Assembly: GCF_947495625.1 (NCBI RefSeq)
Contig: NZ_CANLZW010000001.1
Span: 62,001-126,000 of the forward strand
Source: an uncultured Cocleimonas sp.
Lineage (GTDB): Bacteria > Pseudomonadota > Gammaproteobacteria > Thiotrichales > Thiotrichaceae
Length of the DNA stretch: 64,000 nt
Reading direction: 5' to 3'
Positions 1-64,000 of this stretch are shown here, one piece after another. Position numbers and translations under genes: made by a program. The stretch's first letter is position 1. Every line of letters begins with the position of its first letter. Under the pieces are notes generated by a model. It searched no databases and was not told the origin of the DNA. It was given only the letters and a program-made list of their open reading frames with translations.

Positions 1-1005
1 GAATTCTGTGTTGACGTTATACCAGAGGTTATCTGTTTTCTCCATCACACTCATTTTAATGGGGGCTTTCAATTGAATTATCAAGGGTTGAATGTGCAGC
101 TTAAAGTGACTGAAAGTATGGCTAAGAATATCGAGCTTTTGTACTTTTTGATCCCATTGACCCAAGAATTCTTCTGTCCAGTTTTCCGCGTCTTGTTCTG
201 TTTCAAATTGAGGAAAACACCATAATCCTCCCCAAATTCCTGTTGGTGGACGTTTCTGCATAAACACATCACCCGCTTCATCTTTAACAATGAGCATTAT
301 CGTATTTTTCTCAGGGATAGCTTTCTTCGGCTTTTTCGCCGGTAATTCTGCTTGTCGATTGTCGGCATAAGCAATGCAATCGCTTTTCATCGGGCAATCA
401 TCACAACGTGGTTTACTGCGGGTACACAGCGTTGCACCCAAGTCCATAATGGCCTGAGTGTAATCAGCGTTGCGCGTTTTGGGCGTGGTTTGTTCGGCAA
501 GCGTCCACAATTCTTTTAACACCGCAGACTTTCCTGCCCAGCCTTCCACCGCAAAAACACGACTTAGCACTCGTTTAACATTTCCATCCAAAATCGGTTC
601 TGGCAGATTACTGGCAATCGATAAAATAGCTGCGCCAGTTGAACGCCCAATGCCTTTTAAACGTTGGATGCTTTCAATATCGTTAGGGAATTCGCCGTTA
701 AACTCATCTCGTACCATTTTTGCTGCCGCATGCATATTTCTCGCACGCGCGTAATAACCTAAGCCTGACCAGTGTTTTAAAACTTCATCTTGCTCTGCGT
801 CTGCCAGAGATTTAACCGTTGGAAATGACTCCATAAATCGTTGAAAGTATGGAATAACTGTTTTCACTTGCGTTTGCTGCAACATAATCTCAGACACCCA
901 GACTCGATAAGGGTTGATATCCTGTTGCCACGGTAAATCTTTACGACCGTGATCATCAAACCAGTGCAGTAATTTATCTGCGAACGATAACTTGTTTTTA
1001 CTCAT
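1..1005 (-). CDS. mutY: A/G-specific adenine DNA glycosylase, C-terminus cut by window edge
   Basis: The base-excision repair enzyme removes adenine mispaired with 8-oxoguanine or G. The minus-strand frame is open from the ATG at 1005 to the window edge, about 335 codons against about 350 in E. coli, so only a short C-terminus is missing. Visible signatures are EIMLQQTQVKTVIPYF near residue 40, the helix-hairpin-helix LKGIGRSTGAAILS, LDGNVKRVLSR containing the catalytic-type Asp, and the four-Cys [4Fe-4S] loop CTRSKPRCDDCPMKSDC. A NUDIX-like C-terminal domain follows with WGGLWCFPQF and LSHTLSHFKLH. Identification is by direct resemblance to E. coli MutY. The gene downstream lies outside the window. 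Confidence 0.96.
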   Translation of the reverse strand, partial: MSKNKLSFADKLLHWFDDHGRKDLPWQQDINPYRVWVSEIMLQQTQVKTVIPYFQRFMESFPTVKSLADAEQDEVLKHWSGLGYYARARNMHAAAKMVRDEFNGEFPNDIESIQRLKGIGRSTGAAILSIASNLPEPILDGNVKRVLSRVFAVEGWAGKSAVLKELWTLAEQTTPKTRNADYTQAIMDLGATLCTRSKPRCDDCPMKSDCIAYADNRQAELPAKKPKKAIPEKNTIMLIVKDEAGDVFMQKRPPTGIWGGLWCFPQFETEQDAENWTEEFLGQWDQKVQKLDILSHTFSHFKLHIQPLIIQLKAPIKMSVMEKTDNLWYNVNTEF

Positions 1006-1032
1006 ATATTATTGTAGAGATTGGCTAAGCAG

Positions 1033-1512
1033 TTATGTGGATGGGTCGAATTGATAACGGAAAAATTCAACGCTTGGGTCAGCATCATCAAAATAAGGGG
1101 CGCAATGTTTGAAGCCATAGTGTTGATAAAGATGCTTGGCTGATTCCATTATCGGTAAGGTTTCTAATACCACGGTCTCATAACCCATTGCTTTTGCGCT
1201 ATTCATCGCCGCATTAAACACAATTTTTCCTATACCTTTTTTACGGTGCGATTCCCGCACGAACAAACGTTTAAACTCCGCTTCTGTTTCTGCTTTATCG
1301 ATTCTTGGTCTTATCGCAGCGCAGGCTACTGGTTCGTCATCATCGAACACCAAATAAATCGCTCCCTTTGGGGCGGCATAGCGACCGGGCAAACTCGCTA
1401 ATTCTTCCTCGAACCCCTGAAAACAGATATCCACATTTAACCAGGCCTGATATTCACGAAAGAAATCACGGACTATCTCCATATCTTCAGATTGTGCTTC
1501 AACTATTTTCAT
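1033..1512 (-). CDS. GNAT-family N-acetyltransferase
   Basis: A 159-residue protein with a complete GNAT fold: an N-terminal strand and helix, a central strand IYLVFDDDEPVACAAIRP, the acetyl-CoA pyrophosphate loop RESHRKKGIGKIVFNAA (R/Q-x-x-G-x-G/A type) near residue 90, and the C-terminal LYQHYGFKHCAPY. It transfers an acetyl group from acetyl-CoA to an unknown amine. The start at 1512 is supported by a near-perfect Shine-Dalgarno GGAGGTGA on the minus strand at 1516-1523. That Shine-Dalgarno is the head of a dispersed repeat element (1515-1646). It lies 28 bases upstream of mutY and may be co-transcribed with it. The substrate cannot be inferred. Confidence 0.88.
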   Translation of the reverse strand: MKIVEAQSEDMEIVRDFFREYQAWLNVDICFQGFEEELASLPGRYAAPKGAIYLVFDDDEPVACAAIRPRIDKAETEAEFKRLFVRESHRKKGIGKIVFNAAMNSAKAMGYETVVLETLPIMESAKHLYQHYGFKHCAPYFDDADPSVEFFRYQFDPST

Positions 1513-1514
1513 TT

Positions 1515-1646
1515 GGTCACCTCCCTACTTTGAATGAGTTCTCGTTTTGTTTTTTAAAACGTTAGCACGAATTTATGCCAAAGCTTAGTGATAGCTCGAC
1601 TAAAAGGAGACTCTATAACTTAGCGTGTATGAGGCATATTTTAACA
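1515..1646 (+). repeat. Dispersed hairpin-module element, two-module long form (type C)
   Basis: Begins with the family head GGTCACCTCCCTACTT at 1515-1530 and runs through a hairpin module (GTTCTCGTTTT pairing with AAAACGTTAGCAC-like bases), then the joint TTTATGCCAAAGC. A second module follows with TGATAG near 1588 facing CTATAA near 1613. The tail is GAGGCATATTTT. It matches the copy at 21311-21437 along almost its entire length. The head overlaps the ribosome-binding site of the GNAT gene. Confidence 0.85.
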
Positions 1647-1653
1647 AAACGCT

Positions 1654-1675
1654 TAGAGGTAAAATTTGACCTCTA
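1654..1675 (-). terminator. Hairpin just downstream of the ABC exporter
   Basis: The inverted repeat TAGAGGT (1654-1660) / ACCTCTA (1669-1675) has an 8-nt loop and lies 7 bases after the exporter stop codon. On the minus strand it is followed by AAGCGTTTTGTT, so a weak intrinsic terminator is plausible. Confidence 0.45.
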
Positions 1676-1681
1676 TAAACC

Positions 1682-3439
1682 TTAATTCTGTTTTAGAAAC
1701 TCACCACTTTGATGCTTCCACATGGTTGCATATTTACCGCCTTTATCAAGTAATTCCTGATGCGTCCCCTGTTCGATAATTTTGCCGCTATCGAGCACTA
1801 GAATTCGGTCCATTCGTAAAATAGTAGATAAACGATGTGCAATCACTATCGCGGTTTTCTCTTCAATCAGTTCAAATATGGCTGATTGAATTTGTTTTTC
1901 TGTAATCGAATCTAACGCACTTGTTGCTTCATCCAATACCACGATAGGCGCATCTTCCAGAAAAGCGCGGGCCAATGCGATTCGCTGCTTTTCACCACCT
2001 GAAAGTTTCACCCCACGCTCTCCCACCATCGTTTCAAACTGTTCTGGCAGGCTTTGAATAAACTCTAAACACCCTGAGTTTTTAGCCGCTTTGATCAACG
2101 CCTCTTCACTGACTTCTTCACCCAGTAAAATATTTTCTCGCACGGTTCGGTGAAACAACTCGGGTTGTTGTGGCACTAATGAAATCTGATTGCGTAGCGA
2201 TGACAGAGTAAAGTCTTTGGCATCCTGTCCATCGAATAAAATCTTGCCTTGTTGCGGTTCAAAAAAGCGAAACAGCAATTTAGTCAGTGATGTTTTGCCT
2301 GAACCGGAATGTCCTACTAAGGCTATTTTCTCGCCGGGTTTTATATCCAGCGAAAAGTCTTCGAACAATCCATCCTGACTTTTATCACTGCTTGAATAAG
2401 CAAAATTAATGTTTTTGATTTGAATGCCACCGTTACTGATCTTCAAATCTTTGGCGGTGGAAGAATCTCGCTCGAAATCATCATTTTTAAAGACATCCGC
2501 CATTTCTGCGGCATCGGCCAAGGCGGTGAAAAAGTTACGGAAATTTCGTCCGAATTCCCAGAGACGCTGCACCAAAATCAACAGAATCGATTGGAATAAA
2601 ACGAATTCGCCGACATTGAATAGGCCCAGCTCCCACTTACCAATCATTTTGTACACCAGTACCAGCTCGATGCCCATGGTCAAAAAGCCTTGAACCGCAA
2701 ATGAAACAAACATCAATATCCAGGCAATCTTGGTTTTTTGATAAACCACATCGGCTTTTTCATCGATGTTGTTTTGTTCGCTTTTTTCTAGGGCGAAGCT
2801 TTTAACGATAAAGATATTACTGATTGCATCAGAATAGGCACCCCCCAACTTTGAGTCACTTTCTGCAACGGCTTTATCGTATTTCAATTTCCAGATGGAA
2901 AAACCCACGCTCCAGATAATGAATCCAATCACCCATACCAGAAAATAGTAAGCAAACTCAGGGTAGTGTTGATAGAAAATAATAAAAGCGATCGAGATGC
3001 TTAATACATTTTGTACAAACTGGAAAATAAACCAGTCCACAATCACTTCATAAGAGCGTGAAAAACGCCCTGCCTGTTTGATTAAACTACCCGAGAAATT
3101 ATTTTCGAAATACAGAAATTTCTGACGTTTCAATACCTTGAAGCAGCGCTTGTTCAACAGACGCATACCACCTCCATCAACAGGCACGATACCGATTTCA
3201 AGCACACGCCAGGATAGCCAGATACCGGCATAGAACAACACAATCATCCAGAAATTCTGCAGCATCATCGCACTGGTTTCTGCACTAAAAGGCTCGGCAA
3301 AGCCATTCGCTATATTTTTATAAAAAACAGGCACATAGATCCCTAGAAAAGTCGCAGAGATAATGCCGATCATCACCAGTAAAAATGCCCATCTCACTTG
3401 CAATGCTACATTGATATATTCTTTAAAGATGGTTTTCAT
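1682..3439 (-). CDS. ABC transporter, fused membrane and ATPase domains (exporter type)
   Basis: A 585-residue half-transporter. The N-terminal ~310 residues hold six membrane spans (type IV exporter fold). The C-terminal ATPase has Walker A GHSGSGKT near residue 374, signature LSGGEKQRIALA near 479, Walker B IVVLDEATSALD near 498 and the switch His in AHRLST near 532. Such MsbA/MdlB-like proteins work as dimers in the inner membrane and export lipids, peptides or drugs; the substrate here is unknown. The gene is divergent from the DUF2333 gene (110-nt gap) and no partner gene is nearby. I see no clear Shine-Dalgarno before the ATG at 3439. Confidence 0.93.
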   Translation of the reverse strand: MKTIFKEYINVALQVRWAFLLVMIGIISATFLGIYVPVFYKNIANGFAEPFSAETSAMMLQNFWMIVLFYAGIWLSWRVLEIGIVPVDGGGMRLLNKRCFKVLKRQKFLYFENNFSGSLIKQAGRFSRSYEVIVDWFIFQFVQNVLSISIAFIIFYQHYPEFAYYFLVWVIGFIIWSVGFSIWKLKYDKAVAESDSKLGGAYSDAISNIFIVKSFALEKSEQNNIDEKADVVYQKTKIAWILMFVSFAVQGFLTMGIELVLVYKMIGKWELGLFNVGEFVLFQSILLILVQRLWEFGRNFRNFFTALADAAEMADVFKNDDFERDSSTAKDLKISNGGIQIKNINFAYSSSDKSQDGLFEDFSLDIKPGEKIALVGHSGSGKTSLTKLLFRFFEPQQGKILFDGQDAKDFTLSSLRNQISLVPQQPELFHRTVRENILLGEEVSEEALIKAAKNSGCLEFIQSLPEQFETMVGERGVKLSGGEKQRIALARAFLEDAPIVVLDEATSALDSITEKQIQSAIFELIEEKTAIVIAHRLSTILRMDRILVLDSGKIIEQGTHQELLDKGGKYATMWKHQSGEFLKQN

Positions 3440-3549
3440 AAGAGGTATTTATTAGATTTCACCAGAACTTCGCACAGTGTACTTGATAAGTCACGCCTAA
3501 AGCCGCATATTTGAATCATCTCACACTAATTTAATCTTGGAGTTTTCAC

Positions 3550-4587
3550 ATGGGTGCAGTTGGAAAAGTATTTTCATTATACAAACCCTCAACCTGGAAA
3601 GAAAAAGGCCTTAAATGGACAATAGGAATGTTTATTGTCACCTTGCTCATTCTGTCACTTTTACTGATGTTTTACTGGAGCCGCGAACCCGCACGCTTTG
3701 ATGTAAATACCAATGCACAAACCTATGCCGATGAAATGGGTGCTGAAATGGTAACCGGTTTTACCACTACCGCAACATTATCACGGTTAATGAAAACCCT
3801 ACTCGACAAGCCCGGGGGATTCATTGAAAACGACCGCATGCCTCCCGGTGTATTTATGGACAATATGCCTAATTGGGAATTTGGTGTGCTGGTGCAAGCC
3901 CGTGATCTGGCATTGGCATTACGAAATGATTTAAGTCGTTCACAATCGCAGTCGCAGGAAGATGATGACTTGATCAATACCGCAACTAAATTTCATACAG
4001 ACACCAATCTATGGATTTTACCGCCCGCTGAAAGCCAATACAGAGACGGCATCAAAACACTGGATAAGTATCTTGCAAGATTATCTAGTACAGGAAAAAA
4101 CAACGCACAATTCTACGCACGTGCTGATAATTTAGGCGACTGGGTAGACTTGGTAAAAAAACGCTTAGGTTCATTAGCGCAAGAACTGAGTTCAAGTGTG
4201 GGTAGAGAGCAATTAGATACGTCACTGGCTGGCGATAAAAACGCCAAACAATCGACGCCTAACGCAGAATCTAACTATGTTAAAACGGGCTGGTTTAAAA
4301 TTGATGATGTGTTTTATGAAGCTCGCGGTCAGACCTATGCACTAATTCACATTATGCGAGCGATTGAAGTCGATTTTAACGACGTGTTAAAAGACAAAAA
4401 TGCGCTGATCAGTTTGCGTCAAATTATTCGTGAATTGGAAGGCACTCAACAAGCTATCTGGAGTCCGGTGATTCTTAACGGTAAAGGTTTTGGCTTTGTG
4501 ACCAACCATTCATTGGTAATGGCGTCCTATATTTCAAGAGCTAATGCAGCTTTGATTGATCTTGAAAGGTTATTGAAGCAAGGTTAA
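3550..4587 (+). CDS. DUF2333 family inner-membrane protein
   Basis: A 345-residue protein with one N-terminal membrane span (about residues 25-45, IGMFIVTLLILSLLLMFYW) and a large region predicted to face the periplasm. Family motifs include FTTTATLSRLMKTLLDKPGG and MDNMPNWEFGVLVQARDLAL, which I recognise from DUF2333 proteins of gammaproteobacteria. Their function is unknown. The length is normal for the family. The start is the ATG at 3550 after CTTGGAGTTTTCAC, with GGAG as Shine-Dalgarno. It is followed by a 270-base gap with an inverted repeat and one repeat-element copy, so it is probably monocistronic. Confidence 0.85.
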   Translation: MGAVGKVFSLYKPSTWKEKGLKWTIGMFIVTLLILSLLLMFYWSREPARFDVNTNAQTYADEMGAEMVTGFTTTATLSRLMKTLLDKPGGFIENDRMPPGVFMDNMPNWEFGVLVQARDLALALRNDLSRSQSQSQEDDDLINTATKFHTDTNLWILPPAESQYRDGIKTLDKYLARLSSTGKNNAQFYARADNLGDWVDLVKKRLGSLAQELSSSVGREQLDTSLAGDKNAKQSTPNAESNYVKTGWFKIDDVFYEARGQTYALIHIMRAIEVDFNDVLKDKNALISLRQIIRELEGTQQAIWSPVILNGKGFGFVTNHSLVMASYISRANAALIDLERLLKQG

Positions 4588-4665
4588 CACCTTAAACCTT
4601 TTTTAAACTGATCACGCATTCGTAGCAGTGTCAGTTTTTTAAAGACTGGCTTCAAATCCTTCAAA

Positions 4666-4700
4666 AAGGGTATCGAGTACTTTCTGTGCTTGATACCCTT
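4666..4700 (+). terminator. Inverted repeat after DUF2333 gene
   Basis: AAGGGTATC (4666-4674) pairs with GATACCCTT (4692-4700) around a 17-nt loop, about 80 bases past the DUF2333 stop. No T-run follows, so this may be an mRNA end-stabilising hairpin rather than a true intrinsic terminator. Confidence 0.4.
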
Positions 4701-4725
4701 CAAAATAGAATAATCAACGTTACGA

Positions 4726-4756
4726 TAAAAACCCTCTTAAAGTAGGGGGGTGACCT
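4726..4756 (-). repeat. Dispersed element, half form (no module)
   Basis: Reads AAAAACCCTCTTAAAG then TAGGGGGGTGACC, the reverse complement of head plus tail without any internal module. It lies between DUF2333 and fbpB, both on the plus strand. Confidence 0.8.
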
Positions 4757-4800
4757 TTAATCTCTTTTCCCGGTTATTCACTCGTTTTAATTACGGTTTA

Positions 4801-4821
4801 ATTGCGAATAATTCTCATTTA
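4801..4821 (+). promoter_or_regulatory. Possible Fur box upstream of fbpB
   Basis: GCGAATAATTCTCATTTAA contains AATAATTCTCATT, whose reverse complement AATGAGAATTATT is the usual core of gammaproteobacterial Fur sites. It matches 11 of 19 positions of the classical box by eye. It lies about 40 bases before the fbpB start, which fits iron repression of an iron importer. A motif scan was not run. Confidence 0.45.
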
Positions 4822-4858
4822 ATTTAAACTCTCGCCACTCTTAATACTTAACGCTGTA

Positions 4859-6544
4859 ATGAATAATCAGTCCACAAATCAAACATCTTCCAAAGTAGGA
4901 TTTCGCTTGCCAAAGCTGGATCGTTGGAATGTTTCAATTGTGACGATTGCGTTATTAATGGCGCTACCCGTTCTGGTTGTTGCAAGCTTTTTATTGCAGC
5001 CTTTCAATGAAAACTGGACGCATTTATACGACTACTTATTAAAGGATTACATCACTAATTCTTTAATTCTCATGGTGGGTGTATCTGCTGGCGTATTAAG
5101 TATCGGCATCACCACTGCCTGGTTAACCAGCATGTGTGAATTCCCCGGTCGGCGCTTTTTCTCTTGGGCTTTATTATTACCGCTGGCAATTCCCGCTTAC
5201 ATTATTGCTTATACCTATACCGGTATGTTGGATTTTGCTGGACCACTACAAACATTCATACGCGAAACCTTTGGCTGGGGCCCCAAGGATTACTGGTTTC
5301 CTGAGGTACGTTCGATTGGTGGCGCAATAATGATGCTATCGCTAGTGCTTTATCCTTATGTTTATATGATGGCACGTGCAGCGTTTTTGGATCAATCTAT
5401 CGCTGTGCTTGAAGCGAGCCGTACTTTGGGCAATACACCGCTGCAAGGTTTTTACCGCGTTGCTTTACCCCTTGCACGCCCTGCGATTGTCACAGGTTTA
5501 TCATTAGCGTTAATGGAAACATTAGCCGATTACGGAACCGTTCAATATTTCGGCATTTCCACTTTCACTACAGGAATTTTCCGTACCTGGTTCGGCGTGG
5601 GTGATGGTGCAACTGCGGCGCAATTAGCAGCTTTATTGCTCGGCTTTGTGTTTGCTTTGTTAATGCTTGAAAAATGGTCACGCAAGCGCGCTAAATTTCA
5701 TCATTCAACCAATAAATATTCAACGATCAAGCGCTATCAAATGAAAGGCTGGATGGCAGTATTAGTTGTATTTGCCTGCTTCATGCCGTTGTTGCTTGGC
5801 TTTATTATTCCTGCCTTGCAGTTATTCGTGTGGACATTCACCACCGCAGAAGAAGTGATCGACGCATCCTTTTTTGTTCTGGTGGGTAATAGTTTAATGC
5901 TTGCGGCTTTGGCAGCATTGATTGCCGTTAGCATTGCCTTGTTATTGGGTTACGGCAAGCGATTACGCAAAACCAAAGTCATTAACACCAGTGTTAATGT
6001 CGCTTCAATGGGGTACGCCATTCCGGGTACCGTTATCGCTGTTGGCGTAATGGTACCATTTGCCTGGCTGGATAATAGTATTGATGCATGGATGCGAGAG
6101 CACTTTGATATCTCCACCGGCTTAATATTCTCAGGCACCCTGTTTGCGCTGCTATTTGCCTACACCGTGCGCTTTTTAGCAGTTTCTATTCAAGCAATCG
6201 ACTCTGGTCTGGGTAAAATAAAACCAACGATGGATGACGCAGGTCGCTCTCTGGGTTTATCGCCCTTTGGCGTGTTACGTCGGATTCACATGCCGATTAT
6301 GCGTGGCACCGTGCTAACCGCGTTGCTTTTAGTATTCGTTGATGTGTTAAAAGAATTACCCGCTACATTGATTATGCGCCCCTTTAATTTTAATACCTTA
6401 GCGGTTCGTGCTTATGAAATGGCAGCTGATGAACGCTTACCTGATGCCGGAGCACCTGCCTTAATGATTGTTTTAGTTGGTATCATCCCAGTGATATTAT
6501 TGAGTAAGGCGATTAGCCATTCCCGTGCTGGAAGACATAAATGA
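4859..6544 (+). CDS. fbpB: Iron(III) ABC transporter permease (FbpB-like)
   Basis: A 561-residue permease with about 12 membrane spans, made of two fused binding-protein-dependent permease domains as in FbpB/SfuB. Two EAA-type loops are visible: EASRTLGNTPLQGFYRVALPL near residue 185 and DAGRSLGLSPFGVLRRIHMP near residue 460. It would form the channel through which ferric iron from a periplasmic binding protein enters the cytoplasm. It overlaps fbpC by four bases (ATGA), showing tight coupling. No FbpA gene is found next to it, so the binding protein must be encoded elsewhere. A possible Fur box precedes it. Confidence 0.9.
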   Translation: MNNQSTNQTSSKVGFRLPKLDRWNVSIVTIALLMALPVLVVASFLLQPFNENWTHLYDYLLKDYITNSLILMVGVSAGVLSIGITTAWLTSMCEFPGRRFFSWALLLPLAIPAYIIAYTYTGMLDFAGPLQTFIRETFGWGPKDYWFPEVRSIGGAIMMLSLVLYPYVYMMARAAFLDQSIAVLEASRTLGNTPLQGFYRVALPLARPAIVTGLSLALMETLADYGTVQYFGISTFTTGIFRTWFGVGDGATAAQLAALLLGFVFALLMLEKWSRKRAKFHHSTNKYSTIKRYQMKGWMAVLVVFACFMPLLLGFIIPALQLFVWTFTTAEEVIDASFFVLVGNSLMLAALAALIAVSIALLLGYGKRLRKTKVINTSVNVASMGYAIPGTVIAVGVMVPFAWLDNSIDAWMREHFDISTGLIFSGTLFALLFAYTVRFLAVSIQAIDSGLGKIKPTMDDAGRSLGLSPFGVLRRIHMPIMRGTVLTALLLVFVDVLKELPATLIMRPFNFNTLAVRAYEMAADERLPDAGAPALMIVLVGIIPVILLSKAISHSRAGRHK

Positions 6545-7590
6545 AAATACTCCACGTAGATAACGTTTCCATTGCTTATGACCAAAACGAGGTTGTCACA
6601 CAAGCAAGTTTCGAATTAGATAAAGGCGAAATTGGCTGTTTACTTGGACCTAGTGGTTGTGGCAAAACCACTTTGTTACGCGCGATAGCTGGTTTTGAAC
6701 CGATTACACACGGCAGCATAAAACTAGTCGATACAACCGTTAGCAATGTCGGTTTCACCATGCCACCAGAAAAAAGAAATATCGGCATGGTGTTTCAGGA
6801 TTTTGCGCTATTTCCACACCTTACTATTGCTGAAAATATTGGCTTTGGCATACGCCACTTGAGTAAAAAAGATAAATCAGAACGCATAAAACAATTACTA
6901 GAACTGATTAATCTACAAGACTATGGCGCACGCTACCCGCATGAATTATCAGGCGGTCAACAGCAACGTATTGCACTCGCTCGAGGCTTAGCGCCAAAAC
7001 CAGATTTACTATTACTGGACGAACCATTCTCCAGCATGGACGCCGAACTGCGTGAAGAATTAGCCAGAGAAGTCCGCAGTATTCTGAAACACGAGAACAT
7101 CACTGCTGTGTTAGTTACACATGATCAAAATGAAGCATTCGCCATGGCAGATAGCATCGGTGTAATCAATCAGGGCAAGTTACTGCAATGGGGAAGTGGC
7201 TATGAGTTATACCATGAGCCAGAATCGATATTTGTTGCAGACTTCATCGGCTCCGGGGTATTTATCGACGGCGAAGTAATGGACGACAATGTCATAAAAA
7301 CATCACTCGCACCATTAGAAGGAATCGTTCCTAAAATGTGTAAGCCAGGGTGTAAGGTGAAAGTCTTAGTCCGCCCTGATGACATCATCCATGACGACTG
7401 TAGCCCGCGCAAAGCAAAGATTGTCTCTCGCGTATTCAGAGGTGCAAATAACCTTTTCACGCTGGAAATGGAAGATGGAACACAGCTGCTATCGCTGGTG
7501 CATTCACATCATAATCACGAAGTGGGTGAGGAGCTTGGAATCACCATGGAATTTGAACATTTGGTGGTGTTTCCTGATAAAGACGCATAA
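6541..7590 (+). CDS. fbpC: Iron(III) ABC transporter ATPase (FbpC-like)
   Basis: A 349-residue ATPase that powers the FbpB channel. Walker A GPSGCGKTT is near residue 36, the Q-loop VFQDFALFPHLT near 85, signature LSGGQQQRIALARGL near 136, Walker B LLLLDEPFSSMD near 156 and the switch His in THDQNEAFAMAD near 190. A C-terminal TOBE-like regulatory domain (from about residue 240) carries VLVRPDDI. The length matches the FbpC/PotA group (about 350). Its start overlaps the fbpB stop. A 27-bp perfect inverted repeat starts 9 bases after its stop and separates it from the convergent nfeD. Confidence 0.92.
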   Translation: MKILHVDNVSIAYDQNEVVTQASFELDKGEIGCLLGPSGCGKTTLLRAIAGFEPITHGSIKLVDTTVSNVGFTMPPEKRNIGMVFQDFALFPHLTIAENIGFGIRHLSKKDKSERIKQLLELINLQDYGARYPHELSGGQQQRIALARGLAPKPDLLLLDEPFSSMDAELREELAREVRSILKHENITAVLVTHDQNEAFAMADSIGVINQGKLLQWGSGYELYHEPESIFVADFIGSGVFIDGEVMDDNVIKTSLAPLEGIVPKMCKPGCKVKVLVRPDDIIHDDCSPRKAKIVSRVFRGANNLFTLEMEDGTQLLSLVHSHHNHEVGEELGITMEFEHLVVFPDKDA

Positions 7591-7598
7591 ATAGTTTA

Positions 7599-7665
7599 TT
7601 GAGTCACCCCCCTACTTATAGGCACATTTTTTCAAAAAGTGCCTATAAGTAGGGGGGTGACTCAA
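7599..7665. repeat. Dispersed element, head-to-head inverted pair (27-bp perfect stem)
   Basis: Left arm 7599-7625 and right arm 7639-7665 are exact reverse complements over 27 bases, and the spacer ATTTTTTCAAAAA can extend the stem. Each arm is a half element (head, then TATAGGCAC tail). It lies exactly between the convergent fbpC and nfeD genes, where it could act as a bidirectional terminator. Confidence 0.92.
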
Positions 7666-7674
7666 GGAATAAAG

Positions 7675-8133
7675 TTAAACTGGCTCAACCAAAAGAACCG
7701 CACCTTTAACGCCAATAACCTTAACCGAAGAACCTGCTTTACTATCAGGCCCTTGTGCTTTCCAGGTTGATTCGCCGACTTTTATACGTCCGCTTCCATT
7801 GACTATATCTTTTTCAACTTCGTATACATTCCCTGTAAGTTCGTGTTCAAGTTGACTCAAGGTTGGGTCATCGGTATTCGCTGATTTGCGGCTGAAAAAT
7901 GTACGTCCCACTAAAATGGATGCAATGCTCGCAACAGAAAATAGAATAAACTGTATTTGCCAGCTCATTTCTGGCAATGCCAATAGTGCTAAACCAGTAA
8001 CACCGGCTGCGGCGCCCATCCACATAAAAAATGCGGCAGGGGAAAACACTTCGAGTATCACTAGTACAATGGCAAAAACCAACCAATGCCAGAACTGTAA
8101 ATTATCAAAAAGCCCGTTTGTAAGCCCTTCCAT
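7675..8133 (-). CDS. NfeD-family membrane protein
   Basis: A 152-residue protein with two or three membrane spans in the first 75 residues (WHWLVFAIVLVILEVFSP, then FFMWMGAAAGVTGLALLALP) and a C-terminal OB-fold (GRIKVGESTWKAQGPDSKAGSSVKV, split here by residue numbering about 110-150). Short NfeD proteins partner SPFH/stomatin proteins, and the immediately upstream gene is one: the start codon overlaps the qmcA stop by one base (TAATG). The pair (like E. coli YbbK-YbbL) is thought to organise membrane microdomains and quality control. No catalytic Ser protease domain is present. Confidence 0.9.
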   Translation of the reverse strand: MEGLTNGLFDNLQFWHWLVFAIVLVILEVFSPAAFFMWMGAAAGVTGLALLALPEMSWQIQFILFSVASIASILVGRTFFSRKSANTDDPTLSQLEHELTGNVYEVEKDIVNGSGRIKVGESTWKAQGPDSKAGSSVKVIGVKGAVLLVEPV

Positions 8134-9050
8134 TATTTATCTACCTTATTGCCAAATGCTTCTTTGGTAATTTCTGCAATACCAGAGATAGAGCCCATTA
8201 AGCTCGCTGCTTCCATTGGTAACATAATGATTTTAGAATTATCAGCTGAGGCAATATCTCTTAAAGCTTCAGTATACTTTTGCGCGACAAAATAGTTAAT
8301 GGCTTGTACATCACCTTTGGCAATTGCTTGTGAGACCATGGCAGTTGCTTTCGCTTCAGCCTCAGCTAAGCGCTCTCGTGCTTCAGCTTCTCTAAAAGCC
8401 GCTTCTTTTTCACCCTCTGCGGCTAATATTGCTGATTGTTTTATACCTTCTGCATTAAGTATTTGCGCTGCACGTGTGCCTTCTGCTTCCAGTATCAACG
8501 CGCGTTTTTCACGTTCTGCTTTCATTTGACGACCCATGGATTCAACAAGGTCAGCAGGTGGGTTGATATCTTTGATCTCAATACGAGTAACTTTAATCCC
8601 CCACGTCGCAGCTGCTTCATCGACAACCACTAATAATCTAGAGTTTATCTCGTCACGCTTGGAGAGTAATTCATCCAGGTCCATCGAACCCATCACGCTT
8701 CGAATATTAGTCATGGTGATATTAAGAACCGCACGGTACATATCGTTTACACGATAGGCTGATTTTGCTGCATCCATTACCTTGAAAAACACCACACCAT
8801 CTGCGGTTACCATGGCGTTATCTTTGGTGATTACTTCTTGCTGAGGAACATCAGTTACTTGCTCCATCATGTTCACTTTGGCTCCAATGCCGTCAATGAA
8901 TGGAATCAGAAATTGAATACCCGGCTTTAGTGTTCTGGTATAGCGACCAAAACGTTCTACGGTGTATTCCATGCCTTGTGGAACACGTTTGACGCCCATC
9001 ATTATGACTATTATTGCGAATACAACTATGGCAATGGGTAACAATTCCAT
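8133..9050 (-). CDS. qmcA: SPFH/stomatin-band 7 protein (QmcA-like)
   Basis: A 305-residue protein with an N-terminal membrane anchor (ELLPIAIVVFAIIVIMMGV) and an SPFH domain (VPQGMEYTVERFGRYTRTLKPGI). The characteristic IKDINPPADLVESMGRQMKA stretch lies near residue 155. An Ala/Glu-rich coiled coil (AEGTRAAQILNAEG, EGEKEAAFREAEARERLAEA) follows from about 175 to 240. Such proteins oligomerise in membrane domains and act with FtsH or NfeD partners. The length equals E. coli QmcA (305). It is followed directly by nfeD with a one-base overlap. The start ATG at 9050 follows AGGAGATATTC. Confidence 0.93.
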   Translation of the reverse strand: MELLPIAIVVFAIIVIMMGVKRVPQGMEYTVERFGRYTRTLKPGIQFLIPFIDGIGAKVNMMEQVTDVPQQEVITKDNAMVTADGVVFFKVMDAAKSAYRVNDMYRAVLNITMTNIRSVMGSMDLDELLSKRDEINSRLLVVVDEAAATWGIKVTRIEIKDINPPADLVESMGRQMKAEREKRALILEAEGTRAAQILNAEGIKQSAILAAEGEKEAAFREAEARERLAEAEAKATAMVSQAIAKGDVQAINYFVAQKYTEALRDIASADNSKIIMLPMEAASLMGSISGIAEITKEAFGNKVDK

Positions 9051-9208
9051 GAATATCTCCTAGTAATTCTTATAGTTATTTGAGTAATTAAAATTGATTA
9101 TATTTTAATCAATGATGGGGGCAAAACGCTTGTTTTTCAAGTAGATTCCGATTGGCCGCAGACAAAATGAATATTGTATAAGCGGTCATTAAGCGCTAGT
9201 CTTTTTCC

Positions 9209-10117
9209 ATGACTTCTGAAAATGCTTCACACTCCCCAAATATTCATCTTAAAAATTGCTGGATTGTTGGTTGTGGTGATATCGGTAAACGTGTTGCCGC
9301 GTTATTGGCTTCCGAAGATCAACTGGAAACGCAAAGTATAAAAGCGATAGTTTCTTCCACTGAATCTGTTGAACAATGCCAAACACTTAATATTGATGCC
9401 CATGCCGTTGATCTCGACAGTTCTTATTCATTGGATGGTTTTGATTTTGAAGAAGCTGCTGTCTATTACTTTGCCCCTCCTACACCTAGAGGTTGTGAAG
9501 ATCAGCGATTAAAGCAATTTCTTCAACAACTAGGCAGTGCTAAACCTCGGCGTATTGTTTTGATAAGTACCACAGGTGTTTATGGCGATAGTGCAGGCGA
9601 ATGGATTGACGAAAACTCAGCAGTAAACCCTAAAGCAGAGAGAGCAATAAGACGCTTATCCGCTGAACAAATATTGCAGGTTTGGTCTGATAAAACAGAC
9701 TCCGAATTCATGATTTTAAGAGTACCCGGAATTTATGCCAAAGAAAGATTACCACTTGAACGCCTTAAAAAAGGCTTACCGGTGATTAATGCGGATGATG
9801 CGGGTTACACAAACCGTATTCATGCTGATGACCTTGCGCAAGCGTGTGTTGCGGCCATGGAATGTAAACTTAGCAATGAAATAATCAATGTCACCGATGG
9901 CAACCCTAGCACCATGACGGATTATTTTAATAACGTAGCTGATTTTGCGGGTTTACCGCGCCCGCCACAAATCAGTCTGGAAGCAGCGGAGAAAACCTTA
10001 AGCGCAGGGATGATTTCGTATATGAAAGAGTCTCGTCGGATAAAAAATGACAAAATGCTTGAATCATTAAAAATTAAAATGCGCTATCCGGATTTGAAAA
10101 CTACCTTACAACGCTAG
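9209..10117 (+). CDS. NAD(P)-binding SDR-type epimerase/dehydratase family protein (YeeZ-like)
   Basis: A 302-residue Rossmann-fold protein. The nucleotide-binding motif GCGDIGKRVAALL sits near residue 22. The segment ISTTGVYGDSAGEWIDE near residue 125 matches the S/T...Y part of extended SDRs, though the usual YxxxK lysine is not evident. IHADDLAQACVAAM near residue 210 is typical of YeeZ-like proteins. The substrate is unknown; no neighbour suggests a pathway. No strong Shine-Dalgarno precedes the ATG at 9209. It is divergent from qmcA across about 160 bases. Confidence 0.8.
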   Translation: MTSENASHSPNIHLKNCWIVGCGDIGKRVAALLASEDQLETQSIKAIVSSTESVEQCQTLNIDAHAVDLDSSYSLDGFDFEEAAVYYFAPPTPRGCEDQRLKQFLQQLGSAKPRRIVLISTTGVYGDSAGEWIDENSAVNPKAERAIRRLSAEQILQVWSDKTDSEFMILRVPGIYAKERLPLERLKKGLPVINADDAGYTNRIHADDLAQACVAAMECKLSNEIINVTDGNPSTMTDYFNNVADFAGLPRPPQISLEAAEKTLSAGMISYMKESRRIKNDKMLESLKIKMRYPDLKTTLQR

Positions 10118-10179
10118 GTATAGCTAAGTTTTTCTGATCTTCGCTTTCATGAATCAAATCATTCTAATTATTCAATTAG

Positions 10180-10191
10180 ACCTATCTAGGT
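10180..10191. promoter_or_regulatory. Short inverted repeat upstream of rubrerythrin
   Basis: ACCTATCTAGGT is nearly palindromic and lies about 90 bases before the rubrerythrin start, with a possible -10 (TATTAT) shortly after it. This is a candidate operator, for example for a redox-sensing regulator. No consensus was recognised. Confidence 0.25.
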
Positions 10192-10280
10192 ATACTTCCT
10201 ATATTATAAAGGTCAGTTGCGTCTGCGACTTTCATAAAAATCTTACCAAAATAATTTTATAACAACCAAGGAGAAAAATT

Positions 10281-10700
10281 ATGTCTCTTAAAGGAACCAA
10301 GACTGAGCAAAACCTAAAAGATGCTTTTGCAGGTGAATCTCAGGCAAACCGTCGTTACTTATACTTTGCAGCAAAAGCTGACGTTGAAGGTTACAACGAT
10401 GTAGCTACTGTTTTCCGTTCAACTGCTGAAGGTGAAACAGGACATGCTCACGGTCATCTTGAGTATTTAGAAGAAACGGGCGATCCAGCAACAGGCCTTC
10501 CATTTGGTCCTACTGCTGACAACCTAAGAACAGCGGTTGCTGGTGAAACTCATGAGTACACAGATATGTACCCGGGAATGACTAAGCAAGCTCGTGAAGA
10601 AGGCTTTGACGAAATCGCTGATTGGTTTGAAACTCTGGGCAAAGCGGAGCGCTCACACGCCAACCGTTTCCAGAAAGCGCTAGACAATCTAGACGACTAA
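10281..10700 (+). CDS. Rubrerythrin-type diiron protein lacking the rubredoxin domain
   Basis: A 139-residue ferritin-like four-helix protein. The diiron ligand motifs are present: [15 protein letters not shown] near residue 16, [13 protein letters not shown] near 48, [16 protein letters not shown] near 90 and [10 protein letters not shown] near 121. Rubrerythrins reduce hydrogen peroxide in the cytoplasm. Here the C-terminal rubredoxin FeS4 domain is absent, so an external electron donor is needed. The next gene is a multi-[Fe-S] protein that could play that part (inference). A strong Shine-Dalgarno (AAGGAG, 8 bases before ATG) suggests high expression. A hairpin separates it from the next gene. 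Confidence 0.93.
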
Positions 10701-10724
10701 TCTTCATTTAATTTTGAAGATTCC

Positions 10725-10751
10725 TCCCTCTCTTATTCCTTAAGAGAGGGA
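10725..10751 (+). terminator. 11-bp intercistronic hairpin after rubrerythrin
   Basis: TCCCTCTCTTA (10725-10735) pairs perfectly with TAAGAGAGGGA (10741-10751) around a 5-base loop. There is no T-run, so it is likely a partial terminator or mRNA stabiliser that sets different levels for rubrerythrin and the downstream genes. Confidence 0.5.
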
Positions 10752-10798
10752 ACACATATAAAGTATAAAGTTGGATTAAGAAACGGAATTTAATCACT

Positions 10799-12142
10799 AT
10801 GGCAGCACGTGAAGGCAATTTAGAAGCACCCACACGACATCCCTTAGACTGGAAAAATCCAGATTTTTACAACGAAGATTCGCTCAATGAAGAACTTGAG
10901 CGGGTTTATGATATCTGCCATGGCTGTCGCCGTTGTGTCAGCCTATGCGATGCATTTCCCACTTTATTTGATTTGGTCGATGAATCTGACACCTTTGAAG
11001 TCGATGGTGTCGATAAGAAAGATTTCGTAAAAGTCGTCGATCAATGTTACCTGTGCGACCTTTGTTATATGACAAAGTGCCCTTACACACCACCGCACGA
11101 GTGGAATGTCGACTTCCCTCACCTGATGCTCAGGGCAAAAGCTATTAAGCATAAGAAAGGTGATTTTAAAACTCGCGACAAGATTTTATCGGCTACCGAT
11201 AAGGTCGGAAACCTAGCTGGAATTCCGGTTGTTTCAACTATCGTTAACGCTGCGAATGAAAATGGCTTGGCCAGAAAAGCGCTACAGAAAGTGCTAGGTA
11301 TTCACCCTGATGCTACTGTTCCTAAATATCACAGTAAAACCGGCAGAAAGTTACTTGCATCAACAGTAGAAGAAAGCAAAAGCACGCACGCAGATGTTAA
11401 ACAAGCGGGCCGAACTACAGGCAAAGTAGCCATCTTCGCGACCTGTTATGGCAATCGCAATGAACCACATCTATTAGAAGATTTGGGCAAAGTACTACGC
11501 CACAATGAGATCGCAGTTTCCTTAGTCGATAAAGAAGTGTGCTGTGGCATGCCGAAGCTAGAGCTAGGCGACTTAAAATCTGTAGAACACGCTAAAAACA
11601 TCAACATCCCTGAGATGGTGAAAAAGATTGATGCAGGCTGGGACATTATCGCTCCCGTACCTTCTTGTGTTTTGATGTTCAAACAAGAATTACCGTTAAT
11701 GTTCCCTGATGATGCGGATGTACAGAAAGTAAAAGAGCACATCTTTGATCCTTTCGAATACTTGATGTTGCGTCACAAAGAAGAGCTGCTAAATATAGAC
11801 TTCAAGAAATCACTAGGCAAAATTGCATATCATGCAGCCTGTCACTTACGTGTACAAAACATGGGTTTAAAAACCAGAGACCTTTTACAGCTGGTTCAAG
11901 ATACTACGATAGAAACGATTGAGCGTTGCTCTGGTCATGACGGTACATACGCGGTCAAAGAAGAATTTCATGAGAAATCGATGAAAATCTGTCGCCCGGT
12001 TATTTCTAAAGTCCAAAAGTCGGAATCAGACTTTTACAGTAGTGACTGTCCTATGGCAGGACATCAGATAGCGAATGGCATGAAGGATGATTCAGAGCCA
12101 CAGCACCCACTAACCTTATTACGTATGGCTTACGGGCTATAA
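10799..12142 (+). CDS. (Fe-S)-binding CCG-domain protein (GlpC/HdrD-like)
   Basis: A 447-residue soluble protein. Two ferredoxin-type cluster motifs lie near residues 40 (CHGCRRCVSLC) and 83 (CYLCDLCYMTKCP). Two CCG-like cysteine domains follow, with CYGNRNEP...EVCCGMP near 247 and CHLRVQ...CSGHDGTY...DCPMAGHQ near 345-425. This is the layout of GlpC and heterodisulfide-reductase HdrD electron-transfer subunits. The cluster rubrerythrin, this protein and DUF3501 recurs in many proteobacteria (recalled, not searched). A role in electron delivery to the peroxide-reducing rubrerythrin is an inference. No catalytic partner such as GlpA is nearby. Confidence 0.88.
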   Translation: MAAREGNLEAPTRHPLDWKNPDFYNEDSLNEELERVYDICHGCRRCVSLCDAFPTLFDLVDESDTFEVDGVDKKDFVKVVDQCYLCDLCYMTKCPYTPPHEWNVDFPHLMLRAKAIKHKKGDFKTRDKILSATDKVGNLAGIPVVSTIVNAANENGLARKALQKVLGIHPDATVPKYHSKTGRKLLASTVEESKSTHADVKQAGRTTGKVAIFATCYGNRNEPHLLEDLGKVLRHNEIAVSLVDKEVCCGMPKLELGDLKSVEHAKNINIPEMVKKIDAGWDIIAPVPSCVLMFKQELPLMFPDDADVQKVKEHIFDPFEYLMLRHKEELLNIDFKKSLGKIAYHAACHLRVQNMGLKTRDLLQLVQDTTIETIERCSGHDGTYAVKEEFHEKSMKICRPVISKVQKSESDFYSSDCPMAGHQIANGMKDDSEPQHPLTLLRMAYGL

Positions 12143-12163
12143 ATCAGATTGACGGATAAAAAA

Positions 12164-12751
12164 ATGACACAACAACTCACCAGAGATGACTTACTTTCTT
12201 TAGAACAGTATCACGAACAGCGACCAGAAATTCGCGCTGCAACCATGCTTCACAAAAAGAGCCGCAATCTACCTGTTGGACCAAATGTTACGCTGTATTT
12301 CGAAGATGCAACTACCTTAAAATATCAAATTCAGGAAATTCTACGTGCCGAAAAAGTATTTGATGCAGCAGGTATTAACGAAGAATTGGAAGTCTATAAC
12401 GCAATGTTGCCAACAGGTACAAACTGGAAAGCGACGATGATGATTGAATATGTGGATGTTGAAGAAAGAGTAAAAGCATTATCTCAACTCATCGGTATTG
12501 ACCGAAAAACCTGGGTACAAGTTGAAGGATTCGACAAAGTATTCGCGATTAGCAATGAAGACTTAGAGCGCGAAACCGAAGACAAGACCTCTGCGGTGCA
12601 CTTCATGCGCTTTGAATTAACCCCAGAGATGATTGCTGCGGTTAAAGATGGCGCAGCAATTAATGTCGGTATAGATCACGAAAACTACACGCATGCGATA
12701 ACGCCAGTTCCTGAGAATTATCGTCAGGCTATGGCAAATGACCTAGCTTAA
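12164..12751 (+). CDS. DUF3501 family protein
   Basis: A 195-residue protein beginning MTQQLTRDDLLSLEQYHEQR, which matches the usual opening of DUF3501 proteins. The ATG at 12164 is therefore preferred over an upstream TTG at 12149; ACGGA 8 bases before it can serve as Shine-Dalgarno. No catalytic motif or cysteine is apparent. Function unknown, but the family is regularly encoded after rubrerythrin and the CCG-domain Fe-S protein, as here (21-base gap). The TAA stop is the first base of a dispersed repeat element, so the repeat sits directly at the gene end. Confidence 0.85.
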   Translation: MTQQLTRDDLLSLEQYHEQRPEIRAATMLHKKSRNLPVGPNVTLYFEDATTLKYQIQEILRAEKVFDAAGINEELEVYNAMLPTGTNWKATMMIEYVDVEERVKALSQLIGIDRKTWVQVEGFDKVFAISNEDLERETEDKTSAVHFMRFELTPEMIAAVKDGAAINVGIDHENYTHAITPVPENYRQAMANDLA

Positions 12752-12835
12752 AGTCACCCCCCCTACTTTGAATGAAATTACGTTTTTGTTTTTTTAAAAC
12801 GTAAATAGAATTTATGCAGAGCTAGACACTTTTTT
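12750..12835 (+). repeat. Dispersed element, one-module form (type A)
   Basis: Head AAGTCACCCCCCCTACTT at 12751-12768, module GAATGA then hairpin TTACGTTTTTG / AAAACGTAA, joint TTTATGCAGAGC, tail TAGACACTTTTTT. It abuts the DUF3501 stop codon. Confidence 0.9.
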
Positions 12836-12853
12836 ATTACTTTCTAAAAGAAT

Positions 12854-12888
12854 AAAAAAACGCCCCTTAACTATTAAGCAAAGGGGCG
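12854..12888 (-). terminator. Intrinsic terminator of the fccB-like gene
   Basis: CGCCCCTT (12861-12868) pairs with AAGGGGCG (12881-12888). On the minus strand the stem is followed by a run of seven Ts, a canonical rho-independent terminator about 60 bases after the fccB-like stop. Confidence 0.8.
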
Positions 12889-12947
12889 CTCATGCTTCCT
12901 GCAACGTCTAATTTAAAAGCATAATAAAACTACGCTATTAGTTACTC

Positions 12948-14201
12948 TTAAGAAAAAGTATCTCCAAATAAACTCTTCGACCAAACAAACATTTCTTCAT
13001 AGTTGTTTTTAGTAGCCGTAGATGCAGACCCACCAGACCCTGCGACTTTCTGAATACTGTCTGTAGCAGAATCATAACCATATACTGCAGTTAACCATGT
13101 TGCCGTATCAGCCGAAACAGGACTATAACAAGCCGAATTGGTCATCGGTGCTGCATATGGCAAGCCTCCATTTAACAAACGAATCACCGCATCGGCACAT
13201 ACCTTTGCTTCAGAATTAGCAATGTGTCCAGCTTTTGGCTGGCCTGTTCCCTGTGAATCTCCAATGACATGGATATTATTCACCATGGTTGACTCATAGC
13301 TTAAAGGGTTAACACCAGCCCAGCGATCCGCTACAGTAATGAGACCTGCAGATTTTATAATTTCTCCTGCAGACTGCTCTGGAATGATATTTAGAACATC
13401 AGCCTTGATGTCTGACATTGATTCGGTTGAAACAACTAACTGATCAGAATCTACACCAGTGATTACCACCTCTTTATGGTATTCAACAATCCCTGCATAA
13501 GTAGTATCAAATGCATGTCCGAATATTTCTTTTTCAACAAGAATATCCGCATTAGCATCTAGTACGATAACCTTTGATCCCGGCTTATTGCTTTTCAAAT
13601 AATCTGCAATAACACAGGCTCTTTCATAAGGCCCAGGAGGACAGCGGTAAGGAGCGGCAGGAATACTCATAACGAATGTTCCACCAGCCGGCATTGCTTC
13701 GAGTTGCTGCTGCAACATCGTAACTTGCTCGCCTGATTGCCATGCATGGGGTACCTTATCCAGATCATGCCCTTCTACAGGATTGAAAGTGATACCTGGG
13801 GCTAGAATCAGACGATCATACTCAAGCACCGCACCAGAACTAAGCGAAACCTTTTGAGTAACACCGTCAACACCACTAACCCAGTCAGTAATAACTTCCA
13901 CACCGTATTTTTGTGCCAGGGCGTCATAGCTAAAAGTGATTTGATCCATCGACAACTGCCCATTAAGAACCAGATTGCTCATTATTGGCGATTGGTATTT
14001 TGCTTTAGGCTCGATCAACGTTACGTTTAAATCTGGAGACCAGTGCTTTAGATATTTAGCTGCCGTAGCACCACCAAATCCACCACCTACCACAATCACT
14101 CTTGGGCCAGTTGTTGCTGCCTTTAAAATAGTAGGAAAAGATGCTAACGCTGTAGCACCACCCAGTGCCTTAAGGAAATTTCTACGTGATGAAGTATTCA
14201 T
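12948..14201 (-). CDS. fccB: FAD-dependent sulfide dehydrogenase flavoprotein (FccB/SoxF-like)
   Basis: A 417-residue secreted flavoprotein. The twin-Arg signal SSRRNFLKALGGATALASFP at the N-terminus sends it folded to the periplasm. The FAD-binding motif VIVVGGGFGGATAAKYL is near residue 34. Redox cysteines occur at CPPGPYERACVIADYL near 186 and NSACYSPVS near 360; the second belongs to the C-terminal FCSD flavin-binding domain. The family oxidises sulfide to sulfur and passes electrons to cytochrome c. The upstream gene is a cytochrome c lipoprotein whose stop overlaps this start by one base (TAATG), so the two likely form the complex. A strong terminator follows. Confidence 0.88.
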   Translation of the reverse strand: MNTSSRRNFLKALGGATALASFPTILKAATTGPRVIVVGGGFGGATAAKYLKHWSPDLNVTLIEPKAKYQSPIMSNLVLNGQLSMDQITFSYDALAQKYGVEVITDWVSGVDGVTQKVSLSSGAVLEYDRLILAPGITFNPVEGHDLDKVPHAWQSGEQVTMLQQQLEAMPAGGTFVMSIPAAPYRCPPGPYERACVIADYLKSNKPGSKVIVLDANADILVEKEIFGHAFDTTYAGIVEYHKEVVITGVDSDQLVVSTESMSDIKADVLNIIPEQSAGEIIKSAGLITVADRWAGVNPLSYESTMVNNIHVIGDSQGTGQPKAGHIANSEAKVCADAVIRLLNGGLPYAAPMTNSACYSPVSADTATWLTAVYGYDSATDSIQKVAGSGGSASTATKNNYEEMFVWSKSLFGDTFS

Positions 14202-15259
14202 TATTCACCTCCACTTTTGCTTGAAAGATTATTGAAATAGTCGTCCATGAGACGGATTTGCTCATCGGAATAACCATTCGCTTGAAGGTGCATAAGCTCT
14301 CGCTTGCTCTCTCTTTTCATCTCATCAAGATCGCCGTAAATTTCTTCACCAATCAAGTCTTCAAAACCTTTGTTTGGATTAGCGTCAGTTCGATGACATT
14401 GAGCACATTGTGCGGCCAATAATCTACCCGCTGATGGTGTAGTTACTGCAATAGGTGGGTTTTCCGTTTGATTATTCTCTTCGTCTTCCTGATCTTCCTG
14501 ATCTTCCTGATCTTCCTGATCTTCCTGATCTTCTACTTCATCCTCAACGCCATCGTTGTCATCATCAACATCATCGTCGTCTTTGATGCCATCTCTATCG
14601 TCATCATCGTCATGATCACTGTCGTCATCGTCTTTAATACCGTCTCCGTCATCATCTTCGTCATCGTGATTATTGATTTTGTCGCCATCATCATCTTCGT
14701 ACAGGTCAATGATTTCATCATCATCCTTATCAAGCGGATCAACATCTTTTTCAATGACTTTCATTGTGCTTGACGACACAGCGTCCAGATTTACTTCCGT
14801 AGGTACATCCTCAACACCATCTTCATTAACATCTGAGTTCATCGCATCTCTTGATAGCGCTAAATCCACATGCGCTAGATTGATATCACCACTAGCACTA
14901 AACGCAATACTGGCAATACCATCACTGCTGACAAATTTAATTGGGGTGATTACTTTGTTTGTTGGGTCGTCTTCATTCGTAGTCATTACAAGTCGACATG
15001 ACAAGTCTTTCGGTATTTTCAGTTCGAATGGATGCTTCGTCGTTGCATTATTTTGTGAATTTACGGCATGGTAGGACCCGTCTTCGCAGAATGCTTCTAT
15101 TAATGTACCCGGAACAGTTCCGGTTAAATTAACACTTGGTTTACTAGTAGATGAGGTAGGACTGCTATCGCTTGATGTAGCTCCTCCTCCGCCTCCCCCA
15201 CAAGCAGCTAGCACAGCCGCTGTTGAGACCATTAATGAAATGGTATATCGTTTTTTCAT
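14201..15259 (-). CDS. Acidic cytochrome c lipoprotein, partner of the FccB-like flavoprotein
   Basis: A 352-residue protein with a signal peptide ending in the lipobox LAACGGGGGG. A region of about 100 residues rich in Asp/Glu (DEDDDGDGIKDDDD-like, thrombospondin type-3 or EF-hand-like calcium repeats) spans residues about 165-265. Then comes a perfect ED-Q tripeptide repeat, and a C-terminal cytochrome c domain with one heme site CAQCH near residue 285. It likely replaces FccA as electron acceptor of the flavoprotein. The start is the ATG at 15259 because GTGGAG lies 6 bases upstream; the GTG in that Shine-Dalgarno is an in-frame alternative (15271). Confidence 0.85.
   Translation of the reverse strand: MKKRYTISLMVSTAAVLAACGGGGGGATSSDSSPTSSTSKPSVNLTGTVPGTLIEAFCEDGSYHAVNSQNNATTKHPFELKIPKDLSCRLVMTTNEDDPTNKVITPIKFVSSDGIASIAFSASGDINLAHVDLALSRDAMNSDVNEDGVEDVPTEVNLDAVSSSTMKVIEKDVDPLDKDDDEIIDLYEDDDGDKINNHDDEDDDGDGIKDDDDSDHDDDDDRDGIKDDDDVDDDNDGVEDEVEDQEDQEDQEDQEDQEDEENNQTENPPIAVTTPSAGRLLAAQCAQCHRTDANPNKGFEDLIGEEIYGDLDEMKRESKRELMHLQANGYSDEQIRLMDDYFNNLSSKSGGE
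14484..14537. repeat. 9-bp tandem repeat inside the cytochrome lipoprotein gene
   Basis: The unit TCTTCCTGA repeats about six times. On the coding (minus) strand each unit adds Gln-Glu-Asp. The units are nearly identical in DNA, so copy number can change by slippage while keeping the frame. Confidence 0.9.
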
Positions 15260-15315
15260 GGTATACTCCACTTGCTAAGTTGCTTACCTGCAAAAACTGC
15301 GGTAAGTAGTTTATC

Positions 15316-15339
15316 GACCCGGAGTTGCAGCTCCGGGTC
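15316..15339. other. GC-rich hairpin between cytochrome and DUF5666 genes
   Basis: GACCCGGAG (15316-15324) pairs with CTCCGGGTC (15331-15339) around a 6-base loop, upstream of the cytochrome lipoprotein start on the minus strand. No T-run follows on either strand, so it may be a processing site, or attenuator, rather than a terminator. Confidence 0.45.
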
Positions 15340-15479
15340 ACCCTCTTCAATCAGCACTTCTGCTGAATAAAAAAATAGTTTTTCCTTGTTTTAAAATTAT
15401 TAAATCAGCTACTGTTTTTTATTATTTATTACTGCCCTTCTTCGTCTTCACTCTCATCTTCTTCGTCGTCTTCTAGGTC

Positions 15480-16739
15480 TTATTCGTCAACTCCTTCTTC
15501 GATTTGTTCTTCTGCTTCACTCTCTTTGCGTTCGAACTTACTGGCTAGAATTTCGCCACTTGTGATTTGTACACCAACAACTTTTACTTTGTCGTTGAGT
15601 GCAAGATCAGCGAGGGTTAATGGCGAAACATTTAAGTCGCTTTCGTCGCGCATTATGGTTTCAGAGTCGATAACCACAGTTTTTCCTGACACTATTACTT
15701 TATTAGTACCCAGGTCGACATTCTCGATAAAGCCTTCGTACTCATCCAGCTCATCTTCATTTTCTTCAAACTCAATTGATTCAGCGACAATGACTCCTGC
15801 ACTGTTCGTTTTTCCTTCTAGTTCTATAAAAGCGCCTAGAGTTAGGTCATTGATATCCCCATCCGAATATTCTGTATTCGTATCTGTAGTCACCGTTAAA
15901 CCATTAACATCGAAATCAGTGGCCGAATTAAATCGCGTAATCTGACCTTCAATTTTGGCTTCTGTACCTTCATCAAATTCATAAGTTTCATCTTCTAACT
16001 CAACTTTGTCTGCAATCAAAACATTGCCAACAATCAGCGAGTCACTTTCAACTTCTACAAACAAACCATCCCTAAGTTCAACTGAACCAAAATCTTCAAG
16101 CTTGGCTCCAGAATAATCAATGATGAGATCGTTTATAGCGAAGGTCATAGTGCTAGCATCTAGATTTGAAACAGTTCCCTTCAACTCATATTCCGAGGTT
16201 CCCGGAATAAAATCAGTTGTTTTAAGTTTGATGCTGGTTGCCTGAATATCTCCGTTGGCATCTTTAAATCCAGATACTTCAATAATATTCCCTACTATCA
16301 ACGTAGAGAGATCAGTAAAACCTATTAAGACAGTAAGCGAGTTTGTGATGACTTTTTGTCCTAATACTTCCAGACTCAATCCATCTGAAGTAACTACTGT
16401 TACTGAACCTTCAATTTCATTGGTAAAAGCAACTTCTTCAGCAATACCACTAAGCCCAGAGTTGTCAATCTTGCCTTTTATGACGACAAACTCTCCGACA
16501 CTATATTCTTCCTGACCGGTTGCTGGTATACCGTCACGTATAAAGCTAGCACTATCCACATCAAAACGTACACCATCGACAATGATGCTTCCAAAATTAC
16601 TGATTCTACCCATTGTTATGCCAGTGCCGCTGATACCACCATCGGCGACGGTCGTGCCTCCACCTCCGCAGCCATGAAACAAAATAGACGCCGATAGGAA
16701 AATAATACTTAGAAAAGCTCTCTGATATTTTTTAATCAT
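15480..16739 (-). CDS. DUF5666 lipoprotein
   Basis: A 419-residue lipoprotein with a signal peptide and lipobox LFHGCGGGG. The body consists of about five repeated beta-rich DUF5666 units, recognisable by phrases such as VEVESDSLIVG, AKIEGQITRF and AFIELEGKTN. These are small beta-barrels of unknown function outside the inner membrane. The ATG at 16739 with Shine-Dalgarno AGAGGT is preferred over an upstream GTG at 16793; it overlaps the end of the DUF6502 gene by 8 bases. The TAA stop at 15480-15482 is followed in frame by 16 strongly acidic codons and then a second TAA. Confidence 0.85.
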   Translation of the reverse strand: MIKKYQRAFLSIIFLSASILFHGCGGGGTTVADGGISGTGITMGRISNFGSIIVDGVRFDVDSASFIRDGIPATGQEEYSVGEFVVIKGKIDNSGLSGIAEEVAFTNEIEGSVTVVTSDGLSLEVLGQKVITNSLTVLIGFTDLSTLIVGNIIEVSGFKDANGDIQATSIKLKTTDFIPGTSEYELKGTVSNLDASTMTFAINDLIIDYSGAKLEDFGSVELRDGLFVEVESDSLIVGNVLIADKVELEDETYEFDEGTEAKIEGQITRFNSATDFDVNGLTVTTDTNTEYSDGDINDLTLGAFIELEGKTNSAGVIVAESIEFEENEDELDEYEGFIENVDLGTNKVIVSGKTVVIDSETIMRDESDLNVSPLTLADLALNDKVKVVGVQITSGEILASKFERKESEAEEQIEEGVDE

Positions 16740-17553
16740 TTTTGACCTCTTGACCCTCGCATGGGTCCTCAAAATAGTACACACCAACGCCAACTTTCAT
16801 GGGATTATCACTTTTTATTGTTGTTTGAGTATCCATGTCATGCTGGGCCAGCCAGGCATTAAGTTTAAGGAGTAATAACTGGTTTTCTTTATTAGCTAGC
16901 ACCTTAAAATCTTCAAGTAACTCCGCAGGAATCTTGTCGTAACTGACCTTACGTTGATATCTTGGTTCAGAATCTGATGAAATAATATTGTGTTTGATAG
17001 TGGAAATTAGTAATGAAACATCTTCACCCAAAACATCGTATTTAGCATTTTCATCATTCGATGGAATGTACGCTTCACGTATCAGAGCCACTTTATTTTT
17101 ATCAATAATTTCAACTGCTTCGGTTCTAATTAACTCTTTAATAAGGGCTTTATAAGGCATATCACCGCTATGATGATTTACCAGTTGTTCAAAGCTATTC
17201 TGTTTTCCTTGAATATCCAGAATTTTCGGTTGCCCCTTGGTATCACAAAAATCTGGATCAGTTGACCAACCAGAAATCACTCTTATAGCCCTGTTTTTCT
17301 GTTTACCCTCTTCCACTCTTGGTAACGCTTCTTTTCTCAAAGCTGCCACATCTTTGCGCGTTAGCCCGGTAATTATTGCAATACTGGAAGTACTTGCTTT
17401 TTCACCTGACGCTATTAGCTCTTTTTCGGTTTCTTTGATATATGCATGTTTTGCTATTCGCGAAAATTCAGCAAAGGACACGCCATTACGAAACATTAAA
17501 CCAATGAGCGGTTTAATAATTGCGTAAATTGCTGTTGAGAGGTGTTTGTTCAT
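16732..17553 (-). CDS. DUF6502 family protein
   Basis: A 273-residue cytoplasmic protein starting MNKHLSTAIYAIIKPLIGLMF, matching DUF6502. The N-terminal third (IAIITGLTRKDVAALRKEAL near residue 65) looks like a winged-helix DNA-binding region. The rest is unassigned. DUF6502 and DUF5666 genes are commonly adjacent (recalled), and here they overlap by 8 bases, so they are certainly co-transcribed. The ATG at 17553 is used; a TTG at 17574 is an unlikely alternative because it lies inside a palindrome that may be its operator. Regulatory control of the lipoprotein is an inference. Confidence 0.8.
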   Translation of the reverse strand: MNKHLSTAIYAIIKPLIGLMFRNGVSFAEFSRIAKHAYIKETEKELIASGEKASTSSIAIITGLTRKDVAALRKEALPRVEEGKQKNRAIRVISGWSTDPDFCDTKGQPKILDIQGKQNSFEQLVNHHSGDMPYKALIKELIRTEAVEIIDKNKVALIREAYIPSNDENAKYDVLGEDVSLLISTIKHNIISSDSEPRYQRKVSYDKIPAELLEDFKVLANKENQLLLLKLNAWLAQHDMDTQTTIKSDNPMKVGVGVYYFEDPCEGQEVKND

Positions 17554-17556
17554 TTT

Positions 17557-17574
17557 TTGGGATAATATTCCCAA
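17557..17574. promoter_or_regulatory. Palindrome at the start of the DUF6502 gene
   Basis: TTGGGATAATATTCCCAA is an 18-bp near-perfect inverted repeat placed 4 bases upstream of the ATG at 17553, across the ribosome-binding region. It is a candidate autoregulatory operator for the winged-helix-like DUF6502 protein. Confidence 0.4.
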
Positions 17575-17633
17575 ATTTAATAAAATGCAAACTTTGCTGA
17601 CGATTGAATTTAAGATTGGTTATTTGGAAGTAG

Positions 17634-17720
17634 AAAGTCACCCCTGCTACTTTGAATGACAATTTGTTTTTGTAGTGTAAAAACAGTTTTGGAATTTATG
17701 CAGAGCTTAGGCATTTTTTA
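17634..17720 (+). repeat. Dispersed element, diverged one-module form (type A-like)
   Basis: Head AAAGTCACCCCTGCTACTTT at 17634-17653 is the most worn copy. The module keeps a hairpin (GTTTTTG / AAAAAC) with different bases, then TTTATGCAGAGC and TTAGGCATTTTTT. It lies between DUF6502 and LysR genes, both minus. Confidence 0.85.
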
Positions 17721-17742
17721 CTAACTTGCGGAAACAGTTAAC

Positions 17743-18624
17743 TCATACATAACTCAACAACCAATCCTTAAACAATCTTGTTGCTTCCGATAAGTTCTTT
17801 TCGCTTTTATAACAAACAAAATAGCCGCTTTCAGTATCCAGACTTTCAAAAAATGGGGCGACCAATTGCTTCGCTAGAAAGCCTTCCTGCATGAAATCGT
17901 CATACATCAAACAGATTCCCATACCGTTTGCTGCGAGTGAAGCGGCCATCACATAGCTATCCATATATTGCATCGGTTGTCTGGGTCTATCATTCAACTC
18001 AGTCATCTCTAACCAGCTATTCCAGCCTTTAGGCACACCCAAAACATCGAGCAATGTCAGCTTATTAACATCATCGAGTTCACGTAATTGTTTAGCATTT
18101 TCAGGGCTGCAATAAGGCCTTATCTTTTGTGAAATCAGCGGGATAGATTCAAAGCCATCCCAATCACCCTTGCCATAACGGATTTCTAATTCTGAGGTTG
18201 ATATCGGGTAATCGGAAGCCCAGTTAGTACCGTGTTGACGAATCGATATATGCGGATGAATCAAATTAAACTGTTGCAAACGAGGTGCCAGCCATAACTC
18301 GGCGAAGGTTGTATTCACACCAAACTCAACAACCGCTTCATCTGATGGAGAAAATATTTTAGCCGCGCCCTGGTTGAGCTGTTTCAAGGTACTTTCCACC
18401 AGGGGTAAAAATGCCCGTCCTGCGTCTGTGAGACGTATACTTCTGTTAGCCCGATAGAACAGTTTTTGATTCAAGTGATGTTCTAGTAGCTGGATTTGTT
18501 GACTCACAGCTGATTGGCTCATTGCCAGATCTTCAGCTGCCAAGGTAAAGCTTAAATGCTCACCCGCAACAGAAAATGTTCTTAGCCAGTTGAGTTGTAT
18601 AGAATTTGTGAGTAGCCTTTTCAT
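17743..18624 (-). CDS. LysR-type regulator (GcvA-like) divergent from dimethylglycine dehydrogenase-like gene
   Basis: A 293-residue LysR regulator. The N-terminal winged helix (NWLRTFSVAGEHLSFTLAAEDL, then QSAVSQQIQLLEHHLNQKLF) spans residues about 12-70. The remainder is a periplasmic-binding-protein-like effector domain. GcvA-like regulators control glycine and one-carbon genes, and this gene is divergently transcribed (147-bp gap) from a dimethylglycine dehydrogenase-like gene, so it is the likely regulator of that gene. An inverted repeat ATAAGTTTAACTTAT covers its start codon. The inducer is unknown. Confidence 0.9.
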   Translation of the reverse strand: MKRLLTNSIQLNWLRTFSVAGEHLSFTLAAEDLAMSQSAVSQQIQLLEHHLNQKLFYRANRSIRLTDAGRAFLPLVESTLKQLNQGAAKIFSPSDEAVVEFGVNTTFAELWLAPRLQQFNLIHPHISIRQHGTNWASDYPISTSELEIRYGKGDWDGFESIPLISQKIRPYCSPENAKQLRELDDVNKLTLLDVLGVPKGWNSWLEMTELNDRPRQPMQYMDSYVMAASLAANGMGICLMYDDFMQEGFLAKQLVAPFFESLDTESGYFVCYKSEKNLSEATRLFKDWLLSYV

Positions 18625-18637
18625 AAGTTTAACTTAT
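18623..18637. promoter_or_regulatory. LysR-box-like palindrome over LysR start codon
   Basis: ATAAGTTTAACTTAT is a perfect arm-matched inverted repeat (ATAAG/CTTAT) of the T-N11-A type. It overlaps the start codon of the minus-strand LysR gene and lies in the shared divergent promoter region, fitting self-repression and activation of the dehydrogenase gene. Confidence 0.45.
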
Positions 18638-18771
18638 ACATTTGTGGTTTATATATCATTTGTTGCTGGTCGAATAACTTAATATCATATTTACTAGAAG
18701 GACACAATCACTGCGCGCCCCTCATAAAACATAAAAAGTAGCAGTCATCCCTATCAGAGACCAAAGGAATA

Positions 18772-21249
18772 ATGATGAAAAATAAGACAGATGTATTAAT
18801 CATGGGCGGCGGCATTGCTGGCGTTAGTACTTTATATCACCTGACAAAACTAGGCTGGACGGATGTCATGCTCACAGAAAAACTGGATTTAACATCTGGT
18901 TCTACCTGGCACGCAGCGGGAAACCTGCCTCATTTCAGCAATAGCTTTAATGTGATGAAAATGCAGCAGCACAGTATTGCGCTTTATGCCCGTTTAGAAG
19001 AAGAAACTGGCCATCCCGTTGATCATCATCCTACGGGCGCGGTTCGATTGGCGCATACCGAAGAGCGCATGAATGAATTTGAGCGCGTGGTGGCGATGTC
19101 AAAACTCGCTGGACTTGATCTGGAAATGATCAGTGTTGAGCGCTTGGTCGAACTCTACCCTTATTTAAACCCAGAAGGGGTTTTGGGTGGTTTATGGGAT
19201 CCAGCTGATGGTCACATCGACCCAACCAGTGCGACTAACGCAATGGCAAAAGGCGCTAAAGATGCAGGCGCAACAATTGTTCGTCAAAACCCTGTTGAAA
19301 AAATCGTACAGAAAGAAGATGGCCGCTGGGAAGTGACTACACCGAAAGGCATTATTGACGCTGGTATAATTGTGAATGCAGGCGGTTTCCGCGCTAACGA
19401 ATTAGCCAAAATGGTAGGCCACGAATTGCCGATGTGTTCCATGGAACACCAGTTCCTTGTAACCGATTCGATCCCTGAATTAGAAGGTCGTGACGAAATG
19501 CTGCCAATGCTTCGTGATCCAGATGTCTCTTACTACTTACGTCAGGAGGGCAAAGGTTTCATCTTAGGCCCATACGAGCCAGACGGAATCCCTTGGGCAA
19601 CTGATGGCGTTCCTAAAGAATTTGGTCAGGAATTATTAGCACCAGATCTGGACCGAATCGAAGACATTATGATGACAGCGATGACTCAGGTTGAGCTGGT
19701 TGCTGAAGGCGGAATCAAGACGGTTGTTAATGGCCCTATCACTTACTCACCAGATGGGCATCCATTAGTTGGACCGGTGCATGGCATCGACAACTATTTT
19801 GTCATTACTGGCTTCAACTTCGGTATTGCACAAGGTGGTGGTGCAGGTCACTTTATGGCGCAATGGATTGTTGATGGCGAACCAGAACTCGACCTGTTTG
19901 AATTAGACCCGCGTCGTTTTGGTGATTATGCAGATATCAAATACACAGTGGCTAAAGGCACTGAAGTTTATGCCAACGAATATCAACTCGGTTATGCCAA
20001 TGAATACGCGATGCGCCCTGCGGTTCGCGGCCAAAAGAAAACGCCTATCTATGAATCACACAAAGCAGACAACGCTGTATTTGGTGCTTACTTTGGCTGG
20101 GAGCGTCCTAGCTGGTTCGCTCCTGAAGGTATGGAGCCTGTTGAGCAGCATAGCTTCCGCCGAGGTAACTGGTTTGATCCTGTCGCCGCAGAGTGTAAAA
20201 ACGTTCAAGAGAATGTCGGTCTTCTAGACTTATCGCCGTTCACAAAGTTTGAAGTATCAGGTGAAGGTGCATATAACTATTTAAGCAATATCATGCCCAA
20301 CCATGTCCCTACTGAACCGGGCCAAATAGTTCTAGCCCATCCGCTTAGTCCTTCAGGCGGTGTTGCCTGGGAAGTTTCAATCACAATGCTACAAGACGGC
20401 AGCTATTACATGATGTCGCCTGCGGCACTTGAAATTCTTATTGATGATTGGCTATTCAGTCGTTTACCAAAAGATGGATCAGTCACCTTGAAAAACACCA
20501 CAAAAGGTGGGGGGTGCCTTTTAATTACAGGTCCAAATGCGCGTAAGGTTTTGAGTAAGGTAACAGATTTAAGCCTAAGCAATGCAGACTTCCCTTGGTT
20601 TACAGGCCAGGAAATTGATGTCGCAGGTGTTCCAACTCGTGCATTACGCATGAGTTTCGTGGGTGAATTAGGTTGGGAGCTTCATCACTCAGTCGAGCAT
20701 ACACAACAGCTATACGATGCATTACACGAAGCAGGCGCAGAGTTTGGTATCAAAAACTTCGGCTTACGTGCAATGGATTCAATGCGATTCGAGAAAGGTT
20801 ATCCCGTTTGGGGCCCAGACATGAATACAGAATTTACGGCGCTTGAGTCAGGCCTTAGCTGGTTCATAAAAATGGATAAAGACTTCGAAGGCAAAGACAT
20901 ATTGCTGAAGCAAAAAGAAGCTGGCTTTGAAAATGACATGGTGATGATTGAAGTTGATTCAGAAACTGCTCCTGCGAATGAAAATTCTCATGCAAACAAA
21001 ACAGATGCTCAAAACGGATTTGAACCACTTTACTTAGACGGTGAGATCGTTGGGCAGTGTAGTTCAGGCGGTTACGGCAATCGTATCCAGAAGAGTTTAG
21101 CGTTTGCCTTTATCAAGACCAAGAAGATTGATAAGAAAGCAGAAAACGCAGGTTTAACCGTTCAGATTCTTGGTAAGCATTACCCTGCCAAGATCGTTCC
21201 AATGTGTAACTACGATCCGAAAAATGAAAGAATTAAAGCAGATGACTAA
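18772..21249 (+). CDS. Dimethylglycine/sarcosine dehydrogenase-like flavoprotein, copy 1
   Basis: An 825-residue enzyme with the domain order of dimethylglycine dehydrogenase. The N-terminal DAO FAD domain carries GGGIAGVSTLYHLTKLGW near residue 12 and the TSGSTWHAAG motif near 42, whose His carries covalent FAD in the mammalian enzyme. A central FAO_M linker covers about 375-430. C-terminal GcvT-like tetrahydrofolate-binding domains span about 440-810. Such enzymes oxidatively demethylate N-methyl amines and load the one-carbon unit on folate. The substrate may be dimethylglycine, sarcosine or a relative. It is controlled probably by the divergent LysR and ends at a terminator. Confidence 0.85.
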   Translation: MMKNKTDVLIMGGGIAGVSTLYHLTKLGWTDVMLTEKLDLTSGSTWHAAGNLPHFSNSFNVMKMQQHSIALYARLEEETGHPVDHHPTGAVRLAHTEERMNEFERVVAMSKLAGLDLEMISVERLVELYPYLNPEGVLGGLWDPADGHIDPTSATNAMAKGAKDAGATIVRQNPVEKIVQKEDGRWEVTTPKGIIDAGIIVNAGGFRANELAKMVGHELPMCSMEHQFLVTDSIPELEGRDEMLPMLRDPDVSYYLRQEGKGFILGPYEPDGIPWATDGVPKEFGQELLAPDLDRIEDIMMTAMTQVELVAEGGIKTVVNGPITYSPDGHPLVGPVHGIDNYFVITGFNFGIAQGGGAGHFMAQWIVDGEPELDLFELDPRRFGDYADIKYTVAKGTEVYANEYQLGYANEYAMRPAVRGQKKTPIYESHKADNAVFGAYFGWERPSWFAPEGMEPVEQHSFRRGNWFDPVAAECKNVQENVGLLDLSPFTKFEVSGEGAYNYLSNIMPNHVPTEPGQIVLAHPLSPSGGVAWEVSITMLQDGSYYMMSPAALEILIDDWLFSRLPKDGSVTLKNTTKGGGCLLITGPNARKVLSKVTDLSLSNADFPWFTGQEIDVAGVPTRALRMSFVGELGWELHHSVEHTQQLYDALHEAGAEFGIKNFGLRAMDSMRFEKGYPVWGPDMNTEFTALESGLSWFIKMDKDFEGKDILLKQKEAGFENDMVMIEVDSETAPANENSHANKTDAQNGFEPLYLDGEIVGQCSSGGYGNRIQKSLAFAFIKTKKIDKKAENAGLTVQILGKHYPAKIVPMCNYDPKNERIKADD

Positions 21250-21279
21250 ATGCTAACAAATAGTATATAAACTCATTCG

Positions 21280-21308
21280 AAGGGCGTGCTTAAGTACGTC
21301 CTTTTTTA
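21280..21308 (+). terminator. Intrinsic terminator of dehydrogenase copy 1
   Basis: AAGGGCGT (21280-21287) pairs with ACGTCCTT (21296-21303, one G-U) and is followed by six Ts. It lies 30 bases after the stop. Confidence 0.75.
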
Positions 21309-21310
21309 TA

Positions 21311-21437
21311 TCACTCCCCTACTTAAATGAGTTCTCGTTTTTGTGTTTTAAAACGTTAGAACGAATTTATGCCAAAGTTTAGTTATAGATCGACTGTAAG
21401 GAGACCCTATAACTTAGCGTGTATTTAGGCACTTTTT
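21311..21437 (+). repeat. Dispersed element, two-module long form (type C)
   Basis: Head TCACTCCCCTACTT, first hairpin module (GTTCTCGTTTT / AAAACGTTAGAAC), joint TTTATGCCAAAG, second module with TTATAG facing CTATAA, and tail TTTAGGCACTTTTT. Nearly identical to 1515-1646. It lies between convergent genes. Confidence 0.88.
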
Positions 21438-21467
21438 CCTAGGTTTCTTAACAACAGTAAAACTTAA

Positions 21468-22619
21468 TTACTGATCCCATACCGAATACACATCACCAGA
21501 TTGAATATCACTTATCTTTGTTTTCCCTGCCAAACCCATAGTTGTTTTGAGTTCGTTTTCATAAATCTGCAGTAATTGGTCGATGCCTGGCCTTCCCATT
21601 GCGCCTAATGCATAGACCATAGAACGCCCGAGTAATACTCCGCTGGCACCTAATGCTTTAGCACGGAAAATATCCATGCCGGTATGTACACCAGAATCAA
21701 AAAGCAGTTCCATTTTATCACCCACCGCATCAGCGATACGAGGAAGCCAGTAGATTGAACTGCCTGCGCCATCCAACTGGCGTCCACCATGATTAGAAAC
21801 AATAATGGAATCGATCCCCATGCTGGCAGCAATCTGGGCATCTTCAACATCAAGGATACCTTTGAGTATAATTTTGCCACCCCATTCCTGTCGAATCCAT
21901 TCGACGTATTCCCAATCAAGCGCTGGATCGACCATTTCTTTTGCCCAGACAAGTAGACTACTCAAGTCATCTACTCCTTTGGCATGCCCCATCACATTAC
22001 CAAAGCCTTTATAAGGAGTGGTTGCCATTTCAAACGCCCATTTTGGCTTGGTCATAATATTCAACATATTGCGGAAGTTCGGGCGAATGGATAATTCGTT
22101 TTTCACATCTTTATGGCGTTGACCCAGCATGGGCAAATCCATGGTGACAACTAATGCTGAACAATTAGCAGCCTTGGCGCGATGAATTAAATCTCGTACA
22201 AACTCTCGGTCTTTAACCACATAAAGTTGAAACCAGAAAGGAGTACCCGTTGCTTCCTGAATCTGCTCGATTGAGCAAATAGACATGGTAGATAAAATGA
22301 AAGGCACACCATAATCATGAGCTGCAGTTGCCACTTTGATTTCGCCACCTGCATTCTGGATCCCCAGCATGCCAATGGGTGCAAACGCGACGGGTATTTT
22401 TGCATCCGCTCCAACCATAGTGGTTGACGTGTCGACATTTGAAATATCCACGCCTACCCGTTGCCGAATACAAACATCCTTTAACTCATTCTCATTTCTA
22501 TGGAATGTCGATTCTGTATAAGAACCCGCTTCCACATAGTCATAAAACATTTTCGGAACACGTCGTTTGTAGAGTTGCCTAAAGTCTTCTACACAGGTAA
22601 TTTTACTCATGTTAATCAT
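21468..22619 (-). CDS. FMN-dependent alpha-hydroxy-acid dehydrogenase (LldD-like)
   Basis: A 383-residue TIM-barrel flavoenzyme. Family signatures are YDYVEAGSYTEST near residue 27, PVAFAPIGMLG near 75, FQLYVVKDRE near 133, the catalytic-region ILKGILDVEDA near 250 and the FMN/substrate motif SNHGGRQLDG near 275. It oxidises an (S)-2-hydroxy acid such as L-lactate or glycolate to the keto acid and feeds electrons to the respiratory chain. The gene is downstream of a LysR gene on the same strand (70-base gap containing a repeat element). It is convergent with dehydrogenase copy 1. Lactate is the best-known substrate but is not proven here. Confidence 0.88.
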   Translation of the reverse strand: MINMSKITCVEDFRQLYKRRVPKMFYDYVEAGSYTESTFHRNENELKDVCIRQRVGVDISNVDTSTTMVGADAKIPVAFAPIGMLGIQNAGGEIKVATAAHDYGVPFILSTMSICSIEQIQEATGTPFWFQLYVVKDREFVRDLIHRAKAANCSALVVTMDLPMLGQRHKDVKNELSIRPNFRNMLNIMTKPKWAFEMATTPYKGFGNVMGHAKGVDDLSSLLVWAKEMVDPALDWEYVEWIRQEWGGKIILKGILDVEDAQIAASMGIDSIIVSNHGGRQLDGAGSSIYWLPRIADAVGDKMELLFDSGVHTGMDIFRAKALGASGVLLGRSMVYALGAMGRPGIDQLLQIYENELKTTMGLAGKTKISDIQSGDVYSVWDQ

Positions 22620-22635
22620 TCTCTTTGTTTGAAGC

Positions 22636-22667
22636 TAAAAAAACAGCCTCAAAGTAGGGGGGTGTGA
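22636..22667 (-). repeat. Dispersed element, half form
   Basis: Reads A-run, CAGCCTCAAAG, then TAGGGGGGTGTG on the plus strand; a half element in minus orientation between LysR (stop) and the LldD-like gene (start). Confidence 0.82.
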
Positions 22668-22689
22668 ATTTAACTAGTAAGTGCAATTA

Positions 22690-23607
22690 TTATTGAATGC
22701 GTTGCATCATCCAACGCTTAAAGGTAATGGTATTGTCACCATATATGCGTGTTGGGGATGAATAAAAAGCATAACCATACCCCGTTAACTGTTCCTCAAA
22801 AGGTGCAACCAACAATCCATTATTGAGCTCATTTAACATTAAATCATCGGCTAAAATCAATCCCTGTCCATCGACTGCTGCCTGCACCCGCACGTTGGCA
22901 TCACTAATCACTCTGCGAGGGTTGTTTAGCTTAAGATCAGGGCCATCCGTGTTATTGGCTTTTAACCACTCCTGCCACAGATCCTGTTTGCTGTCTTCAC
23001 ATAGCAAGGGGATATTACTTAGCGATCCTTGCACGATGGCATCCATACTTATCTCGTTTTGCTGGCTTAACTTATGTGTGTCTAATAATTTTGGACTAAT
23101 CACGGGAAACAAAGACATCGGTATTTCTGCGAAGCGATTTCTATCCAGCTTGCCTTTGCAAGGCCCCCACAAGATTGCGAGATCAACTTCATCAAGCTTG
23201 AAATCAACCGAATTTACCGAGTGTTGTAACAAAAAATTGATATCAGGGTATTCATCGTTAAAACGACCAATACGCGCTGACAACCAGCGGGCAGCGACAT
23301 AGGTCGTCGCGGCAATCGATACGTTTGCTTCCTGCTTGCCTTCCTGAATACGCGAGAGGCTGGATTCAAGATCTTCGAAAATCTTTTTCGTGGTCAGATA
23401 TAAGGCCTGCCCTGTATCTGTTAGGTACACTTGGCGCACGGAGCGTTTGAACAAACTGCTTTGTAACTCTTCTTCGAGTTTACGTATTTGATAGCTGACT
23501 GCGCCTTTGGTTACGCATAACTCATTCGCTGCGATACTAAAACTCAGGTGCCTAGCCGCAGATTCAAAGACTTTAAGGCTATCGAGTGAGGGTAAAGAAT
23601 GTTTCAT
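22690..23607 (-). CDS. LysR-type regulator (GcvA-like) divergent from dehydrogenase copy 2
   Basis: A 305-residue LysR regulator beginning MKHSLPSLDSLKVFESAARH, with helix-turn-helix SIAANELCVTKGAVSYQIRK in residues about 25-45. The GcvA subgroup hallmark PSLDSLKVFE is clear. It is divergent from dimethylglycine dehydrogenase-like copy 2 (160-bp gap) and followed by the LldD-like gene on the same strand. It is the natural candidate regulator of both. The effector is unknown. The start at 23607 agrees with the family's N-terminus. Confidence 0.9.
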   Translation of the reverse strand: MKHSLPSLDSLKVFESAARHLSFSIAANELCVTKGAVSYQIRKLEEELQSSLFKRSVRQVYLTDTGQALYLTTKKIFEDLESSLSRIQEGKQEANVSIAATTYVAARWLSARIGRFNDEYPDINFLLQHSVNSVDFKLDEVDLAILWGPCKGKLDRNRFAEIPMSLFPVISPKLLDTHKLSQQNEISMDAIVQGSLSNIPLLCEDSKQDLWQEWLKANNTDGPDLKLNNPRRVISDANVRVQAAVDGQGLILADDLMLNELNNGLLVAPFEEQLTGYGYAFYSSPTRIYGDNTITFKRWMMQRIQ

Positions 23608-23766
23608 TGATGATCCAGCCTAGAAATACAGTAAAGCATTTATGGTTTAAATTAACTGAACTATAGATCATAACGTTTCGATTGTCAGACGCTTGCTTTG
23701 TTGTGCATTATTGATGACTTAAATTTAGATGACTTAAATTTTAACTATTTATATCTGGAGTAGAAA

Positions 23767-26205
23767 ATGTCGAATTCTGTTAAATCCCATGCACGCGTGG
23801 TTGTCATCGGCGGAGGTATTGCAGGTTGCTCTACCTTGTATCATCTTACCCAGCTAGGCTGGACAGACGTTGCACTGGTAGAAAGAGATGAACTGACTTC
23901 AGGTTCTACATGGCATGCAGCGGCGCAAGTGACTCAGTTTGGGGGCAATCAAACCATGATTGGTTTGAAACGTCACAGTATCGACCTTTACCGAGAACTC
24001 GCTGCAGATGAAGATTTTCCCTTCTATTACGATATCACCGGCGGCATGCGGACTGCTTACACTCAGGATCATATCGATACCTATCAACATTATATTGGCA
24101 TGGCGAAAAGCATGGGTGTTGAGATGGAATACATCAGCCCAAAAGAAATCAAAGAACGTCATCCATTATTAACCACAGACAAAATGCTGGGCGCGTGGTG
24201 GGATCCATTAGATGGCTATATTGATCCATCTGGCATTACACTGGCATTGGCACGAAAAGCACGCCTCGCTGGAGCTTCTGTGTATAGAAGCAATCCCGTT
24301 GAAGGCATTACGAAAAAAGGCTCTCGTTTCGGCACTGGCGAATTTATCGTTCACACCAAAAACGGCGACATTACCTGTGAAAAAGTTGTCAACGCAACCG
24401 GCTACCGCGTCAATGAAGTGGGCAATATGTTAGGTGTTGAGCACCCTGTGACTTCGATGGAGCACATGTACTTCCTTACCGACAATATTCCTGAATTAGA
24501 AGCGCTGGATTTTCAGGTACCGATTATTCGTGATCCATTAGATGATTTTTACAGCCGTCAGGAAAAAAATGGCCTGCTGGTCGGCGTTTACGAGCAAGCG
24601 TGTAAAACCTTCGGCATGGATGGCATTGACCCAGCATTCACTAAAGATTTATGCCCGCCTGATTTAGATCGCTGCCTTGAAAATATGGAAGGTATTTTTG
24701 AACGCCTACCCGCGCTTCAAAATGCAGGGATTCATACCACCATCAATGGACCTATTACCTACACCATTGACGGCATGCCGTTGATTGGAAAAATACCTGG
24801 AATAGAAAACGCTTACTGTGCGATCGGCTTGCGAGCGGGAATCGGCGAAGGTGGTGGACACGGAAAGATCTTAGCTGACTTAATCGTTCACGGTGAATGT
24901 GAGTGGGATGCATGGTGTCTTGATCCGCGACGTTTTACTCAATACGCTAATACCGAACATACCTGCTTGAAGGCGATTGAAGATTACCAGAACGAATTCC
25001 ACTATCACTTACCGCATGAGCATCGCCCTGCTTCTCGTTTGGCGCGTACAACGCCCCTTTATCCAGTCCTTGATCAGTTGGATGTTGCCTGGGGAGTGGT
25101 GAATGGTTGGGAGCGCGCTTTATTCTTCAAACCTACTCCTGATTTTGAGGATGAGCATTCTTATCGCTTCACCCCGACAAAAGATGTAGTGGCTAAAGAA
25201 ATTGAAGCCTTAACGACAAATGTCGGTTTGATGGAAGTGTCTGGTTTCAATCGTTTCTCTATTCAAGGGGAAGGCGCAACGGAGTTTTTAGACAGCCTCA
25301 CCTGTAGCAATATTCCGAAAAAAGTCGGCAAAATTAGCCTGTGTTATTTGCTCAATGACCATGGTCATGTATTAACAGAAGCGACCCTTGCCAAGTTAGA
25401 TGAAGAGCATTACTGGTATGGTTCAGCCGCTGCTGCTGAATGGCATGATCTGGATTGGTTGAACACGCACAAACCTGATTCCGTAACCATTACTGAAATG
25501 GCAGCATCACATACTATATTGGTCGTTGCAGGCCCTAAATCACGCGATTTATTGCAGTCACTTTCACCGCGATGTGATTGGTCAAAAGCGGGCTTCCCCT
25601 GGCTGAATGTTAAAGAAATGACACTGGGTCATGCCAAAGTAATGGCAATGACGGTGAGTTTCTCTGGTGAGCTCGCCTATGAATTGCATGTGCCTAATGA
25701 GCAATTATATTTAGTTTGGAAACTATTAAATGAGGCAGGTACAGCGTTTAACTTATCGCACTTTGGTCTTTACGCCACAGAATCAATGCGTATGGAAAAG
25801 GGCTATCTGCATTGGAAAGCAGACCTTATTTACGAACGCAACCCAATGGAAACGGGCTTAGACTTCTTTGTGAAAATGGATAAGCCGGACTTTATCGGTA
25901 AAAAAGCGCTGCAAGCACAATTAGAAAAAGGTAATCAAAAGCAGCTCGTCACGCTTGTTATTGACTGTGATTTAGCCCCTGCACACAGTGGTGATTCAAT
26001 CTACCACGGTGAGACATTATCAGGCACTGTCACCTCTGGCGCCTATGGCCATCGCGTTAATAAAAACATTGCCTATGCGTTTGTAGACCCTCAACTATCC
26101 GAGTTAGGTACTGAGATATCGGTCGAGATTTTAGGCGAGAAGTACCCTGCTATTGTGACTGAAGCTGGTTTGTACGATCCTAAGAATGAGTTAGTCAGAG
26201 GCTAA
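23767..26205 (+). CDS. Dimethylglycine/sarcosine dehydrogenase-like flavoprotein, copy 2
   Basis: An 812-residue paralogue of the gene at 18772 with the same domain order. GGGIAGCSTLYHLTQLGW is near residue 17 and TSGSTWHAAA near 47; the GcvT-like half runs from about 430. Differences between the two copies occur throughout, e.g. the residues after the FAD-linking His (AAQVTQFG here, AAGNLPHFS in copy 1). This suggests different substrates rather than recent duplication. A Shine-Dalgarno CTGGAG precedes the ATG at 23767. Downstream, after an element copy, lie dgoK-dgoA on the same strand. Folate-linked demethylation of an N-methyl amine is the expected reaction. Confidence 0.85.
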   Translation: MSNSVKSHARVVVIGGGIAGCSTLYHLTQLGWTDVALVERDELTSGSTWHAAAQVTQFGGNQTMIGLKRHSIDLYRELAADEDFPFYYDITGGMRTAYTQDHIDTYQHYIGMAKSMGVEMEYISPKEIKERHPLLTTDKMLGAWWDPLDGYIDPSGITLALARKARLAGASVYRSNPVEGITKKGSRFGTGEFIVHTKNGDITCEKVVNATGYRVNEVGNMLGVEHPVTSMEHMYFLTDNIPELEALDFQVPIIRDPLDDFYSRQEKNGLLVGVYEQACKTFGMDGIDPAFTKDLCPPDLDRCLENMEGIFERLPALQNAGIHTTINGPITYTIDGMPLIGKIPGIENAYCAIGLRAGIGEGGGHGKILADLIVHGECEWDAWCLDPRRFTQYANTEHTCLKAIEDYQNEFHYHLPHEHRPASRLARTTPLYPVLDQLDVAWGVVNGWERALFFKPTPDFEDEHSYRFTPTKDVVAKEIEALTTNVGLMEVSGFNRFSIQGEGATEFLDSLTCSNIPKKVGKISLCYLLNDHGHVLTEATLAKLDEEHYWYGSAAAAEWHDLDWLNTHKPDSVTITEMAASHTILVVAGPKSRDLLQSLSPRCDWSKAGFPWLNVKEMTLGHAKVMAMTVSFSGELAYELHVPNEQLYLVWKLLNEAGTAFNLSHFGLYATESMRMEKGYLHWKADLIYERNPMETGLDFFVKMDKPDFIGKKALQAQLEKGNQKQLVTLVIDCDLAPAHSGDSIYHGETLSGTVTSGAYGHRVNKNIAYAFVDPQLSELGTEISVEILGEKYPAIVTEAGLYDPKNELVRG

Positions 26206-26243
26206 TAAAAAAACTAGTAAAAACTAACTAAACAAATCTAAAT

Positions 26244-26307
26244 GTGGCCTCAAAGCAGGAAGGAGTGTTGAATTGACACCCCCCTACTTTAGAGGCCTTT
26301 TTTCTTT
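26244..26307. repeat. Dispersed element, imperfect inverted pair
   Basis: GGCCTCAAAGCAGGAAGGAGTGT (26247 onward) faces ACACCCCCCTACTTTAGAGGCC (to about 26296) around TGAATTG, and a T-run follows. It may also terminate transcription of dehydrogenase copy 2. Confidence 0.8.
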
Positions 26308-26428
26308 TGAAGATGCACTCACAGGTTTCTTATCTATCGTTCGAATTTAATCCTATAATCATTGAGTAAAGCCCCGTTATATTGTCTGACGAAGTTAGCT
26401 TTAGCAAAAACGTAGATAGAGACCGAAT

Positions 26429-27331
26429 ATGGATACACACTGGATTGCAGTAGATTGGGGCACAACAAACCTTAGGGCGTATGCCATGTCCAGCGAGCAT
26501 CAGGTCTTAAGTGATGCGCAATCTCATGACGGTGCGGGCAAACTTTCACCCGACGAATTTGAAGGTGCTTTGCTAAAACTGATTGATCATTGGCTAGTGC
26601 CGGATAGAATAACCAGCATAATGGTTTGTGGCATGGCGGGTGCCAAACAGGGATGGTCAGAAGCACCTTATCTGCAAACTCCATGCCTGCCTTCTTCGTC
26701 CGATGGATTAAAATCTGTCGAAACGAAAGATTCCCGCATTGAGGTATCCATTCTACCCGGCGTCTGCCAACAATCCCCCGCAGATGTGATGAGAGGAGAA
26801 GAAACGCAACTCGCAGGTCTAATCGCTGATACAGGTGCAAAATTCAACACAGTGTGCCTACCGGGAACCCACAGTAAATGGGTACAATTGCAAGCTAACC
26901 AAATACACCGTTTTAACACCTATATGACGGGTGAAACTTTCGAATTGCTCAGCCAGCAATCCATTTTACGGCATGAGCTAACTTCTGAAGGCTGGAATCA
27001 ATCCGCATTTTTAGAAGCCGTTGAGGAATCTCTAAACAATCCGCAACAGCTATTAAGTGATTGCTTTCGCATTCGTGCTCAAGGTTTGTTAGGTAAACCC
27101 GACTCGGCTTCTGCGCGTGCCAGATTATCTGGATTGTTGATAGGTGCAGAACTTGCAGGTGCAAAATCCTACTGGAACAATCAGAACACAGCGTTAATTG
27201 GTGATGATCGTTTAGTCACCCTCTATGCAGAGGCTTTAACCCATATCGGTGCTAACAGCGAAATATTCAGTGCTCAAGACATGACCTTACAAGGTTTGAT
27301 TCAAGTGTATAAAAATCTATTCAATCAATGA
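26429..27331 (+). CDS. dgoK: 2-dehydro-3-deoxygalactonokinase
   Basis: A 300-residue sugar-acid kinase of the DgoK family. It opens with WIAVDWGTTNLRAYAM (phosphate-1 ATP motif). Other family features are VCGMAGAKQGWSEAPYLQTP near residue 70, CLPGTHSKWVQ near 150 and SGLLIGAELAGA near 232. It phosphorylates 2-keto-3-deoxygalactonate (KDGal) on the De Ley-Doudoroff route. The next gene, the aldolase acting on the product, overlaps it by four bases (ATGA). No galactonate dehydratase gene (dgoD) is present in the window. The Shine-Dalgarno is weak (GAGAC). Confidence 0.9.
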   Translation: MDTHWIAVDWGTTNLRAYAMSSEHQVLSDAQSHDGAGKLSPDEFEGALLKLIDHWLVPDRITSIMVCGMAGAKQGWSEAPYLQTPCLPSSSDGLKSVETKDSRIEVSILPGVCQQSPADVMRGEETQLAGLIADTGAKFNTVCLPGTHSKWVQLQANQIHRFNTYMTGETFELLSQQSILRHELTSEGWNQSAFLEAVEESLNNPQQLLSDCFRIRAQGLLGKPDSASARARLSGLLIGAELAGAKSYWNNQNTALIGDDRLVTLYAEALTHIGANSEIFSAQDMTLQGLIQVYKNLFNQ

Positions 27332-27960
27332 GAAATACTATGTCACCTAGACCGTCACGTAAATTAATTGCAATTCTTAGAGGTATAACTCCCGATGAGG
27401 CAGAAAGCGTATCTGAAATGCTGGTTGAAAAAGGTTTTGACTGGATTGAAGTCCCTTTAAATTCACCCAATGCCTTTGATTCGATTGAACGTATGGCTAA
27501 ACATTTAGGTGAACGTGCGCATATTGGAGCAGGCACTGTTTTGAATGAAGATGACATCATTCGGATTAAAGAGGCAGGCGGTACTTTTATTGTTTCACCT
27601 AACTTTGATATTGATGTTGTGCAGCAAACCAAGAAATTGAATATGGGTTCATACCCCGGCGTATTGACACCCTCGGAATGTTTTGCCGCCTTAAAAGCGG
27701 GTGCTGATGCCTTGAAATTATTTCCGGCTACAGCAATCGGCGGGGTAAATATTCAAGCAATGCGCGCAGTGTTGCCAGAAGCAACTGATTTGTACGCAGT
27801 GGGGGGTTGTAACCCTGAAAATCTGGGTGAATGGTTATCCTATGGTGTTGATGGTTTTGGCATCGGTTCTGCGCTCTATAAGCCCGGGAAATCAGTCGCA
27901 GAAATTGCCAAATCGGCAGAAGCTTTTGTCGAAGCCTTTGATAAACATGTTTCAGCTTAA
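27328..27960 (+). CDS. dgoA: 2-dehydro-3-deoxy-6-phosphogalactonate aldolase
   Basis: A 210-residue class I aldolase of the KDPG/KDPGal family. The catalytic Glu lies in WIEVPLNSP near residue 36 and the Schiff-base Lys in DALKLFPATA near residue 130. IGAGTVLNEDDI near 71 and VGGCNPENLGEW near 155 are also typical. It cleaves KDPGal to pyruvate and glyceraldehyde-3-phosphate. Its start overlaps the dgoK stop; a second ATG at 27340 is possible. The pair forms a two-gene kinase-aldolase unit next to dehydrogenase copy 2. Confidence 0.92.
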   Translation: MRNTMSPRPSRKLIAILRGITPDEAESVSEMLVEKGFDWIEVPLNSPNAFDSIERMAKHLGERAHIGAGTVLNEDDIIRIKEAGGTFIVSPNFDIDVVQQTKKLNMGSYPGVLTPSECFAALKAGADALKLFPATAIGGVNIQAMRAVLPEATDLYAVGGCNPENLGEWLSYGVDGFGIGSALYKPGKSVAEIAKSAEAFVEAFDKHVSA

Positions 27961-28080
27961 TGCCAATTAGAAATGTCTCGTGTTTTCTTCATCAGGTTAG
28001 TGATCATTAACTCAACAGATATTAAATAACGAAAAAAACACTTTAAAAAGTCTAAATAAAACAACAAAAACAAGTGCTTA

Positions 28081-28110
28081 AAAAAACAGCCTATAAGTAG
28101 GGGGGTGACC
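28081..28110 (-). repeat. Dispersed element, half form
   Basis: A-run, CAGCCTATAAG and TAGGGGGGTGACC on the plus strand, within the long gap between dgoA and the taurine-type operon. Confidence 0.85.
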
Positions 28111-28167
28111 TATTCATCCTAATAATTATGGAAGAAAGCATTCGTTTTTTTAAATTCAACTGAAAAA

Positions 28168-28230
28168 TACTTAAGTTATTAATAAGCAGTACTTAAGCTA
28201 ATGATAAGTAGTGCTTAAGTCATTAAAAAG
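28168..28230. promoter_or_regulatory. Three 22-bp direct repeats upstream of tauA-like gene
   Basis: Units at 28168-28189, 28190-28211 and 28212-28230 (last one shortened). Each begins TACTTAAG or TGCTTAAG and continues with an AT-rich part such as TTATTAATAAGCAG. Spacing of about two helical turns puts the palindromic core CTTAAG on one face of DNA, as in activator or repressor arrays. It lies about 190 bases before the tauA-like start. Confidence 0.6.
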
Positions 28231-28293
28231 AAAAGATTTTTTAAATTATTTAACTATACTCTTTGGATGCATTTACTATTAATACATACTAAA

Positions 28294-28315
28294 TGTAGAA
28301 AAAGTAAGTTCTACA
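28294..28315. other. Short inverted repeat in tauA-like leader
   Basis: TGTAGAA (28294-28300) pairs with TTCTACA (28309-28315). It lies between the direct repeats and the gene, so it could be part of the leader RNA or an operator. The rest of the 27961-28418 gap shows no gene. Confidence 0.35.
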
Positions 28316-28418
28316 CTTGGAGGAGTTAGAGTTTAAACAAGTAATATCAGATGCTTTTTAATTGGGAGCGTGTGGTTATTATTTTATTTATTATGAAATC
28401 TAAATTTGAGGTTATAAA

Positions 28419-29393
28419 ATGAAATCAATGAAAAAAATCCTGGGTTGCGTATCAATTGCTGCACTATCTGCAACGATGGCAACATCTGCCAGTGCTGATG
28501 TAAATGTCGCATACTTTCTAGAGTGGGCAACTCCCAACCAGATTGCTAAAGTTGAAAAAACATACGACAAAGCTATGGGCGAAAAAGTTAACTGGATTAA
28601 CTTCGCGAGTGGTACTGCAATGACAGAAGCTATGTTATCTGGCGACATTGATATCGCTTTCAGTCAAGGCCTTGCTCCTTTTGTTAATGCTGTAAACGCA
28701 AATGCTCCTATTAAAATGGTTGGTGTAGCGGTTGTATATGGTGGTGCCAATGATTGTATCGTTAGTAATGCATCAGGTATTACAAAAGAAAACGCGACAG
28801 AGTTAGAAGGCAAATCAGTCGCTTTACCTTTAAACACAATGGCTGACTTTGAATTTCGTATGACGATGACAAACCTGGGCGTTGACGTTAAAAAAGTAAA
28901 GCTTGTTGATCAGGAACCAGCTGATGCAGCGGTATCTCTAGTTGATGGCGCAGTAGCAATGGCATGTGGCTATGGTGAAAACTCATTATCTAAAATGAAA
29001 GAAGCTGGTAAGCCAATGCTTTCAGTTCCTGAAAAAACAGAAGCAGGCATCAATAGCTTCGATATCATCTCTGTAACTGAGAAGTTTGTTCAAGAAAATC
29101 CTGAAGCTGTAAAAACCTTTATGGAAGTTACTGAGCAAGCTAATGCTGATTTTGCTAAAGACCAATCTAAAATAGCAATTATCGCTGGCGATGCAGGTTT
29201 ATCTGTAGAGAAAACCAAGAGCCAAATGGCTGGATTCTCATTCCCTAGCGCTGAAGTGCAATTAGCTAACTATTTCAATGACGGCGGTAAAGTTGCTGAA
29301 ATGCTACCTTTCATGGGTAAGATGTTCGCTACAGAAGCCTCTCCAGCAAAAGATGATTACTCAACGGTAGTTGACTCATCATTCCTAAAGTAA
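28419..29393 (+). CDS. tauA: Taurine/sulfonate-type ABC transporter substrate-binding protein
   Basis: A 324-residue periplasmic binding protein of the NMT1/TauA type. A signal peptide runs to about residue 26 (ATMATSASA/DVN). SGDIDIAFSQGLAPFVNAV near residue 78 is the characteristic ligand-loop region. It captures an organosulfonate or related small solute for the adjacent ATPase and permease. The family assignment is firm; taurine as ligand is an inference. The start ATG at 28419 has GAGG 9 bases upstream. A strong terminator after the stop would make this protein more abundant than TauBC, usual for binding proteins. Upstream direct repeats may regulate it. Confidence 0.85.
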   Translation: MKSMKKILGCVSIAALSATMATSASADVNVAYFLEWATPNQIAKVEKTYDKAMGEKVNWINFASGTAMTEAMLSGDIDIAFSQGLAPFVNAVNANAPIKMVGVAVVYGGANDCIVSNASGITKENATELEGKSVALPLNTMADFEFRMTMTNLGVDVKKVKLVDQEPADAAVSLVDGAVAMACGYGENSLSKMKEAGKPMLSVPEKTEAGINSFDIISVTEKFVQENPEAVKTFMEVTEQANADFAKDQSKIAIIAGDAGLSVEKTKSQMAGFSFPSAEVQLANYFNDGGKVAEMLPFMGKMFATEASPAKDDYSTVVDSSFLK

Positions 29394-29416
29394 TATTACT
29401 TTTTAAGAATGTTACT

Positions 29417-29449
29417 AAAAACGGCAGATAAATTATCTGCCGTTTTTTT
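29417..29449 (+). terminator. Strong intrinsic terminator between tauA and tauB
   Basis: ACGGCAGATA (29421-29430) pairs with TATCTGCCGT (29434-29443) around AAT, the stem extends with A/T pairs, and seven Ts follow. Confidence 0.9.
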
Positions 29450-29587
29450 ACCAGAAAGATTCTAAGAAAAATTAGAAAAATCTTTAAAGAAGAAATATTG
29501 AAACAGCATTGAAAGAAAGAAAACAGGATGCATTAGCTATGCTTTTGCATAAAAATCCATATTCTTATGATAAAAATTAAAACAACA

Positions 29588-29652
29588 ATATTTTCTGAAA
29601 ACTAGTACTTAACAACAAGATATTATGAAATTAAGCTTTTTTCAGAAAATAT
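29588..29652. promoter_or_regulatory. 14-bp perfect inverted repeat upstream of tauB
   Basis: ATATTTTCTGAAAA (29588-29601) and TTTTCAGAAAATAT (29639-29652) are exact reverse complements 37 bases apart. The spacer contains GTACTTAA, as in the repeats before tauA. Candidate operator with looping or two-site binding for a separate tauBC promoter. The surrounding gap (29394-29752) holds no gene. Confidence 0.45.
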
Positions 29653-29752
29653 GACTTTTAATGCTAGGCTAGTATTAATCAAGACAATAATGAGAAGCGA
29701 TTGAATTAACTTAACTGATCGTGAAGTGAAATAAATAAACTAAGGAAGGAAT

Positions 29753-30547
29753 ATGAGTGATCTTGTAGCAAAAGACCTGAGTATGGTTTTTGATGTTGAT
29801 ACTGGAGGCCAGGTACATGCACTTAACAACGTCAACTTCACGTTAAAAAGCGGTGAACTACTATCCGTATTAGGCCCATCAGGCTGTGGTAAAACGACGC
29901 TATTAAACATTATTGCAGGATTCAATCACCCAACGGGTGGCGCGGTATATCTTGGCGATGAAGAGATCAAAGGTCCTGGCGTTAATCGAGGTATGGTTTT
30001 CCAACAAGGCGCATTGTTTGAATGGTTAACCGTTTCAGAAAATGTCGACTTCGGCCTTCGTATGAAAGGCACAGACCCTAAAAAAAGCAAAAAAATGGTC
30101 GATGAATGGCTAGACATCGTGGGCCTTGCAGGCTTCGGTGATATTCCTACCTATCAATTATCAGGCGGTATGCAACAACGAATTGCGTTAGCACGTTGTC
30201 TTATCAATGATCCTGATTTAATTCTGATGGATGAACCACTGGGTGCGCTGGATGCGCTGACACGAGAAAAGATGCAATCACTAGTTCTGAAAATCTGGAA
30301 AGAAACAGGCAAGACAATCATGATTATCACTCACTCAGTAGAGGAGGCACTGCTACTAGGTGAAAGATTATTTGTAATGGCACCAAGGCCAGGAAGATTA
30401 CATAAAGAATACAACTTGCCATTTGCCGAAAGAGGCGTCACTGAAGATACCAGAGATATTAAAAACAGTGAGGAATTCATAGAAACTCGCGAAGAGATTC
30501 TGACCATGATCTGGGATATGGAAGAAGAAATAATGGGGCAGGTGTAA
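29753..30547 (+). CDS. tauB: Taurine/sulfonate-type ABC transporter ATPase
   Basis: A 264-residue ATPase of the TauB/SsuB/NrtD group. Walker A GPSGCGKTT near residue 41, Q-loop VFQQGALFEWLTV near 82, signature LSGGMQQRIALARCL near 136, Walker B LILMDEPLGALDALTRE near 155 and switch His in ITHSVEEALLLGER near 190. It drives the permease encoded two bases downstream. AAGGAAGGAAT precedes the ATG. The gene is separated from tauA by 359 bases with a terminator and possible own promoter. Confidence 0.92.
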   Translation: MSDLVAKDLSMVFDVDTGGQVHALNNVNFTLKSGELLSVLGPSGCGKTTLLNIIAGFNHPTGGAVYLGDEEIKGPGVNRGMVFQQGALFEWLTVSENVDFGLRMKGTDPKKSKKMVDEWLDIVGLAGFGDIPTYQLSGGMQQRIALARCLINDPDLILMDEPLGALDALTREKMQSLVLKIWKETGKTIMIITHSVEEALLLGERLFVMAPRPGRLHKEYNLPFAERGVTEDTRDIKNSEEFIETREEILTMIWDMEEEIMGQV

Positions 30548-30549
30548 TT

Positions 30550-32481
30550 ATGTTTGATTTCTTATTTGAATACCGGGGTTTGATCGTAGGCACCATTTTT
30601 ATTGCCTTAATTGCGACGGTTATATGGGCAATTTTTTACGGGCGTAATTTAATTCGCACAGAAAGAACAGACGCCGTATTTGGTAATCCAGAGCGCGCAT
30701 TAGGTGGTTGGCATTGGGTTATCACCGGTGTAAGTGCTATTTTAATTGTGTGGATATACTTTTCCTGGGATGCAGCAAGGGCGTTTAATCCAAAAGCAGC
30801 GAATGAGCTGTGCCAGGTGGGTAAACTGTCATCAGCGATAAACCCTATTCGTTCTACCTTCCCACTGGATGATGGCTTTCTTAAAGGGACAAGTCTCTTA
30901 GTTCGTGAAAATAAGCAATTAAACGGATTAGCTGATCAGGTCGAAAGACTGGGCTTCTCTGATGCTGAAAAATCTAAAGCGAAAGAAACGATAGATTTGA
31001 TGCGTAAAGCCATTATTGGGATGACATCTCCTGAATTTCTTGATTCTGCCACTGATGCCAAGTTTAAAGAAATTGTAAGCAAAATCGACGGCTTAACCTC
31101 AAAACTAGCAGATCAAAATTACCCCGGTGATCCAACAGCTGAACAGATAGCGGCAGCAGAAAAGAATCCACGATGGGGGGATTCTGGCAATGAAATTCCT
31201 GCCGCGCCTGCAAGTCCTCGTGGTTATAAATTTGATGCCGCTGCAAAAGAAATGAAAACCATAGCTACTGATTTTTCTAAGATTAGAAATAATAATAGTA
31301 ATTTCCTCGCGCAAGTTGAAAAACTAAAAGGTCAAATTGCTTCACTGGATACATTAGTTCAAGCGTCACCGGGTACCGACGAGTTATTAGTTGCGAATCG
31401 TGCGGATTTTGTTAAAGGCTTAACACGAGTACTGCGACGTGTAGATGATGGCAATATTTTCCCTCCTGATGCGTTAAACAACGTACAAAGTGCATTGGTT
31501 AATCTCGATAAAGAGCAAAAAAACCAACAAGGCGGATTAAGATACTACGATGCGTTAATGATGCCAGGCGGAGAGATCAGAGCAGGTAGCAACTCATGTA
31601 GTGAGCAAGGTTCAGGTCGCTGGTTACCAAAGCCATCAGACACGCTACGTACGTTTGCTCGAATCTCTGATCCAGAAATTGGCTACAAGGGTTACCCGCT
31701 GTTGTGGTATAAAATGAAGCCGTTTGGTGAAATGGTTGACTTTATTGTTCCGGATTTCATCTCTTCATTAGTACCTGGACATTACCCTAGGCACGATACC
31801 AACGGAATCGTCACTCCAAACTTTAAAAGTAAGGTAAGAGACTTTGCTACAGGTAATTTTGAGTCGTTTAAAGTGCCAATGCCATCCGGCCACGTTTGGG
31901 ATTCATTACTGAGAGTTTTAGCCGGTTTATTCTTCGGTATTATTCTCGGTGTGCCTTTGGGATTATTTATGGGTCTGTCGCGATTCTCGAAAGGCTTCTT
32001 CGATCCATTAATTGAGCTTTATCGTCCTGTGCCACCACTTGCGTGGGCGCCACTAATCTTAACCATTTTCGGAATTGGAGATGACGGTAAGATTTTCCTA
32101 CTGTTCATGGTTGCTTTCGCCATTATGGTTATCTCAGCAAGAACAGGCGCGACAGGTACACACCTTTCCAAGATTCACGCTGCTCACTCACTCGGTGCAA
32201 CGAACCGACAGATCTTACGCAAAGTAATATTGCCTAATTCGCTACCAGAAATTCTTACAGGTATTCGAATTGCGATCGGTGTTTGTTGGGGTACCTTGGT
32301 TGCTGCCGAAATGTTGGCAGGTACAACCGGTATTGGTTTCGTAGAGAATGTGGCACGTAAGCAATCTGACTATGAAATTATCTGGACCACGATTATCATC
32401 CTTGGACTACTCGGATTGTTATTCGACCTCATGATGCGTTGGGTGATTGATAAATTTATCCCATGGAGAGGTAAAGGTTAG
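30550..32481 (+). CDS. tauC: Taurine/sulfonate-type ABC permease with large N-terminal extension
   Basis: A 643-residue protein, more than twice the usual TauC length (about 275). The C-terminal ~210 residues form a normal permease domain with the EAA-type loop HAAHSLGATNRQILRKVILP near residue 545 and several membrane spans. In front lie two membrane spans (about 10-30 and 55-75) and an extra region of roughly 350 residues, partly coiled-coil (FSKIRNNNSNFLAQVEKLKG near 240), likely periplasmic. The extension may dock the binding protein or a lipid; this is inference. It follows tauB by two bases and ends before a perfect palindromic terminator. Confidence 0.87.
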   Translation: MFDFLFEYRGLIVGTIFIALIATVIWAIFYGRNLIRTERTDAVFGNPERALGGWHWVITGVSAILIVWIYFSWDAARAFNPKAANELCQVGKLSSAINPIRSTFPLDDGFLKGTSLLVRENKQLNGLADQVERLGFSDAEKSKAKETIDLMRKAIIGMTSPEFLDSATDAKFKEIVSKIDGLTSKLADQNYPGDPTAEQIAAAEKNPRWGDSGNEIPAAPASPRGYKFDAAAKEMKTIATDFSKIRNNNSNFLAQVEKLKGQIASLDTLVQASPGTDELLVANRADFVKGLTRVLRRVDDGNIFPPDALNNVQSALVNLDKEQKNQQGGLRYYDALMMPGGEIRAGSNSCSEQGSGRWLPKPSDTLRTFARISDPEIGYKGYPLLWYKMKPFGEMVDFIVPDFISSLVPGHYPRHDTNGIVTPNFKSKVRDFATGNFESFKVPMPSGHVWDSLLRVLAGLFFGIILGVPLGLFMGLSRFSKGFFDPLIELYRPVPPLAWAPLILTIFGIGDDGKIFLLFMVAFAIMVISARTGATGTHLSKIHAAHSLGATNRQILRKVILPNSLPEILTGIRIAIGVCWGTLVAAEMLAGTTGIGFVENVARKQSDYEIIWTTIIILGLLGLLFDLMMRWVIDKFIPWRGKG

Positions 32482-32524
32482 AAAGAGTAATCATTACAGT
32501 ATTTAGTCACTGTAATCTTACCAA

Positions 32525-32557
32525 TAAAAAAGGCGAACTCTAGAGTTCGCCTTTTTT
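32525..32557 (+). terminator. Intrinsic terminator of tauBC-like operon
   Basis: AGGCGAACTCTAGAGTTCGCCT is a perfect 22-bp palindrome (split: AGGCGAACTCT / AGAGTTCGCCT) at 32531-32552, flanked by A-run and T-run, so it can terminate both strands. Confidence 0.88.
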
Positions 32558-32600
32558 TATGTCTAAATACTATATGACTGAATCTGGGCGATTTACTAAA

Positions 32601-32630
32601 AGCCACCTCCCTACTTATAGCCATATTTTT
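32601..32630 (+). repeat. Dispersed element, worn half form
   Basis: AGCCACCTCCCTACTTATAG then CCATATTTTT. Head has C-to-T changes like the copy at 1515. It lies in the 518-base gap after tauC. Confidence 0.7.
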
Positions 32631-32721
32631 AATCGGACAGATCATGCTGTTATGTCTAGAATAAAATCCTTACTTCAATCGGCTCTGGACCCATAGATGT
32701 GTGTTGTAAGCTAATTTATTT

Positions 32722-32753
32722 AAAGTCACCCCCCTACTTATAGGCACTTTTTT
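32722..32753 (+). repeat. Dispersed element, half form
   Basis: AAAGTCACCCCCCTACTTAT then AGGCACTTTTTT, a near-consensus half element, 90 bases from another copy in the same gap. Confidence 0.88.
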
Positions 32754-32791
32754 ATACGTGTTTTTTTAATTGAGTCTATCGTTTATTTTTT

Positions 32792-32821
32792 ACTTCTACT
32801 TAAATAAAAACCTGTAGAAGT
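32792..32821. other. 8-bp inverted repeat in tauC-uspA gap
   Basis: ACTTCTAC (32792-32799) pairs with GTAGAAGT (32814-32821). Function unclear; no T-run follows it. Confidence 0.35.
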
Positions 32822-32870
32822 AAGATTTGTTTTAAGGCGTTAAATAAATGGATAGATATAAGAAATAGAT

Positions 32871-32904
32871 AAATGTGATTCCCACTTTATGGAGAATCAC
32901 ATTT
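32871..32904 (-). terminator. 11-bp hairpin downstream of uspA
   Basis: AAATGTGATTC (32871-32881) pairs perfectly with GAATCACATTT (32894-32904), about 100 bases past the UspA stop on the minus strand. There is no strong T-run, so a weak terminator or 3' stabiliser. The gap 32482-32999 has no gene. Confidence 0.45.
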
Positions 32905-32999
32905 ACGAATAATTGGGTTTTCAGCTATGACTAATTAGGTGCTTAACCTAACAATAGCTTATAAACATTAGCCAGCCAGAATAGCGAGCTAAGAACTTC

Positions 33000-33401
33000 T
33001 TAACGCAATACGTGTACGGAACACTTAGAGTATCGAACAACGCGAGCTGATGTCGAACCTAAAAAGAAATCTTCCAGTCCAGGTTTATGAGAACCGATAA
33101 TGATGCAATCCGCACCAATCTTATTGGCATATTTTGAAATTTCTCGCCCTGCCTGACCGTGTAGAATCTCTGATTCAATCGCTTCATCTTTACAGCGTTC
33201 AGCCATCATATTTTTAATTTTTTCAAGGGTCTTCGATTTGACGTCTTCGGTAACAAACGACTGAACCACGTTATTTACAGGCTCTATGACATGTGCGACG
33301 ATGATTTTACCGTTTTCAGAAACCAATAATTTAGCTGCTTCTAAGGCCCTATAACTAAAGCCTTGATTTAAGGCACTCGCAATTAATATTTTGTTGTACA
33401 T
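33000..33401 (-). CDS. Universal stress protein (UspA family), TRAP-associated
   Basis: A 133-residue UspA-fold protein. The ATP-binding motif G-x2-G-x9-G-S/T is seen as IGSHKPGLEDFFLGSTSARVV (residues near 105-125). The start at 33401 has a near-perfect Shine-Dalgarno TTGGAGGAAAG; an upstream start in the same frame is not needed. Small ATP-binding UspA proteins are often encoded next to TRAP importers, e.g. TeaD for ectoine in Halomonas, where they regulate transport. Here it follows dctP after a terminator on the same strand. Confidence 0.9.
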   Translation of the reverse strand: MYNKILIASALNQGFSYRALEAAKLLVSENGKIIVAHVIEPVNNVVQSFVTEDVKSKTLEKIKNMMAERCKDEAIESEILHGQAGREISKYANKIGADCIIIGSHKPGLEDFFLGSTSARVVRYSKCSVHVLR

Positions 33402-33442
33402 CTTTCCTCCAACATTACTCAATTAAGTCATTATAAATGTGC

Positions 33443-33472
33443 GAAAAACAGGCCCGGTTTAACCCGGGCCTG
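33443..33472 (-). terminator. Intrinsic terminator between dctP and uspA
   Basis: CAGGCCCGG (33449-33457) pairs with CCGGGCCTG (33464-33472), and five Ts follow on the minus strand. It limits read-through from dctP into uspA. Confidence 0.8.
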
Positions 33473-33502
33473 CGAACTAAACTTACTAGTTTGTTAGTGC
33501 GA

Positions 33503-34552
33503 TTATAATTCGCCTTTATCTTTTAGATATTGCTTCATGATTTCAACGCCCTTTGCATTGCCTTCCGATCTTTCTGCAACTTTAGGCCAAACATCTGCAA
33601 TTGATTTGTCACGCATTCTCTTAACTTCTTCAGGAGAGAAATTAATGACTTCACCACCCGCATCTTCAAGAACTTTCAATGCTCCAGCAACACCATCTGC
33701 ATGTAATTTGCTCGTTTCAAAGTAGGTGCTTTTGAAGACTCCATCGAGTTTTTCTCTCTGCCAATCATTCAACTCGTTATATCTATCCAGATTCAAGAAT
33801 ATTTCCTGATGCTGAGCGGGAGCCCAACCTGGCTGAGCTGCATATTTGATCACTTCGTGGAATGACATATCATCAATTCCGCCCGTATCCCAATAAGTGC
33901 CATCAATGGTGCCTAGTTTAATTGCGGTATATATTTCACCGCCACCCATGGCTACTGGCGCGCCGCCCATAGCTGAGTGAAATATTGCCTGAGGGCCACC
34001 AGCACGCATCTTCATGCCTTTTAAATCTTCCATCTTTCTAACGGGAGTTTTAGTAAACATCGCGTTGGGGCCTTGGTTCGTCCAACCAACCCATCTTAGA
34101 TTACGCTTTTTTGCAGCTTCCTGAATGATATCGCCAATTTTGTACTTAGGATCGCCAAACGTCACTTCCCACGCCTGCTCAGTACTACTCGCGCCCATTG
34201 CCAGGCCAAACGCCAACATACCTTCTGGCATGTCTCCACTGTAAACAGAACCCCAACAAGCTGTTCCGTCGATTAAACCTGCTGCAGTTCCACCGAACGC
34301 CTCGGATCCACTCGTAATAGCTCCAGATGGCTCTACCTTGATTTTAATGCTACCTTCGGTTGCTTCTTCTACAGCTTTAACCCAAGGAATAACACCGCTT
34401 CCCCATCCGGCATCGGATGAATCAAAACAGGGTTGAAAAGTCCATTTGGTCACCTTATCTGGTTTACCACTCGCCGCCATTGCCGGACCTGATACTACAA
34501 ATAATGCAGTAGCATATAAGGTCGCGGTTATTGCCGTTTTTACTTTACTCAT
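33503..34552 (-). CDS. dctP: TRAP transporter substrate-binding protein (DctP family)
   Basis: A 349-residue periplasmic protein. The signal peptide is MSKVKTAITATLYATALFVV to about residue 26. The start at 34552 is chosen because AAGGTGGAATTTT precedes it; 40 further in-frame codons upstream lack a ribosome site. DctP-type features include KMEDLKGMKMRAGGPQAIFH near residue 160, carrying the conserved Arg that binds the ligand carboxylate, and IKLGTIDGTYWDTGG near 195. It delivers an organic acid to the DctQM membrane parts encoded upstream. The ligand is unknown; a carboxylate or sulfonate is likely. Confidence 0.9.
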   Translation of the reverse strand: MSKVKTAITATLYATALFVVSGPAMAASGKPDKVTKWTFQPCFDSSDAGWGSGVIPWVKAVEEATEGSIKIKVEPSGAITSGSEAFGGTAAGLIDGTACWGSVYSGDMPEGMLAFGLAMGASSTEQAWEVTFGDPKYKIGDIIQEAAKKRNLRWVGWTNQGPNAMFTKTPVRKMEDLKGMKMRAGGPQAIFHSAMGGAPVAMGGGEIYTAIKLGTIDGTYWDTGGIDDMSFHEVIKYAAQPGWAPAQHQEIFLNLDRYNELNDWQREKLDGVFKSTYFETSKLHADGVAGALKVLEDAGGEVINFSPEEVKRMRDKSIADVWPKVAERSEGNAKGVEIMKQYLKDKGEL

Positions 34553-34690
34553 AAAATTCCACCTTCTTGTGTGTAAAAAAACAACTATATTAGTCCAATA
34601 TCTATTATTTAACGCATTGAACCCAAATTTACCCATGAGTATGCAGGGGTCACATTCAGTCATAACCCTCAAAAGGTTTACAACAAATTC

Positions 34691-34720
34691 TTAAGTACCT
34701 ATTAATTAAGTACCTATTAA
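34691..34720. repeat. 15-bp perfect tandem duplication upstream of dctP
   Basis: TTAAGTACCTATTAA occurs twice in direct succession (34691-34705, 34706-34720), 140 bases before the dctP start. Its reverse complement has GTACTTAA plus TTAATA, like the tauA repeats. Confidence 0.7.
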
Positions 34721-34726
34721 TAAAAT

Positions 34727-34754
34727 AGACACTAAAATTAAATTTTTAGTGTCT
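34727..34754 (-). terminator. Hairpin at the end of dctQ
   Basis: AGACACTAAAA (34727-34737) pairs with TTTTAGTGTCT (34744-34754). On the minus strand it is followed by ATTTTATTAATA, so it is a likely weak terminator between dctQ and dctP. It touches the dctQ stop codon. Confidence 0.6.
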
Positions 34755-35251
34755 TATGATCTTAAAGTGCGTATGTCTTTCACCAGTTTTTTTATCACAA
34801 CCAGCAGCATGATTATTCCAGTAATTGGAAAGAATATTTTAAGCGGATAAATAGGGAGCGGAATACTGGTTGGAGTGTGTTGGTTAAGCATTACAGACAT
34901 CTTCGCCGCCTGATACCCTTTCCACACCAATACCCCAAGAAACAAGAATGTAAAAACGACTGTGATAATGTCGCATATCGCTTTTTTCTTATCTGAAAAA
35001 TTGGCATAGAAAAGATCCAACTTAACAAACGCATTATCATTTAATGAATAGATGCCTCCCACACAGGCCAATAACACCATCGCAATTTGTAAGGTGCTTG
35101 AAATCCAGAGAGAAGGTGAGTTTAAAACATATCGTAGAAATACGTCCGTCACGCCAAATACCATCAGATAAAGAATCAGTAACCACCCAAATCTCCCCAT
35201 CATTTCAGCAATGAAGTCGATCGCCTTTTCTATCTTATTCCACAATTCCAT
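34754..35251 (-). CDS. dctQ: TRAP transporter small membrane subunit (DctQ family)
   Basis: A 165-residue protein with four predicted membrane spans: GRFGWLLILYLMVFGVTDV, TLQIAMVLLACVGGIYSL, ICDIITVVFTFLFLGVLVW and PITGIIMLLVVIKKL. The conserved RYVLNSPSLW near residue 40 fits DctQ. It forms the importer with DctM and receives substrate from DctP. It lies 90 bases after dctM and 200 before dctP on the minus strand, so gene order is M-Q-P, not the common P-Q-M. A terminator-like hairpin follows. Confidence 0.9.
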   Translation of the reverse strand: MELWNKIEKAIDFIAEMMGRFGWLLILYLMVFGVTDVFLRYVLNSPSLWISSTLQIAMVLLACVGGIYSLNDNAFVKLDLFYANFSDKKKAICDIITVVFTFLFLGVLVWKGYQAAKMSVMLNQHTPTSIPLPIYPLKIFFPITGIIMLLVVIKKLVKDIRTLRS

Positions 35252-35341
35252 ACTAACCTCTTGCTTGTAATTTATAAAAGCATGCTCTAAAGAGCTGTTT
35301 GTTGCATTGTTTGTAATATAAAGTCATTTTCACTCACCCTG

Positions 35342-36649
35342 TTACTTCATCAGATTTGGTAGCCATGTAGCGATAGCTGGGAAAAGGAAAATCAACGTCA
35401 ATCCAAGAACCTGAAGTGCAATGAATGGCCACACCGATCTGTAAACATCCCCCATACTGACATCAGGGGGCAACACACTCTTTAACCAAAACAACACAAA
35501 GCCAAAGGGTGGGGTAAGATATGCAATCTGAATATTTACGATAAACAGCACACCAAACCAAAGTTTATCAATACCCAAAGTGTCAATAATCGGGATAAAT
35601 AGAGGGGTGCATAACATGATGATCGCCCAATCGTCCATCACCATTCCAAGCAACAAAATAATGAACATCATCATCAGGAGAATTCCGTTTTCTCCTCCTG
35701 GCATACTCAAAACCAGATCCGTCACAAGCTGTTGACTACCTAGTGAATTGAAAACATTCAGATAGATATTGGATGCGATCAGAATCCATAAACCCATGCC
35801 GCTTAATTTCACGGTGGCTTCTAAAGATTCTCTCAGTACTTCCCAGGTCAATTTTCCGTAAATCAAGTTGATAACGAATGCGCCCGTCGCGCCAAAAGCA
35901 GCAGCTTCTGAAGGAGTAGCGATGCCCCCCCAAATTGCTCCTAGAACAATGACTATCAATAACATGAAAGGCCATATAGCAACCAATGAGCCGAGTTTTT
36001 CTGCTCTGGTAAATTGTATGTCCTCGGGTGTTGGCGGCCCCATATGTGGTTGAAGGCGACAACGAATACCAATGTATGTCATATAAAACACAGCGAGCAT
36101 TAAACCGGGTAAAATTCCACCCAGAAACAATGCGCCAATAGAAACCTTGGCCAGCAGACCATAGAAAATAAAAGGGACACTAGGTGGAATCAGAGCACCC
36201 AATGCGCCACCGGCGCCTATCGAACCGATGGCGATATCTTTGCTGTAGTTATATTTAATCATCGATGGGTACGCGATTTGCCCCATCGTAATGGTTGCTG
36301 GTGGTGTAATTCCGGTAATGGCTGCAAATATTGTACATACCTGCACGGTTCCCATGGCCAAGCCGCCTGCAACATGGCCTATTAATTTATATACGGCATC
36401 GTAAGCTGCTTCTGCAATCCCCGAAAACCTTATCAGACTGCCCATAAATAGAAACAGTGGGACGGTCACCAAGACATTATTCCATGGGGTTGAGTAAAAT
36501 TGACTGGGGATTGTTAATAATGCTCTCGGTACAAAAATCGCGGCAAAAATTACCGCCGTGCCACCAAGACCTAGCGCTACTGGTAGTCCAAGAAATAGCG
36601 CAAAAAACAAACATAAAAAATAAAGTAAGGTAATAATTTCTAAACTCAT
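35342..36649 (-). CDS. dctM: TRAP transporter large membrane subunit (DctM family)
   Basis: A 435-residue protein with about 12 membrane spans. The N-terminal GLPVALGLGGTAVIFA and the internal GAGGALGALIPPSVPFIFYGLLA near residue 145 are typical DctM features. It is the ion-coupled channel of the TRAP importer, normally driven by Na+. It is the first of the three TRAP genes on the minus strand, 300 bases downstream of mmsA. The match in length with family members (about 430) is good. No strong Shine-Dalgarno was found before ATG 36649, though GGATGGG is nearby. Confidence 0.92.
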   Translation of the reverse strand: MSLEIITLLYFLCLFFALFLGLPVALGLGGTAVIFAAIFVPRALLTIPSQFYSTPWNNVLVTVPLFLFMGSLIRFSGIAEAAYDAVYKLIGHVAGGLAMGTVQVCTIFAAITGITPPATITMGQIAYPSMIKYNYSKDIAIGSIGAGGALGALIPPSVPFIFYGLLAKVSIGALFLGGILPGLMLAVFYMTYIGIRCRLQPHMGPPTPEDIQFTRAEKLGSLVAIWPFMLLIVIVLGAIWGGIATPSEAAAFGATGAFVINLIYGKLTWEVLRESLEATVKLSGMGLWILIASNIYLNVFNSLGSQQLVTDLVLSMPGGENGILLMMMFIILLLGMVMDDWAIIMLCTPLFIPIIDTLGIDKLWFGVLFIVNIQIAYLTPPFGFVLFWLKSVLPPDVSMGDVYRSVWPFIALQVLGLTLIFLFPAIATWLPNLMK

Positions 36650-36945
36650 AACAACCCATCCATTTTTATAATCATGAAGACTTCTCCCGCTCTATTAATT
36701 TAAATATTCTGATGCTGAGCAGCACACCTAAACCAAGTGCTTTATCGCTACTTCTGCTATTTTTTGCTCTACATCTTTTCTCGCTGCTTTCTTTATTTCT
36801 GATTACTTCCACTAACGTTAAGCTTGTTAAAGGGGTCTGTAATTTTCCCGAAGTGAAAACTACAGACACTTAATTTTATGCACTTAACTTTTAGTAACAT
36901 CACTCTTAGCGACGTAATTTTTAGTTATGTAGTCAGAGCCTCTTT
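36650..36945. other. Gap between mmsA and dctM without a supported gene
   Basis: AT-rich, with many TTTTAGT/ACTTAA-like phrases but no clear gene. A 65-codon frame on the minus strand lacks a ribosome site and family-like sequence. A GCCTC / GAGGC hairpin (36938-36954) overlaps the mmsA stop. Confidence 0.4.
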
Positions 36946-38502
36946 TTATGAGGCGATACAACTTCTGACGTTGCCTTTGCCAGCTGACTCCGCAACTTTT
37001 TGCTCCCCACCTTTTGACTGCTCTGCAGTCAGACTCTGTGGTGGAGCTACCCTGATAGTTGACACCTTGTTCTGGGTAAAGAAATCAAAGCCGTCTTTTC
37101 CTTGTACCTTGTTATTTCCGATCAGTGAATCCTTGATACCACCAAATGGCATATAAGGATGGGGCGCACAAACACCCACATTGATACCGACCATGCCGAC
37201 ATCGGCTTCATTCATGAACTTTTCGGCCAGATACATATTCTGGGTAAACAGACAGGCGCCATTGCCTGTTGATTGTTTGCGAATGAGATCAAGCGCATCA
37301 TCCATATCCTGAATCTTCATCACCGACAATACCGGCCCGAAAATCTCTTCCTGTACGATTTCCATGCAAGGCGTAACATCAGCAAAAATCGTTGGACCGA
37401 CAAAATAACCGTTCTTATTGGCTTCCGGTATCTCAGGGTTGCGACCATCAAGGACTAACCTTGCACCAGCATCAATACCGCTTTGAATGAAATTCTCGAT
37501 TCTTTGCTTGGCCTGCGCTGAAATAACGGGCCCCATGAAGACGTCATCGTTCATGGCATCACCCACAACAATGTTTTTGGTAGCCTCAGTTAGACGTTCA
37601 ATCACTTCGTCATACAAGTCTGGCATTACGGCAATAATCGAACTCGCTAGACATCGTTGCCCAGCAGAACCATATCCAGACTGCACAATATTGTTGATCA
37701 ACAAATCCATCTGCGCATCTTCGAGTGCCACCAGATAATTCTTGGCTCCACCGAGCAGCATGGTTTTCTTACCAACACGACCGCACGCTTCTGCAATACT
37801 CTTAGCGGTTGGGGAAGAACCAACCAGACATACACCAACGACTTCGGGCATCTGATACCAGGTTTCGGCGACTTCTCTTTCACCATAAACAATATTCACA
37901 ACGCCTTTGGGTAAGCCAATATCGTTCAATAATTGCGCCATTTTCTGCATAAATAACGGCGATTCCATTGAGGGTTTAAATACAAATGTGTTGCCTGCGG
38001 CAATCGCAAAAGGAATGAACCAGCCAAACACCAGTGCCGGAAAATTAAAAGGAGCAATACCACAAAAAACGCCTAATGGCAGACGTGTCACACGCCCGTT
38101 GATACCATCAGCAATCTGATCCAGCATCTCTCCCTGCAATAGCGAAGGTGCGTTACAAGACATTTCAACTATCTCGATTACCCGCTGCACTTCACCACGC
38201 GCTTCACTGATGTGCTTTGCCTGATCGATTGCAATCGATTCGGCCAATGCTTCGAGGTTGTTCTTCATTGCTTCACGAAGTGAAAAAAGATATCCCACGC
38301 GCTTTCCGATGGGCACTTTTCGCCACTTCAGAAAAGCATCGTGGGACGATTTGACGGCTGCTTCAACAGTCGCCTGACTCGCAACAGGAACTTCTCCGAT
38401 CTTTTCACCTGTAGATGGATTATAAAGTGGCAGGGTTTTTTCGTTCGCTTCCGTTACCCATTCACCATCAATAAAATTTTTAATTCGTATTGTATCTACC
38501 AT
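36946..38502 (-). CDS. mmsA: CoA-acylating methylmalonate-semialdehyde dehydrogenase family protein
   Basis: A 518-residue aldehyde dehydrogenase. The active-site Cys lies in GSAGQRCLASSIIAV near residue 287, with family motifs IAPFNFPALVFGWFIPFAI near 150 and EEIFGPVLSVM near 385. MmsA/IolA enzymes convert (methyl)malonate semialdehyde to (propionyl-)acetyl-CoA. Sulfoacetaldehyde as substrate is only a guess. The third of three consecutive ATGs (38502) is preferred because GAGAGG touches the first. The protein carries about 25 extra C-terminal residues rich in Gln/Gly/Lys beyond the usual end. It is probably expressed with dctMQP. Confidence 0.87.
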   Translation of the reverse strand: MVDTIRIKNFIDGEWVTEANEKTLPLYNPSTGEKIGEVPVASQATVEAAVKSSHDAFLKWRKVPIGKRVGYLFSLREAMKNNLEALAESIAIDQAKHISEARGEVQRVIEIVEMSCNAPSLLQGEMLDQIADGINGRVTRLPLGVFCGIAPFNFPALVFGWFIPFAIAAGNTFVFKPSMESPLFMQKMAQLLNDIGLPKGVVNIVYGEREVAETWYQMPEVVGVCLVGSSPTAKSIAEACGRVGKKTMLLGGAKNYLVALEDAQMDLLINNIVQSGYGSAGQRCLASSIIAVMPDLYDEVIERLTEATKNIVVGDAMNDDVFMGPVISAQAKQRIENFIQSGIDAGARLVLDGRNPEIPEANKNGYFVGPTIFADVTPCMEIVQEEIFGPVLSVMKIQDMDDALDLIRKQSTGNGACLFTQNMYLAEKFMNEADVGMVGINVGVCAPHPYMPFGGIKDSLIGNNKVQGKDGFDFFTQNKVSTIRVAPPQSLTAEQSKGGEQKVAESAGKGNVRSCIAS

Positions 38503-38990
38503 CATCATCCTCTCATTCGCATCGTTGTTTTTAGAAACAAAAATTCTAAAGCTTAAAAACACTGAGCAGTAGAACCAATTTTCTTTACCAAATGGACCAG
38601 AGAGGCATTTCCTTAATTTTTTAGTAATAAATTTGTGTCCTAGTAATAACTATAGACAAGATTCAGGGTTAACTTGAAGCCAGATGGAAGAAACTTATAG
38701 TGCCAGTGGAAAAATGCGAGCTAAATAGAGATCTCAGAGTGCATTCACCTAAGACTAGAGTCAGCAATAACGCGGGATATGGGGAATTTTTTTGAAATTA
38801 GACCAAGTAAAATCTAAAAAGAAATACTGAAAAAATAATGATGACTGCTTTGATAAGCATCATCGTAATTAATTAAATTAGACGAATAATTGACCTAAAA
38901 AAGCATGAAAACGCTTACATAATTCTGAAATTCACTTCAAAAATGAGACTTTCTGCTGAAAAGATAAGGACAATTAGCAACGATTTATTT
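38503..38990. other. Gap between mmsA and polB
   Basis: AT-rich region of about 490 bases without a supported open frame. It probably contains the mmsA promoter. It ends in a dispersed element copy. Confidence 0.4.
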
Positions 38991-39073
38991 AAGTCACCCC
39001 CCTACTTTAAGTGACTTTTCATTTTGCTGTTTAAAATGACTTAAGGAACTTATGCAGAGCTAGGCGTTTTTTT
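38991..39073 (+). repeat. Dispersed element, one-module form (type B)
   Basis: Head AAGTCACCCCCCTACTT, a different module (hairpin TCATTTT / AAAATGA), joint CTTATGCAGAGC and tail TAGGCGTTTTTTT. The T-run overlaps the polB stop codon. Confidence 0.9.
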
Positions 39074-41480
39074 AACCAAATACATCAAGCTGGCGCGCTG
39101 TAATTTTTTCGAATGTTGTGCCTAAAAAATACAAAATACTATCCGCTACAGGTGCCAATTGTTTGTCCACATAATGCTGATAATCCGGAATAGAATCTAA
39201 ACTTTCAAGCGGTTCTGGACCATTCAAAGTGATGACATATTGGATTTTTCTACCGGGGTTTTTCATTTTTCGCGCCGCTTTAACCTGTGGTGGCTGGGTG
39301 CTGGTATAACTTTCCAGTGGTCTGCGTAAACGCTTGGTATAGGTTAATTTATGGTTTAATTCACCATTAATCAAAGCATCGTGTGTTGCTGAAATATAGT
39401 CTTCGTAGGGCTGATTATTGAAGATGCGTTTATATAGTTCCTGTTGAAATTCACGTGCTAACGGCGTCCAGTCTGTGCGCACTGTTTCTAAGCCTTTAAA
39501 GACCATTAACTTCTCTGAATTTTCATCCGCACCAGTTTGGATCATCCCGGCGTAGCGTTTTTTACTGCCCGTTTCAGCACCCCGAATAGTGGGCATTAAG
39601 AAGCGTAGGTAATGTGTTTCGAATTCAATTTCCAGATTAGACTCGATGTCAAACTCATCCAGTAAATGCTGTTTCCACCAGGCATTCAAAATTGTTTGTA
39701 ATTGCTCTCCGATACTCTGACATTCACTCCTCTCTTTCCCTTCACCCAGTAATACAAAGACGGAATCGGTGTCCCCATAAATGACAGAATAACCTTGCTG
39801 CTCGATGAGCTCTTTGCTGGTTTGAATAATTTCGTGGCCTCGCATAGTGATGCTACTGGCGAGTTGTGGATTAAAAAAACGACAACCAGACGAGCCTAGA
39901 ACACCGTAAAAGGAATTCATGATGATTTTAATCGCATACGATAAGGGCTTATTGTTTTCTTTTTTTGCCTCGTCACGTTGCTGCCAAAGTCGGGTAACAA
40001 TATCGGGCAATATGTGTTTTTCGCGTGAGAATTCTGCCTCTAAAAAACCGGGGATAGTGTCATCTAGATGATGCTGCGAAAGCCCTTCAGCCAGTCCCAT
40101 TGGATCTATCTTGAAGGTTCTGATAATGCTCGGGTACAGGCTTTTAAAATCCAGCACCAGCACGTTTTCATACAAGCCCGGCAATGAATCCATCACATAG
40201 CCACCGGGACTAGTCTTGGTATTTAGTTGACTCCCGATATCTGGTGCCACATAGCCTTGTCGGTGCAATCTGGGTAGATAGAGATTATCGAACGCCGCCG
40301 TCGAACCTCCCTGTCGATCGATCGCCAGTCCCGTCATTTTTGCCCGCTGAATGGAAAAGCTCAGCATGTCAGTTTTCTCAAAAATATCGGCAACTAATCG
40401 GCAATCTTCCAGATTGTATTCAGCTAAAGCAACGGGGTCTTCTTGATATTGACGACGTATCTCGTTTAATTTATCTAAAGGCACCCCCCCACTTTTAGCA
40501 CTATTTTTGTCTTCACTAATCAGTTTTTTACGGCCTAATAGAAGTTCGGCGACATAATCCAGAGCGAAGCTTTCAAACGAATAAAATGCGCCTCGTAAAC
40601 AGGTGATTCCATCTAGAACAACTCTACCGGGAATTCGGGCAATGTACAGTTGGCCGCTGACTTGTGGCGTGAGTATGGCTGAATTTTGATAACTCGATGT
40701 TCCGCCAGCATTTTTGCTGTCTCTTTTATTCCCCCTGCCAATATCAAAAGGCAGTTGCAATTGCTTACATTTCCATTGCAGAAAATCCAGATCAAACGCC
40801 ACGACATTCCAGCCGATGATGACGTCAGGGTCATGCTGTTTCATCCATTGGAAAAACTGTTGTAGCACATCTCTTTCACTGTAGCACCAGTGAATATTTC
40901 CTGTGCCATCGTGCGTTTCTGGCTCGTCTTTATTCATAAAGACTACTTCAATATCGTTGCTCGTTACGGCAATGGAAAATAGTTTTCCTCTGAGGTCTTC
41001 TGTTTCGATATCCAGTGAAACCACGCTAAATTCAGGATCATATTCTGCGGGTTTCATCACTGGGTTTATGAATTCGAGATACCCTTCGCGCTGAATCGCG
41101 TCACCACTAATTTCTACAGAAGCGGTGATAAAACGCTCCATCAAATAGCGTTCGGTGGGCTTAATTTCAGACTCTAGTAATTGCTGCTTATTGTAAGCGA
41201 GATGCTCACGCAATGTGTTCAGCTGGCGTTGCTGCGGGAAATACAGACCATCTACTGCTTCATGGTCGAAAGTTTTCAGCTCAAGTGGTTTTCGTTGAAC
41301 CGAAGCATCTACTTTTAAGGTATTAGAACGTCGAACAAAACAAACGGCTTGCTGTCTATCTATCAAGATATGTACAGGGCCCTGTTCAGTACTCACCCAA
41401 AAACTTAGGTTGATTCCATCCGCAGTGTCTCGCCATTGCCTGCTTAAAATGAAGCCTAATAATTTTTGTATTTTGTACAT
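39072..41480 (-). CDS. polB: DNA polymerase II
   Basis: A family B polymerase of about 802 residues (E. coli Pol II 783). The 3'-5' exonuclease motifs are intact: SLDIETED near residue 153, NVVAFDLDF near 221 and YNLEDC near 350. Polymerase motifs DFKSLYPSIIRTF near 441, KIIMNSFYGVLG near 510 and YGDTDSVFV near 566 are also intact. It performs translesion synthesis and replication restart. The start follows E. coli alignment; upstream codons in frame lack a ribosome site, and a Met at 41489 is possible. No LexA box was seen. About ten residues (SAKSGGVPL region, near 325-335) are encoded by a repeat half element. Confidence 0.93.
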   Translation of the reverse strand: MYKIQKLLGFILSRQWRDTADGINLSFWVSTEQGPVHILIDRQQAVCFVRRSNTLKVDASVQRKPLELKTFDHEAVDGLYFPQQRQLNTLREHLAYNKQQLLESEIKPTERYLMERFITASVEISGDAIQREGYLEFINPVMKPAEYDPEFSVVSLDIETEDLRGKLFSIAVTSNDIEVVFMNKDEPETHDGTGNIHWCYSERDVLQQFFQWMKQHDPDVIIGWNVVAFDLDFLQWKCKQLQLPFDIGRGNKRDSKNAGGTSSYQNSAILTPQVSGQLYIARIPGRVVLDGITCLRGAFYSFESFALDYVAELLLGRKKLISEDKNSAKSGGVPLDKLNEIRRQYQEDPVALAEYNLEDCRLVADIFEKTDMLSFSIQRAKMTGLAIDRQGGSTAAFDNLYLPRLHRQGYVAPDIGSQLNTKTSPGGYVMDSLPGLYENVLVLDFKSLYPSIIRTFKIDPMGLAEGLSQHHLDDTIPGFLEAEFSREKHILPDIVTRLWQQRDEAKKENNKPLSYAIKIIMNSFYGVLGSSGCRFFNPQLASSITMRGHEIIQTSKELIEQQGYSVIYGDTDSVFVLLGEGKERSECQSIGEQLQTILNAWWKQHLLDEFDIESNLEIEFETHYLRFLMPTIRGAETGSKKRYAGMIQTGADENSEKLMVFKGLETVRTDWTPLAREFQQELYKRIFNNQPYEDYISATHDALINGELNHKLTYTKRLRRPLESYTSTQPPQVKAARKMKNPGRKIQYVITLNGPEPLESLDSIPDYQHYVDKQLAPVADSILYFLGTTFEKITARQLDVFG
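40477..40508 (+). repeat. Dispersed element, half form inside the polB reading frame
   Basis: AAAGGCACCCCCCCACTTTT then AGCACTATTTTT matches head plus tail. It is translated in the minus frame as K-N-S-A-K-S-G-G-V-P-L and preserves the frame. Confidence 0.75.
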
Positions 41481-41594
41481 ATTGCACATTTTAACGTAAT
41501 AAACTTTGATAAACTGCGCTGTTATTAACTGTTTTAATAAGTAAAACCATAACAAAGCATATTCACAACTATAAACAACGCGAAGGTACTCACA

Positions 41595-43286
41595 TTGAAA
41601 ATATTTAACAAAACACTCTCAGGCTCTACACTTGCCCTGGCAGTTTCACTGACAGTCGTTTCTACGACTGCTGTAAACGCTGAAGGTTTTCTATCAAACC
41701 TATTTGGTGGTTCAAAAAACGCAGCAGGCTTTGAAAGCATGTTAGCGCACGTTCCTGCTGATACGTCTTACTTACTCGCTAATAAAAATGCAATTCCTGA
41801 AGAAGTCATGGAATACCATTTAAAGCGTGGCAAAGACATGCTTGCGATGTTCTCAAAAGGACAGGCTGAGAAAGATTCTGATGCAAAAGACAGCCCAGAT
41901 GTTGAGAAATTCTTCAATGCTCTAATGGTAGATTACAGTGACTTATTGGCTAAAGATAAGTTTGAAGAAACGGGTCTTTCGAAGAAAGCCAATAGCATGG
42001 TTTATGGCTACGACATGATGCCAGTTATGCGTGTGAGTTATTCAAGCAAAGAAAAGCTAATGGCTATGATCAAGCGTGCCGAAGAAAAATCCGGTTACAA
42101 AGTAGAGCTCACTAAATGTGGCGAACTAGACTGTTTTACGTCAACGAACCCAACGGGTGAGATGGCAATAGCTTTAGTATTTTTAGAAAACCAGGTTGCA
42201 GTATCTGCATTTACGCCTGATAAGAAAGAAGCCATGATTGCTCATCTTACTGGCAAAGCTAATCCTAAAGAATCCTACAGCGTTGCAAAATGGGATACTT
42301 TCTTAAAAGACAATGATTACAAAGGTTATGGTGACGGCTTCGTCAACTTAAAGAGTGTTTTCAACAAATCGAAGCCAATGATCGCTGAAGGCATGAAAGG
42401 TAAAGTTGATGATAAAGAACTTGAAGGTTGTTTAGCGGTTGTAGAGCAACACGTAGACAATATGCCTGAAATTCTTCTCGGTACTAAAGAACTGAAAGCG
42501 GCGTCAATGAAGTACGAATTATTGATGAAGACTTCTCCGGTAGTTAGCGAAAGCCTTCAAACCTTGGCTAATACAACGAATATTCCACAACGTGCGGATG
42601 GCGCAATCTTCGAGATGGGTCTGAACGTCGATTTCAAAAAGCTACGCGATGCTCTCACTAATTACTCAAACTTCCTTATTGCAGCGGGTGAAGCGAATAA
42701 ATGTACTTCTATAAAACCCCAGGAAATCCGCAAAGGCATGGGCGGCATGGCGATGGTGATGAATATGGGACTGTCTCAATTCAAAACTATCTATGCTTCA
42801 GTCTCTGATGTTGAGCTTGATGATAGTATGCAACCTAAAAAGATTGATGCTTATATTTCATTAGGAACAGATGATCCTAAAGGCTTACTTTCAATGGTTG
42901 GCATGATGGCTCCGCCACTAATGTCTTTAAAAATTCCTGATGATGGGTCTGCGGTTAAACTGCCTGATGGACTTATACCTAGTCGTGGACAACCAGTTCC
43001 AGATATCTACTTGAGCAAAAGTGACAAATCATTAAACATTATGGTTGGCAACGATAAGCCTTCTTTAGTTGATTATAAAAATGATAAGCCACAAATGTCT
43101 TTCTCTGCTATCGATGGCAAACGTTATATGGGAAAAATTGCCAGCATCATGAAAAAAGCGATGCCGGATAACAAAGATGTGGAAATGATGGAATCAGTCG
43201 GCGGGATGTCTGGCAAATTCTTATCTGAAACCAGTGCAGACAAACGTGGCTTAGTGATTAACTACCACCTTATGTATGACAAATAA
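41595..43286 (+). CDS. Uncharacterised secreted protein
   Basis: A 563-residue protein with a clear signal peptide (LALAVSLTVVSTTAVNA, cleavage near residue 29) and no membrane span after it, so likely periplasmic. It is Met- and Lys-rich, with four to five cysteines (e.g. KCGELDCF near 172). I do not recognise a family with certainty; the opening FESMLAHVPADTSYLLANKN resembles DUF3352-like proteins. It starts at a TTG (41595) with GAAGG 8 bases before. It is divergent from polB and 24 bases before ybaK on the same strand, so the two may share a transcript. Confidence 0.75.
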   Translation: MKIFNKTLSGSTLALAVSLTVVSTTAVNAEGFLSNLFGGSKNAAGFESMLAHVPADTSYLLANKNAIPEEVMEYHLKRGKDMLAMFSKGQAEKDSDAKDSPDVEKFFNALMVDYSDLLAKDKFEETGLSKKANSMVYGYDMMPVMRVSYSSKEKLMAMIKRAEEKSGYKVELTKCGELDCFTSTNPTGEMAIALVFLENQVAVSAFTPDKKEAMIAHLTGKANPKESYSVAKWDTFLKDNDYKGYGDGFVNLKSVFNKSKPMIAEGMKGKVDDKELEGCLAVVEQHVDNMPEILLGTKELKAASMKYELLMKTSPVVSESLQTLANTTNIPQRADGAIFEMGLNVDFKKLRDALTNYSNFLIAAGEANKCTSIKPQEIRKGMGGMAMVMNMGLSQFKTIYASVSDVELDDSMQPKKIDAYISLGTDDPKGLLSMVGMMAPPLMSLKIPDDGSAVKLPDGLIPSRGQPVPDIYLSKSDKSLNIMVGNDKPSLVDYKNDKPQMSFSAIDGKRYMGKIASIMKKAMPDNKDVEMMESVGGMSGKFLSETSADKRGLVINYHLMYDK

Positions 43287-43310
43287 GACTGTAAAGAGAG
43301 ATCACTGCAA

Positions 43311-43781
43311 ATGACTCCAGCAGTCGATGCAGCCAAGAAAGCAGGTATTCTGTACACATTGCATGAATACTCGCATGATTCGCAGGCTTCTTCCTATGGG
43401 GAGGAAGCCGCGAATTTACTAGATATTTCCCCCAATCAGGTATTCAAAACATTGCTCATTGCAGCAACTGATTCGAAGCAACTTGCGGTTGCGATTGTTC
43501 CCGTTAGTAACCAACTCAATTTAAAGTCTGCGGCTAAAGCATTGAGCTTTAAGAAAGCATCAATGGCTGATCCTACAGAAGCTGAAAAAGCGACAGGTTA
43601 TATTCTGGGTGGTATCAGCCCACTCGGGCAGAAAAAACGTTTACCTTTTGTTTTAGATGAATCTGCAACAAGCTATGAAACGATTTATGTCAGCGCAGGC
43701 AAACGAGGGTTGGAAATAGAGTTGACGCCTAGCGATTTAATTAAGCTTTGTAATGCCAAAACAGTGGATATAAAAGCCTAA
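43311..43781 (+). CDS. ybaK: Cys-tRNA(Pro) deacylase (YbaK/EbsC)
   Basis: A 156-residue YbaK-domain protein. It hydrolyses mischarged Cys-tRNA(Pro). Family features include NQVFKTLLIAATDSKQLAVAI near residue 42 (conserved Lys at FKTL), KKASMADPTEAEKATGYILGG near residue 78 and KKRLPFVLDESA near 108. The length equals E. coli YbaK (159). A Shine-Dalgarno AAAGAGAG lies before the ATG. It follows the secreted-protein gene by 24 bases. Confidence 0.93.
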   Translation: MTPAVDAAKKAGILYTLHEYSHDSQASSYGEEAANLLDISPNQVFKTLLIAATDSKQLAVAIVPVSNQLNLKSAAKALSFKKASMADPTEAEKATGYILGGISPLGQKKRLPFVLDESATSYETIYVSAGKRGLEIELTPSDLIKLCNAKTVDIKA

Positions 43782-43788
43782 ATTATTT

Positions 43789-43821
43789 AAAAGTCACCCC
43801 CCTACTTTAAGCAGCTTTTTT
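43789..43821 (+). repeat. Dispersed element, half form
   Basis: AAAAGTCACCCCCCTACTTT then AAGCAGCTTTTTTAC between convergent ybaK and LysR genes. Confidence 0.85.
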
Positions 43822-43846
43822 ACTGAAGGACTATTATTCATACTTC

Positions 43847-44749
43847 TTAACTCGCTATCTCCGCCAACAACCAATCTCTCAACAGCACAACTGCCTGATT
43901 TTTTGCTTTATTCTTCGGGATGATTATATAGAAAGGGTGATACGTTTTGATTTCAAGATCCAATGGCGCAATCAATTTTCCCTGCTGAATGAGCGGGTCT
44001 ATTAAATGCTTCCATCCCAGTGCTACACCTTGCCCTTCTAAAACCGCTTGCACCACAACCGAGTAATCATTGAAGCTCTCTTCTGCTTTGGAATTACTGT
44101 AGTTCAGGTTTGCATCTTCAAATAAATCCTGCCAATCAAAGCGATGTGTATAACGCTCCTCAAGGTGGATTAAGGCATGGTCTGCCAAGTGTTCGATTTT
44201 GCTTAACGGTGGCGAAGCTTTTAAATAAGCAGGGCTACAAACAGGCGTTATCACTTCATCGACAAACTTGTAGCGTTCGAAACCGTCCCAGCTAACTTGC
44301 CCAAGTGGAAAACATAAATCAAAACCACCGTTCTGAACTTCATTATCGGTATCTTGCGTAATACAGCGTAACTGGATATTCGGATGGCTCTGTTTAAATT
44401 TAGCAATACGTGGCATCAACCAGTGACTCGCTAATGAGGTTGAAATATGCAATGTAATCTCATACTGGTTTTCAACCATCAAGGCTTCCAGCCCTTGCTG
44501 TATAGAACCAAAGCCTTTACTCAAATAATGAGCCAGCACTTCACCTTCACTGGTCAGCTTTACACCGTCATGCTGGCGCTTGAACAAGGTGGTATCGAGA
44601 ATGGACTCTAATTGCCTAACCGCATGGCTTATCGCAGGCTGGCCGACATTAAGCGTTTCTGCAGCACGGGTAAAGCTGCTGGTTTTAGCTGCAATATGAA
44701 ATGCCAGTAAAGACTTATTGTTGAGCAGATTGATATTAATTTTTTTCAT
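43847..44749 (-). CDS. LysR-type regulator divergent from DgcA-like demethylase
   Basis: A 300-residue LysR regulator with the helix-turn-helix SFTRAAETLNVGQPAISHAV in residues about 24-45 and an effector domain containing GGFDLCFPLGQVSWDGFE near 138. It is divergent from the DgcA-like gene (235-bp gap containing a repeat copy), making it the likely regulator of that demethylase. An inverted repeat TTTCAT / ATGAAA covers its own start codon, suggesting self-repression. This is the third LysR divergent from an amine-oxidising flavoenzyme in the window. Confidence 0.9.
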   Translation of the reverse strand: MKKININLLNNKSLLAFHIAAKTSSFTRAAETLNVGQPAISHAVRQLESILDTTLFKRQHDGVKLTSEGEVLAHYLSKGFGSIQQGLEALMVENQYEITLHISTSLASHWLMPRIAKFKQSHPNIQLRCITQDTDNEVQNGGFDLCFPLGQVSWDGFERYKFVDEVITPVCSPAYLKASPPLSKIEHLADHALIHLEERYTHRFDWQDLFEDANLNYSNSKAEESFNDYSVVVQAVLEGQGVALGWKHLIDPLIQQGKLIAPLDLEIKTYHPFYIIIPKNKAKNQAVVLLRDWLLAEIAS

Positions 44750-44762
44750 GTCATTTATGAAA
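44744..44762. promoter_or_regulatory. Inverted repeat over LysR start codon
   Basis: TTTCAT (44744-44749) faces ATGAAA (44757-44762) with a 7-base spacer, T-N11-A-like, on top of the LysR start. Confidence 0.4.
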
Positions 44763-44858
44763 ACGAGAGACGTTCTCCATCATATTAGTAGCTGGTATAT
44801 TCATCTCACTATTCTAGTAGAAATTTTTGACATGACTTTAACTAATGAAGAAACCAAA

Positions 44859-44943
44859 ACACACCCCCCTACTTTTGAATGATATTACGTTTTTGTTTTT
44901 AAAAAACGTAAATAGAATTTATGCAGAGCTAAGCCATTTTTTT
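44859..44943 (+). repeat. Dispersed element, one-module form (type A)
   Basis: Head ACACCCCCCTACTTTTGAAT, hairpin TTACGTTTTTG / AAAACGTAA, joint TTTATGCAGAGC, tail TAAGCCATTTTTTT, in the divergent LysR/dgcA gap. Confidence 0.9.
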
Positions 44944-44983
44944 GACAATTAAGTAAACAACCGACTACACCGAGGATAAACCT

Positions 44984-47020
44984 TTGACTAACGATCCACT
45001 TTTACAGCCTTATCAGTTAAAACATTTAACCTTAAAAAATCGCATCATGATTACCAGCCATGAGCCTGCTTATCCTGAAGATGGCATGCCCAAAGAACGT
45101 TATGCGGCCTATCATGCTGAGCGCGCCAAAGCAGGAGTTGCATTAACCATGACAGCGGGGTCGGCTGCGGTATCCAAAGACAGCCCACCGGTGTTTAACA
45201 ATATTCTGGCGTATAAAGATGAAGTCGTACCTTGGATTCAACAACTAACAGATGCCTGCCATGAACACGATTGTGCAGTAATGATTCAGTTAACCCATTT
45301 AGGACGTCGCACCGGTTGGGGCAAAGGTGACTGGTTGCCAGCGATATCATCATCACACCGCCGCGAACCATCACATAGAGCCTTTCCCAAAAGAATTGAA
45401 GATTGGGATATTACGCGCCTGATTAAAGATTACGCAGATGCCGCCGAACGCATGAAAGCGGGCGGTATGGATGGCATCGAATTGCAAGCTTATGGACACC
45501 TGATGGATCAGTTTTGGTCCCCGATTACCAACTCTTTGGGCGCCCCATATGGTGGTGATTTAAATAATCGGGTCCGCTTTACCATGGAAGTACTGGAAGC
45601 AATCCGTGAGCGCGTGGGACCAGACTTTTTAGTCGGCATGCGTTACACCGCAGATGAAGTTCACAAACAAGGTTTAACACCCGAAGATGGCATCGAAATA
45701 TCTAAACTATTCCGTGACAGTGGCATGGTGGATTTTCTCAATGTAGTGCGTGGACGTATCAACCACGATGCTGGCTTAACCGATCTAATCCCGATTCAGG
45801 GAATGCCTAGTTCTCCGCATTTAGATTTTGCGGGGCAAGTCAGAAAAGAAACAGGCATGCCAACCTTTCACGCGGCCAAAATTCCCGATATTGCAACTGC
45901 CCGACATGCTATCTCGGAAGGTCTGTTAGATATGGTTGGCATGACCCGTGCTCATATCGCTGATCCGCATATTGTGCGTAAGATTACGCAGGGACGCGAA
46001 CACGATATTCGTCCTTGTGTTGGCGCTAATTACTGTCTGGACCGCATCTATCAGGCAGGTGATGCATTGTGTATGCATAACGCGGCGACGGGTCGTGAGC
46101 TAACCATGCCACATGATATTCCAAAAGCCACTACGCAAAAGAAAGTGGTTATTGTTGGCGCTGGCCCAGCAGGTTTAGAAGCGGCACGCGTTGCTGGCGA
46201 ACGCGGACATACAGTGACTGTTCTCGAAGCTGCCGCTGAAGCGGGTGGGCAAGTGCTTCTCACGGCGTTATCTAAACGTCGTCAGGATATGATCGGTATT
46301 ATCGACTGGCGCATGCAACAGTGTAAGGACTTAGGTGTCGAGTTTAAATTCAATACCTATGCGGAAGCCGACGAGGTAAATGCAGAAAACCCCGATGTAG
46401 TCATCATCGCTACAGGCGGTTGGCCAGATACTGAAGTATTAGAAACAGGAAACCATTTGGTTTCATCCAGCTGGGATATTATTTCTGGCCATGAAGCTCC
46501 AGGGAAGAATGTGCTTATCTTTGACGACGCGGGTGATCACCCTGGTTTGCAAGCTGCCGAAGTTATCGCTAACACTGGCGCAAAAGTTGAAATCATGACG
46601 CCTGACAGAAGTTTTGCACCCGAAGTTATGGCAATGAATCTGGTGCCTTATATGCGTAGCCTTCAAGATAAAGACGTGACCTTCACCGTTACCCGAAGAC
46701 TGATGGATGTTATGCAGGAAGGGGATCAACTAAAAGCCATTATTGGCACCGATTATAGCGACCTTAGAGAAGATAAATTCTACGACCAGGTGATCATAAA
46801 TCATGGAACACTGCCAATGGAAGATTTGTATTTTGATCTCAAGCCTCTTTCTTCCAATCTTGGTGCTGTTAATTATGATGCGTTGATCGAAGGTAAACAG
46901 CAGGATTTCAAAGAGAACCCTGAAGGATCGTTTCAGTTATTTAGAATTGGTGATGCGGTATCTGCACGTAATACGCACGCAGCAATTTACGATGCATTGC
47001 GTTTGATGAAAGACATTTAA
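44984..47020 (+). CDS. dgcA: DgcA-like N-methyl amine demethylase (trimethylamine dehydrogenase family)
   Basis: A 678-residue FMN/[4Fe-4S] oxidoreductase. The first ~370 residues form an Old-Yellow-Enzyme TIM barrel. The cluster motif CVGANYCLDRIYQAG follows near 345. A Rossmann FAD/ADP domain starts with VVIVGAGPAGLEAARVAGERG near 390, and FRIGDAVSARNTHAAIYDAL ends the protein. The sequence closely resembles Pseudomonas DgcA, the catalytic subunit of dimethylglycine demethylase, along its whole length as recalled. Proline-betaine demethylases are relatives. No dgcB partner gene is adjacent. It starts at a TTG with GAGGAT upstream and is probably regulated by the divergent LysR. Confidence 0.85.
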   Translation: MTNDPLLQPYQLKHLTLKNRIMITSHEPAYPEDGMPKERYAAYHAERAKAGVALTMTAGSAAVSKDSPPVFNNILAYKDEVVPWIQQLTDACHEHDCAVMIQLTHLGRRTGWGKGDWLPAISSSHRREPSHRAFPKRIEDWDITRLIKDYADAAERMKAGGMDGIELQAYGHLMDQFWSPITNSLGAPYGGDLNNRVRFTMEVLEAIRERVGPDFLVGMRYTADEVHKQGLTPEDGIEISKLFRDSGMVDFLNVVRGRINHDAGLTDLIPIQGMPSSPHLDFAGQVRKETGMPTFHAAKIPDIATARHAISEGLLDMVGMTRAHIADPHIVRKITQGREHDIRPCVGANYCLDRIYQAGDALCMHNAATGRELTMPHDIPKATTQKKVVIVGAGPAGLEAARVAGERGHTVTVLEAAAEAGGQVLLTALSKRRQDMIGIIDWRMQQCKDLGVEFKFNTYAEADEVNAENPDVVIIATGGWPDTEVLETGNHLVSSSWDIISGHEAPGKNVLIFDDAGDHPGLQAAEVIANTGAKVEIMTPDRSFAPEVMAMNLVPYMRSLQDKDVTFTVTRRLMDVMQEGDQLKAIIGTDYSDLREDKFYDQVIINHGTLPMEDLYFDLKPLSSNLGAVNYDALIEGKQQDFKENPEGSFQLFRIGDAVSARNTHAAIYDALRLMKDI

Positions 47021-47050
47021 TTGGCGTTTTGTTAACGAGAAGGATGAGAA

Positions 47051-47163
47051 CACCTGCCCCCTACTAAATCAGGCTCTGCTAAAAAAAGCCTTAGCTCTGC
47101 ATAAATTCTATTTACGTTTTAAAAAAACAAAAACGTAATATCATTCAAAGTAGGGGGGTGTCA
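47051..47163 (-). repeat. Dispersed element, one-module type A plus facing half
   Basis: A full type A copy in minus orientation (47081-47163: A-run, GCCTTAGCTCTGCATAAATT, hairpin, TAGGGGGGTGTCA) is faced by a worn half copy (47051-47080: CACCTGCCCCCTACTAAATC). The two T/A-rich tails meet. Confidence 0.85.
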
Positions 47164-47262
47164 TTTTGTGTATTAACATTAGGTATTTAACTCGATATAT
47201 ATCATGCATTTTAATCAATGACTGCTATATTCAAGCACTAAATAACAAATCTAATATCCAAT

Positions 47263-47793
47263 ATGTATCCTTTTATTAAACTCATTATTACCGTTGTTAA
47301 AGCTAAATACCGTCCGAAACTAGCACTTGAAGATGAGAGTGTGTTGCACCTTCGTGCAGGATTTCTGGATGTTGATATGTTTGGCGAATTAAATAACGCA
47401 CGCTATTTCAATTATATGGAATTGGGCCGTTGGGATTATTCACAGCGCGTTGGTTTCATTGGCCTGATGAAAAAACAAGGCTGGGGAGTAGCGGTGGGTG
47501 GTGCGAGTATTCGTTACCGTCGACGAATTCCTTTTATGCACAAATTCACCATGACCTCCAAAATGATTTGTCATGATGGCCGATGGATTTACTTTTTGCA
47601 GGAAACCCATCGCCAAGATCAGATCTGCTCTTCTGCATTGATGAAAGTCTGTGTGACCTCTAAAGATGGGCTGGTTCCTGCCCCTGAGGTTCTGGCGGCA
47701 TTGGGCACGGAAGATACATTTGCTGATGTACCTGATTGGGTTGCTGCATGGATAGATGCAGAAGGCCAACGACCATGGCCTTCGTCATCTTAG
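47263..47793 (+). CDS. Hotdog-fold acyl-CoA thioesterase (THEM6/4HBT-like)
   Basis: A 176-residue protein with the 4-hydroxybenzoyl-CoA-thioesterase-like fold. The motif GELNNARYFNYMELGRWDYS near residue 40 is the hallmark of the subgroup, with the helix following a DxxxHxNN-like loop in which His is replaced. GGASIRYRRRIPFMHKF near 78 is also typical. It probably hydrolyses a fatty or short acyl-CoA. It lies after the DgcA-like gene and before EamA on the same strand with gaps over 100 bases, so co-transcription is uncertain. Confidence 0.82.
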   Translation: MYPFIKLIITVVKAKYRPKLALEDESVLHLRAGFLDVDMFGELNNARYFNYMELGRWDYSQRVGFIGLMKKQGWGVAVGGASIRYRRRIPFMHKFTMTSKMICHDGRWIYFLQETHRQDQICSSALMKVCVTSKDGLVPAPEVLAALGTEDTFADVPDWVAAWIDAEGQRPWPSSS

Positions 47794-47905
47794 CTGTTTT
47801 TGCTTAATACTGGTCATTTCTGCACCAACAATTGTAGATCTTTAAATAAATACATTTAGATTTAAATAAGCACCTATACTCACTTTTTATTTACCAAGGA
47901 CTGTT

Positions 47906-48778
47906 GTGGATAATTTAAGGGGAAGCCTCTTTATGGTGCTCGCAATGGCGTGTTTCACCTTTGAAGACATGTTTATAAAGCTTGCTTCCAAATCAGTTCC
48001 GGTAGGTGAGATTCTTATCTTTTTCGGTATTGGTGGCACTCTTGCATTTATCGTTTTAACGCTGCGCCGCAACGAAGTCATCATACATCCTGCGATTAAA
48101 TCTAAACCTATTTTTCTCAGGGCCATGTTTGAAGTTGCTGGCAGAGTTTTCTATACACTAGCCATTGTTTTTACTCCTTTATCGAGCGCCTCAGCGATTC
48201 TTCAAGCTACTCCCTTAGTGGTTGTAACAGGTGCTGCAATCTTCTTCGGGGAAAAAGTAGGTTGGCATCGTTGGACGGCAATCATTGTTGGTTTCATTGG
48301 CGTTCTAATGATTCTTCAACCTGGACTTGAAGGGTTTGAAGCAGCATCAATTTTTGCGGTATTGGGAACACTCGGTTTTGCAGGACGAGACCTGGCAACA
48401 CGGGCAGCACCTAAAGTGCTATCAAACACTCAGTTAGGCATTTACGGCTTTTTTGTTTTACTCCCTATCGGCACTGTTATGTTATTGATTAGTGGTGGAG
48501 CGGTGATACCCGACCTATTCCCAGCTTTACAAATTTTAGGCGCGATAATCTTCGGCGTCATTGCTTACTATTCTTTAACGATCGCCATGCGAATCGGTGA
48601 AGTATCGGTAGTGACACCTTTCCGTTATATCCGTTTAGTATTCGCCTTGATTCTAGGAATGCTTGTGTTCTCTGAACAACCCAATTTTATGACTTTGCTA
48701 GGCAGTGCGGTAGTAGTCAGCAGTGGTCTTTATACGCTACTTCGTAGTAGACAAGGTACTTCAAAAAAGCTTAGTTAA
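47906..48778 (+). CDS. EamA/DMT-superfamily membrane transporter
   Basis: A 290-residue protein with about ten membrane spans arranged as two EamA repeats (residues about 5-140 and 150-285). The tandem phrases PLSSASAILQATPLVVVTGAAIFFGEKVG near 95 and GEVSVVTPFRYIRLVFALILG near 230 are characteristic. Such proteins export metabolites or amino acids. The start is a GTG (47906) after AAGGACT. The substrate is unknown. Neighbouring thioesterase and aminotransferase give no specific clue. Confidence 0.88.
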   Translation: MDNLRGSLFMVLAMACFTFEDMFIKLASKSVPVGEILIFFGIGGTLAFIVLTLRRNEVIIHPAIKSKPIFLRAMFEVAGRVFYTLAIVFTPLSSASAILQATPLVVVTGAAIFFGEKVGWHRWTAIIVGFIGVLMILQPGLEGFEAASIFAVLGTLGFAGRDLATRAAPKVLSNTQLGIYGFFVLLPIGTVMLLISGGAVIPDLFPALQILGAIIFGVIAYYSLTIAMRIGEVSVVTPFRYIRLVFALILGMLVFSEQPNFMTLLGSAVVVSSGLYTLLRSRQGTSKKLS

Positions 48779-48898
48779 AGACCGTTGTGGTCTTTGCATA
48801 GCAGGCGCTTTAATACAGGTAATACATCTGAATTTTGTGCTTTTGGTTAGCTCGCGTTAAGTCATTTTGTAATTAAAATATACCGTATTAAAACTACG

Positions 48899-49037
48899 TA
48901 AAAAAACGCCTAGCTCTGCATAAATTCTATTTACGTTCTTTAAAAACAAAAACGTAAATATCATTCCGCAAAGCATAAGTTCCTTAGGTCATTTTAAACA
49001 GCAAAATGAAAAGTCACTTAAAGTGGGGGGGTGACTT
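48899..49037 (-). repeat. Dispersed element, composite with two modules (B then A)
   Basis: In minus orientation: head with GTGGGGGGGTGAC (near 49023-49034), module B (matches 39008-39050), joint CTTATGCTTTGC, module A (hairpin TTACGTTCTTT / AACGTAA), joint TTTATGCAGAGC, tail TAGGCGTTTTTT. It fills most of the 301-base EamA/DegT gap. Confidence 0.9.
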
Positions 49038-49079
49038 TTAGTCTATAGTCATGTTTGTAAGCATTAAAATAGGTACAAC

Positions 49080-50285
49080 ATGAAACATTTTACTAAGTCA
49101 TTTACCCAGCAAGAATCCATTCCTGAAGCGGGTATTCAAGCGGCAACTGAAGTTATGCGTGGCGGAAGGTTGCATCGTTATAATGCGCTTGGTGATGAAA
49201 AGACTGAGACTGAATTATTAGAATTAGAATTTGCTGAATCTTTAGGTATACCTTATTGCCTCGCCTGTTCTTCAGGTGGCTACGCTCTGCACATCGCAAT
49301 GCGTGCTGCTGGGGTTAAAACAGGAGATCAAGTCTTGTGTAATGCATTTACTCTGGCTCCTGTACCTGGCGCCATACACAATAGTGGCGCAGTACCTGTA
49401 TTGGTTGATGTGGCTGAAGATTATTGTAATGATCTCGATCACCTTGAAGCTCAAGCAAAAGCCTCTGGCGCTAAATTTTTCATGCTGTCGCACATGCGTG
49501 GGCATATCGCTGATATGGACCGTGTAATGGAGATCTGTCAACGCTACGATATTTTCCTGATCGAAGATTGTGCGCATACCATGGGTGCAAGTTGGAATGG
49601 AAAAAACAGTGGCACTTTTGGTGATATTGCCTGTTTCAGCACACAAACCTATAAACATATAAATTCGGGCGAAGGCGGTTTTTTAACGACTCGACACCCG
49701 GAAATAATGGCAAAAGCAATTATCTACTCAGGTTCTTATATGCTGTTTGAACGTCATTTAGCAGCGCCTCCAAAAGAAGCTTTTGAAAATATCCGCTTTG
49801 AAACACCAAACTACAGTGGCCGCATGGATAACTTACGTGCAGCAATATTGCGCCCGCAATTACAAGACTTAAAACAACAGTGTGATCGATGGAATGCGAG
49901 ATATAGAGTTCTCGAGAGTGTCTTGCAAAAAAGTAATGCTATCAATATTCCAAGTCGTCCTAAAAAAGAACAGTTTGTTGCTAGTTCTATCCAGTTTTCA
50001 CTGCCCTCTTTCAATCGCGAACAGATCCAGTCATTTCAAAACCAATGTGCAGAACGTGGAGTCATGCTGAAATGGTTTGGTGGAGCAGAACCCACCGGTT
50101 ACACCAGCCGCTACGACAGCTGGAAATACCTTCAGAACATGCCTCAATTACCGAAAACAGAAGCTATTCTAGAAACACTTATGGATATGCGGATTCCGCT
50201 GACGTTTGAACTCGACGATTGTGAATTAATCGCCGGGATTATTGTTGAAGTGGCCGATGATGTCATGAATACAAAAGCGAAATAG
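49080..50285 (+). CDS. DegT/DnrJ/EryC1/StrS-type aminotransferase
   Basis: A 401-residue PLP-dependent sugar-type aminotransferase. The Schiff-base Lys lies in CFSTQTYKHINSGEGGF near residue 192. The aspartate that binds the pyridine nitrogen is in LIEDCAHTMGASWNG near 160, and YALHIAMRAAGVKTGDQVL near 65 holds the phosphate-binding region. These enzymes aminate keto-sugars for surface polysaccharides, but lone copies can serve other roles. No sugar-nucleotide genes are nearby, so the substrate is open. The ATG at 49080 comes after AGGTACAAC. Confidence 0.88.
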   Translation: MKHFTKSFTQQESIPEAGIQAATEVMRGGRLHRYNALGDEKTETELLELEFAESLGIPYCLACSSGGYALHIAMRAAGVKTGDQVLCNAFTLAPVPGAIHNSGAVPVLVDVAEDYCNDLDHLEAQAKASGAKFFMLSHMRGHIADMDRVMEICQRYDIFLIEDCAHTMGASWNGKNSGTFGDIACFSTQTYKHINSGEGGFLTTRHPEIMAKAIIYSGSYMLFERHLAAPPKEAFENIRFETPNYSGRMDNLRAAILRPQLQDLKQQCDRWNARYRVLESVLQKSNAINIPSRPKKEQFVASSIQFSLPSFNREQIQSFQNQCAERGVMLKWFGGAEPTGYTSRYDSWKYLQNMPQLPKTEAILETLMDMRIPLTFELDDCELIAGIIVEVADDVMNTKAK

Positions 50286-50300
50286 CTTCTATCATTCTAT

Positions 50301-50330
50301 AAAAAACGCCCTAAAGTAGGGGGGTGACCT
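50301..50330 (-). repeat. Dispersed element, half form
   Basis: A-run, CGCCCTAAAG and TAGGGGGGTGACC on the plus strand between convergent genes. Confidence 0.87.
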
Positions 50331-50341
50331 ACCACAGTTCC

Positions 50342-50377
50342 TTGCTATTGCTATTGCTATTGCTATTGCTATTGCTA
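50342..50377. repeat. Six perfect TTGCTA hexamers
   Basis: A simple sequence repeat of six units lies directly after a dispersed element, between convergent DegT and GltS-like genes. No coding role is seen. Confidence 0.92.
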
Positions 50378-50417
50378 ATGTTACTTTCACTACTAATAGA
50401 CAATTAATGGAAAAGAA

Positions 50418-52049
50418 TTAACCAGCAATAACAGGCTTCTTTTTCTTAACAACCGGATTCAATTCCCAAGTATCATAATTAGCCATATCCCAACTTCTTT
50501 GCCATGTTTCAGGGATTGTCTTCTTTGATAATAAACACCCTTCATCGAGTGATTCGTAAATATCATAATAGCTTTTTATTTCAGTAGCGCTAGCGCGGCG
50601 ATTAATATGCCAAGGCATAACTTCTTCTGTATGATTTATACCAGCGACTTCCAATAACTCTACCAAGTGTTTGACCATCGAATGATGGTAATTAGCGACT
50701 CGCTGGCCTTTATCAGTGACATCCAGTGCTTCATATCGTAAAGGTTCTTGAGTAGCAATTCCGGTTGGACATTTATCGGTATTACAATGTCGGGATTGAA
50801 TACAACCTAGCGCGAACATCATCCCACGCGCTGAATTTATCGTATCAGCTCCTAATGCTAAAACACGCATCATGTGGAATGCAGAAATCACCTTACCTGC
50901 AGCGATAATTTTAATGTCGTCTCTCACACCCGCACCTATCAGAGCATTATGAACAAAACTAAGGGCATCCCTGAGTGGCATTCCTACAGAGTTTGCCATT
51001 TCTATTGGTGCTGCGCCGGTACCACCTTCCGAGCCATCTACAGTAACAAAGTCAGGCGTTAGCCCAGTCTCATTCATGGCTTTACAAATCGCTAAAAATT
51101 CAGCTTTATGACCGATACAAAGCTTGAAGCCAACGGGTTTTCCGCCACTTTTTTCACGTAACAAAGCGATAAATTCTAATAGACCCTTAGGCGAAGAAAA
51201 GGCGGTGTGTGCAGGTGGCGAAACAACATCTTTGCCCATTTCCACACCACGAATATCGACAATTTCCTGGGTTAGTTTTGCCGCAGGCAAGATGCCTCCG
51301 TGACCGGGTTTTGCCCCTTGAGATAATTTGATCTCAATCATTTTTACTTCTTCTTTAGTCGCTGTTTTGATGAATTTTTCTTCATCAAAACCTTCGGTTA
51401 CATTATTTCTGCAACCAAAATAACCTGTACCAATTTGCCATATTAAATCACCGCCATGTTTAAGATGATATGGGCTGACGCCACCTTCGCCTGTGTTATG
51501 TGCAAAATTATCCATTTTTGCACCTTTGTTTAGCGCCATGATTGCATTTTTGCTCAAGGCCCCGTAACTCATCGCAGAAATATTCAAAGGTGATGCCGCA
51601 TACGGTTTACTGCAATTTTTTGCACCGAATATCACGCGCGGATCTTTATTTTCTATCACATGGGGTTCAAGGGAATGGTTGATCCATTCATAACCCTGTT
51701 TATAGACATCAAATACTGTGCCGAATGCTCGAGTATCTCTGACACCTTTGGCACGTTGATAAACCAAGGCACGGAACTCTCGGCTTATTGGCATACCGTT
51801 TGTTTCGTCTTCAATAAAATACTGCTGAATCTCTGGTCGTATGTATTCCATGAAATAACGGAGATGACCAATGAAAGGATATATTCTCAATAACGTAGAG
51901 GTCTTCTGCATCATATCCCTTATACCCACAAATATAATGGGAACAACTATGATAAAAAGCCACAGGATCGGTTTCCATATAAATGAAAATAAAAGAATGA
52001 AAAGTGTGATGCCAATAGAGCTTATTATGAATCCTGTGCGGACTGTCAT
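50418..52049 (-). CDS. FMN-binding glutamate-synthase-family protein
   Basis: A 543-residue protein with two or three N-terminal membrane spans (FIISSIGITLFILLFSFIW, LFIIVVPIIFVGI) and a large FMN barrel like the synthase domain of glutamate synthase. Features are LSQGAKPGHGGILPAAKLT near residue 248, TVDGSEGGTGAAP near 332, and a cysteine motif CIQSRHCNTDKCPTG near 432 that can bind a [3Fe-4S] cluster. The family's physiological role is uncertain; it lacks the glutaminase domain. The gene is downstream of the cyclase gene on the same strand, separated by a terminator. Confidence 0.87.
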   Translation of the reverse strand: MTVRTGFIISSIGITLFILLFSFIWKPILWLFIIVVPIIFVGIRDMMQKTSTLLRIYPFIGHLRYFMEYIRPEIQQYFIEDETNGMPISREFRALVYQRAKGVRDTRAFGTVFDVYKQGYEWINHSLEPHVIENKDPRVIFGAKNCSKPYAASPLNISAMSYGALSKNAIMALNKGAKMDNFAHNTGEGGVSPYHLKHGGDLIWQIGTGYFGCRNNVTEGFDEEKFIKTATKEEVKMIEIKLSQGAKPGHGGILPAAKLTQEIVDIRGVEMGKDVVSPPAHTAFSSPKGLLEFIALLREKSGGKPVGFKLCIGHKAEFLAICKAMNETGLTPDFVTVDGSEGGTGAAPIEMANSVGMPLRDALSFVHNALIGAGVRDDIKIIAAGKVISAFHMMRVLALGADTINSARGMMFALGCIQSRHCNTDKCPTGIATQEPLRYEALDVTDKGQRVANYHHSMVKHLVELLEVAGINHTEEVMPWHINRRASATEIKSYYDIYESLDEGCLLSKKTIPETWQRSWDMANYDTWELNPVVKKKKPVIAG

Positions 52050-52154
52050 GTAAAAAACCTTAAGAGAAAAATATAAAGAATATCATTGTTATATATTAGT
52101 AGTTGAATACTTAAGTGTCTTTAATTTTAACTTTTTGTTTCTTTGAACCAGAAA

Positions 52155-52182
52155 CAAAAAAGCTGTGAAATAAACAGCCTTT
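52155..52182 (-). terminator. Intrinsic terminator after the diguanylate cyclase gene
   Basis: AAAAGCTGT (52158-52166) pairs with ACAGCCTTT (52174-52182, one G-U), and Ts follow on the minus strand (TTTTTTGTTTC). Confidence 0.7.
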
Positions 52183-52193
52183 GGATAAGTTCT

Positions 52194-52222
52194 TAAAAAT
52201 AGGCTTAAAGTGGGGGGGTGTA
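52194..52222 (-). repeat. Dispersed element, half form
   Basis: AAAAATAGGCTTAAAG then TGGGGGGGTGTAG on the plus strand, between the GltS-like and cyclase genes. Confidence 0.8.
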
Positions 52223-52246
52223 GATATAGATATCTGTAACTTTGTA

Positions 52247-54139
52247 TTATTTTGCTGTGATCCAGATATTTTTAGGTTTTTCCTTCTTCATTTCTGCCCC
52301 TTCAGATAAGATTTCATCTGTAAGATCTTCTGGCTTATGAGGCAAATCATCTAAAAGAGCTTCAAGTTCTTTCTTTTGTTGTTCTACTTCTTTATCTAGC
52401 GTTTTATTTATTGGTGTTGGTTTTTTATCCACTACTTTTATCTCTGCAGTACTTCCCGGAAATACATAGTTAGACACATGATTTCTTCCCGCTTCTTTTG
52501 ATTCATACATCGCTTCATCGGCAAATTTGAGTAATTGATCAAGTGATTTGGCGACAATCGCAGGGCAGTTTACTGTTCCAACAGAAAGTGACAATGGAAT
52601 ACTGATTCCTTCCCATAGAATGGGTTGGTCTTGAACATTTTTACGTAGGTTTTCAGCAATTTTAACCATCACATCGTCAGTGCAATTATTGATATAAACC
52701 ACAAACTCGTCACCACCCAATCTTGCTGGTATATCTTTACTGCGGGTGCTTTCTTTCATTATCGTAGCAATGTGTTTCAGTGCTAAGTCACCTGCTTCAT
52801 GACCATACTCATCGTTGATAAACTTAAATTTATCCACATCAATAACAATAATTCCAACATTTTCTCTGCCTTTCTTCGCAATTATTTTATTAACAGAGTC
52901 TTCGAAGAAACGTCGATTTGCTATATTGGTTAAATGATCATTACTACTCATCTTATAAAGATATCTATTCGTTGCACGAAGCTTAGCCGTAGCTTTCTCA
53001 ATGTCCTTACTCAGTGAATAGTTAAGTTTACGTACTTCTCTATTAGATTTATGCAGTCTACTTACCAGAGCAGACAATGCCCTCCAAAGCTCTGACACCT
53101 CAATAGGACTATTTTCAGGAATTTTTCCAAGATTAAAATTATCCGATCTTGTACCTATCTCTTTAGATTTAAGCACCAGTGTGTTTATAGGTTTGGTAAT
53201 TTGTTGAGCGAGTATATAGGCTACCAGTAGTGAAATAATGATGCCTACGGCTAGCCAGGTTAATACGGTATTAATCACTTGTTTAAAGGGTGATACCAGC
53301 TCTGATTCAGGCTGAACAACCAATACACCCCAACCTAGTTTCTCAATAGTGCTGTAACCTGATACAACATCTTCTTCTAGATAAGGTGAATTGAAATTCC
53401 AAAGACCACTCATAGTATCTTTCATCTTATCCAAGATACCGATAGAAGATATATCACGGATTTGTTGTTCGAGATCTTTATTTGGGTGTGCAACTACCTG
53501 GCCTAGTTGATCAACAATAACGCAATGACCCTTTTGACCAAATTTGATTTTATTGCACATTTCGCGAACAGGTGCCAAATCAAGTTCAACAAATATTGTT
53601 CCTTTTTTATTCAGATCTTTGCCGATTATGTGATGCTTTATTAGCACCACTGGCTTCTGTGATACTGAACTTCTGATAACAGAGGATATTGAATTTACCG
53701 TGTCGTATTTCCGATATTTATTCTCTGTCTGGTGATAAGGAAAAGAATTGAGACTCTCAGTTGATCGAATCTTATATTCATCCTTGACAGAAACAACTGA
53801 TGAACCATCTTCTATAGAAAGAAATGATATGGCAACGAAATTTTCTAGTGAGTTTACAAACTTATCGGTTAGGCTTTTTATACCATCTGTACTTTTAGTT
53901 GATAGGTTAGTGGTTTCAACAAATGTATTTAAATTCTTCTGATAGGATGAAAAGTACTGACCCACTGGCAAAGTCATATTCTTTGCGATTAGCAAATGCT
54001 TTTCCTTCAACTCATTCTGAGCACTATCCCACGAGTGCTGACTGAGGCTAGAAAGAATAAATCCCAAAGGTAACAACAGGACGAATACAAAACTCCCCAT
54101 TACCAATCGACTTATTGACCGAGTTAAAAACTGATGCAT
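52247..54139 (-). CDS. Membrane diguanylate cyclase with Cache sensor and HAMP
   Basis: A 630-residue protein. Two membrane spans (about 15-35 and 290-310) flank a periplasmic dCache-type sensor. A HAMP region (about 310-365) with a coiled coil leads to a GGDEF domain. The catalytic signature RLGGDEFVVY lies near residue 470, and the product-inhibition I-site RSKD sits five residues before it, so the enzyme is active and feedback-controlled. It makes c-di-GMP from GTP in response to an extracellular ligand. A Lys/Glu-rich tail of about 60 residues follows the GGDEF domain, an unusual addition. Confidence 0.92.
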   Translation of the reverse strand: MHQFLTRSISRLVMGSFVFVLLLPLGFILSSLSQHSWDSAQNELKEKHLLIAKNMTLPVGQYFSSYQKNLNTFVETTNLSTKSTDGIKSLTDKFVNSLENFVAISFLSIEDGSSVVSVKDEYKIRSTESLNSFPYHQTENKYRKYDTVNSISSVIRSSVSQKPVVLIKHHIIGKDLNKKGTIFVELDLAPVREMCNKIKFGQKGHCVIVDQLGQVVAHPNKDLEQQIRDISSIGILDKMKDTMSGLWNFNSPYLEEDVVSGYSTIEKLGWGVLVVQPESELVSPFKQVINTVLTWLAVGIIISLLVAYILAQQITKPINTLVLKSKEIGTRSDNFNLGKIPENSPIEVSELWRALSALVSRLHKSNREVRKLNYSLSKDIEKATAKLRATNRYLYKMSSNDHLTNIANRRFFEDSVNKIIAKKGRENVGIIVIDVDKFKFINDEYGHEAGDLALKHIATIMKESTRSKDIPARLGGDEFVVYINNCTDDVMVKIAENLRKNVQDQPILWEGISIPLSLSVGTVNCPAIVAKSLDQLLKFADEAMYESKEAGRNHVSNYVFPGSTAEIKVVDKKPTPINKTLDKEVEQQKKELEALLDDLPHKPEDLTDEILSEGAEMKKEKPKNIWITAK

Positions 54140-54313
54140 ATAACTAATTGTTGTTTTTTCTTATTTTTATATAGCTACATTGTAAATTATTGACCCATAT
54201 TTAACAAAAGTAAGCAGACAAAAGGTTAATAATTTATAGCGACCTATCGCCTTAAAACCACCCTTTAGAGTAACTTTTATGCTTTTTGATCAGCTTGAAG
54301 TTAATCTTGTAAG

Positions 54314-54787
54314 ATGGCGCATAAAAACACCCTTAATTCTTATAACTCACAGATAACTATCAGTATTTCTGAAATACTCTCAAAAGTTTTGTTATTTCTT
54401 AGTGCGCTAAGTTTTGTCATTTCTTTGTTTTTACCGACGTTTTTTACACCTGATGGAGATGTTATCGGTATATGGGTCTTTATTTTGGGTTGGATGGGTA
54501 TAGTAGTCTTTCAATTTGCTTGGTATGCAAATCCCATAAATATATTAGCGCTACTTATTTTTGAATCACGACCAAGAGTATCTGTTTTATTGAGTTTACT
54601 TGCCTTGGTAATTGCATCAGAAACCTTTAGCTTTCAAGAAATTCCAACTGGTTTGTTTTCAGGTATACATGCTGAAAAGATGTACATCAAGGAATTAGGA
54701 TTGGGATTTTATTGCTGGTATCTGTCCCAAATATTATTTTTATTTGCTTTATTGAGTAGATATTTAACTAATAGAGGCAGTCAATAG
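54314..54787 (+). CDS. Small uncharacterised membrane protein
   Basis: A 157-residue protein with four predicted membrane spans (VLLFLSALSFVISLFLPTFF, IGIWVFILGWMGIVVFQFAW, VLLSLLALVIASETF, YCWYLSQILFLFALLSRY). I recognise no family. It is short of a clear Shine-Dalgarno. It is divergent from the cyclase gene. The lack of a family match leaves it as a hypothetical, but the strong membrane pattern supports a real gene. Confidence 0.65.
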   Translation: MAHKNTLNSYNSQITISISEILSKVLLFLSALSFVISLFLPTFFTPDGDVIGIWVFILGWMGIVVFQFAWYANPINILALLIFESRPRVSVLLSLLALVIASETFSFQEIPTGLFSGIHAEKMYIKELGLGFYCWYLSQILFLFALLSRYLTNRGSQ

Positions 54788-54853
54788 ACACCTCTATTAG
54801 TCAATTTATCAGTAACTTAAAAAATTAAATTACTTTAAATATGAAAACTAGTA

Positions 54854-55441
54854 TTAAAACTCGCCAGTAGCACCTGCTTCCATAAGTTTGAGCATTACAT
54901 TTTTAACTGCATTTGCTTCTTTGAAGAGGTCCTCTGGTAATGTTTTTCCACCATGGATCATTAAATCCATATCCAGTGAATACAACCAGAATTTACCTTC
55001 TTTATCCTCAACCATGGCTATACGACAAGGCAAGTAAGCTGAAAAGGCATCTGAATATTCGATCATTTTTACTGCAGTCAGCGGGTTACAATATTGGTAG
55101 ATGGTTAATAGGCGTTGTTTCTCACCTGTTTTGGCTTCAACCTCTTTTGATAATGGAAGAATTCCAACCGCTTTGATATTTACTTCCGTTGCAACAGAAC
55201 TCATTGCTTCAGCAGCATCTTCAGGGCTTACACCGTCATCAAGTTGTCTTTTCCATACTGTTGATTCGGCTGAGTTACCGGTTTCTTTAAGCTTTGACCA
55301 CATATTCATATAAAGGGTCTTAGCTTCTGGGGAAAGCTTGTTTAGCTCATCCAGTTCACCACCAAATTTGCTATATGCATAACCACCACCAATTAAAGCA
55401 ACCAAACCTATGATTGCTAATATATTTTTAATAAATCCCAT
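54854..55441 (-). CDS. DUF302-domain protein with N-terminal membrane anchor
   Basis: A 195-residue protein. The N-terminal segment FIKNILAIIGLVALIGGGYAY is an anchor or signal. The body matches DUF302: LLTIYQYCNPLTAVKMIEYS near residue 110 and LPCRIAMVEDKEGKFWLYSL near 138, then MDLMIHGGKTLPEDL near 158. DUF302 proteins have an unclear, possibly redox or metal-linked role. A strong Shine-Dalgarno (TAGGAG) precedes the ATG at 55441. It follows the SCP2-like gene on the same strand by about 100 bases. Confidence 0.82.
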   Translation of the reverse strand: MGFIKNILAIIGLVALIGGGYAYSKFGGELDELNKLSPEAKTLYMNMWSKLKETGNSAESTVWKRQLDDGVSPEDAAEAMSSVATEVNIKAVGILPLSKEVEAKTGEKQRLLTIYQYCNPLTAVKMIEYSDAFSAYLPCRIAMVEDKEGKFWLYSLDMDLMIHGGKTLPEDLFKEANAVKNVMLKLMEAGATGEF

Positions 55442-55540
55442 ATTACTCTCCTAGTACTTTTTACCACCCAATTAACTATTATTTCCGTAATAGTGAACAG
55501 GAATTACAAATTATTATTTATTTTAATAAGATACAGATTG

Positions 55541-55948
55541 TTACACACTTGTATCAATGTTCTTCATTAAACCAAAGCTTTTTACAAATGGACCAGCCAT
55601 TTTAGGGTTCTTCATCATTGCGCCATAATCACCTGATTTAAACTTAAGCTTACCACTCGCATAAGCCATACCTAAACCAGCCATGCCAATACCTTTGTTG
55701 ACCCATTTTAACCAGTCTTTCTGATTTGCACGCATGTCCCAGTCAGGCGTTTCTCCATCGTAGTCACCAGCACTGACACAAATGCCTTTCTCTACAACAA
55801 ATACTCCACGGGGATTTTCTTCATCTTTATAGCCACAGGTTATTACAGAATCAAAACCAATTTCACCAAGCTTTGCGCTTACATCGGGGTCGTTATTCCA
55901 TTCATCTTTGAGTTCATTCATCCAATCTGCACTGAATAGTTCGGGCAT
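55541..55948 (-). CDS. SCP2 sterol-transfer-like protein
   Basis: A 135-residue soluble protein that resembles the SCP2-like lipid carrier fold. It opens with MPELFSADWMNELKDEWNND, contains DWDMRANQKDWLKWVNKGIG near residue 70 and ends with YASGKLKFKSGDYGAMMKNP near 95, the classic SCP2 tail pattern. It probably binds a lipid or hydrophobic cofactor. The Shine-Dalgarno TAAGGAGAC precedes the ATG. It is followed by the DUF302 gene on the same strand; a 24-bp palindrome lies upstream. Confidence 0.78.
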   Translation of the reverse strand: MPELFSADWMNELKDEWNNDPDVSAKLGEIGFDSVITCGYKDEENPRGVFVVEKGICVSAGDYDGETPDWDMRANQKDWLKWVNKGIGMAGLGMAYASGKLKFKSGDYGAMMKNPKMAGPFVKSFGLMKNIDTSV

Positions 55949-56047
55949 ATTTAGTCTCCTTAGCGTTAGACAATAATTCTCTGAAATTTAGCGGGGAATC
56001 GCTATAAATCGGGGATTCAGAGTTTCAATATTGTATTAAAAATTACG

Positions 56048-56071
56048 CCAATGGGTAATATTACCCATTGG
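56048..56071. promoter_or_regulatory. 24-bp perfect palindrome between hppA and SCP2-like gene
   Basis: CCAATGGGTAAT (56048-56059) is followed directly by its exact reverse complement ATTACCCATTGG (56060-56071). It lies about 50 bases after the hppA stop and 100 before the SCP2-like start on the minus strand. No T-run, so an operator is more likely than a terminator. Confidence 0.6.
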
Positions 56072-56121
56072 GTACTAAACGAGATTAATAGAGTCCGATC
56101 ATTTAAAAGTTAAATAAATGA

Positions 56122-58134
56122 CTAAACCAGTAAAGGTGCTATTACCAATGACACGATAGCCATAACATTGATTAAGATATTCATCGCCGGACCTGATGTA
56201 TCTTTAAACGGGTCGCCAACAGTATCACCGACGACAACCGCCATATGTGTATCTGATCCTTTACCACCCAAATTGCCTTTCTCAACGTATTTTTTCGCAT
56301 TATCCCAAACGCCACCAGCATTTGCCATTGTGAGAGCGAGTAAAACACAGCAGATTAATGCCCCACCTAACATGCCACCAAGCGCTTGTGGACCCAGTAT
56401 AAATCCTACGACAACGGGGGAAAATACAGCCAGTATGCCTGGAAGAACCATGCGCTTTAGAGCAGCTGTGGTTGCAATGTCTACACAACGTTCAGTATCT
56501 GGCTCTGCGGTACCTTCGAGCAATCCAGGAATATCACGGAATTGACGTCGAATCTCTTTGATCATATCAAAAGCGGCTTCACCCACCGCATTCATGGTTA
56601 TCGCACTAATAACAAAGGGAAATATTCCACCAAGGAACATGCCTGCCAGCACTAAGGGGTCATTGATTTGCAAAGAAAAATCTTCTTGATGATGTGAGAT
56701 AGTTTCAATATAGGCGGAAATAATTGCCAAAGCTGCCAATGCTGCTGCGCCTATGGCAAAACCTTTACCAATTGCTGCTGTGGTGTTACCCAATTCATCC
56801 AGCGAATCTGTAATCTCGCGAGTTTCCTTTCCCATCCCGCCCATTTCAGCGATGCCACCTGCATTGTCCGCCACAGGCCCATACGCATCGATTGCCATTG
56901 TTATTCCAACTGTCGCGAGCATCCCTACAGCAGAAATCGCCACACCATAGAGTCCGGATAAATTACTGGATATAAGAATGATTCCGCAAATCGTTAAAAC
57001 TGGAATTACCACCGATTGCATACCCACGGCTAAACCCGCAATCATGACAGTCGCAGGTCCGGTTTCACCAGCTTTCGCCACTTTTTGTACTGGAGGACCA
57101 GAGGTATAATATTCGGTGACTAGACCAATAATGATTCCACCAGCTGCTCCTACAAGAACCGCTCCCCATACTTTTAGACTAATTCCCATTGCTGCTATCA
57201 AGATTAAAGCAATAGCAATGAAAAGAACGGAAGCGCCAATTGTCCCGGTTCGTAATGCCACTTCAGGGGATTTATTGGCAGATTGCTTGACGATAAATAT
57301 ACCGATCATGGAACAAATCAGACCAAATGAAGCGAGTACTAACGGTAAGAACATTAGTTGATCTTGCGATGCATTCAATTGAGTTAAGGTTGTCGCAGCC
57401 ATGGTAGAAGCTAAGGCAATGGTTGCGATAATCGAGCCACAATAAGATTCGAATATATCTGATCCCATACCGGCAACATCACCGACGTTATCGCCAACGT
57501 TATCCGCTATCACACCTGGGTTTCTTGGGTCATCCTCAGGTATCCCTGCTTCTATCTTGCCTACTAAGTCTGCACCGACATCAGCACTTTTTGTAAATAT
57601 TCCGCCACCGACACGTGAGAATAAAGCAACACTGGAAGCTCCCATTCCAAAGCCATGAATGACATGCGCAGTTTCCGGATTTCCGCCAAAGAGTAAATAA
57701 AGGAAACCAAGTCCCAGTAAACCCATAGAAGCAACAGTGAGTCCCATGATAGAACCACCAAAGAATGCAACCGTAAGGGCACTGCTGACACCTTCTTTTG
57801 ATGCTGCGACCGCTGTCCTGACATTAGCCTGGGTAGCAGTGTACATCCCTATATAACCCGCTAAAGCGGATGTAAACGCACCAATTAAGAATGACAGTGC
57901 TGTCTTCCAACCAAGGTCAGAAATTAAAATTAAGAATAAGACCACAACACAGAAGATACCGAGAATTTTGTATTCTCTTCTCATGAAGACCATGGCGCCC
58001 AGATGAATCTGCTCGGCTATTCTTGCTATCTTATCTTCGCCACCGGGGTACTTTAAAACCTCTTTATATAGATAAAAAGCACCACCTAGACCAAACACAC
58101 CCAATAACATGGGGAATAATGCACTCAAACTCAT
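56122..58134 (-). CDS. hppA: Membrane-bound ion-pumping inorganic pyrophosphatase
   Basis: A 670-residue protein with about 16 membrane spans. The substrate loop motif [20 protein letters not shown] near residue 170 and [20 protein letters not shown] near 195 are diagnostic. It hydrolyses pyrophosphate and pumps H+ or Na+ across the inner membrane. The sequence NTTAAIGKG near 455 (Ala, not Lys, after NTTA) is that of the K+-dependent subfamily; this does not settle H+ or Na+ pumping. The start at 58134 has a perfect AGGAGG Shine-Dalgarno; an in-frame upstream ATG is unlikely. Confidence 0.95.
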
Positions 58135-58306
58135 TTTGCCTCCTATTTTCAGCAATGACACACAGTGAAATAACAAAAACTAATAGATGGATAAACTATA
58201 TATTAGTGTGAAAAACACTATCTTGCTGAATACAAATGCATCAATTCATTAATTATAAGAATTACGCAGCTGTATTTAGTGAGAAGAGGTAGAAGTTTTA
58301 GAAACA

Positions 58307-58364
58307 GTCACCCCCCTACTTTAAGGGCATTTTTCTAAAAACGCCCTTAAAGTAGGGGGGTGAC
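58307..58364. repeat. Dispersed element, head-to-head inverted pair (22-bp perfect stem)
   Basis: Left arm 58307-58328 (GTCACCCCCCTACTTTAAGGGC) and right arm 58343-58364 are exact reverse complements; one mismatch and five A/T pairs continue the stem to a 2-base loop. It lies between aroC and hppA, both minus. Confidence 0.92.
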
Positions 58365-58402
58365 CTTTGAATTAATTAGCGCTTTAGAATGCTATAAAGA
58401 CT

Positions 58403-59503
58403 CTACTTATTAGAAGCAGGGATATCAGCGAAATCTGTTTTAACATCCATATTTTGCGCACGATGCCTTAACATGTGATCCATCAATGTCATTGCCAGTT
58501 GCGCTTCACAAATAGGTGTAGCACGAATACCTACGCAAGGATCATGACGCCCCTTAGTTACGACTTCGATTGGCTCGCCCTTGATATTGACACTTTTACC
58601 AGGGATACGAATACTAGACGTAGGTTTAAATGCAGTATGCACCACAATATCCTGACCAGAAGATATACCACCTAAAGTACCACCAGCACTATTTCCATCA
58701 AAACCATCGATCATGATTTCATCGCGATGTTCTGTGCCCTTTTGAGTGATCGAATCAAAACCAGCACCTATTTCTACACCTTTAGAGGCATTGATACTCA
58801 TCATAGAATGAGCAATATCAGCATCTAAACGATCAAAAATGGGCTCACCTAATCCCGGAGGAACGCCAGTAGCGACTGTCGTTATTTTTGCGCCAATAGA
58901 CTCACCTTCTTTACGAAGCGCATCCATATACGCTTCCATTTCAGGCACTTTGCTAGCATCAGGTGAAAAGAATGGATTATTCGCTATTTCATTCCAGTCT
59001 ACGGATTCAATTTTGATAGGACCTAATTGCGAAAGGTAGCCTTTAATTTCGATACCGTATCGTTCTCTCAAATATTTTTTAGCGATTCCGCCTGCTGCAA
59101 CACGCATTGCTGTTTCGCGCGCAGAAGAACGACCACCACCGCGATAATCACGTAAACCATACTTTTTATAGTAGGTGTAATCCGCATGACCAGGGCGGAA
59201 CTGATCCATAATATTGGAATAGTCTTTAGATCGTTGATCTGTATTGTTGATTAACAATGCTATCGGCACACCCGTGGTTTTACCTTCAAAGACACCAGAT
59301 AAAATTTGCACCTCATCAGATTCACGACGTTGTGTAGTGTGACGACTTGTACCTGGTTTACGACGATCTAAATCGTCTTGCAAGTCTGCTTCTGAAAGCT
59401 CCATTCCTGGAGGACAGCCATCAACAATGCAACCAATCGCTGGACCATGACTCTCACCAAATGAGGTCACTGTAAATAGTTTTCCGTAAGTATTTCCTGA
59501 CAT
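58403..59503 (-). CDS. aroC: Chorismate synthase
   Basis: A 366-residue FMN-dependent enzyme that converts EPSP to chorismate, the last step of the shikimate pathway. Signatures: [19 protein letters not shown] at the start, [20 protein letters not shown] near residue 128 and [12 protein letters not shown] near 325. The length fits the family. The ATG at 59503 (MSGNTYGK) is used, matching the family; a TTG six codons upstream is not needed. The gene lies alone between hppA and a divergent YyaL-like gene. No strong Shine-Dalgarno was seen. Confidence 0.96.
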
Positions 59504-59659
59504 GCGTACGATTATATCCAATATTTTTTGTAAAGTTTCGACATATTATACGTTTGTAAGAGCCTTGGTGGCTATATATATCAGATAATGCAACCAGAAA
59601 CGTATGCCATACGTAGTGATATGATTGAGTTTACATTTTATGATTTCAAGGACGAAAAC

Positions 59660-61459
59660 ATGAAGCAGTTGCTAACACTACTTTTCATCATTTCTACATT
59701 TACCACGAGTGCAAATCAATTAAAAAACCACTCCTCCCCTTATCTGGCACTCCATGGAAACGATCCCGTCAACTGGATGGAATGGGGAAAGCCCGCTTTA
59801 GATAAGGCAAAAAAAGAGAATAAATTACTGCTGGTATCTGTGGGCTACTTTGCTTGTCATTGGTGTCATGTGATGCAACGCGAAAGCTATTCTGATAAAG
59901 ATATCGCTAAAAAACTGAATAAAGAGTATATCTCGGTAAAAGTCGACCGCGAATTAAACCCTGTATTAGATAAGCGCTTAATCGAATTTGTGCAAATCAC
60001 TAATGGCACAGCAGGTTGGCCGCTAAACGTATTCATCACACCCGATGGCTATCCTTTAGTTGGGGCAACTTATCTCCCTAGAAATCATTTCTCCAATGTC
60101 CTTAATCAACTCGATAAAAAGTGGAAAACAGAACAGATTGCTCTTTCAAAAAAAGCTAAAGAGATGAGCCAGACTTTGGTCGCGATGTTAGAAAAACAAG
60201 AAAGAATCGTTGAAGGCGATATTTCACAACTCGCCGATCAATATGTTGATGTTGCGATGGAGTATGCAGATACGCTTCAAGGGGGATTTGGACAAGACAG
60301 AAAGTTTCCACAAATACCGCAACTTTGGGCGTTATTGAAGCTGAATAAAAAACAAAAGAACAAAGAAGCCGATGAGTTTATACATTTAACACTTCAAAAA
60401 ATGTCCCAACAAGGGCTTCACGATGAAATAGCAGGTGGTTTTTACCGTTACACGATTGATCCAGACTGGGAAACTCCTCACTTCGAAAAAATGTTGTACA
60501 CCAATGCACTAATGCCACTTTTATACTTTGATGCTGCGGATTATTCCAATAATCCTATTTACAGAGAAATCGCTTTAGAAACATTGCATTTTTTACAAGA
60601 TGAAATGCAAGGCGAAAGCAATGCCTATATTGCCAGCCTATCAGCCGTTGATTCCAAAAATGAAGAGGGTGGTTATTATTTGTGGCAACAAAAAGAGCTT
60701 AAGGAAATACTGACTTCTGCAGAATTAAACATAGCTAACAACTATTGGAATTTAGACAGAGTGGGGGAATTGCCAGCAGGTAATTTACCTAGACAAAAAC
60801 TAAGTCTGAGTGAACTCTCGAAAAAACTCAAATTGACGGCAAATGAAACGTCAAAAAGACTTAAGAAACTAAAATTAAAACTCAAATTGCATCGAAACAA
60901 AACGAGAGAAATTCCTCGAGACATCAAATTATTGTCAGGTATGAATGGATTAGCACTTGCTGCCTTTGCAAGAGGGTCTGAATACGATAATTCAGTGAAA
61001 GTAAGTGGTAAAAAACTATCTCAGTTTTTAATAAATTTATGGGATGGTAATAAACTTCGTCGTTCTTCAGCAACTGACCAGCAAGGAACATTATATGATT
61101 ATGCCGCTGTCTCCTGGGGTTTAATGAGATGGAGTAACGCAAATAATGATAGTCAGGCTAAGAAAATAGGACTCGAAATAGCTAAAACAGCCTGGGACAA
61201 ATTTTATATAAATAACTTATGGATTGAAGATCCAGATAGTTTATTGCCCGAAGCAACAAATCAAGCCCATCTTCCGGATAGTGCTATTATTTCAGCAGAG
61301 GCTTTAATGCTTGAAGCAAGTGTTTTAACAAATAACCATAAACTTAATACAAATGTAATCAACAACTTAAAAAATCTAACAAAAAGTATTGAAATAGATA
61401 TATTTTCATACTCATCTCTCTTGTCAATATCAGAAAATAAAAAAGCCACTATCAAATAG
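59660..61459 (+). CDS. YyaL-like thioredoxin-domain (DUF255) secreted protein
   Basis: A 599-residue protein with a signal peptide (MKQLLTLLFIISTFTTSA) and a thioredoxin-like DUF255 domain carrying the redox motif FACHWCHVM near residue 55. An alpha/alpha-toroid resembling N-acylglucosamine epimerases follows (FPQIPQLWALLKL near 215, GGFYRYTIDPDWETPHFEKM near 267). The family is related to human SPATA20. Its role may be redox-linked or carbohydrate-related; unknown. The start at 59660 is preferred (AAGGACGAAAAC before ATG) to an ATG at 59588. A terminator overlaps its stop. Confidence 0.85.
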   Translation: MKQLLTLLFIISTFTTSANQLKNHSSPYLALHGNDPVNWMEWGKPALDKAKKENKLLLVSVGYFACHWCHVMQRESYSDKDIAKKLNKEYISVKVDRELNPVLDKRLIEFVQITNGTAGWPLNVFITPDGYPLVGATYLPRNHFSNVLNQLDKKWKTEQIALSKKAKEMSQTLVAMLEKQERIVEGDISQLADQYVDVAMEYADTLQGGFGQDRKFPQIPQLWALLKLNKKQKNKEADEFIHLTLQKMSQQGLHDEIAGGFYRYTIDPDWETPHFEKMLYTNALMPLLYFDAADYSNNPIYREIALETLHFLQDEMQGESNAYIASLSAVDSKNEEGGYYLWQQKELKEILTSAELNIANNYWNLDRVGELPAGNLPRQKLSLSELSKKLKLTANETSKRLKKLKLKLKLHRNKTREIPRDIKLLSGMNGLALAAFARGSEYDNSVKVSGKKLSQFLINLWDGNKLRRSSATDQQGTLYDYAAVSWGLMRWSNANNDSQAKKIGLEIAKTAWDKFYINNLWIEDPDSLLPEATNQAHLPDSAIISAEALMLEASVLTNNHKLNTNVINNLKNLTKSIEIDIFSYSSLLSISENKKATIK

Positions 61460-61470
61460 TGGCTTTTTTA
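61438..61470 (+). terminator. Intrinsic terminator overlapping YyaL-like stop codon
   Basis: AAGCCACTA (61443-61451) pairs with TAGTGGCTT (61457-61465) with flanking A-run and T-run. The right arm contains the TAG stop, so the last codons are part of the terminator. It can act on both strands. Confidence 0.88.
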
Positions 61471-61490
61471 TTTAACACCTTAAGTTGAAT

Positions 61491-64000
61491 TTAAGGATTA
61501 ACTATGACAGTACGAGTTGCTATTGCTTCATTTCCATCAGTATCAACAGCTGTATAAGTTACATAGTAAGTACCTGCATTAGTTACCTTATTATTCCCGT
61601 CTACTGGCACCGTATCACCAGATACAACTACAGTAATATCTCCATCAGTAGGATCTTGAGCCGACTCATTAGGAACATATAAATCACCAATATTAAGAAC
61701 TAGATCTGGAAATTGATTATTCTGTGAAACAGCATCATTCAATCTAATTGTTGGTACATCTTGGGCAACAACTTCTACCTCTCTTATCAATTGTTGTATA
61801 TTACCAGAACGATCAGTTGCTCTGTATACAATACTATGGGTACCTAGAACACTTGTATCTACTGGCAAGCCTAGCACTGCAGTAGCCGTCAGAGGTCCAT
61901 CTACTAGATCTATAGCTGTTGCTCCTGCATCAACATATACATCTCCTTGAGTTACAGCTACTGGATTATTACCAGATATAAATATCTCAGGAGGTGTACT
62001 ATCTGTTTCAATGATCGCAGTATTATCTCTATAGAAGAAAATCTTTCCTGTCCCATCTAAATCTAAATTAATATAAAAACCTGAATTATTAACTTCTGTA
62101 TTATTATCTTGCAATCTAAATGAATTATTAGGACCAAGCTCAATAGTTGCAACACTTGAGGTCAGTGTATAAGTACTAGCGCTAAGAATATTTCCATCAC
62201 CACTTATGGAGTACCAAACATTATTTTCTAATTCCCTAACTTCTGCTCCTGTCAGAGGATTTACAACCAATAATGAAAGATCAGCCGATGGAAGCGGAGG
62301 TGGTGTACCATCGGGATCATCAGTACAACCTCCCCATGTGCCATAAGGACTATTTAGGTTAGGCGGTGTTGTGTCACTACTATTAACATCAGCAGCCAGT
62401 ACTGGAAGCCTGAAGTCTGTATATTCTATAAACTCTGTACCATCTACAGTCACAGTAGCTTCAATTCTTTGCTCTGACCACCAGGCAGTATTCTTAGGAT
62501 AAACAGTTTCTACCACAATTTTACCGTTTTCATCGGTAACTCCGGAACCAGTTACAGTGGCATCATGAGTAGGCTCAAGAGTGCCGTTTAAATTAATATC
62601 TTCGCCACTATCTAAATTACCGTCATTATCAAAATCTTCTGATAAACAAACTGATGTAACACCTTTGTATATTACTGAACCAGTTTCGTCATAAACTGAT
62701 TGCCCACTCCAGCCATCGCCAGTATCCCACAAACTTCCTTTGTAATAATACTTAGGGATTATTTTGAATGAAACATCCTGCCCTTTAATGGGATTTCCAG
62801 CACTATCTGTTACGATAACTCCAAACTTTTTGTTATAGAAGACATCATCTGCTTCTAACAAATGATCGTCACCCAACACTATACGGAGAGCATTTCCACC
62901 TACGGTAAGTTTAATTTCATCTTCTGCAACTGCAGGGTAACCTTGTATGAACGTTTTAATTATTACTCCATCTTTAGCACTAGATGAATTACCTGCCTTG
63001 TAGGAAACGGAAGCGCGCCCTAAAGAATCTGTGATCGCTGTTGAGCCGCTCAAAACTCCATCAACCGTATCATTTAATCTAAAATCAATAATTTTATTTT
63101 TTACGGGGTTGTCATTATTATCACGTACCTTAGCAATTATTGTACTGGTACCATTAGGTGAAATTAATGTTGGATCTGCTTGTGTATTTAAATAAGCAGG
63201 TGTAGTTGCAACGAATTCTCTGTCTAACGTTGTTGATAAACCATCAGCTGTAGTTGCAGTAATAACAGTTTGGCCAGCTGTAGGAGACGATATTGAAAAG
63301 TTAGCTTTACCGTCTGCATCAGTAACCGCAGTTTGACTTGTAATATCACCTCGCGTCGCACTCAAAGTAATTGTTTTTCCTGATTGAGCAATACCATTTT
63401 TAGTCCATATGAAACCAATTGAAGCATTCGTATTTATATTTATTTCTTCATCTGAAGTCGATGATAATGCGAACTCATCACTAGAAACCTCAATATTTTT
63501 TTCAAAGCTGGCTCCTAGTACATTTGCCGTAATTGTATCTACTCCACTTGCATCTCCAGTAACGGTGAAAGCGATTTCACCCGCAGAATCAGTTTCAAAA
63601 TTACTATCAGTTTTAATCGTATTCCCTGCTGAAGATGAAAGTACTACTATTTCGTAAGCGATTGCTTTATTTGAACTATCTTTCAATTTAAGTACGAAGG
63701 GATTATCTTTATTCAACGTAATTGCTTGAGGCCCATCAATGGTCACTTCTGTACCCACCACTTCAACAGTAATTGATTTAGAAGTGCTACCTGAAGAAGC
63801 GGTAACAGTTAATGTTTGATTTGTTGCAGAACCAGGCTTTAATGTAGCAGTTTGCACAGAACCCGCAGTAATTGTTGTTACTGGCTCAGCAGTTGGGTCT
63901 TCAGGGTCAACAGTTGTTGTAACTGTTGCATCTTTTAAAATCGTTGCATCTTTATCTACTGCAAAAGTTATATCTGCAGCATCGATAGCTGTATTATTTG
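61491..64000 (-). CDS. Large Ig-like repeat surface protein, N-terminus cut by window edge
   Basis: The minus-strand frame is open from the stop at 61491 through the right edge, giving at least 836 residues. It is built of repeated bacterial Ig-like (Big_1 invasin type) domains, seen as FSLSSPTAGQTVITATTADG-like phrases and TDADGKANFSI. A segment with EF-hand-like DFDNDGNLDSGEDINLNGT near the middle follows. Two C-terminal DUF5011/HYR-like domains end the chain (VDAGATAIDLVDGPLTATAV and SGDTVPVDGNNKVTNAGTYY). It is probably a secreted adhesin or surface fibre. The N-terminus and signal lie outside. It is convergent with the YyaL-like gene. Confidence 0.88.
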   Translation of the reverse strand, partial: NNTAIDAADITFAVDKDATILKDATVTTTVDPEDPTAEPVTTITAGSVQTATLKPGSATNQTLTVTASSGSTSKSITVEVVGTEVTIDGPQAITLNKDNPFVLKLKDSSNKAIAYEIVVLSSSAGNTIKTDSNFETDSAGEIAFTVTGDASGVDTITANVLGASFEKNIEVSSDEFALSSTSDEEININTNASIGFIWTKNGIAQSGKTITLSATRGDITSQTAVTDADGKANFSISSPTAGQTVITATTADGLSTTLDREFVATTPAYLNTQADPTLISPNGTSTIIAKVRDNNDNPVKNKIIDFRLNDTVDGVLSGSTAITDSLGRASVSYKAGNSSSAKDGVIIKTFIQGYPAVAEDEIKLTVGGNALRIVLGDDHLLEADDVFYNKKFGVIVTDSAGNPIKGQDVSFKIIPKYYYKGSLWDTGDGWSGQSVYDETGSVIYKGVTSVCLSEDFDNDGNLDSGEDINLNGTLEPTHDATVTGSGVTDENGKIVVETVYPKNTAWWSEQRIEATVTVDGTEFIEYTDFRLPVLAADVNSSDTTPPNLNSPYGTWGGCTDDPDGTPPPLPSADLSLLVVNPLTGAEVRELENNVWYSISGDGNILSASTYTLTSSVATIELGPNNSFRLQDNNTEVNNSGFYINLDLDGTGKIFFYRDNTAIIETDSTPPEIFISGNNPVAVTQGDVYVDAGATAIDLVDGPLTATAVLGLPVDTSVLGTHSIVYRATDRSGNIQQLIREVEVVAQDVPTIRLNDAVSQNNQFPDLVLNIGDLYVPNESAQDPTDGDITVVVSGDTVPVDGNNKVTNAGTYYVTYTAVDTDGNEAIATRTVIVNP

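Follow-up and report, generated by a model that had tools for sequence, protein, structure and literature searches.

Comparison of orthologous sites revealed that the composite element at 48899-49037 of the window belongs to a family of elements in which hairpin units are gained, lost and replaced between one constant head and one constant tail. The window is a stretch of 64,000 nt, bases 62001-126000 of contig 1 in the genome of a Cocleimonas species, 4.60 Mb in 89 contigs (hereafter G000); Cocleimonas flava is a close relative of G000, so that orthologous sites can be compared. The account that we moderately favour has two layers, an uptake-like tag and hairpin units that enter it at a fixed joint. 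The first layer, the bare half form of head plus tail, would be an old, host-maintained tag with the signature of a DNA uptake sequence, copies of which would arise by substitution and be kept because tagged DNA would be taken up preferentially and recombined. The second would comprise hairpin units of 47-55 bp (types A and B) and their larger relatives (type C, and forms that contain an inner segment of 70 bp), and the composite at 48899 would be a tag holding B and then A.

On the minus strand, the composite reads GTCACCCCCCCACTTT / AAGTGACTTTTCATTTTGCTGTTTAAAATGACCTAAGGAACTTATGC / TTTGCG / GAATGATATTTACGTTTTTGTTTTTAAAGAACGTAAATAGAATTTATGC / AGAGCT / AGGCGTTTTTTTA, and its parts were located as the sequence-only reading had described them, a B module followed by an A module with one head and one tail (Table 1). 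The B part shares 97% identity over 65 nt with 38991-39055, and the A part is 93% identical over 58 nt to 44885-44942 and 90% identical over 59 nt to 12778-12836. The minus strand folds at -40.5 kcal/mol, compared with -22.2 +/- 3.3 for shuffled sequences (z -5.55). The same B-then-A order recurs at at least ten more loci in G000 or C. flava, including C11:21118, C25:10618 and C26:47495 (contig:position) as well as C. flava loci, which excludes a chance origin of the composite. No ortholog of the composite site was found in C. flava or in the relatives G009 and G011; its neighbour, an aminotransferase gene, does not occur at that place in C. flava, and in G009 and G011 this gene has an upstream neighbour that differs from that in G000. 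The window segment 48781-50418, which contains the composite, the aminotransferase gene and a half form, is missing from locus L248 of C. flava, where 118 bp with one bare half form are left. Several copies of a six-base tandem repeat, GCTATT, lie at about 50340-50390, just past the half form that ends at 50330.

Table 1. Parts of the composite element and other elements of the window (positions in the window).
Feature	Position	Strand	Description
Composite element	48899-49037	-	order: head, B unit, joint, A unit, tail
Head GTCACCCCCCCACTTT	49020-49035	-	holds the core CACCCCCC(T/C)ACTT
B unit	48973-49019	-	hairpin TCATTTT/AAAATGA; ends GAACTTATGC
Inter-unit joint TTTGCG	48967-48972	-	
A unit	48918-48966	-	hairpin TTTACGTT/AACGTAAA; ends GAATTTATGC
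AGAGCT and tail	48899-48917	-	AGAGCT 48912-48917; tail AGGCGTTTTTTTA 48899-48911, AGGCG plus T tract
Single-B element	38991-39071	+	same site bare in C. flava, G009 and G011
Single-A element	44859-44943	+	bare in C. flava (flanks near-identical) and in G009
Single-A element	12750-12837	+	bare in G009 and G010
Single-A element, subtype ATTTG/CAGTT	17636-17720	+	
Single-A element	47080-47162	-	no change in C. flava
Half form (32603, L198)	32590-32631	+	bare in G000 and G011; A unit in C. flava
Half form	32713-32754	+	C. flava likewise bare
Inverted array	7591-7665	.	two half forms forming a palindrome
Inverted array	58295-58366	.	two half forms forming a palindrome
Half form 3' of aminotransferase gene	50295-50330	-	place and orientation identical in G010 and G011
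Variant	1517-1640	+	A-like hairpin, then extra structured domain ending GCGTGTAT
Second copy of the 1517 variant	21311-21432	+	91% identity over 86 nt

For a census, 2.70 Mb of G000 was assembled (contigs 1-18, most of 19 and part of 20; 59% of the genome), with genes taken from the ORF calls of this analysis rather than from annotations and unit classes assigned by pattern. Heads with at most one mismatch number 656 in this sequence; 525 of them are half forms, in which a short GC-rich segment and then a T tract come immediately after the head, and A or B units are present in about 60. Arrays of the types B-A, B-B-B, A-A, A-A-A, B-A-B and unit-then-C were observed, and some units carry a nested inner segment of about 70 bp. 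A head lies within 300 nt upstream of 89 of 101 unit ends, compared with 9% of random positions, and some of the other 12 ends resemble chance matches. The joint between units is TTTGCG in 15 of 18 cases (TTCGCG in two, TTTGCT in one), and that before the tail is mostly AGAGCT (33) or TTTGCG (11). Among 94 distinct units from G000 and its relatives, TATGC is followed by a spacer almost always of three bases (AGA, TTT, TTC, AAA or ATA), by GC and then by T or G. The proposed joint rule of TATGC, two or three bases and GC was thus nearly right, the spacer being almost always three bases long and having four in the variants at 1517 and 21311 (TATGC-CAAA-GC). When the unit-unit joint pattern was sought in the named genome collection, Cocleimonas flava DSM 24830 was the sole match. 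Independent assortment of the modules, raised by the sequence-only reading, is contradicted by the counts: B is the first unit in 12 of 13 composites, whereas of the 49 single-unit elements only 10 have B (Fisher p = 3e-6), hence the units are not assorted at random. Both stems show compensatory changes, with 21 double-change cells for A (shuffles 3.1 +/- 1.5) and 13 for B (shuffles 4.2 +/- 2.2), counts in which the copies are related and the events are not independent.

The relatives' genomes were compared at selected loci, and many of the syntenic loci compared between C. flava and G000 share 84-95% identity. A unit is present in C. flava where G000 has a bare head and tail at L198 (window 32603), L204, L214 and L219, and the reverse holds at the window elements 38991 and 44859. 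Two sites differ in unit number: at C13, G000 has B where C. flava has B-A, and at C10 the states are A-A and A-A-A. At C4:142479, a type C module in G000 corresponds to B-A in C. flava between the same flanks. Altogether, the two genomes differ by presence or absence at six sites, by number at two and by replacement at one, with head and tail constant throughout; L157, L201, L202 and L217 are unchanged, and several further sites are bare in both. The site at about 8850 of C13 displays four states in four species: bare in G011, A in G010, B in G000 and B-A in C. flava. Module gain and loss within fixed ends, as opposed to simple decay, had been suspected from the window and is seen directly, together with module replacement, at the orthologous sites C4, C13, 38991 and 44859.

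In the outgroups G009, G010 and G011 (gene identity 70-79%), the intergenic places that correspond to seven module-bearing sites, a small sample (32603, 38991, 44859, 12750, C4, C10 and C13), were found to hold the bare element with its orientation unchanged; at some places a relative lacks the element, namely G009 at C10 and G010 at 38991. Since distant relatives are bare at these sites, the pattern is most simply read as an older, bare half form to which units were added later, although, given the present species tree, repeated loss of units may account for the pattern instead. The half forms had been described as head plus tail with the middle removed; the composition holds at orthologous sites, but the middle was added rather than removed.

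Filled alleles are distinguished from bare ones by a segment of about 53-56 bp between CTACTT(T/A) and AGGC or AGCC, and no duplicated target bases were detected at these breakpoints in the orthologous sites compared. The motif TATGC(N)GC, which had been put forward for checking as the constant breakpoint, does not play this role: bare-to-filled changes break at CTACTT(T/A) and GCT/AGGC, and TATGC breaks occur only in changes of unit number. At L198, two unit-adjacent bases of the head differ as well; a filled donor could have supplied them by co-conversion, but single substitutions explain the difference equally well. We suggest that units would enter the tag by copying, always at the joint that has CTACTTT on one side and AGGC on the other, with the target left unduplicated, and that after entry of the first unit further ones would be gained or lost in tandem via the repeated TATGC ends, for which slippage at the direct repeat would be enough. 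Regarding the mode of entry, a process in which another filled tag serves as copying template or conversion donor is weakly favoured over a dedicated recombinase.

The bare half form has the layout AAAGT-CACCCCCC(T/C)ACTT-TTAGGCAC-TTTTT, and its core, T tract, GC spacer and second T tract recall the extended USS layout. There are about 580-650 copies per genome, one per 4-5 kb. The exact core CACCCCCC(T/C)ACTT occurs 550 times in the 2.70 Mb (470 intergenic, 31 at gene edges and 49 deep in long ORFs), compared with means of 0.00 in ORFs and 0.02 between genes for 60 letter-shuffled cores, and the reversed core was found in neither ORFs nor intergenic sequence of the same 2.70 Mb. Perfect copies outnumber those with one mismatch, by 470 to 77 between genes and by 49 to 14 in ORFs; copies of a mobile repeat are expected to decay via one- and two-mismatch versions. 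Translation of the coding copies involves several frames and either direction (TPPLL, TPLL, HPPTF, SGGV, WGGV), and these copies retain the outer motif as well, with A and G at positions -4 and -2, TTAGGC and the T tract. Alignment of Tgt, ClpA, LivF and MurI with solved homologues showed no motif-sized gap, ClpA being off in length by one residue only; hence the copies in these four genes arose by substitution. Some copies were inserted, as indicated by a PolB-like DNA polymerase gene (window 40468-40509), in which an in-frame half form occupies a loop that is shorter in G009-G011.

About 85% of the copies are intergenic, heads are enriched between convergent genes, and about 20 close inverted pairs stand head to head with a spacing of about 30 nt. 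Exact CACCCCCCYACTTTT is found 229 to 634 times in G008-G011; in G002-G007, as in other genera of the family, the count is close to zero. Dialects are recognizable: G000 and C. flava use GTCACC, G009-G011 use GACACC, and C. flava favours ACTTAT. The tags are spaced no more evenly than intergenic positions chosen at random (CV 1.10 versus 1.03). Heads favour the C-rich strand by about 2.7:1 in all 20 contigs, consistent with GC skew; a role of this bias as a sign of single-strand transposition or of a KOPS/Chi-like site was considered and dropped, as local intergenic base skew predicts 0.69 against the 0.71 observed. Two further candidates were rejected, a hairpin between left flank and right end of the half form, for which no covariation was detected, and the single half form as an intrinsic terminator, for which neither a stem nor an orientation relative to genes was found.

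Such a profile resembles that of the DUS of Neisseriaceae and the USS of Pasteurellaceae in its hundreds of copies, perfect-match peak and coding copies (PMC3630211, PMC2397512, PMC12616744), as well as in inverted pairs, species dialects and, as in USS, a core with phased A/T tracts. Unlike these, it occurs in Thiotrichaceae, has a core that is longer and C-rich (13 bp, or 26 bp in the extended form) and a lower density, and harbours hairpin modules inside the tag; the even spacing of DUS and USS, a secondary feature that does not define the tag in all species, is likewise not seen here. Uptake motifs have been published for Neisseriaceae and Pasteurellaceae only (PMC12616744). It is quite possible, and we put it forward tentatively from sequence features, that Cocleimonas has a third, independent DNA-uptake-sequence system whose tags might serve as a fixed platform for interchangeable hairpin modules. 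ComEC is encoded in 11 of 12 genomes of the genus, and a PilQ match scored 530 bits; these proteins are necessary and widespread, and are not specific to uptake-sequence systems. A search of the literature returned no uptake or competence data for Cocleimonas, and the half form, for which uptake would be the putative function, is here called uptake-sequence-like rather than an uptake sequence. If this reading is true, a third lineage would offer an independent test of how uptake tags arise and spread, and competence would be predicted for a marine sulfur bacterium.

The modular layer finds its closest analogue, as far as layout goes, in the BOX elements of Streptococcus pneumoniae and S. suis, organized as boxA-boxB(n)-boxC, with boxes A-F in S. 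suis (PMC3049150). Shared features are fixed ends that enclose anything from zero to several hairpin modules, the existence of different module types (in S. suis), a preference for the space between convergent genes and a unit number that varies at the same site between strains (PMC3049150), and they would be explained if the whole element transposed as a BOX-like non-autonomous mobile repeat, with half forms as its zero-unit version or remnants. We find this distinctly improbable, given that bare forms are orthologous across species with genes 70-79% identical, that perfect copies outnumber one-mismatch ones and that core copies arose in conserved genes without insertion. The element also differs from BOX in its short ends (head 16 bp, tail about 12 bp, not about 50), in the dominance of the zero-unit form (about 525 of 656 heads), in the resemblance of its ends to a substitution-driven motif that is present in coding sequence too, and in the replacement of one module by an unrelated one at an orthologous site. 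Head and tail are not inverted repeats of each other, and the element is not classed as BOX because it has no terminal inverted repeats. Orthologous loci whose states include bare, A, B, B-A and C provide a direct record, at named places across species, of module gain and swap, which is an open question for BOX. To simple decay, by which every copy would be a nested deletion of one long ancestor, we give practically no credence: the half form does equal head plus tail, but the reordered arrays, the replacement at C4 and the bare outgroups refute it for the sites examined, and the array types listed above exclude one linear series of nested deletions.

Other readings concern the tag itself. The half form might be another kind of genome-wide motif, such as a site for chromosome organisation or recombination, or part of a terminator, into which units still insert; such a motif would be expected to leave the same driven-motif signature, and inverted pairs near gene ends could serve as terminators. 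We hold this to be rather unlikely: half forms beside tandem genes show no preferred orientation (147 versus 148) and the replication-strand bias equals the base-skew prediction (0.712 versus 0.691), which leaves polar-site and terminator functions unsupported, and the dialects, inverted pairs and extended flanking tracts fit uptake sequences better. REP/BIME repeats are likewise high-copy and intergenic with some inverted pairs, and two RAYT-like genes (L188 and L189) have half forms within 100 bp, as might be expected if half forms were REPs mobilised by the Y1 transposases of the genome. However, half forms are dense everywhere, single ones have neither left-right covariation nor an internal palindrome and lack the GTAG-plus-palindrome unit, and the RAYT-like gene examined, that of L188, adjoins a different repeat, its own GTAG-tagged palindrome (GTAGGTCGGATAAGCGCAGCGCTATCCGAC), which makes a REP/RAYT origin very improbable.

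Several observations touch on other elements. No Rfam match was obtained within the window. In the variants at 1517-1640 and 21311-21432 and at C10:61968 of G000, the unit is followed by a structured domain, AAAGCTTAG...GCGTGTAT, unlike A, B and C. The 5 kb between two same-strand A elements (window 12753-17720) are absent at locus L240 of C. flava, and the junction there is marked by one bare half form; recombination between elements may add or remove genes. An IS200/IS605-like sequence (AAAAATCCACGTTCTAAGAACGTGG) lies within A units, at similar points, at L190 and at C14:191 and C18:86471 of G000.
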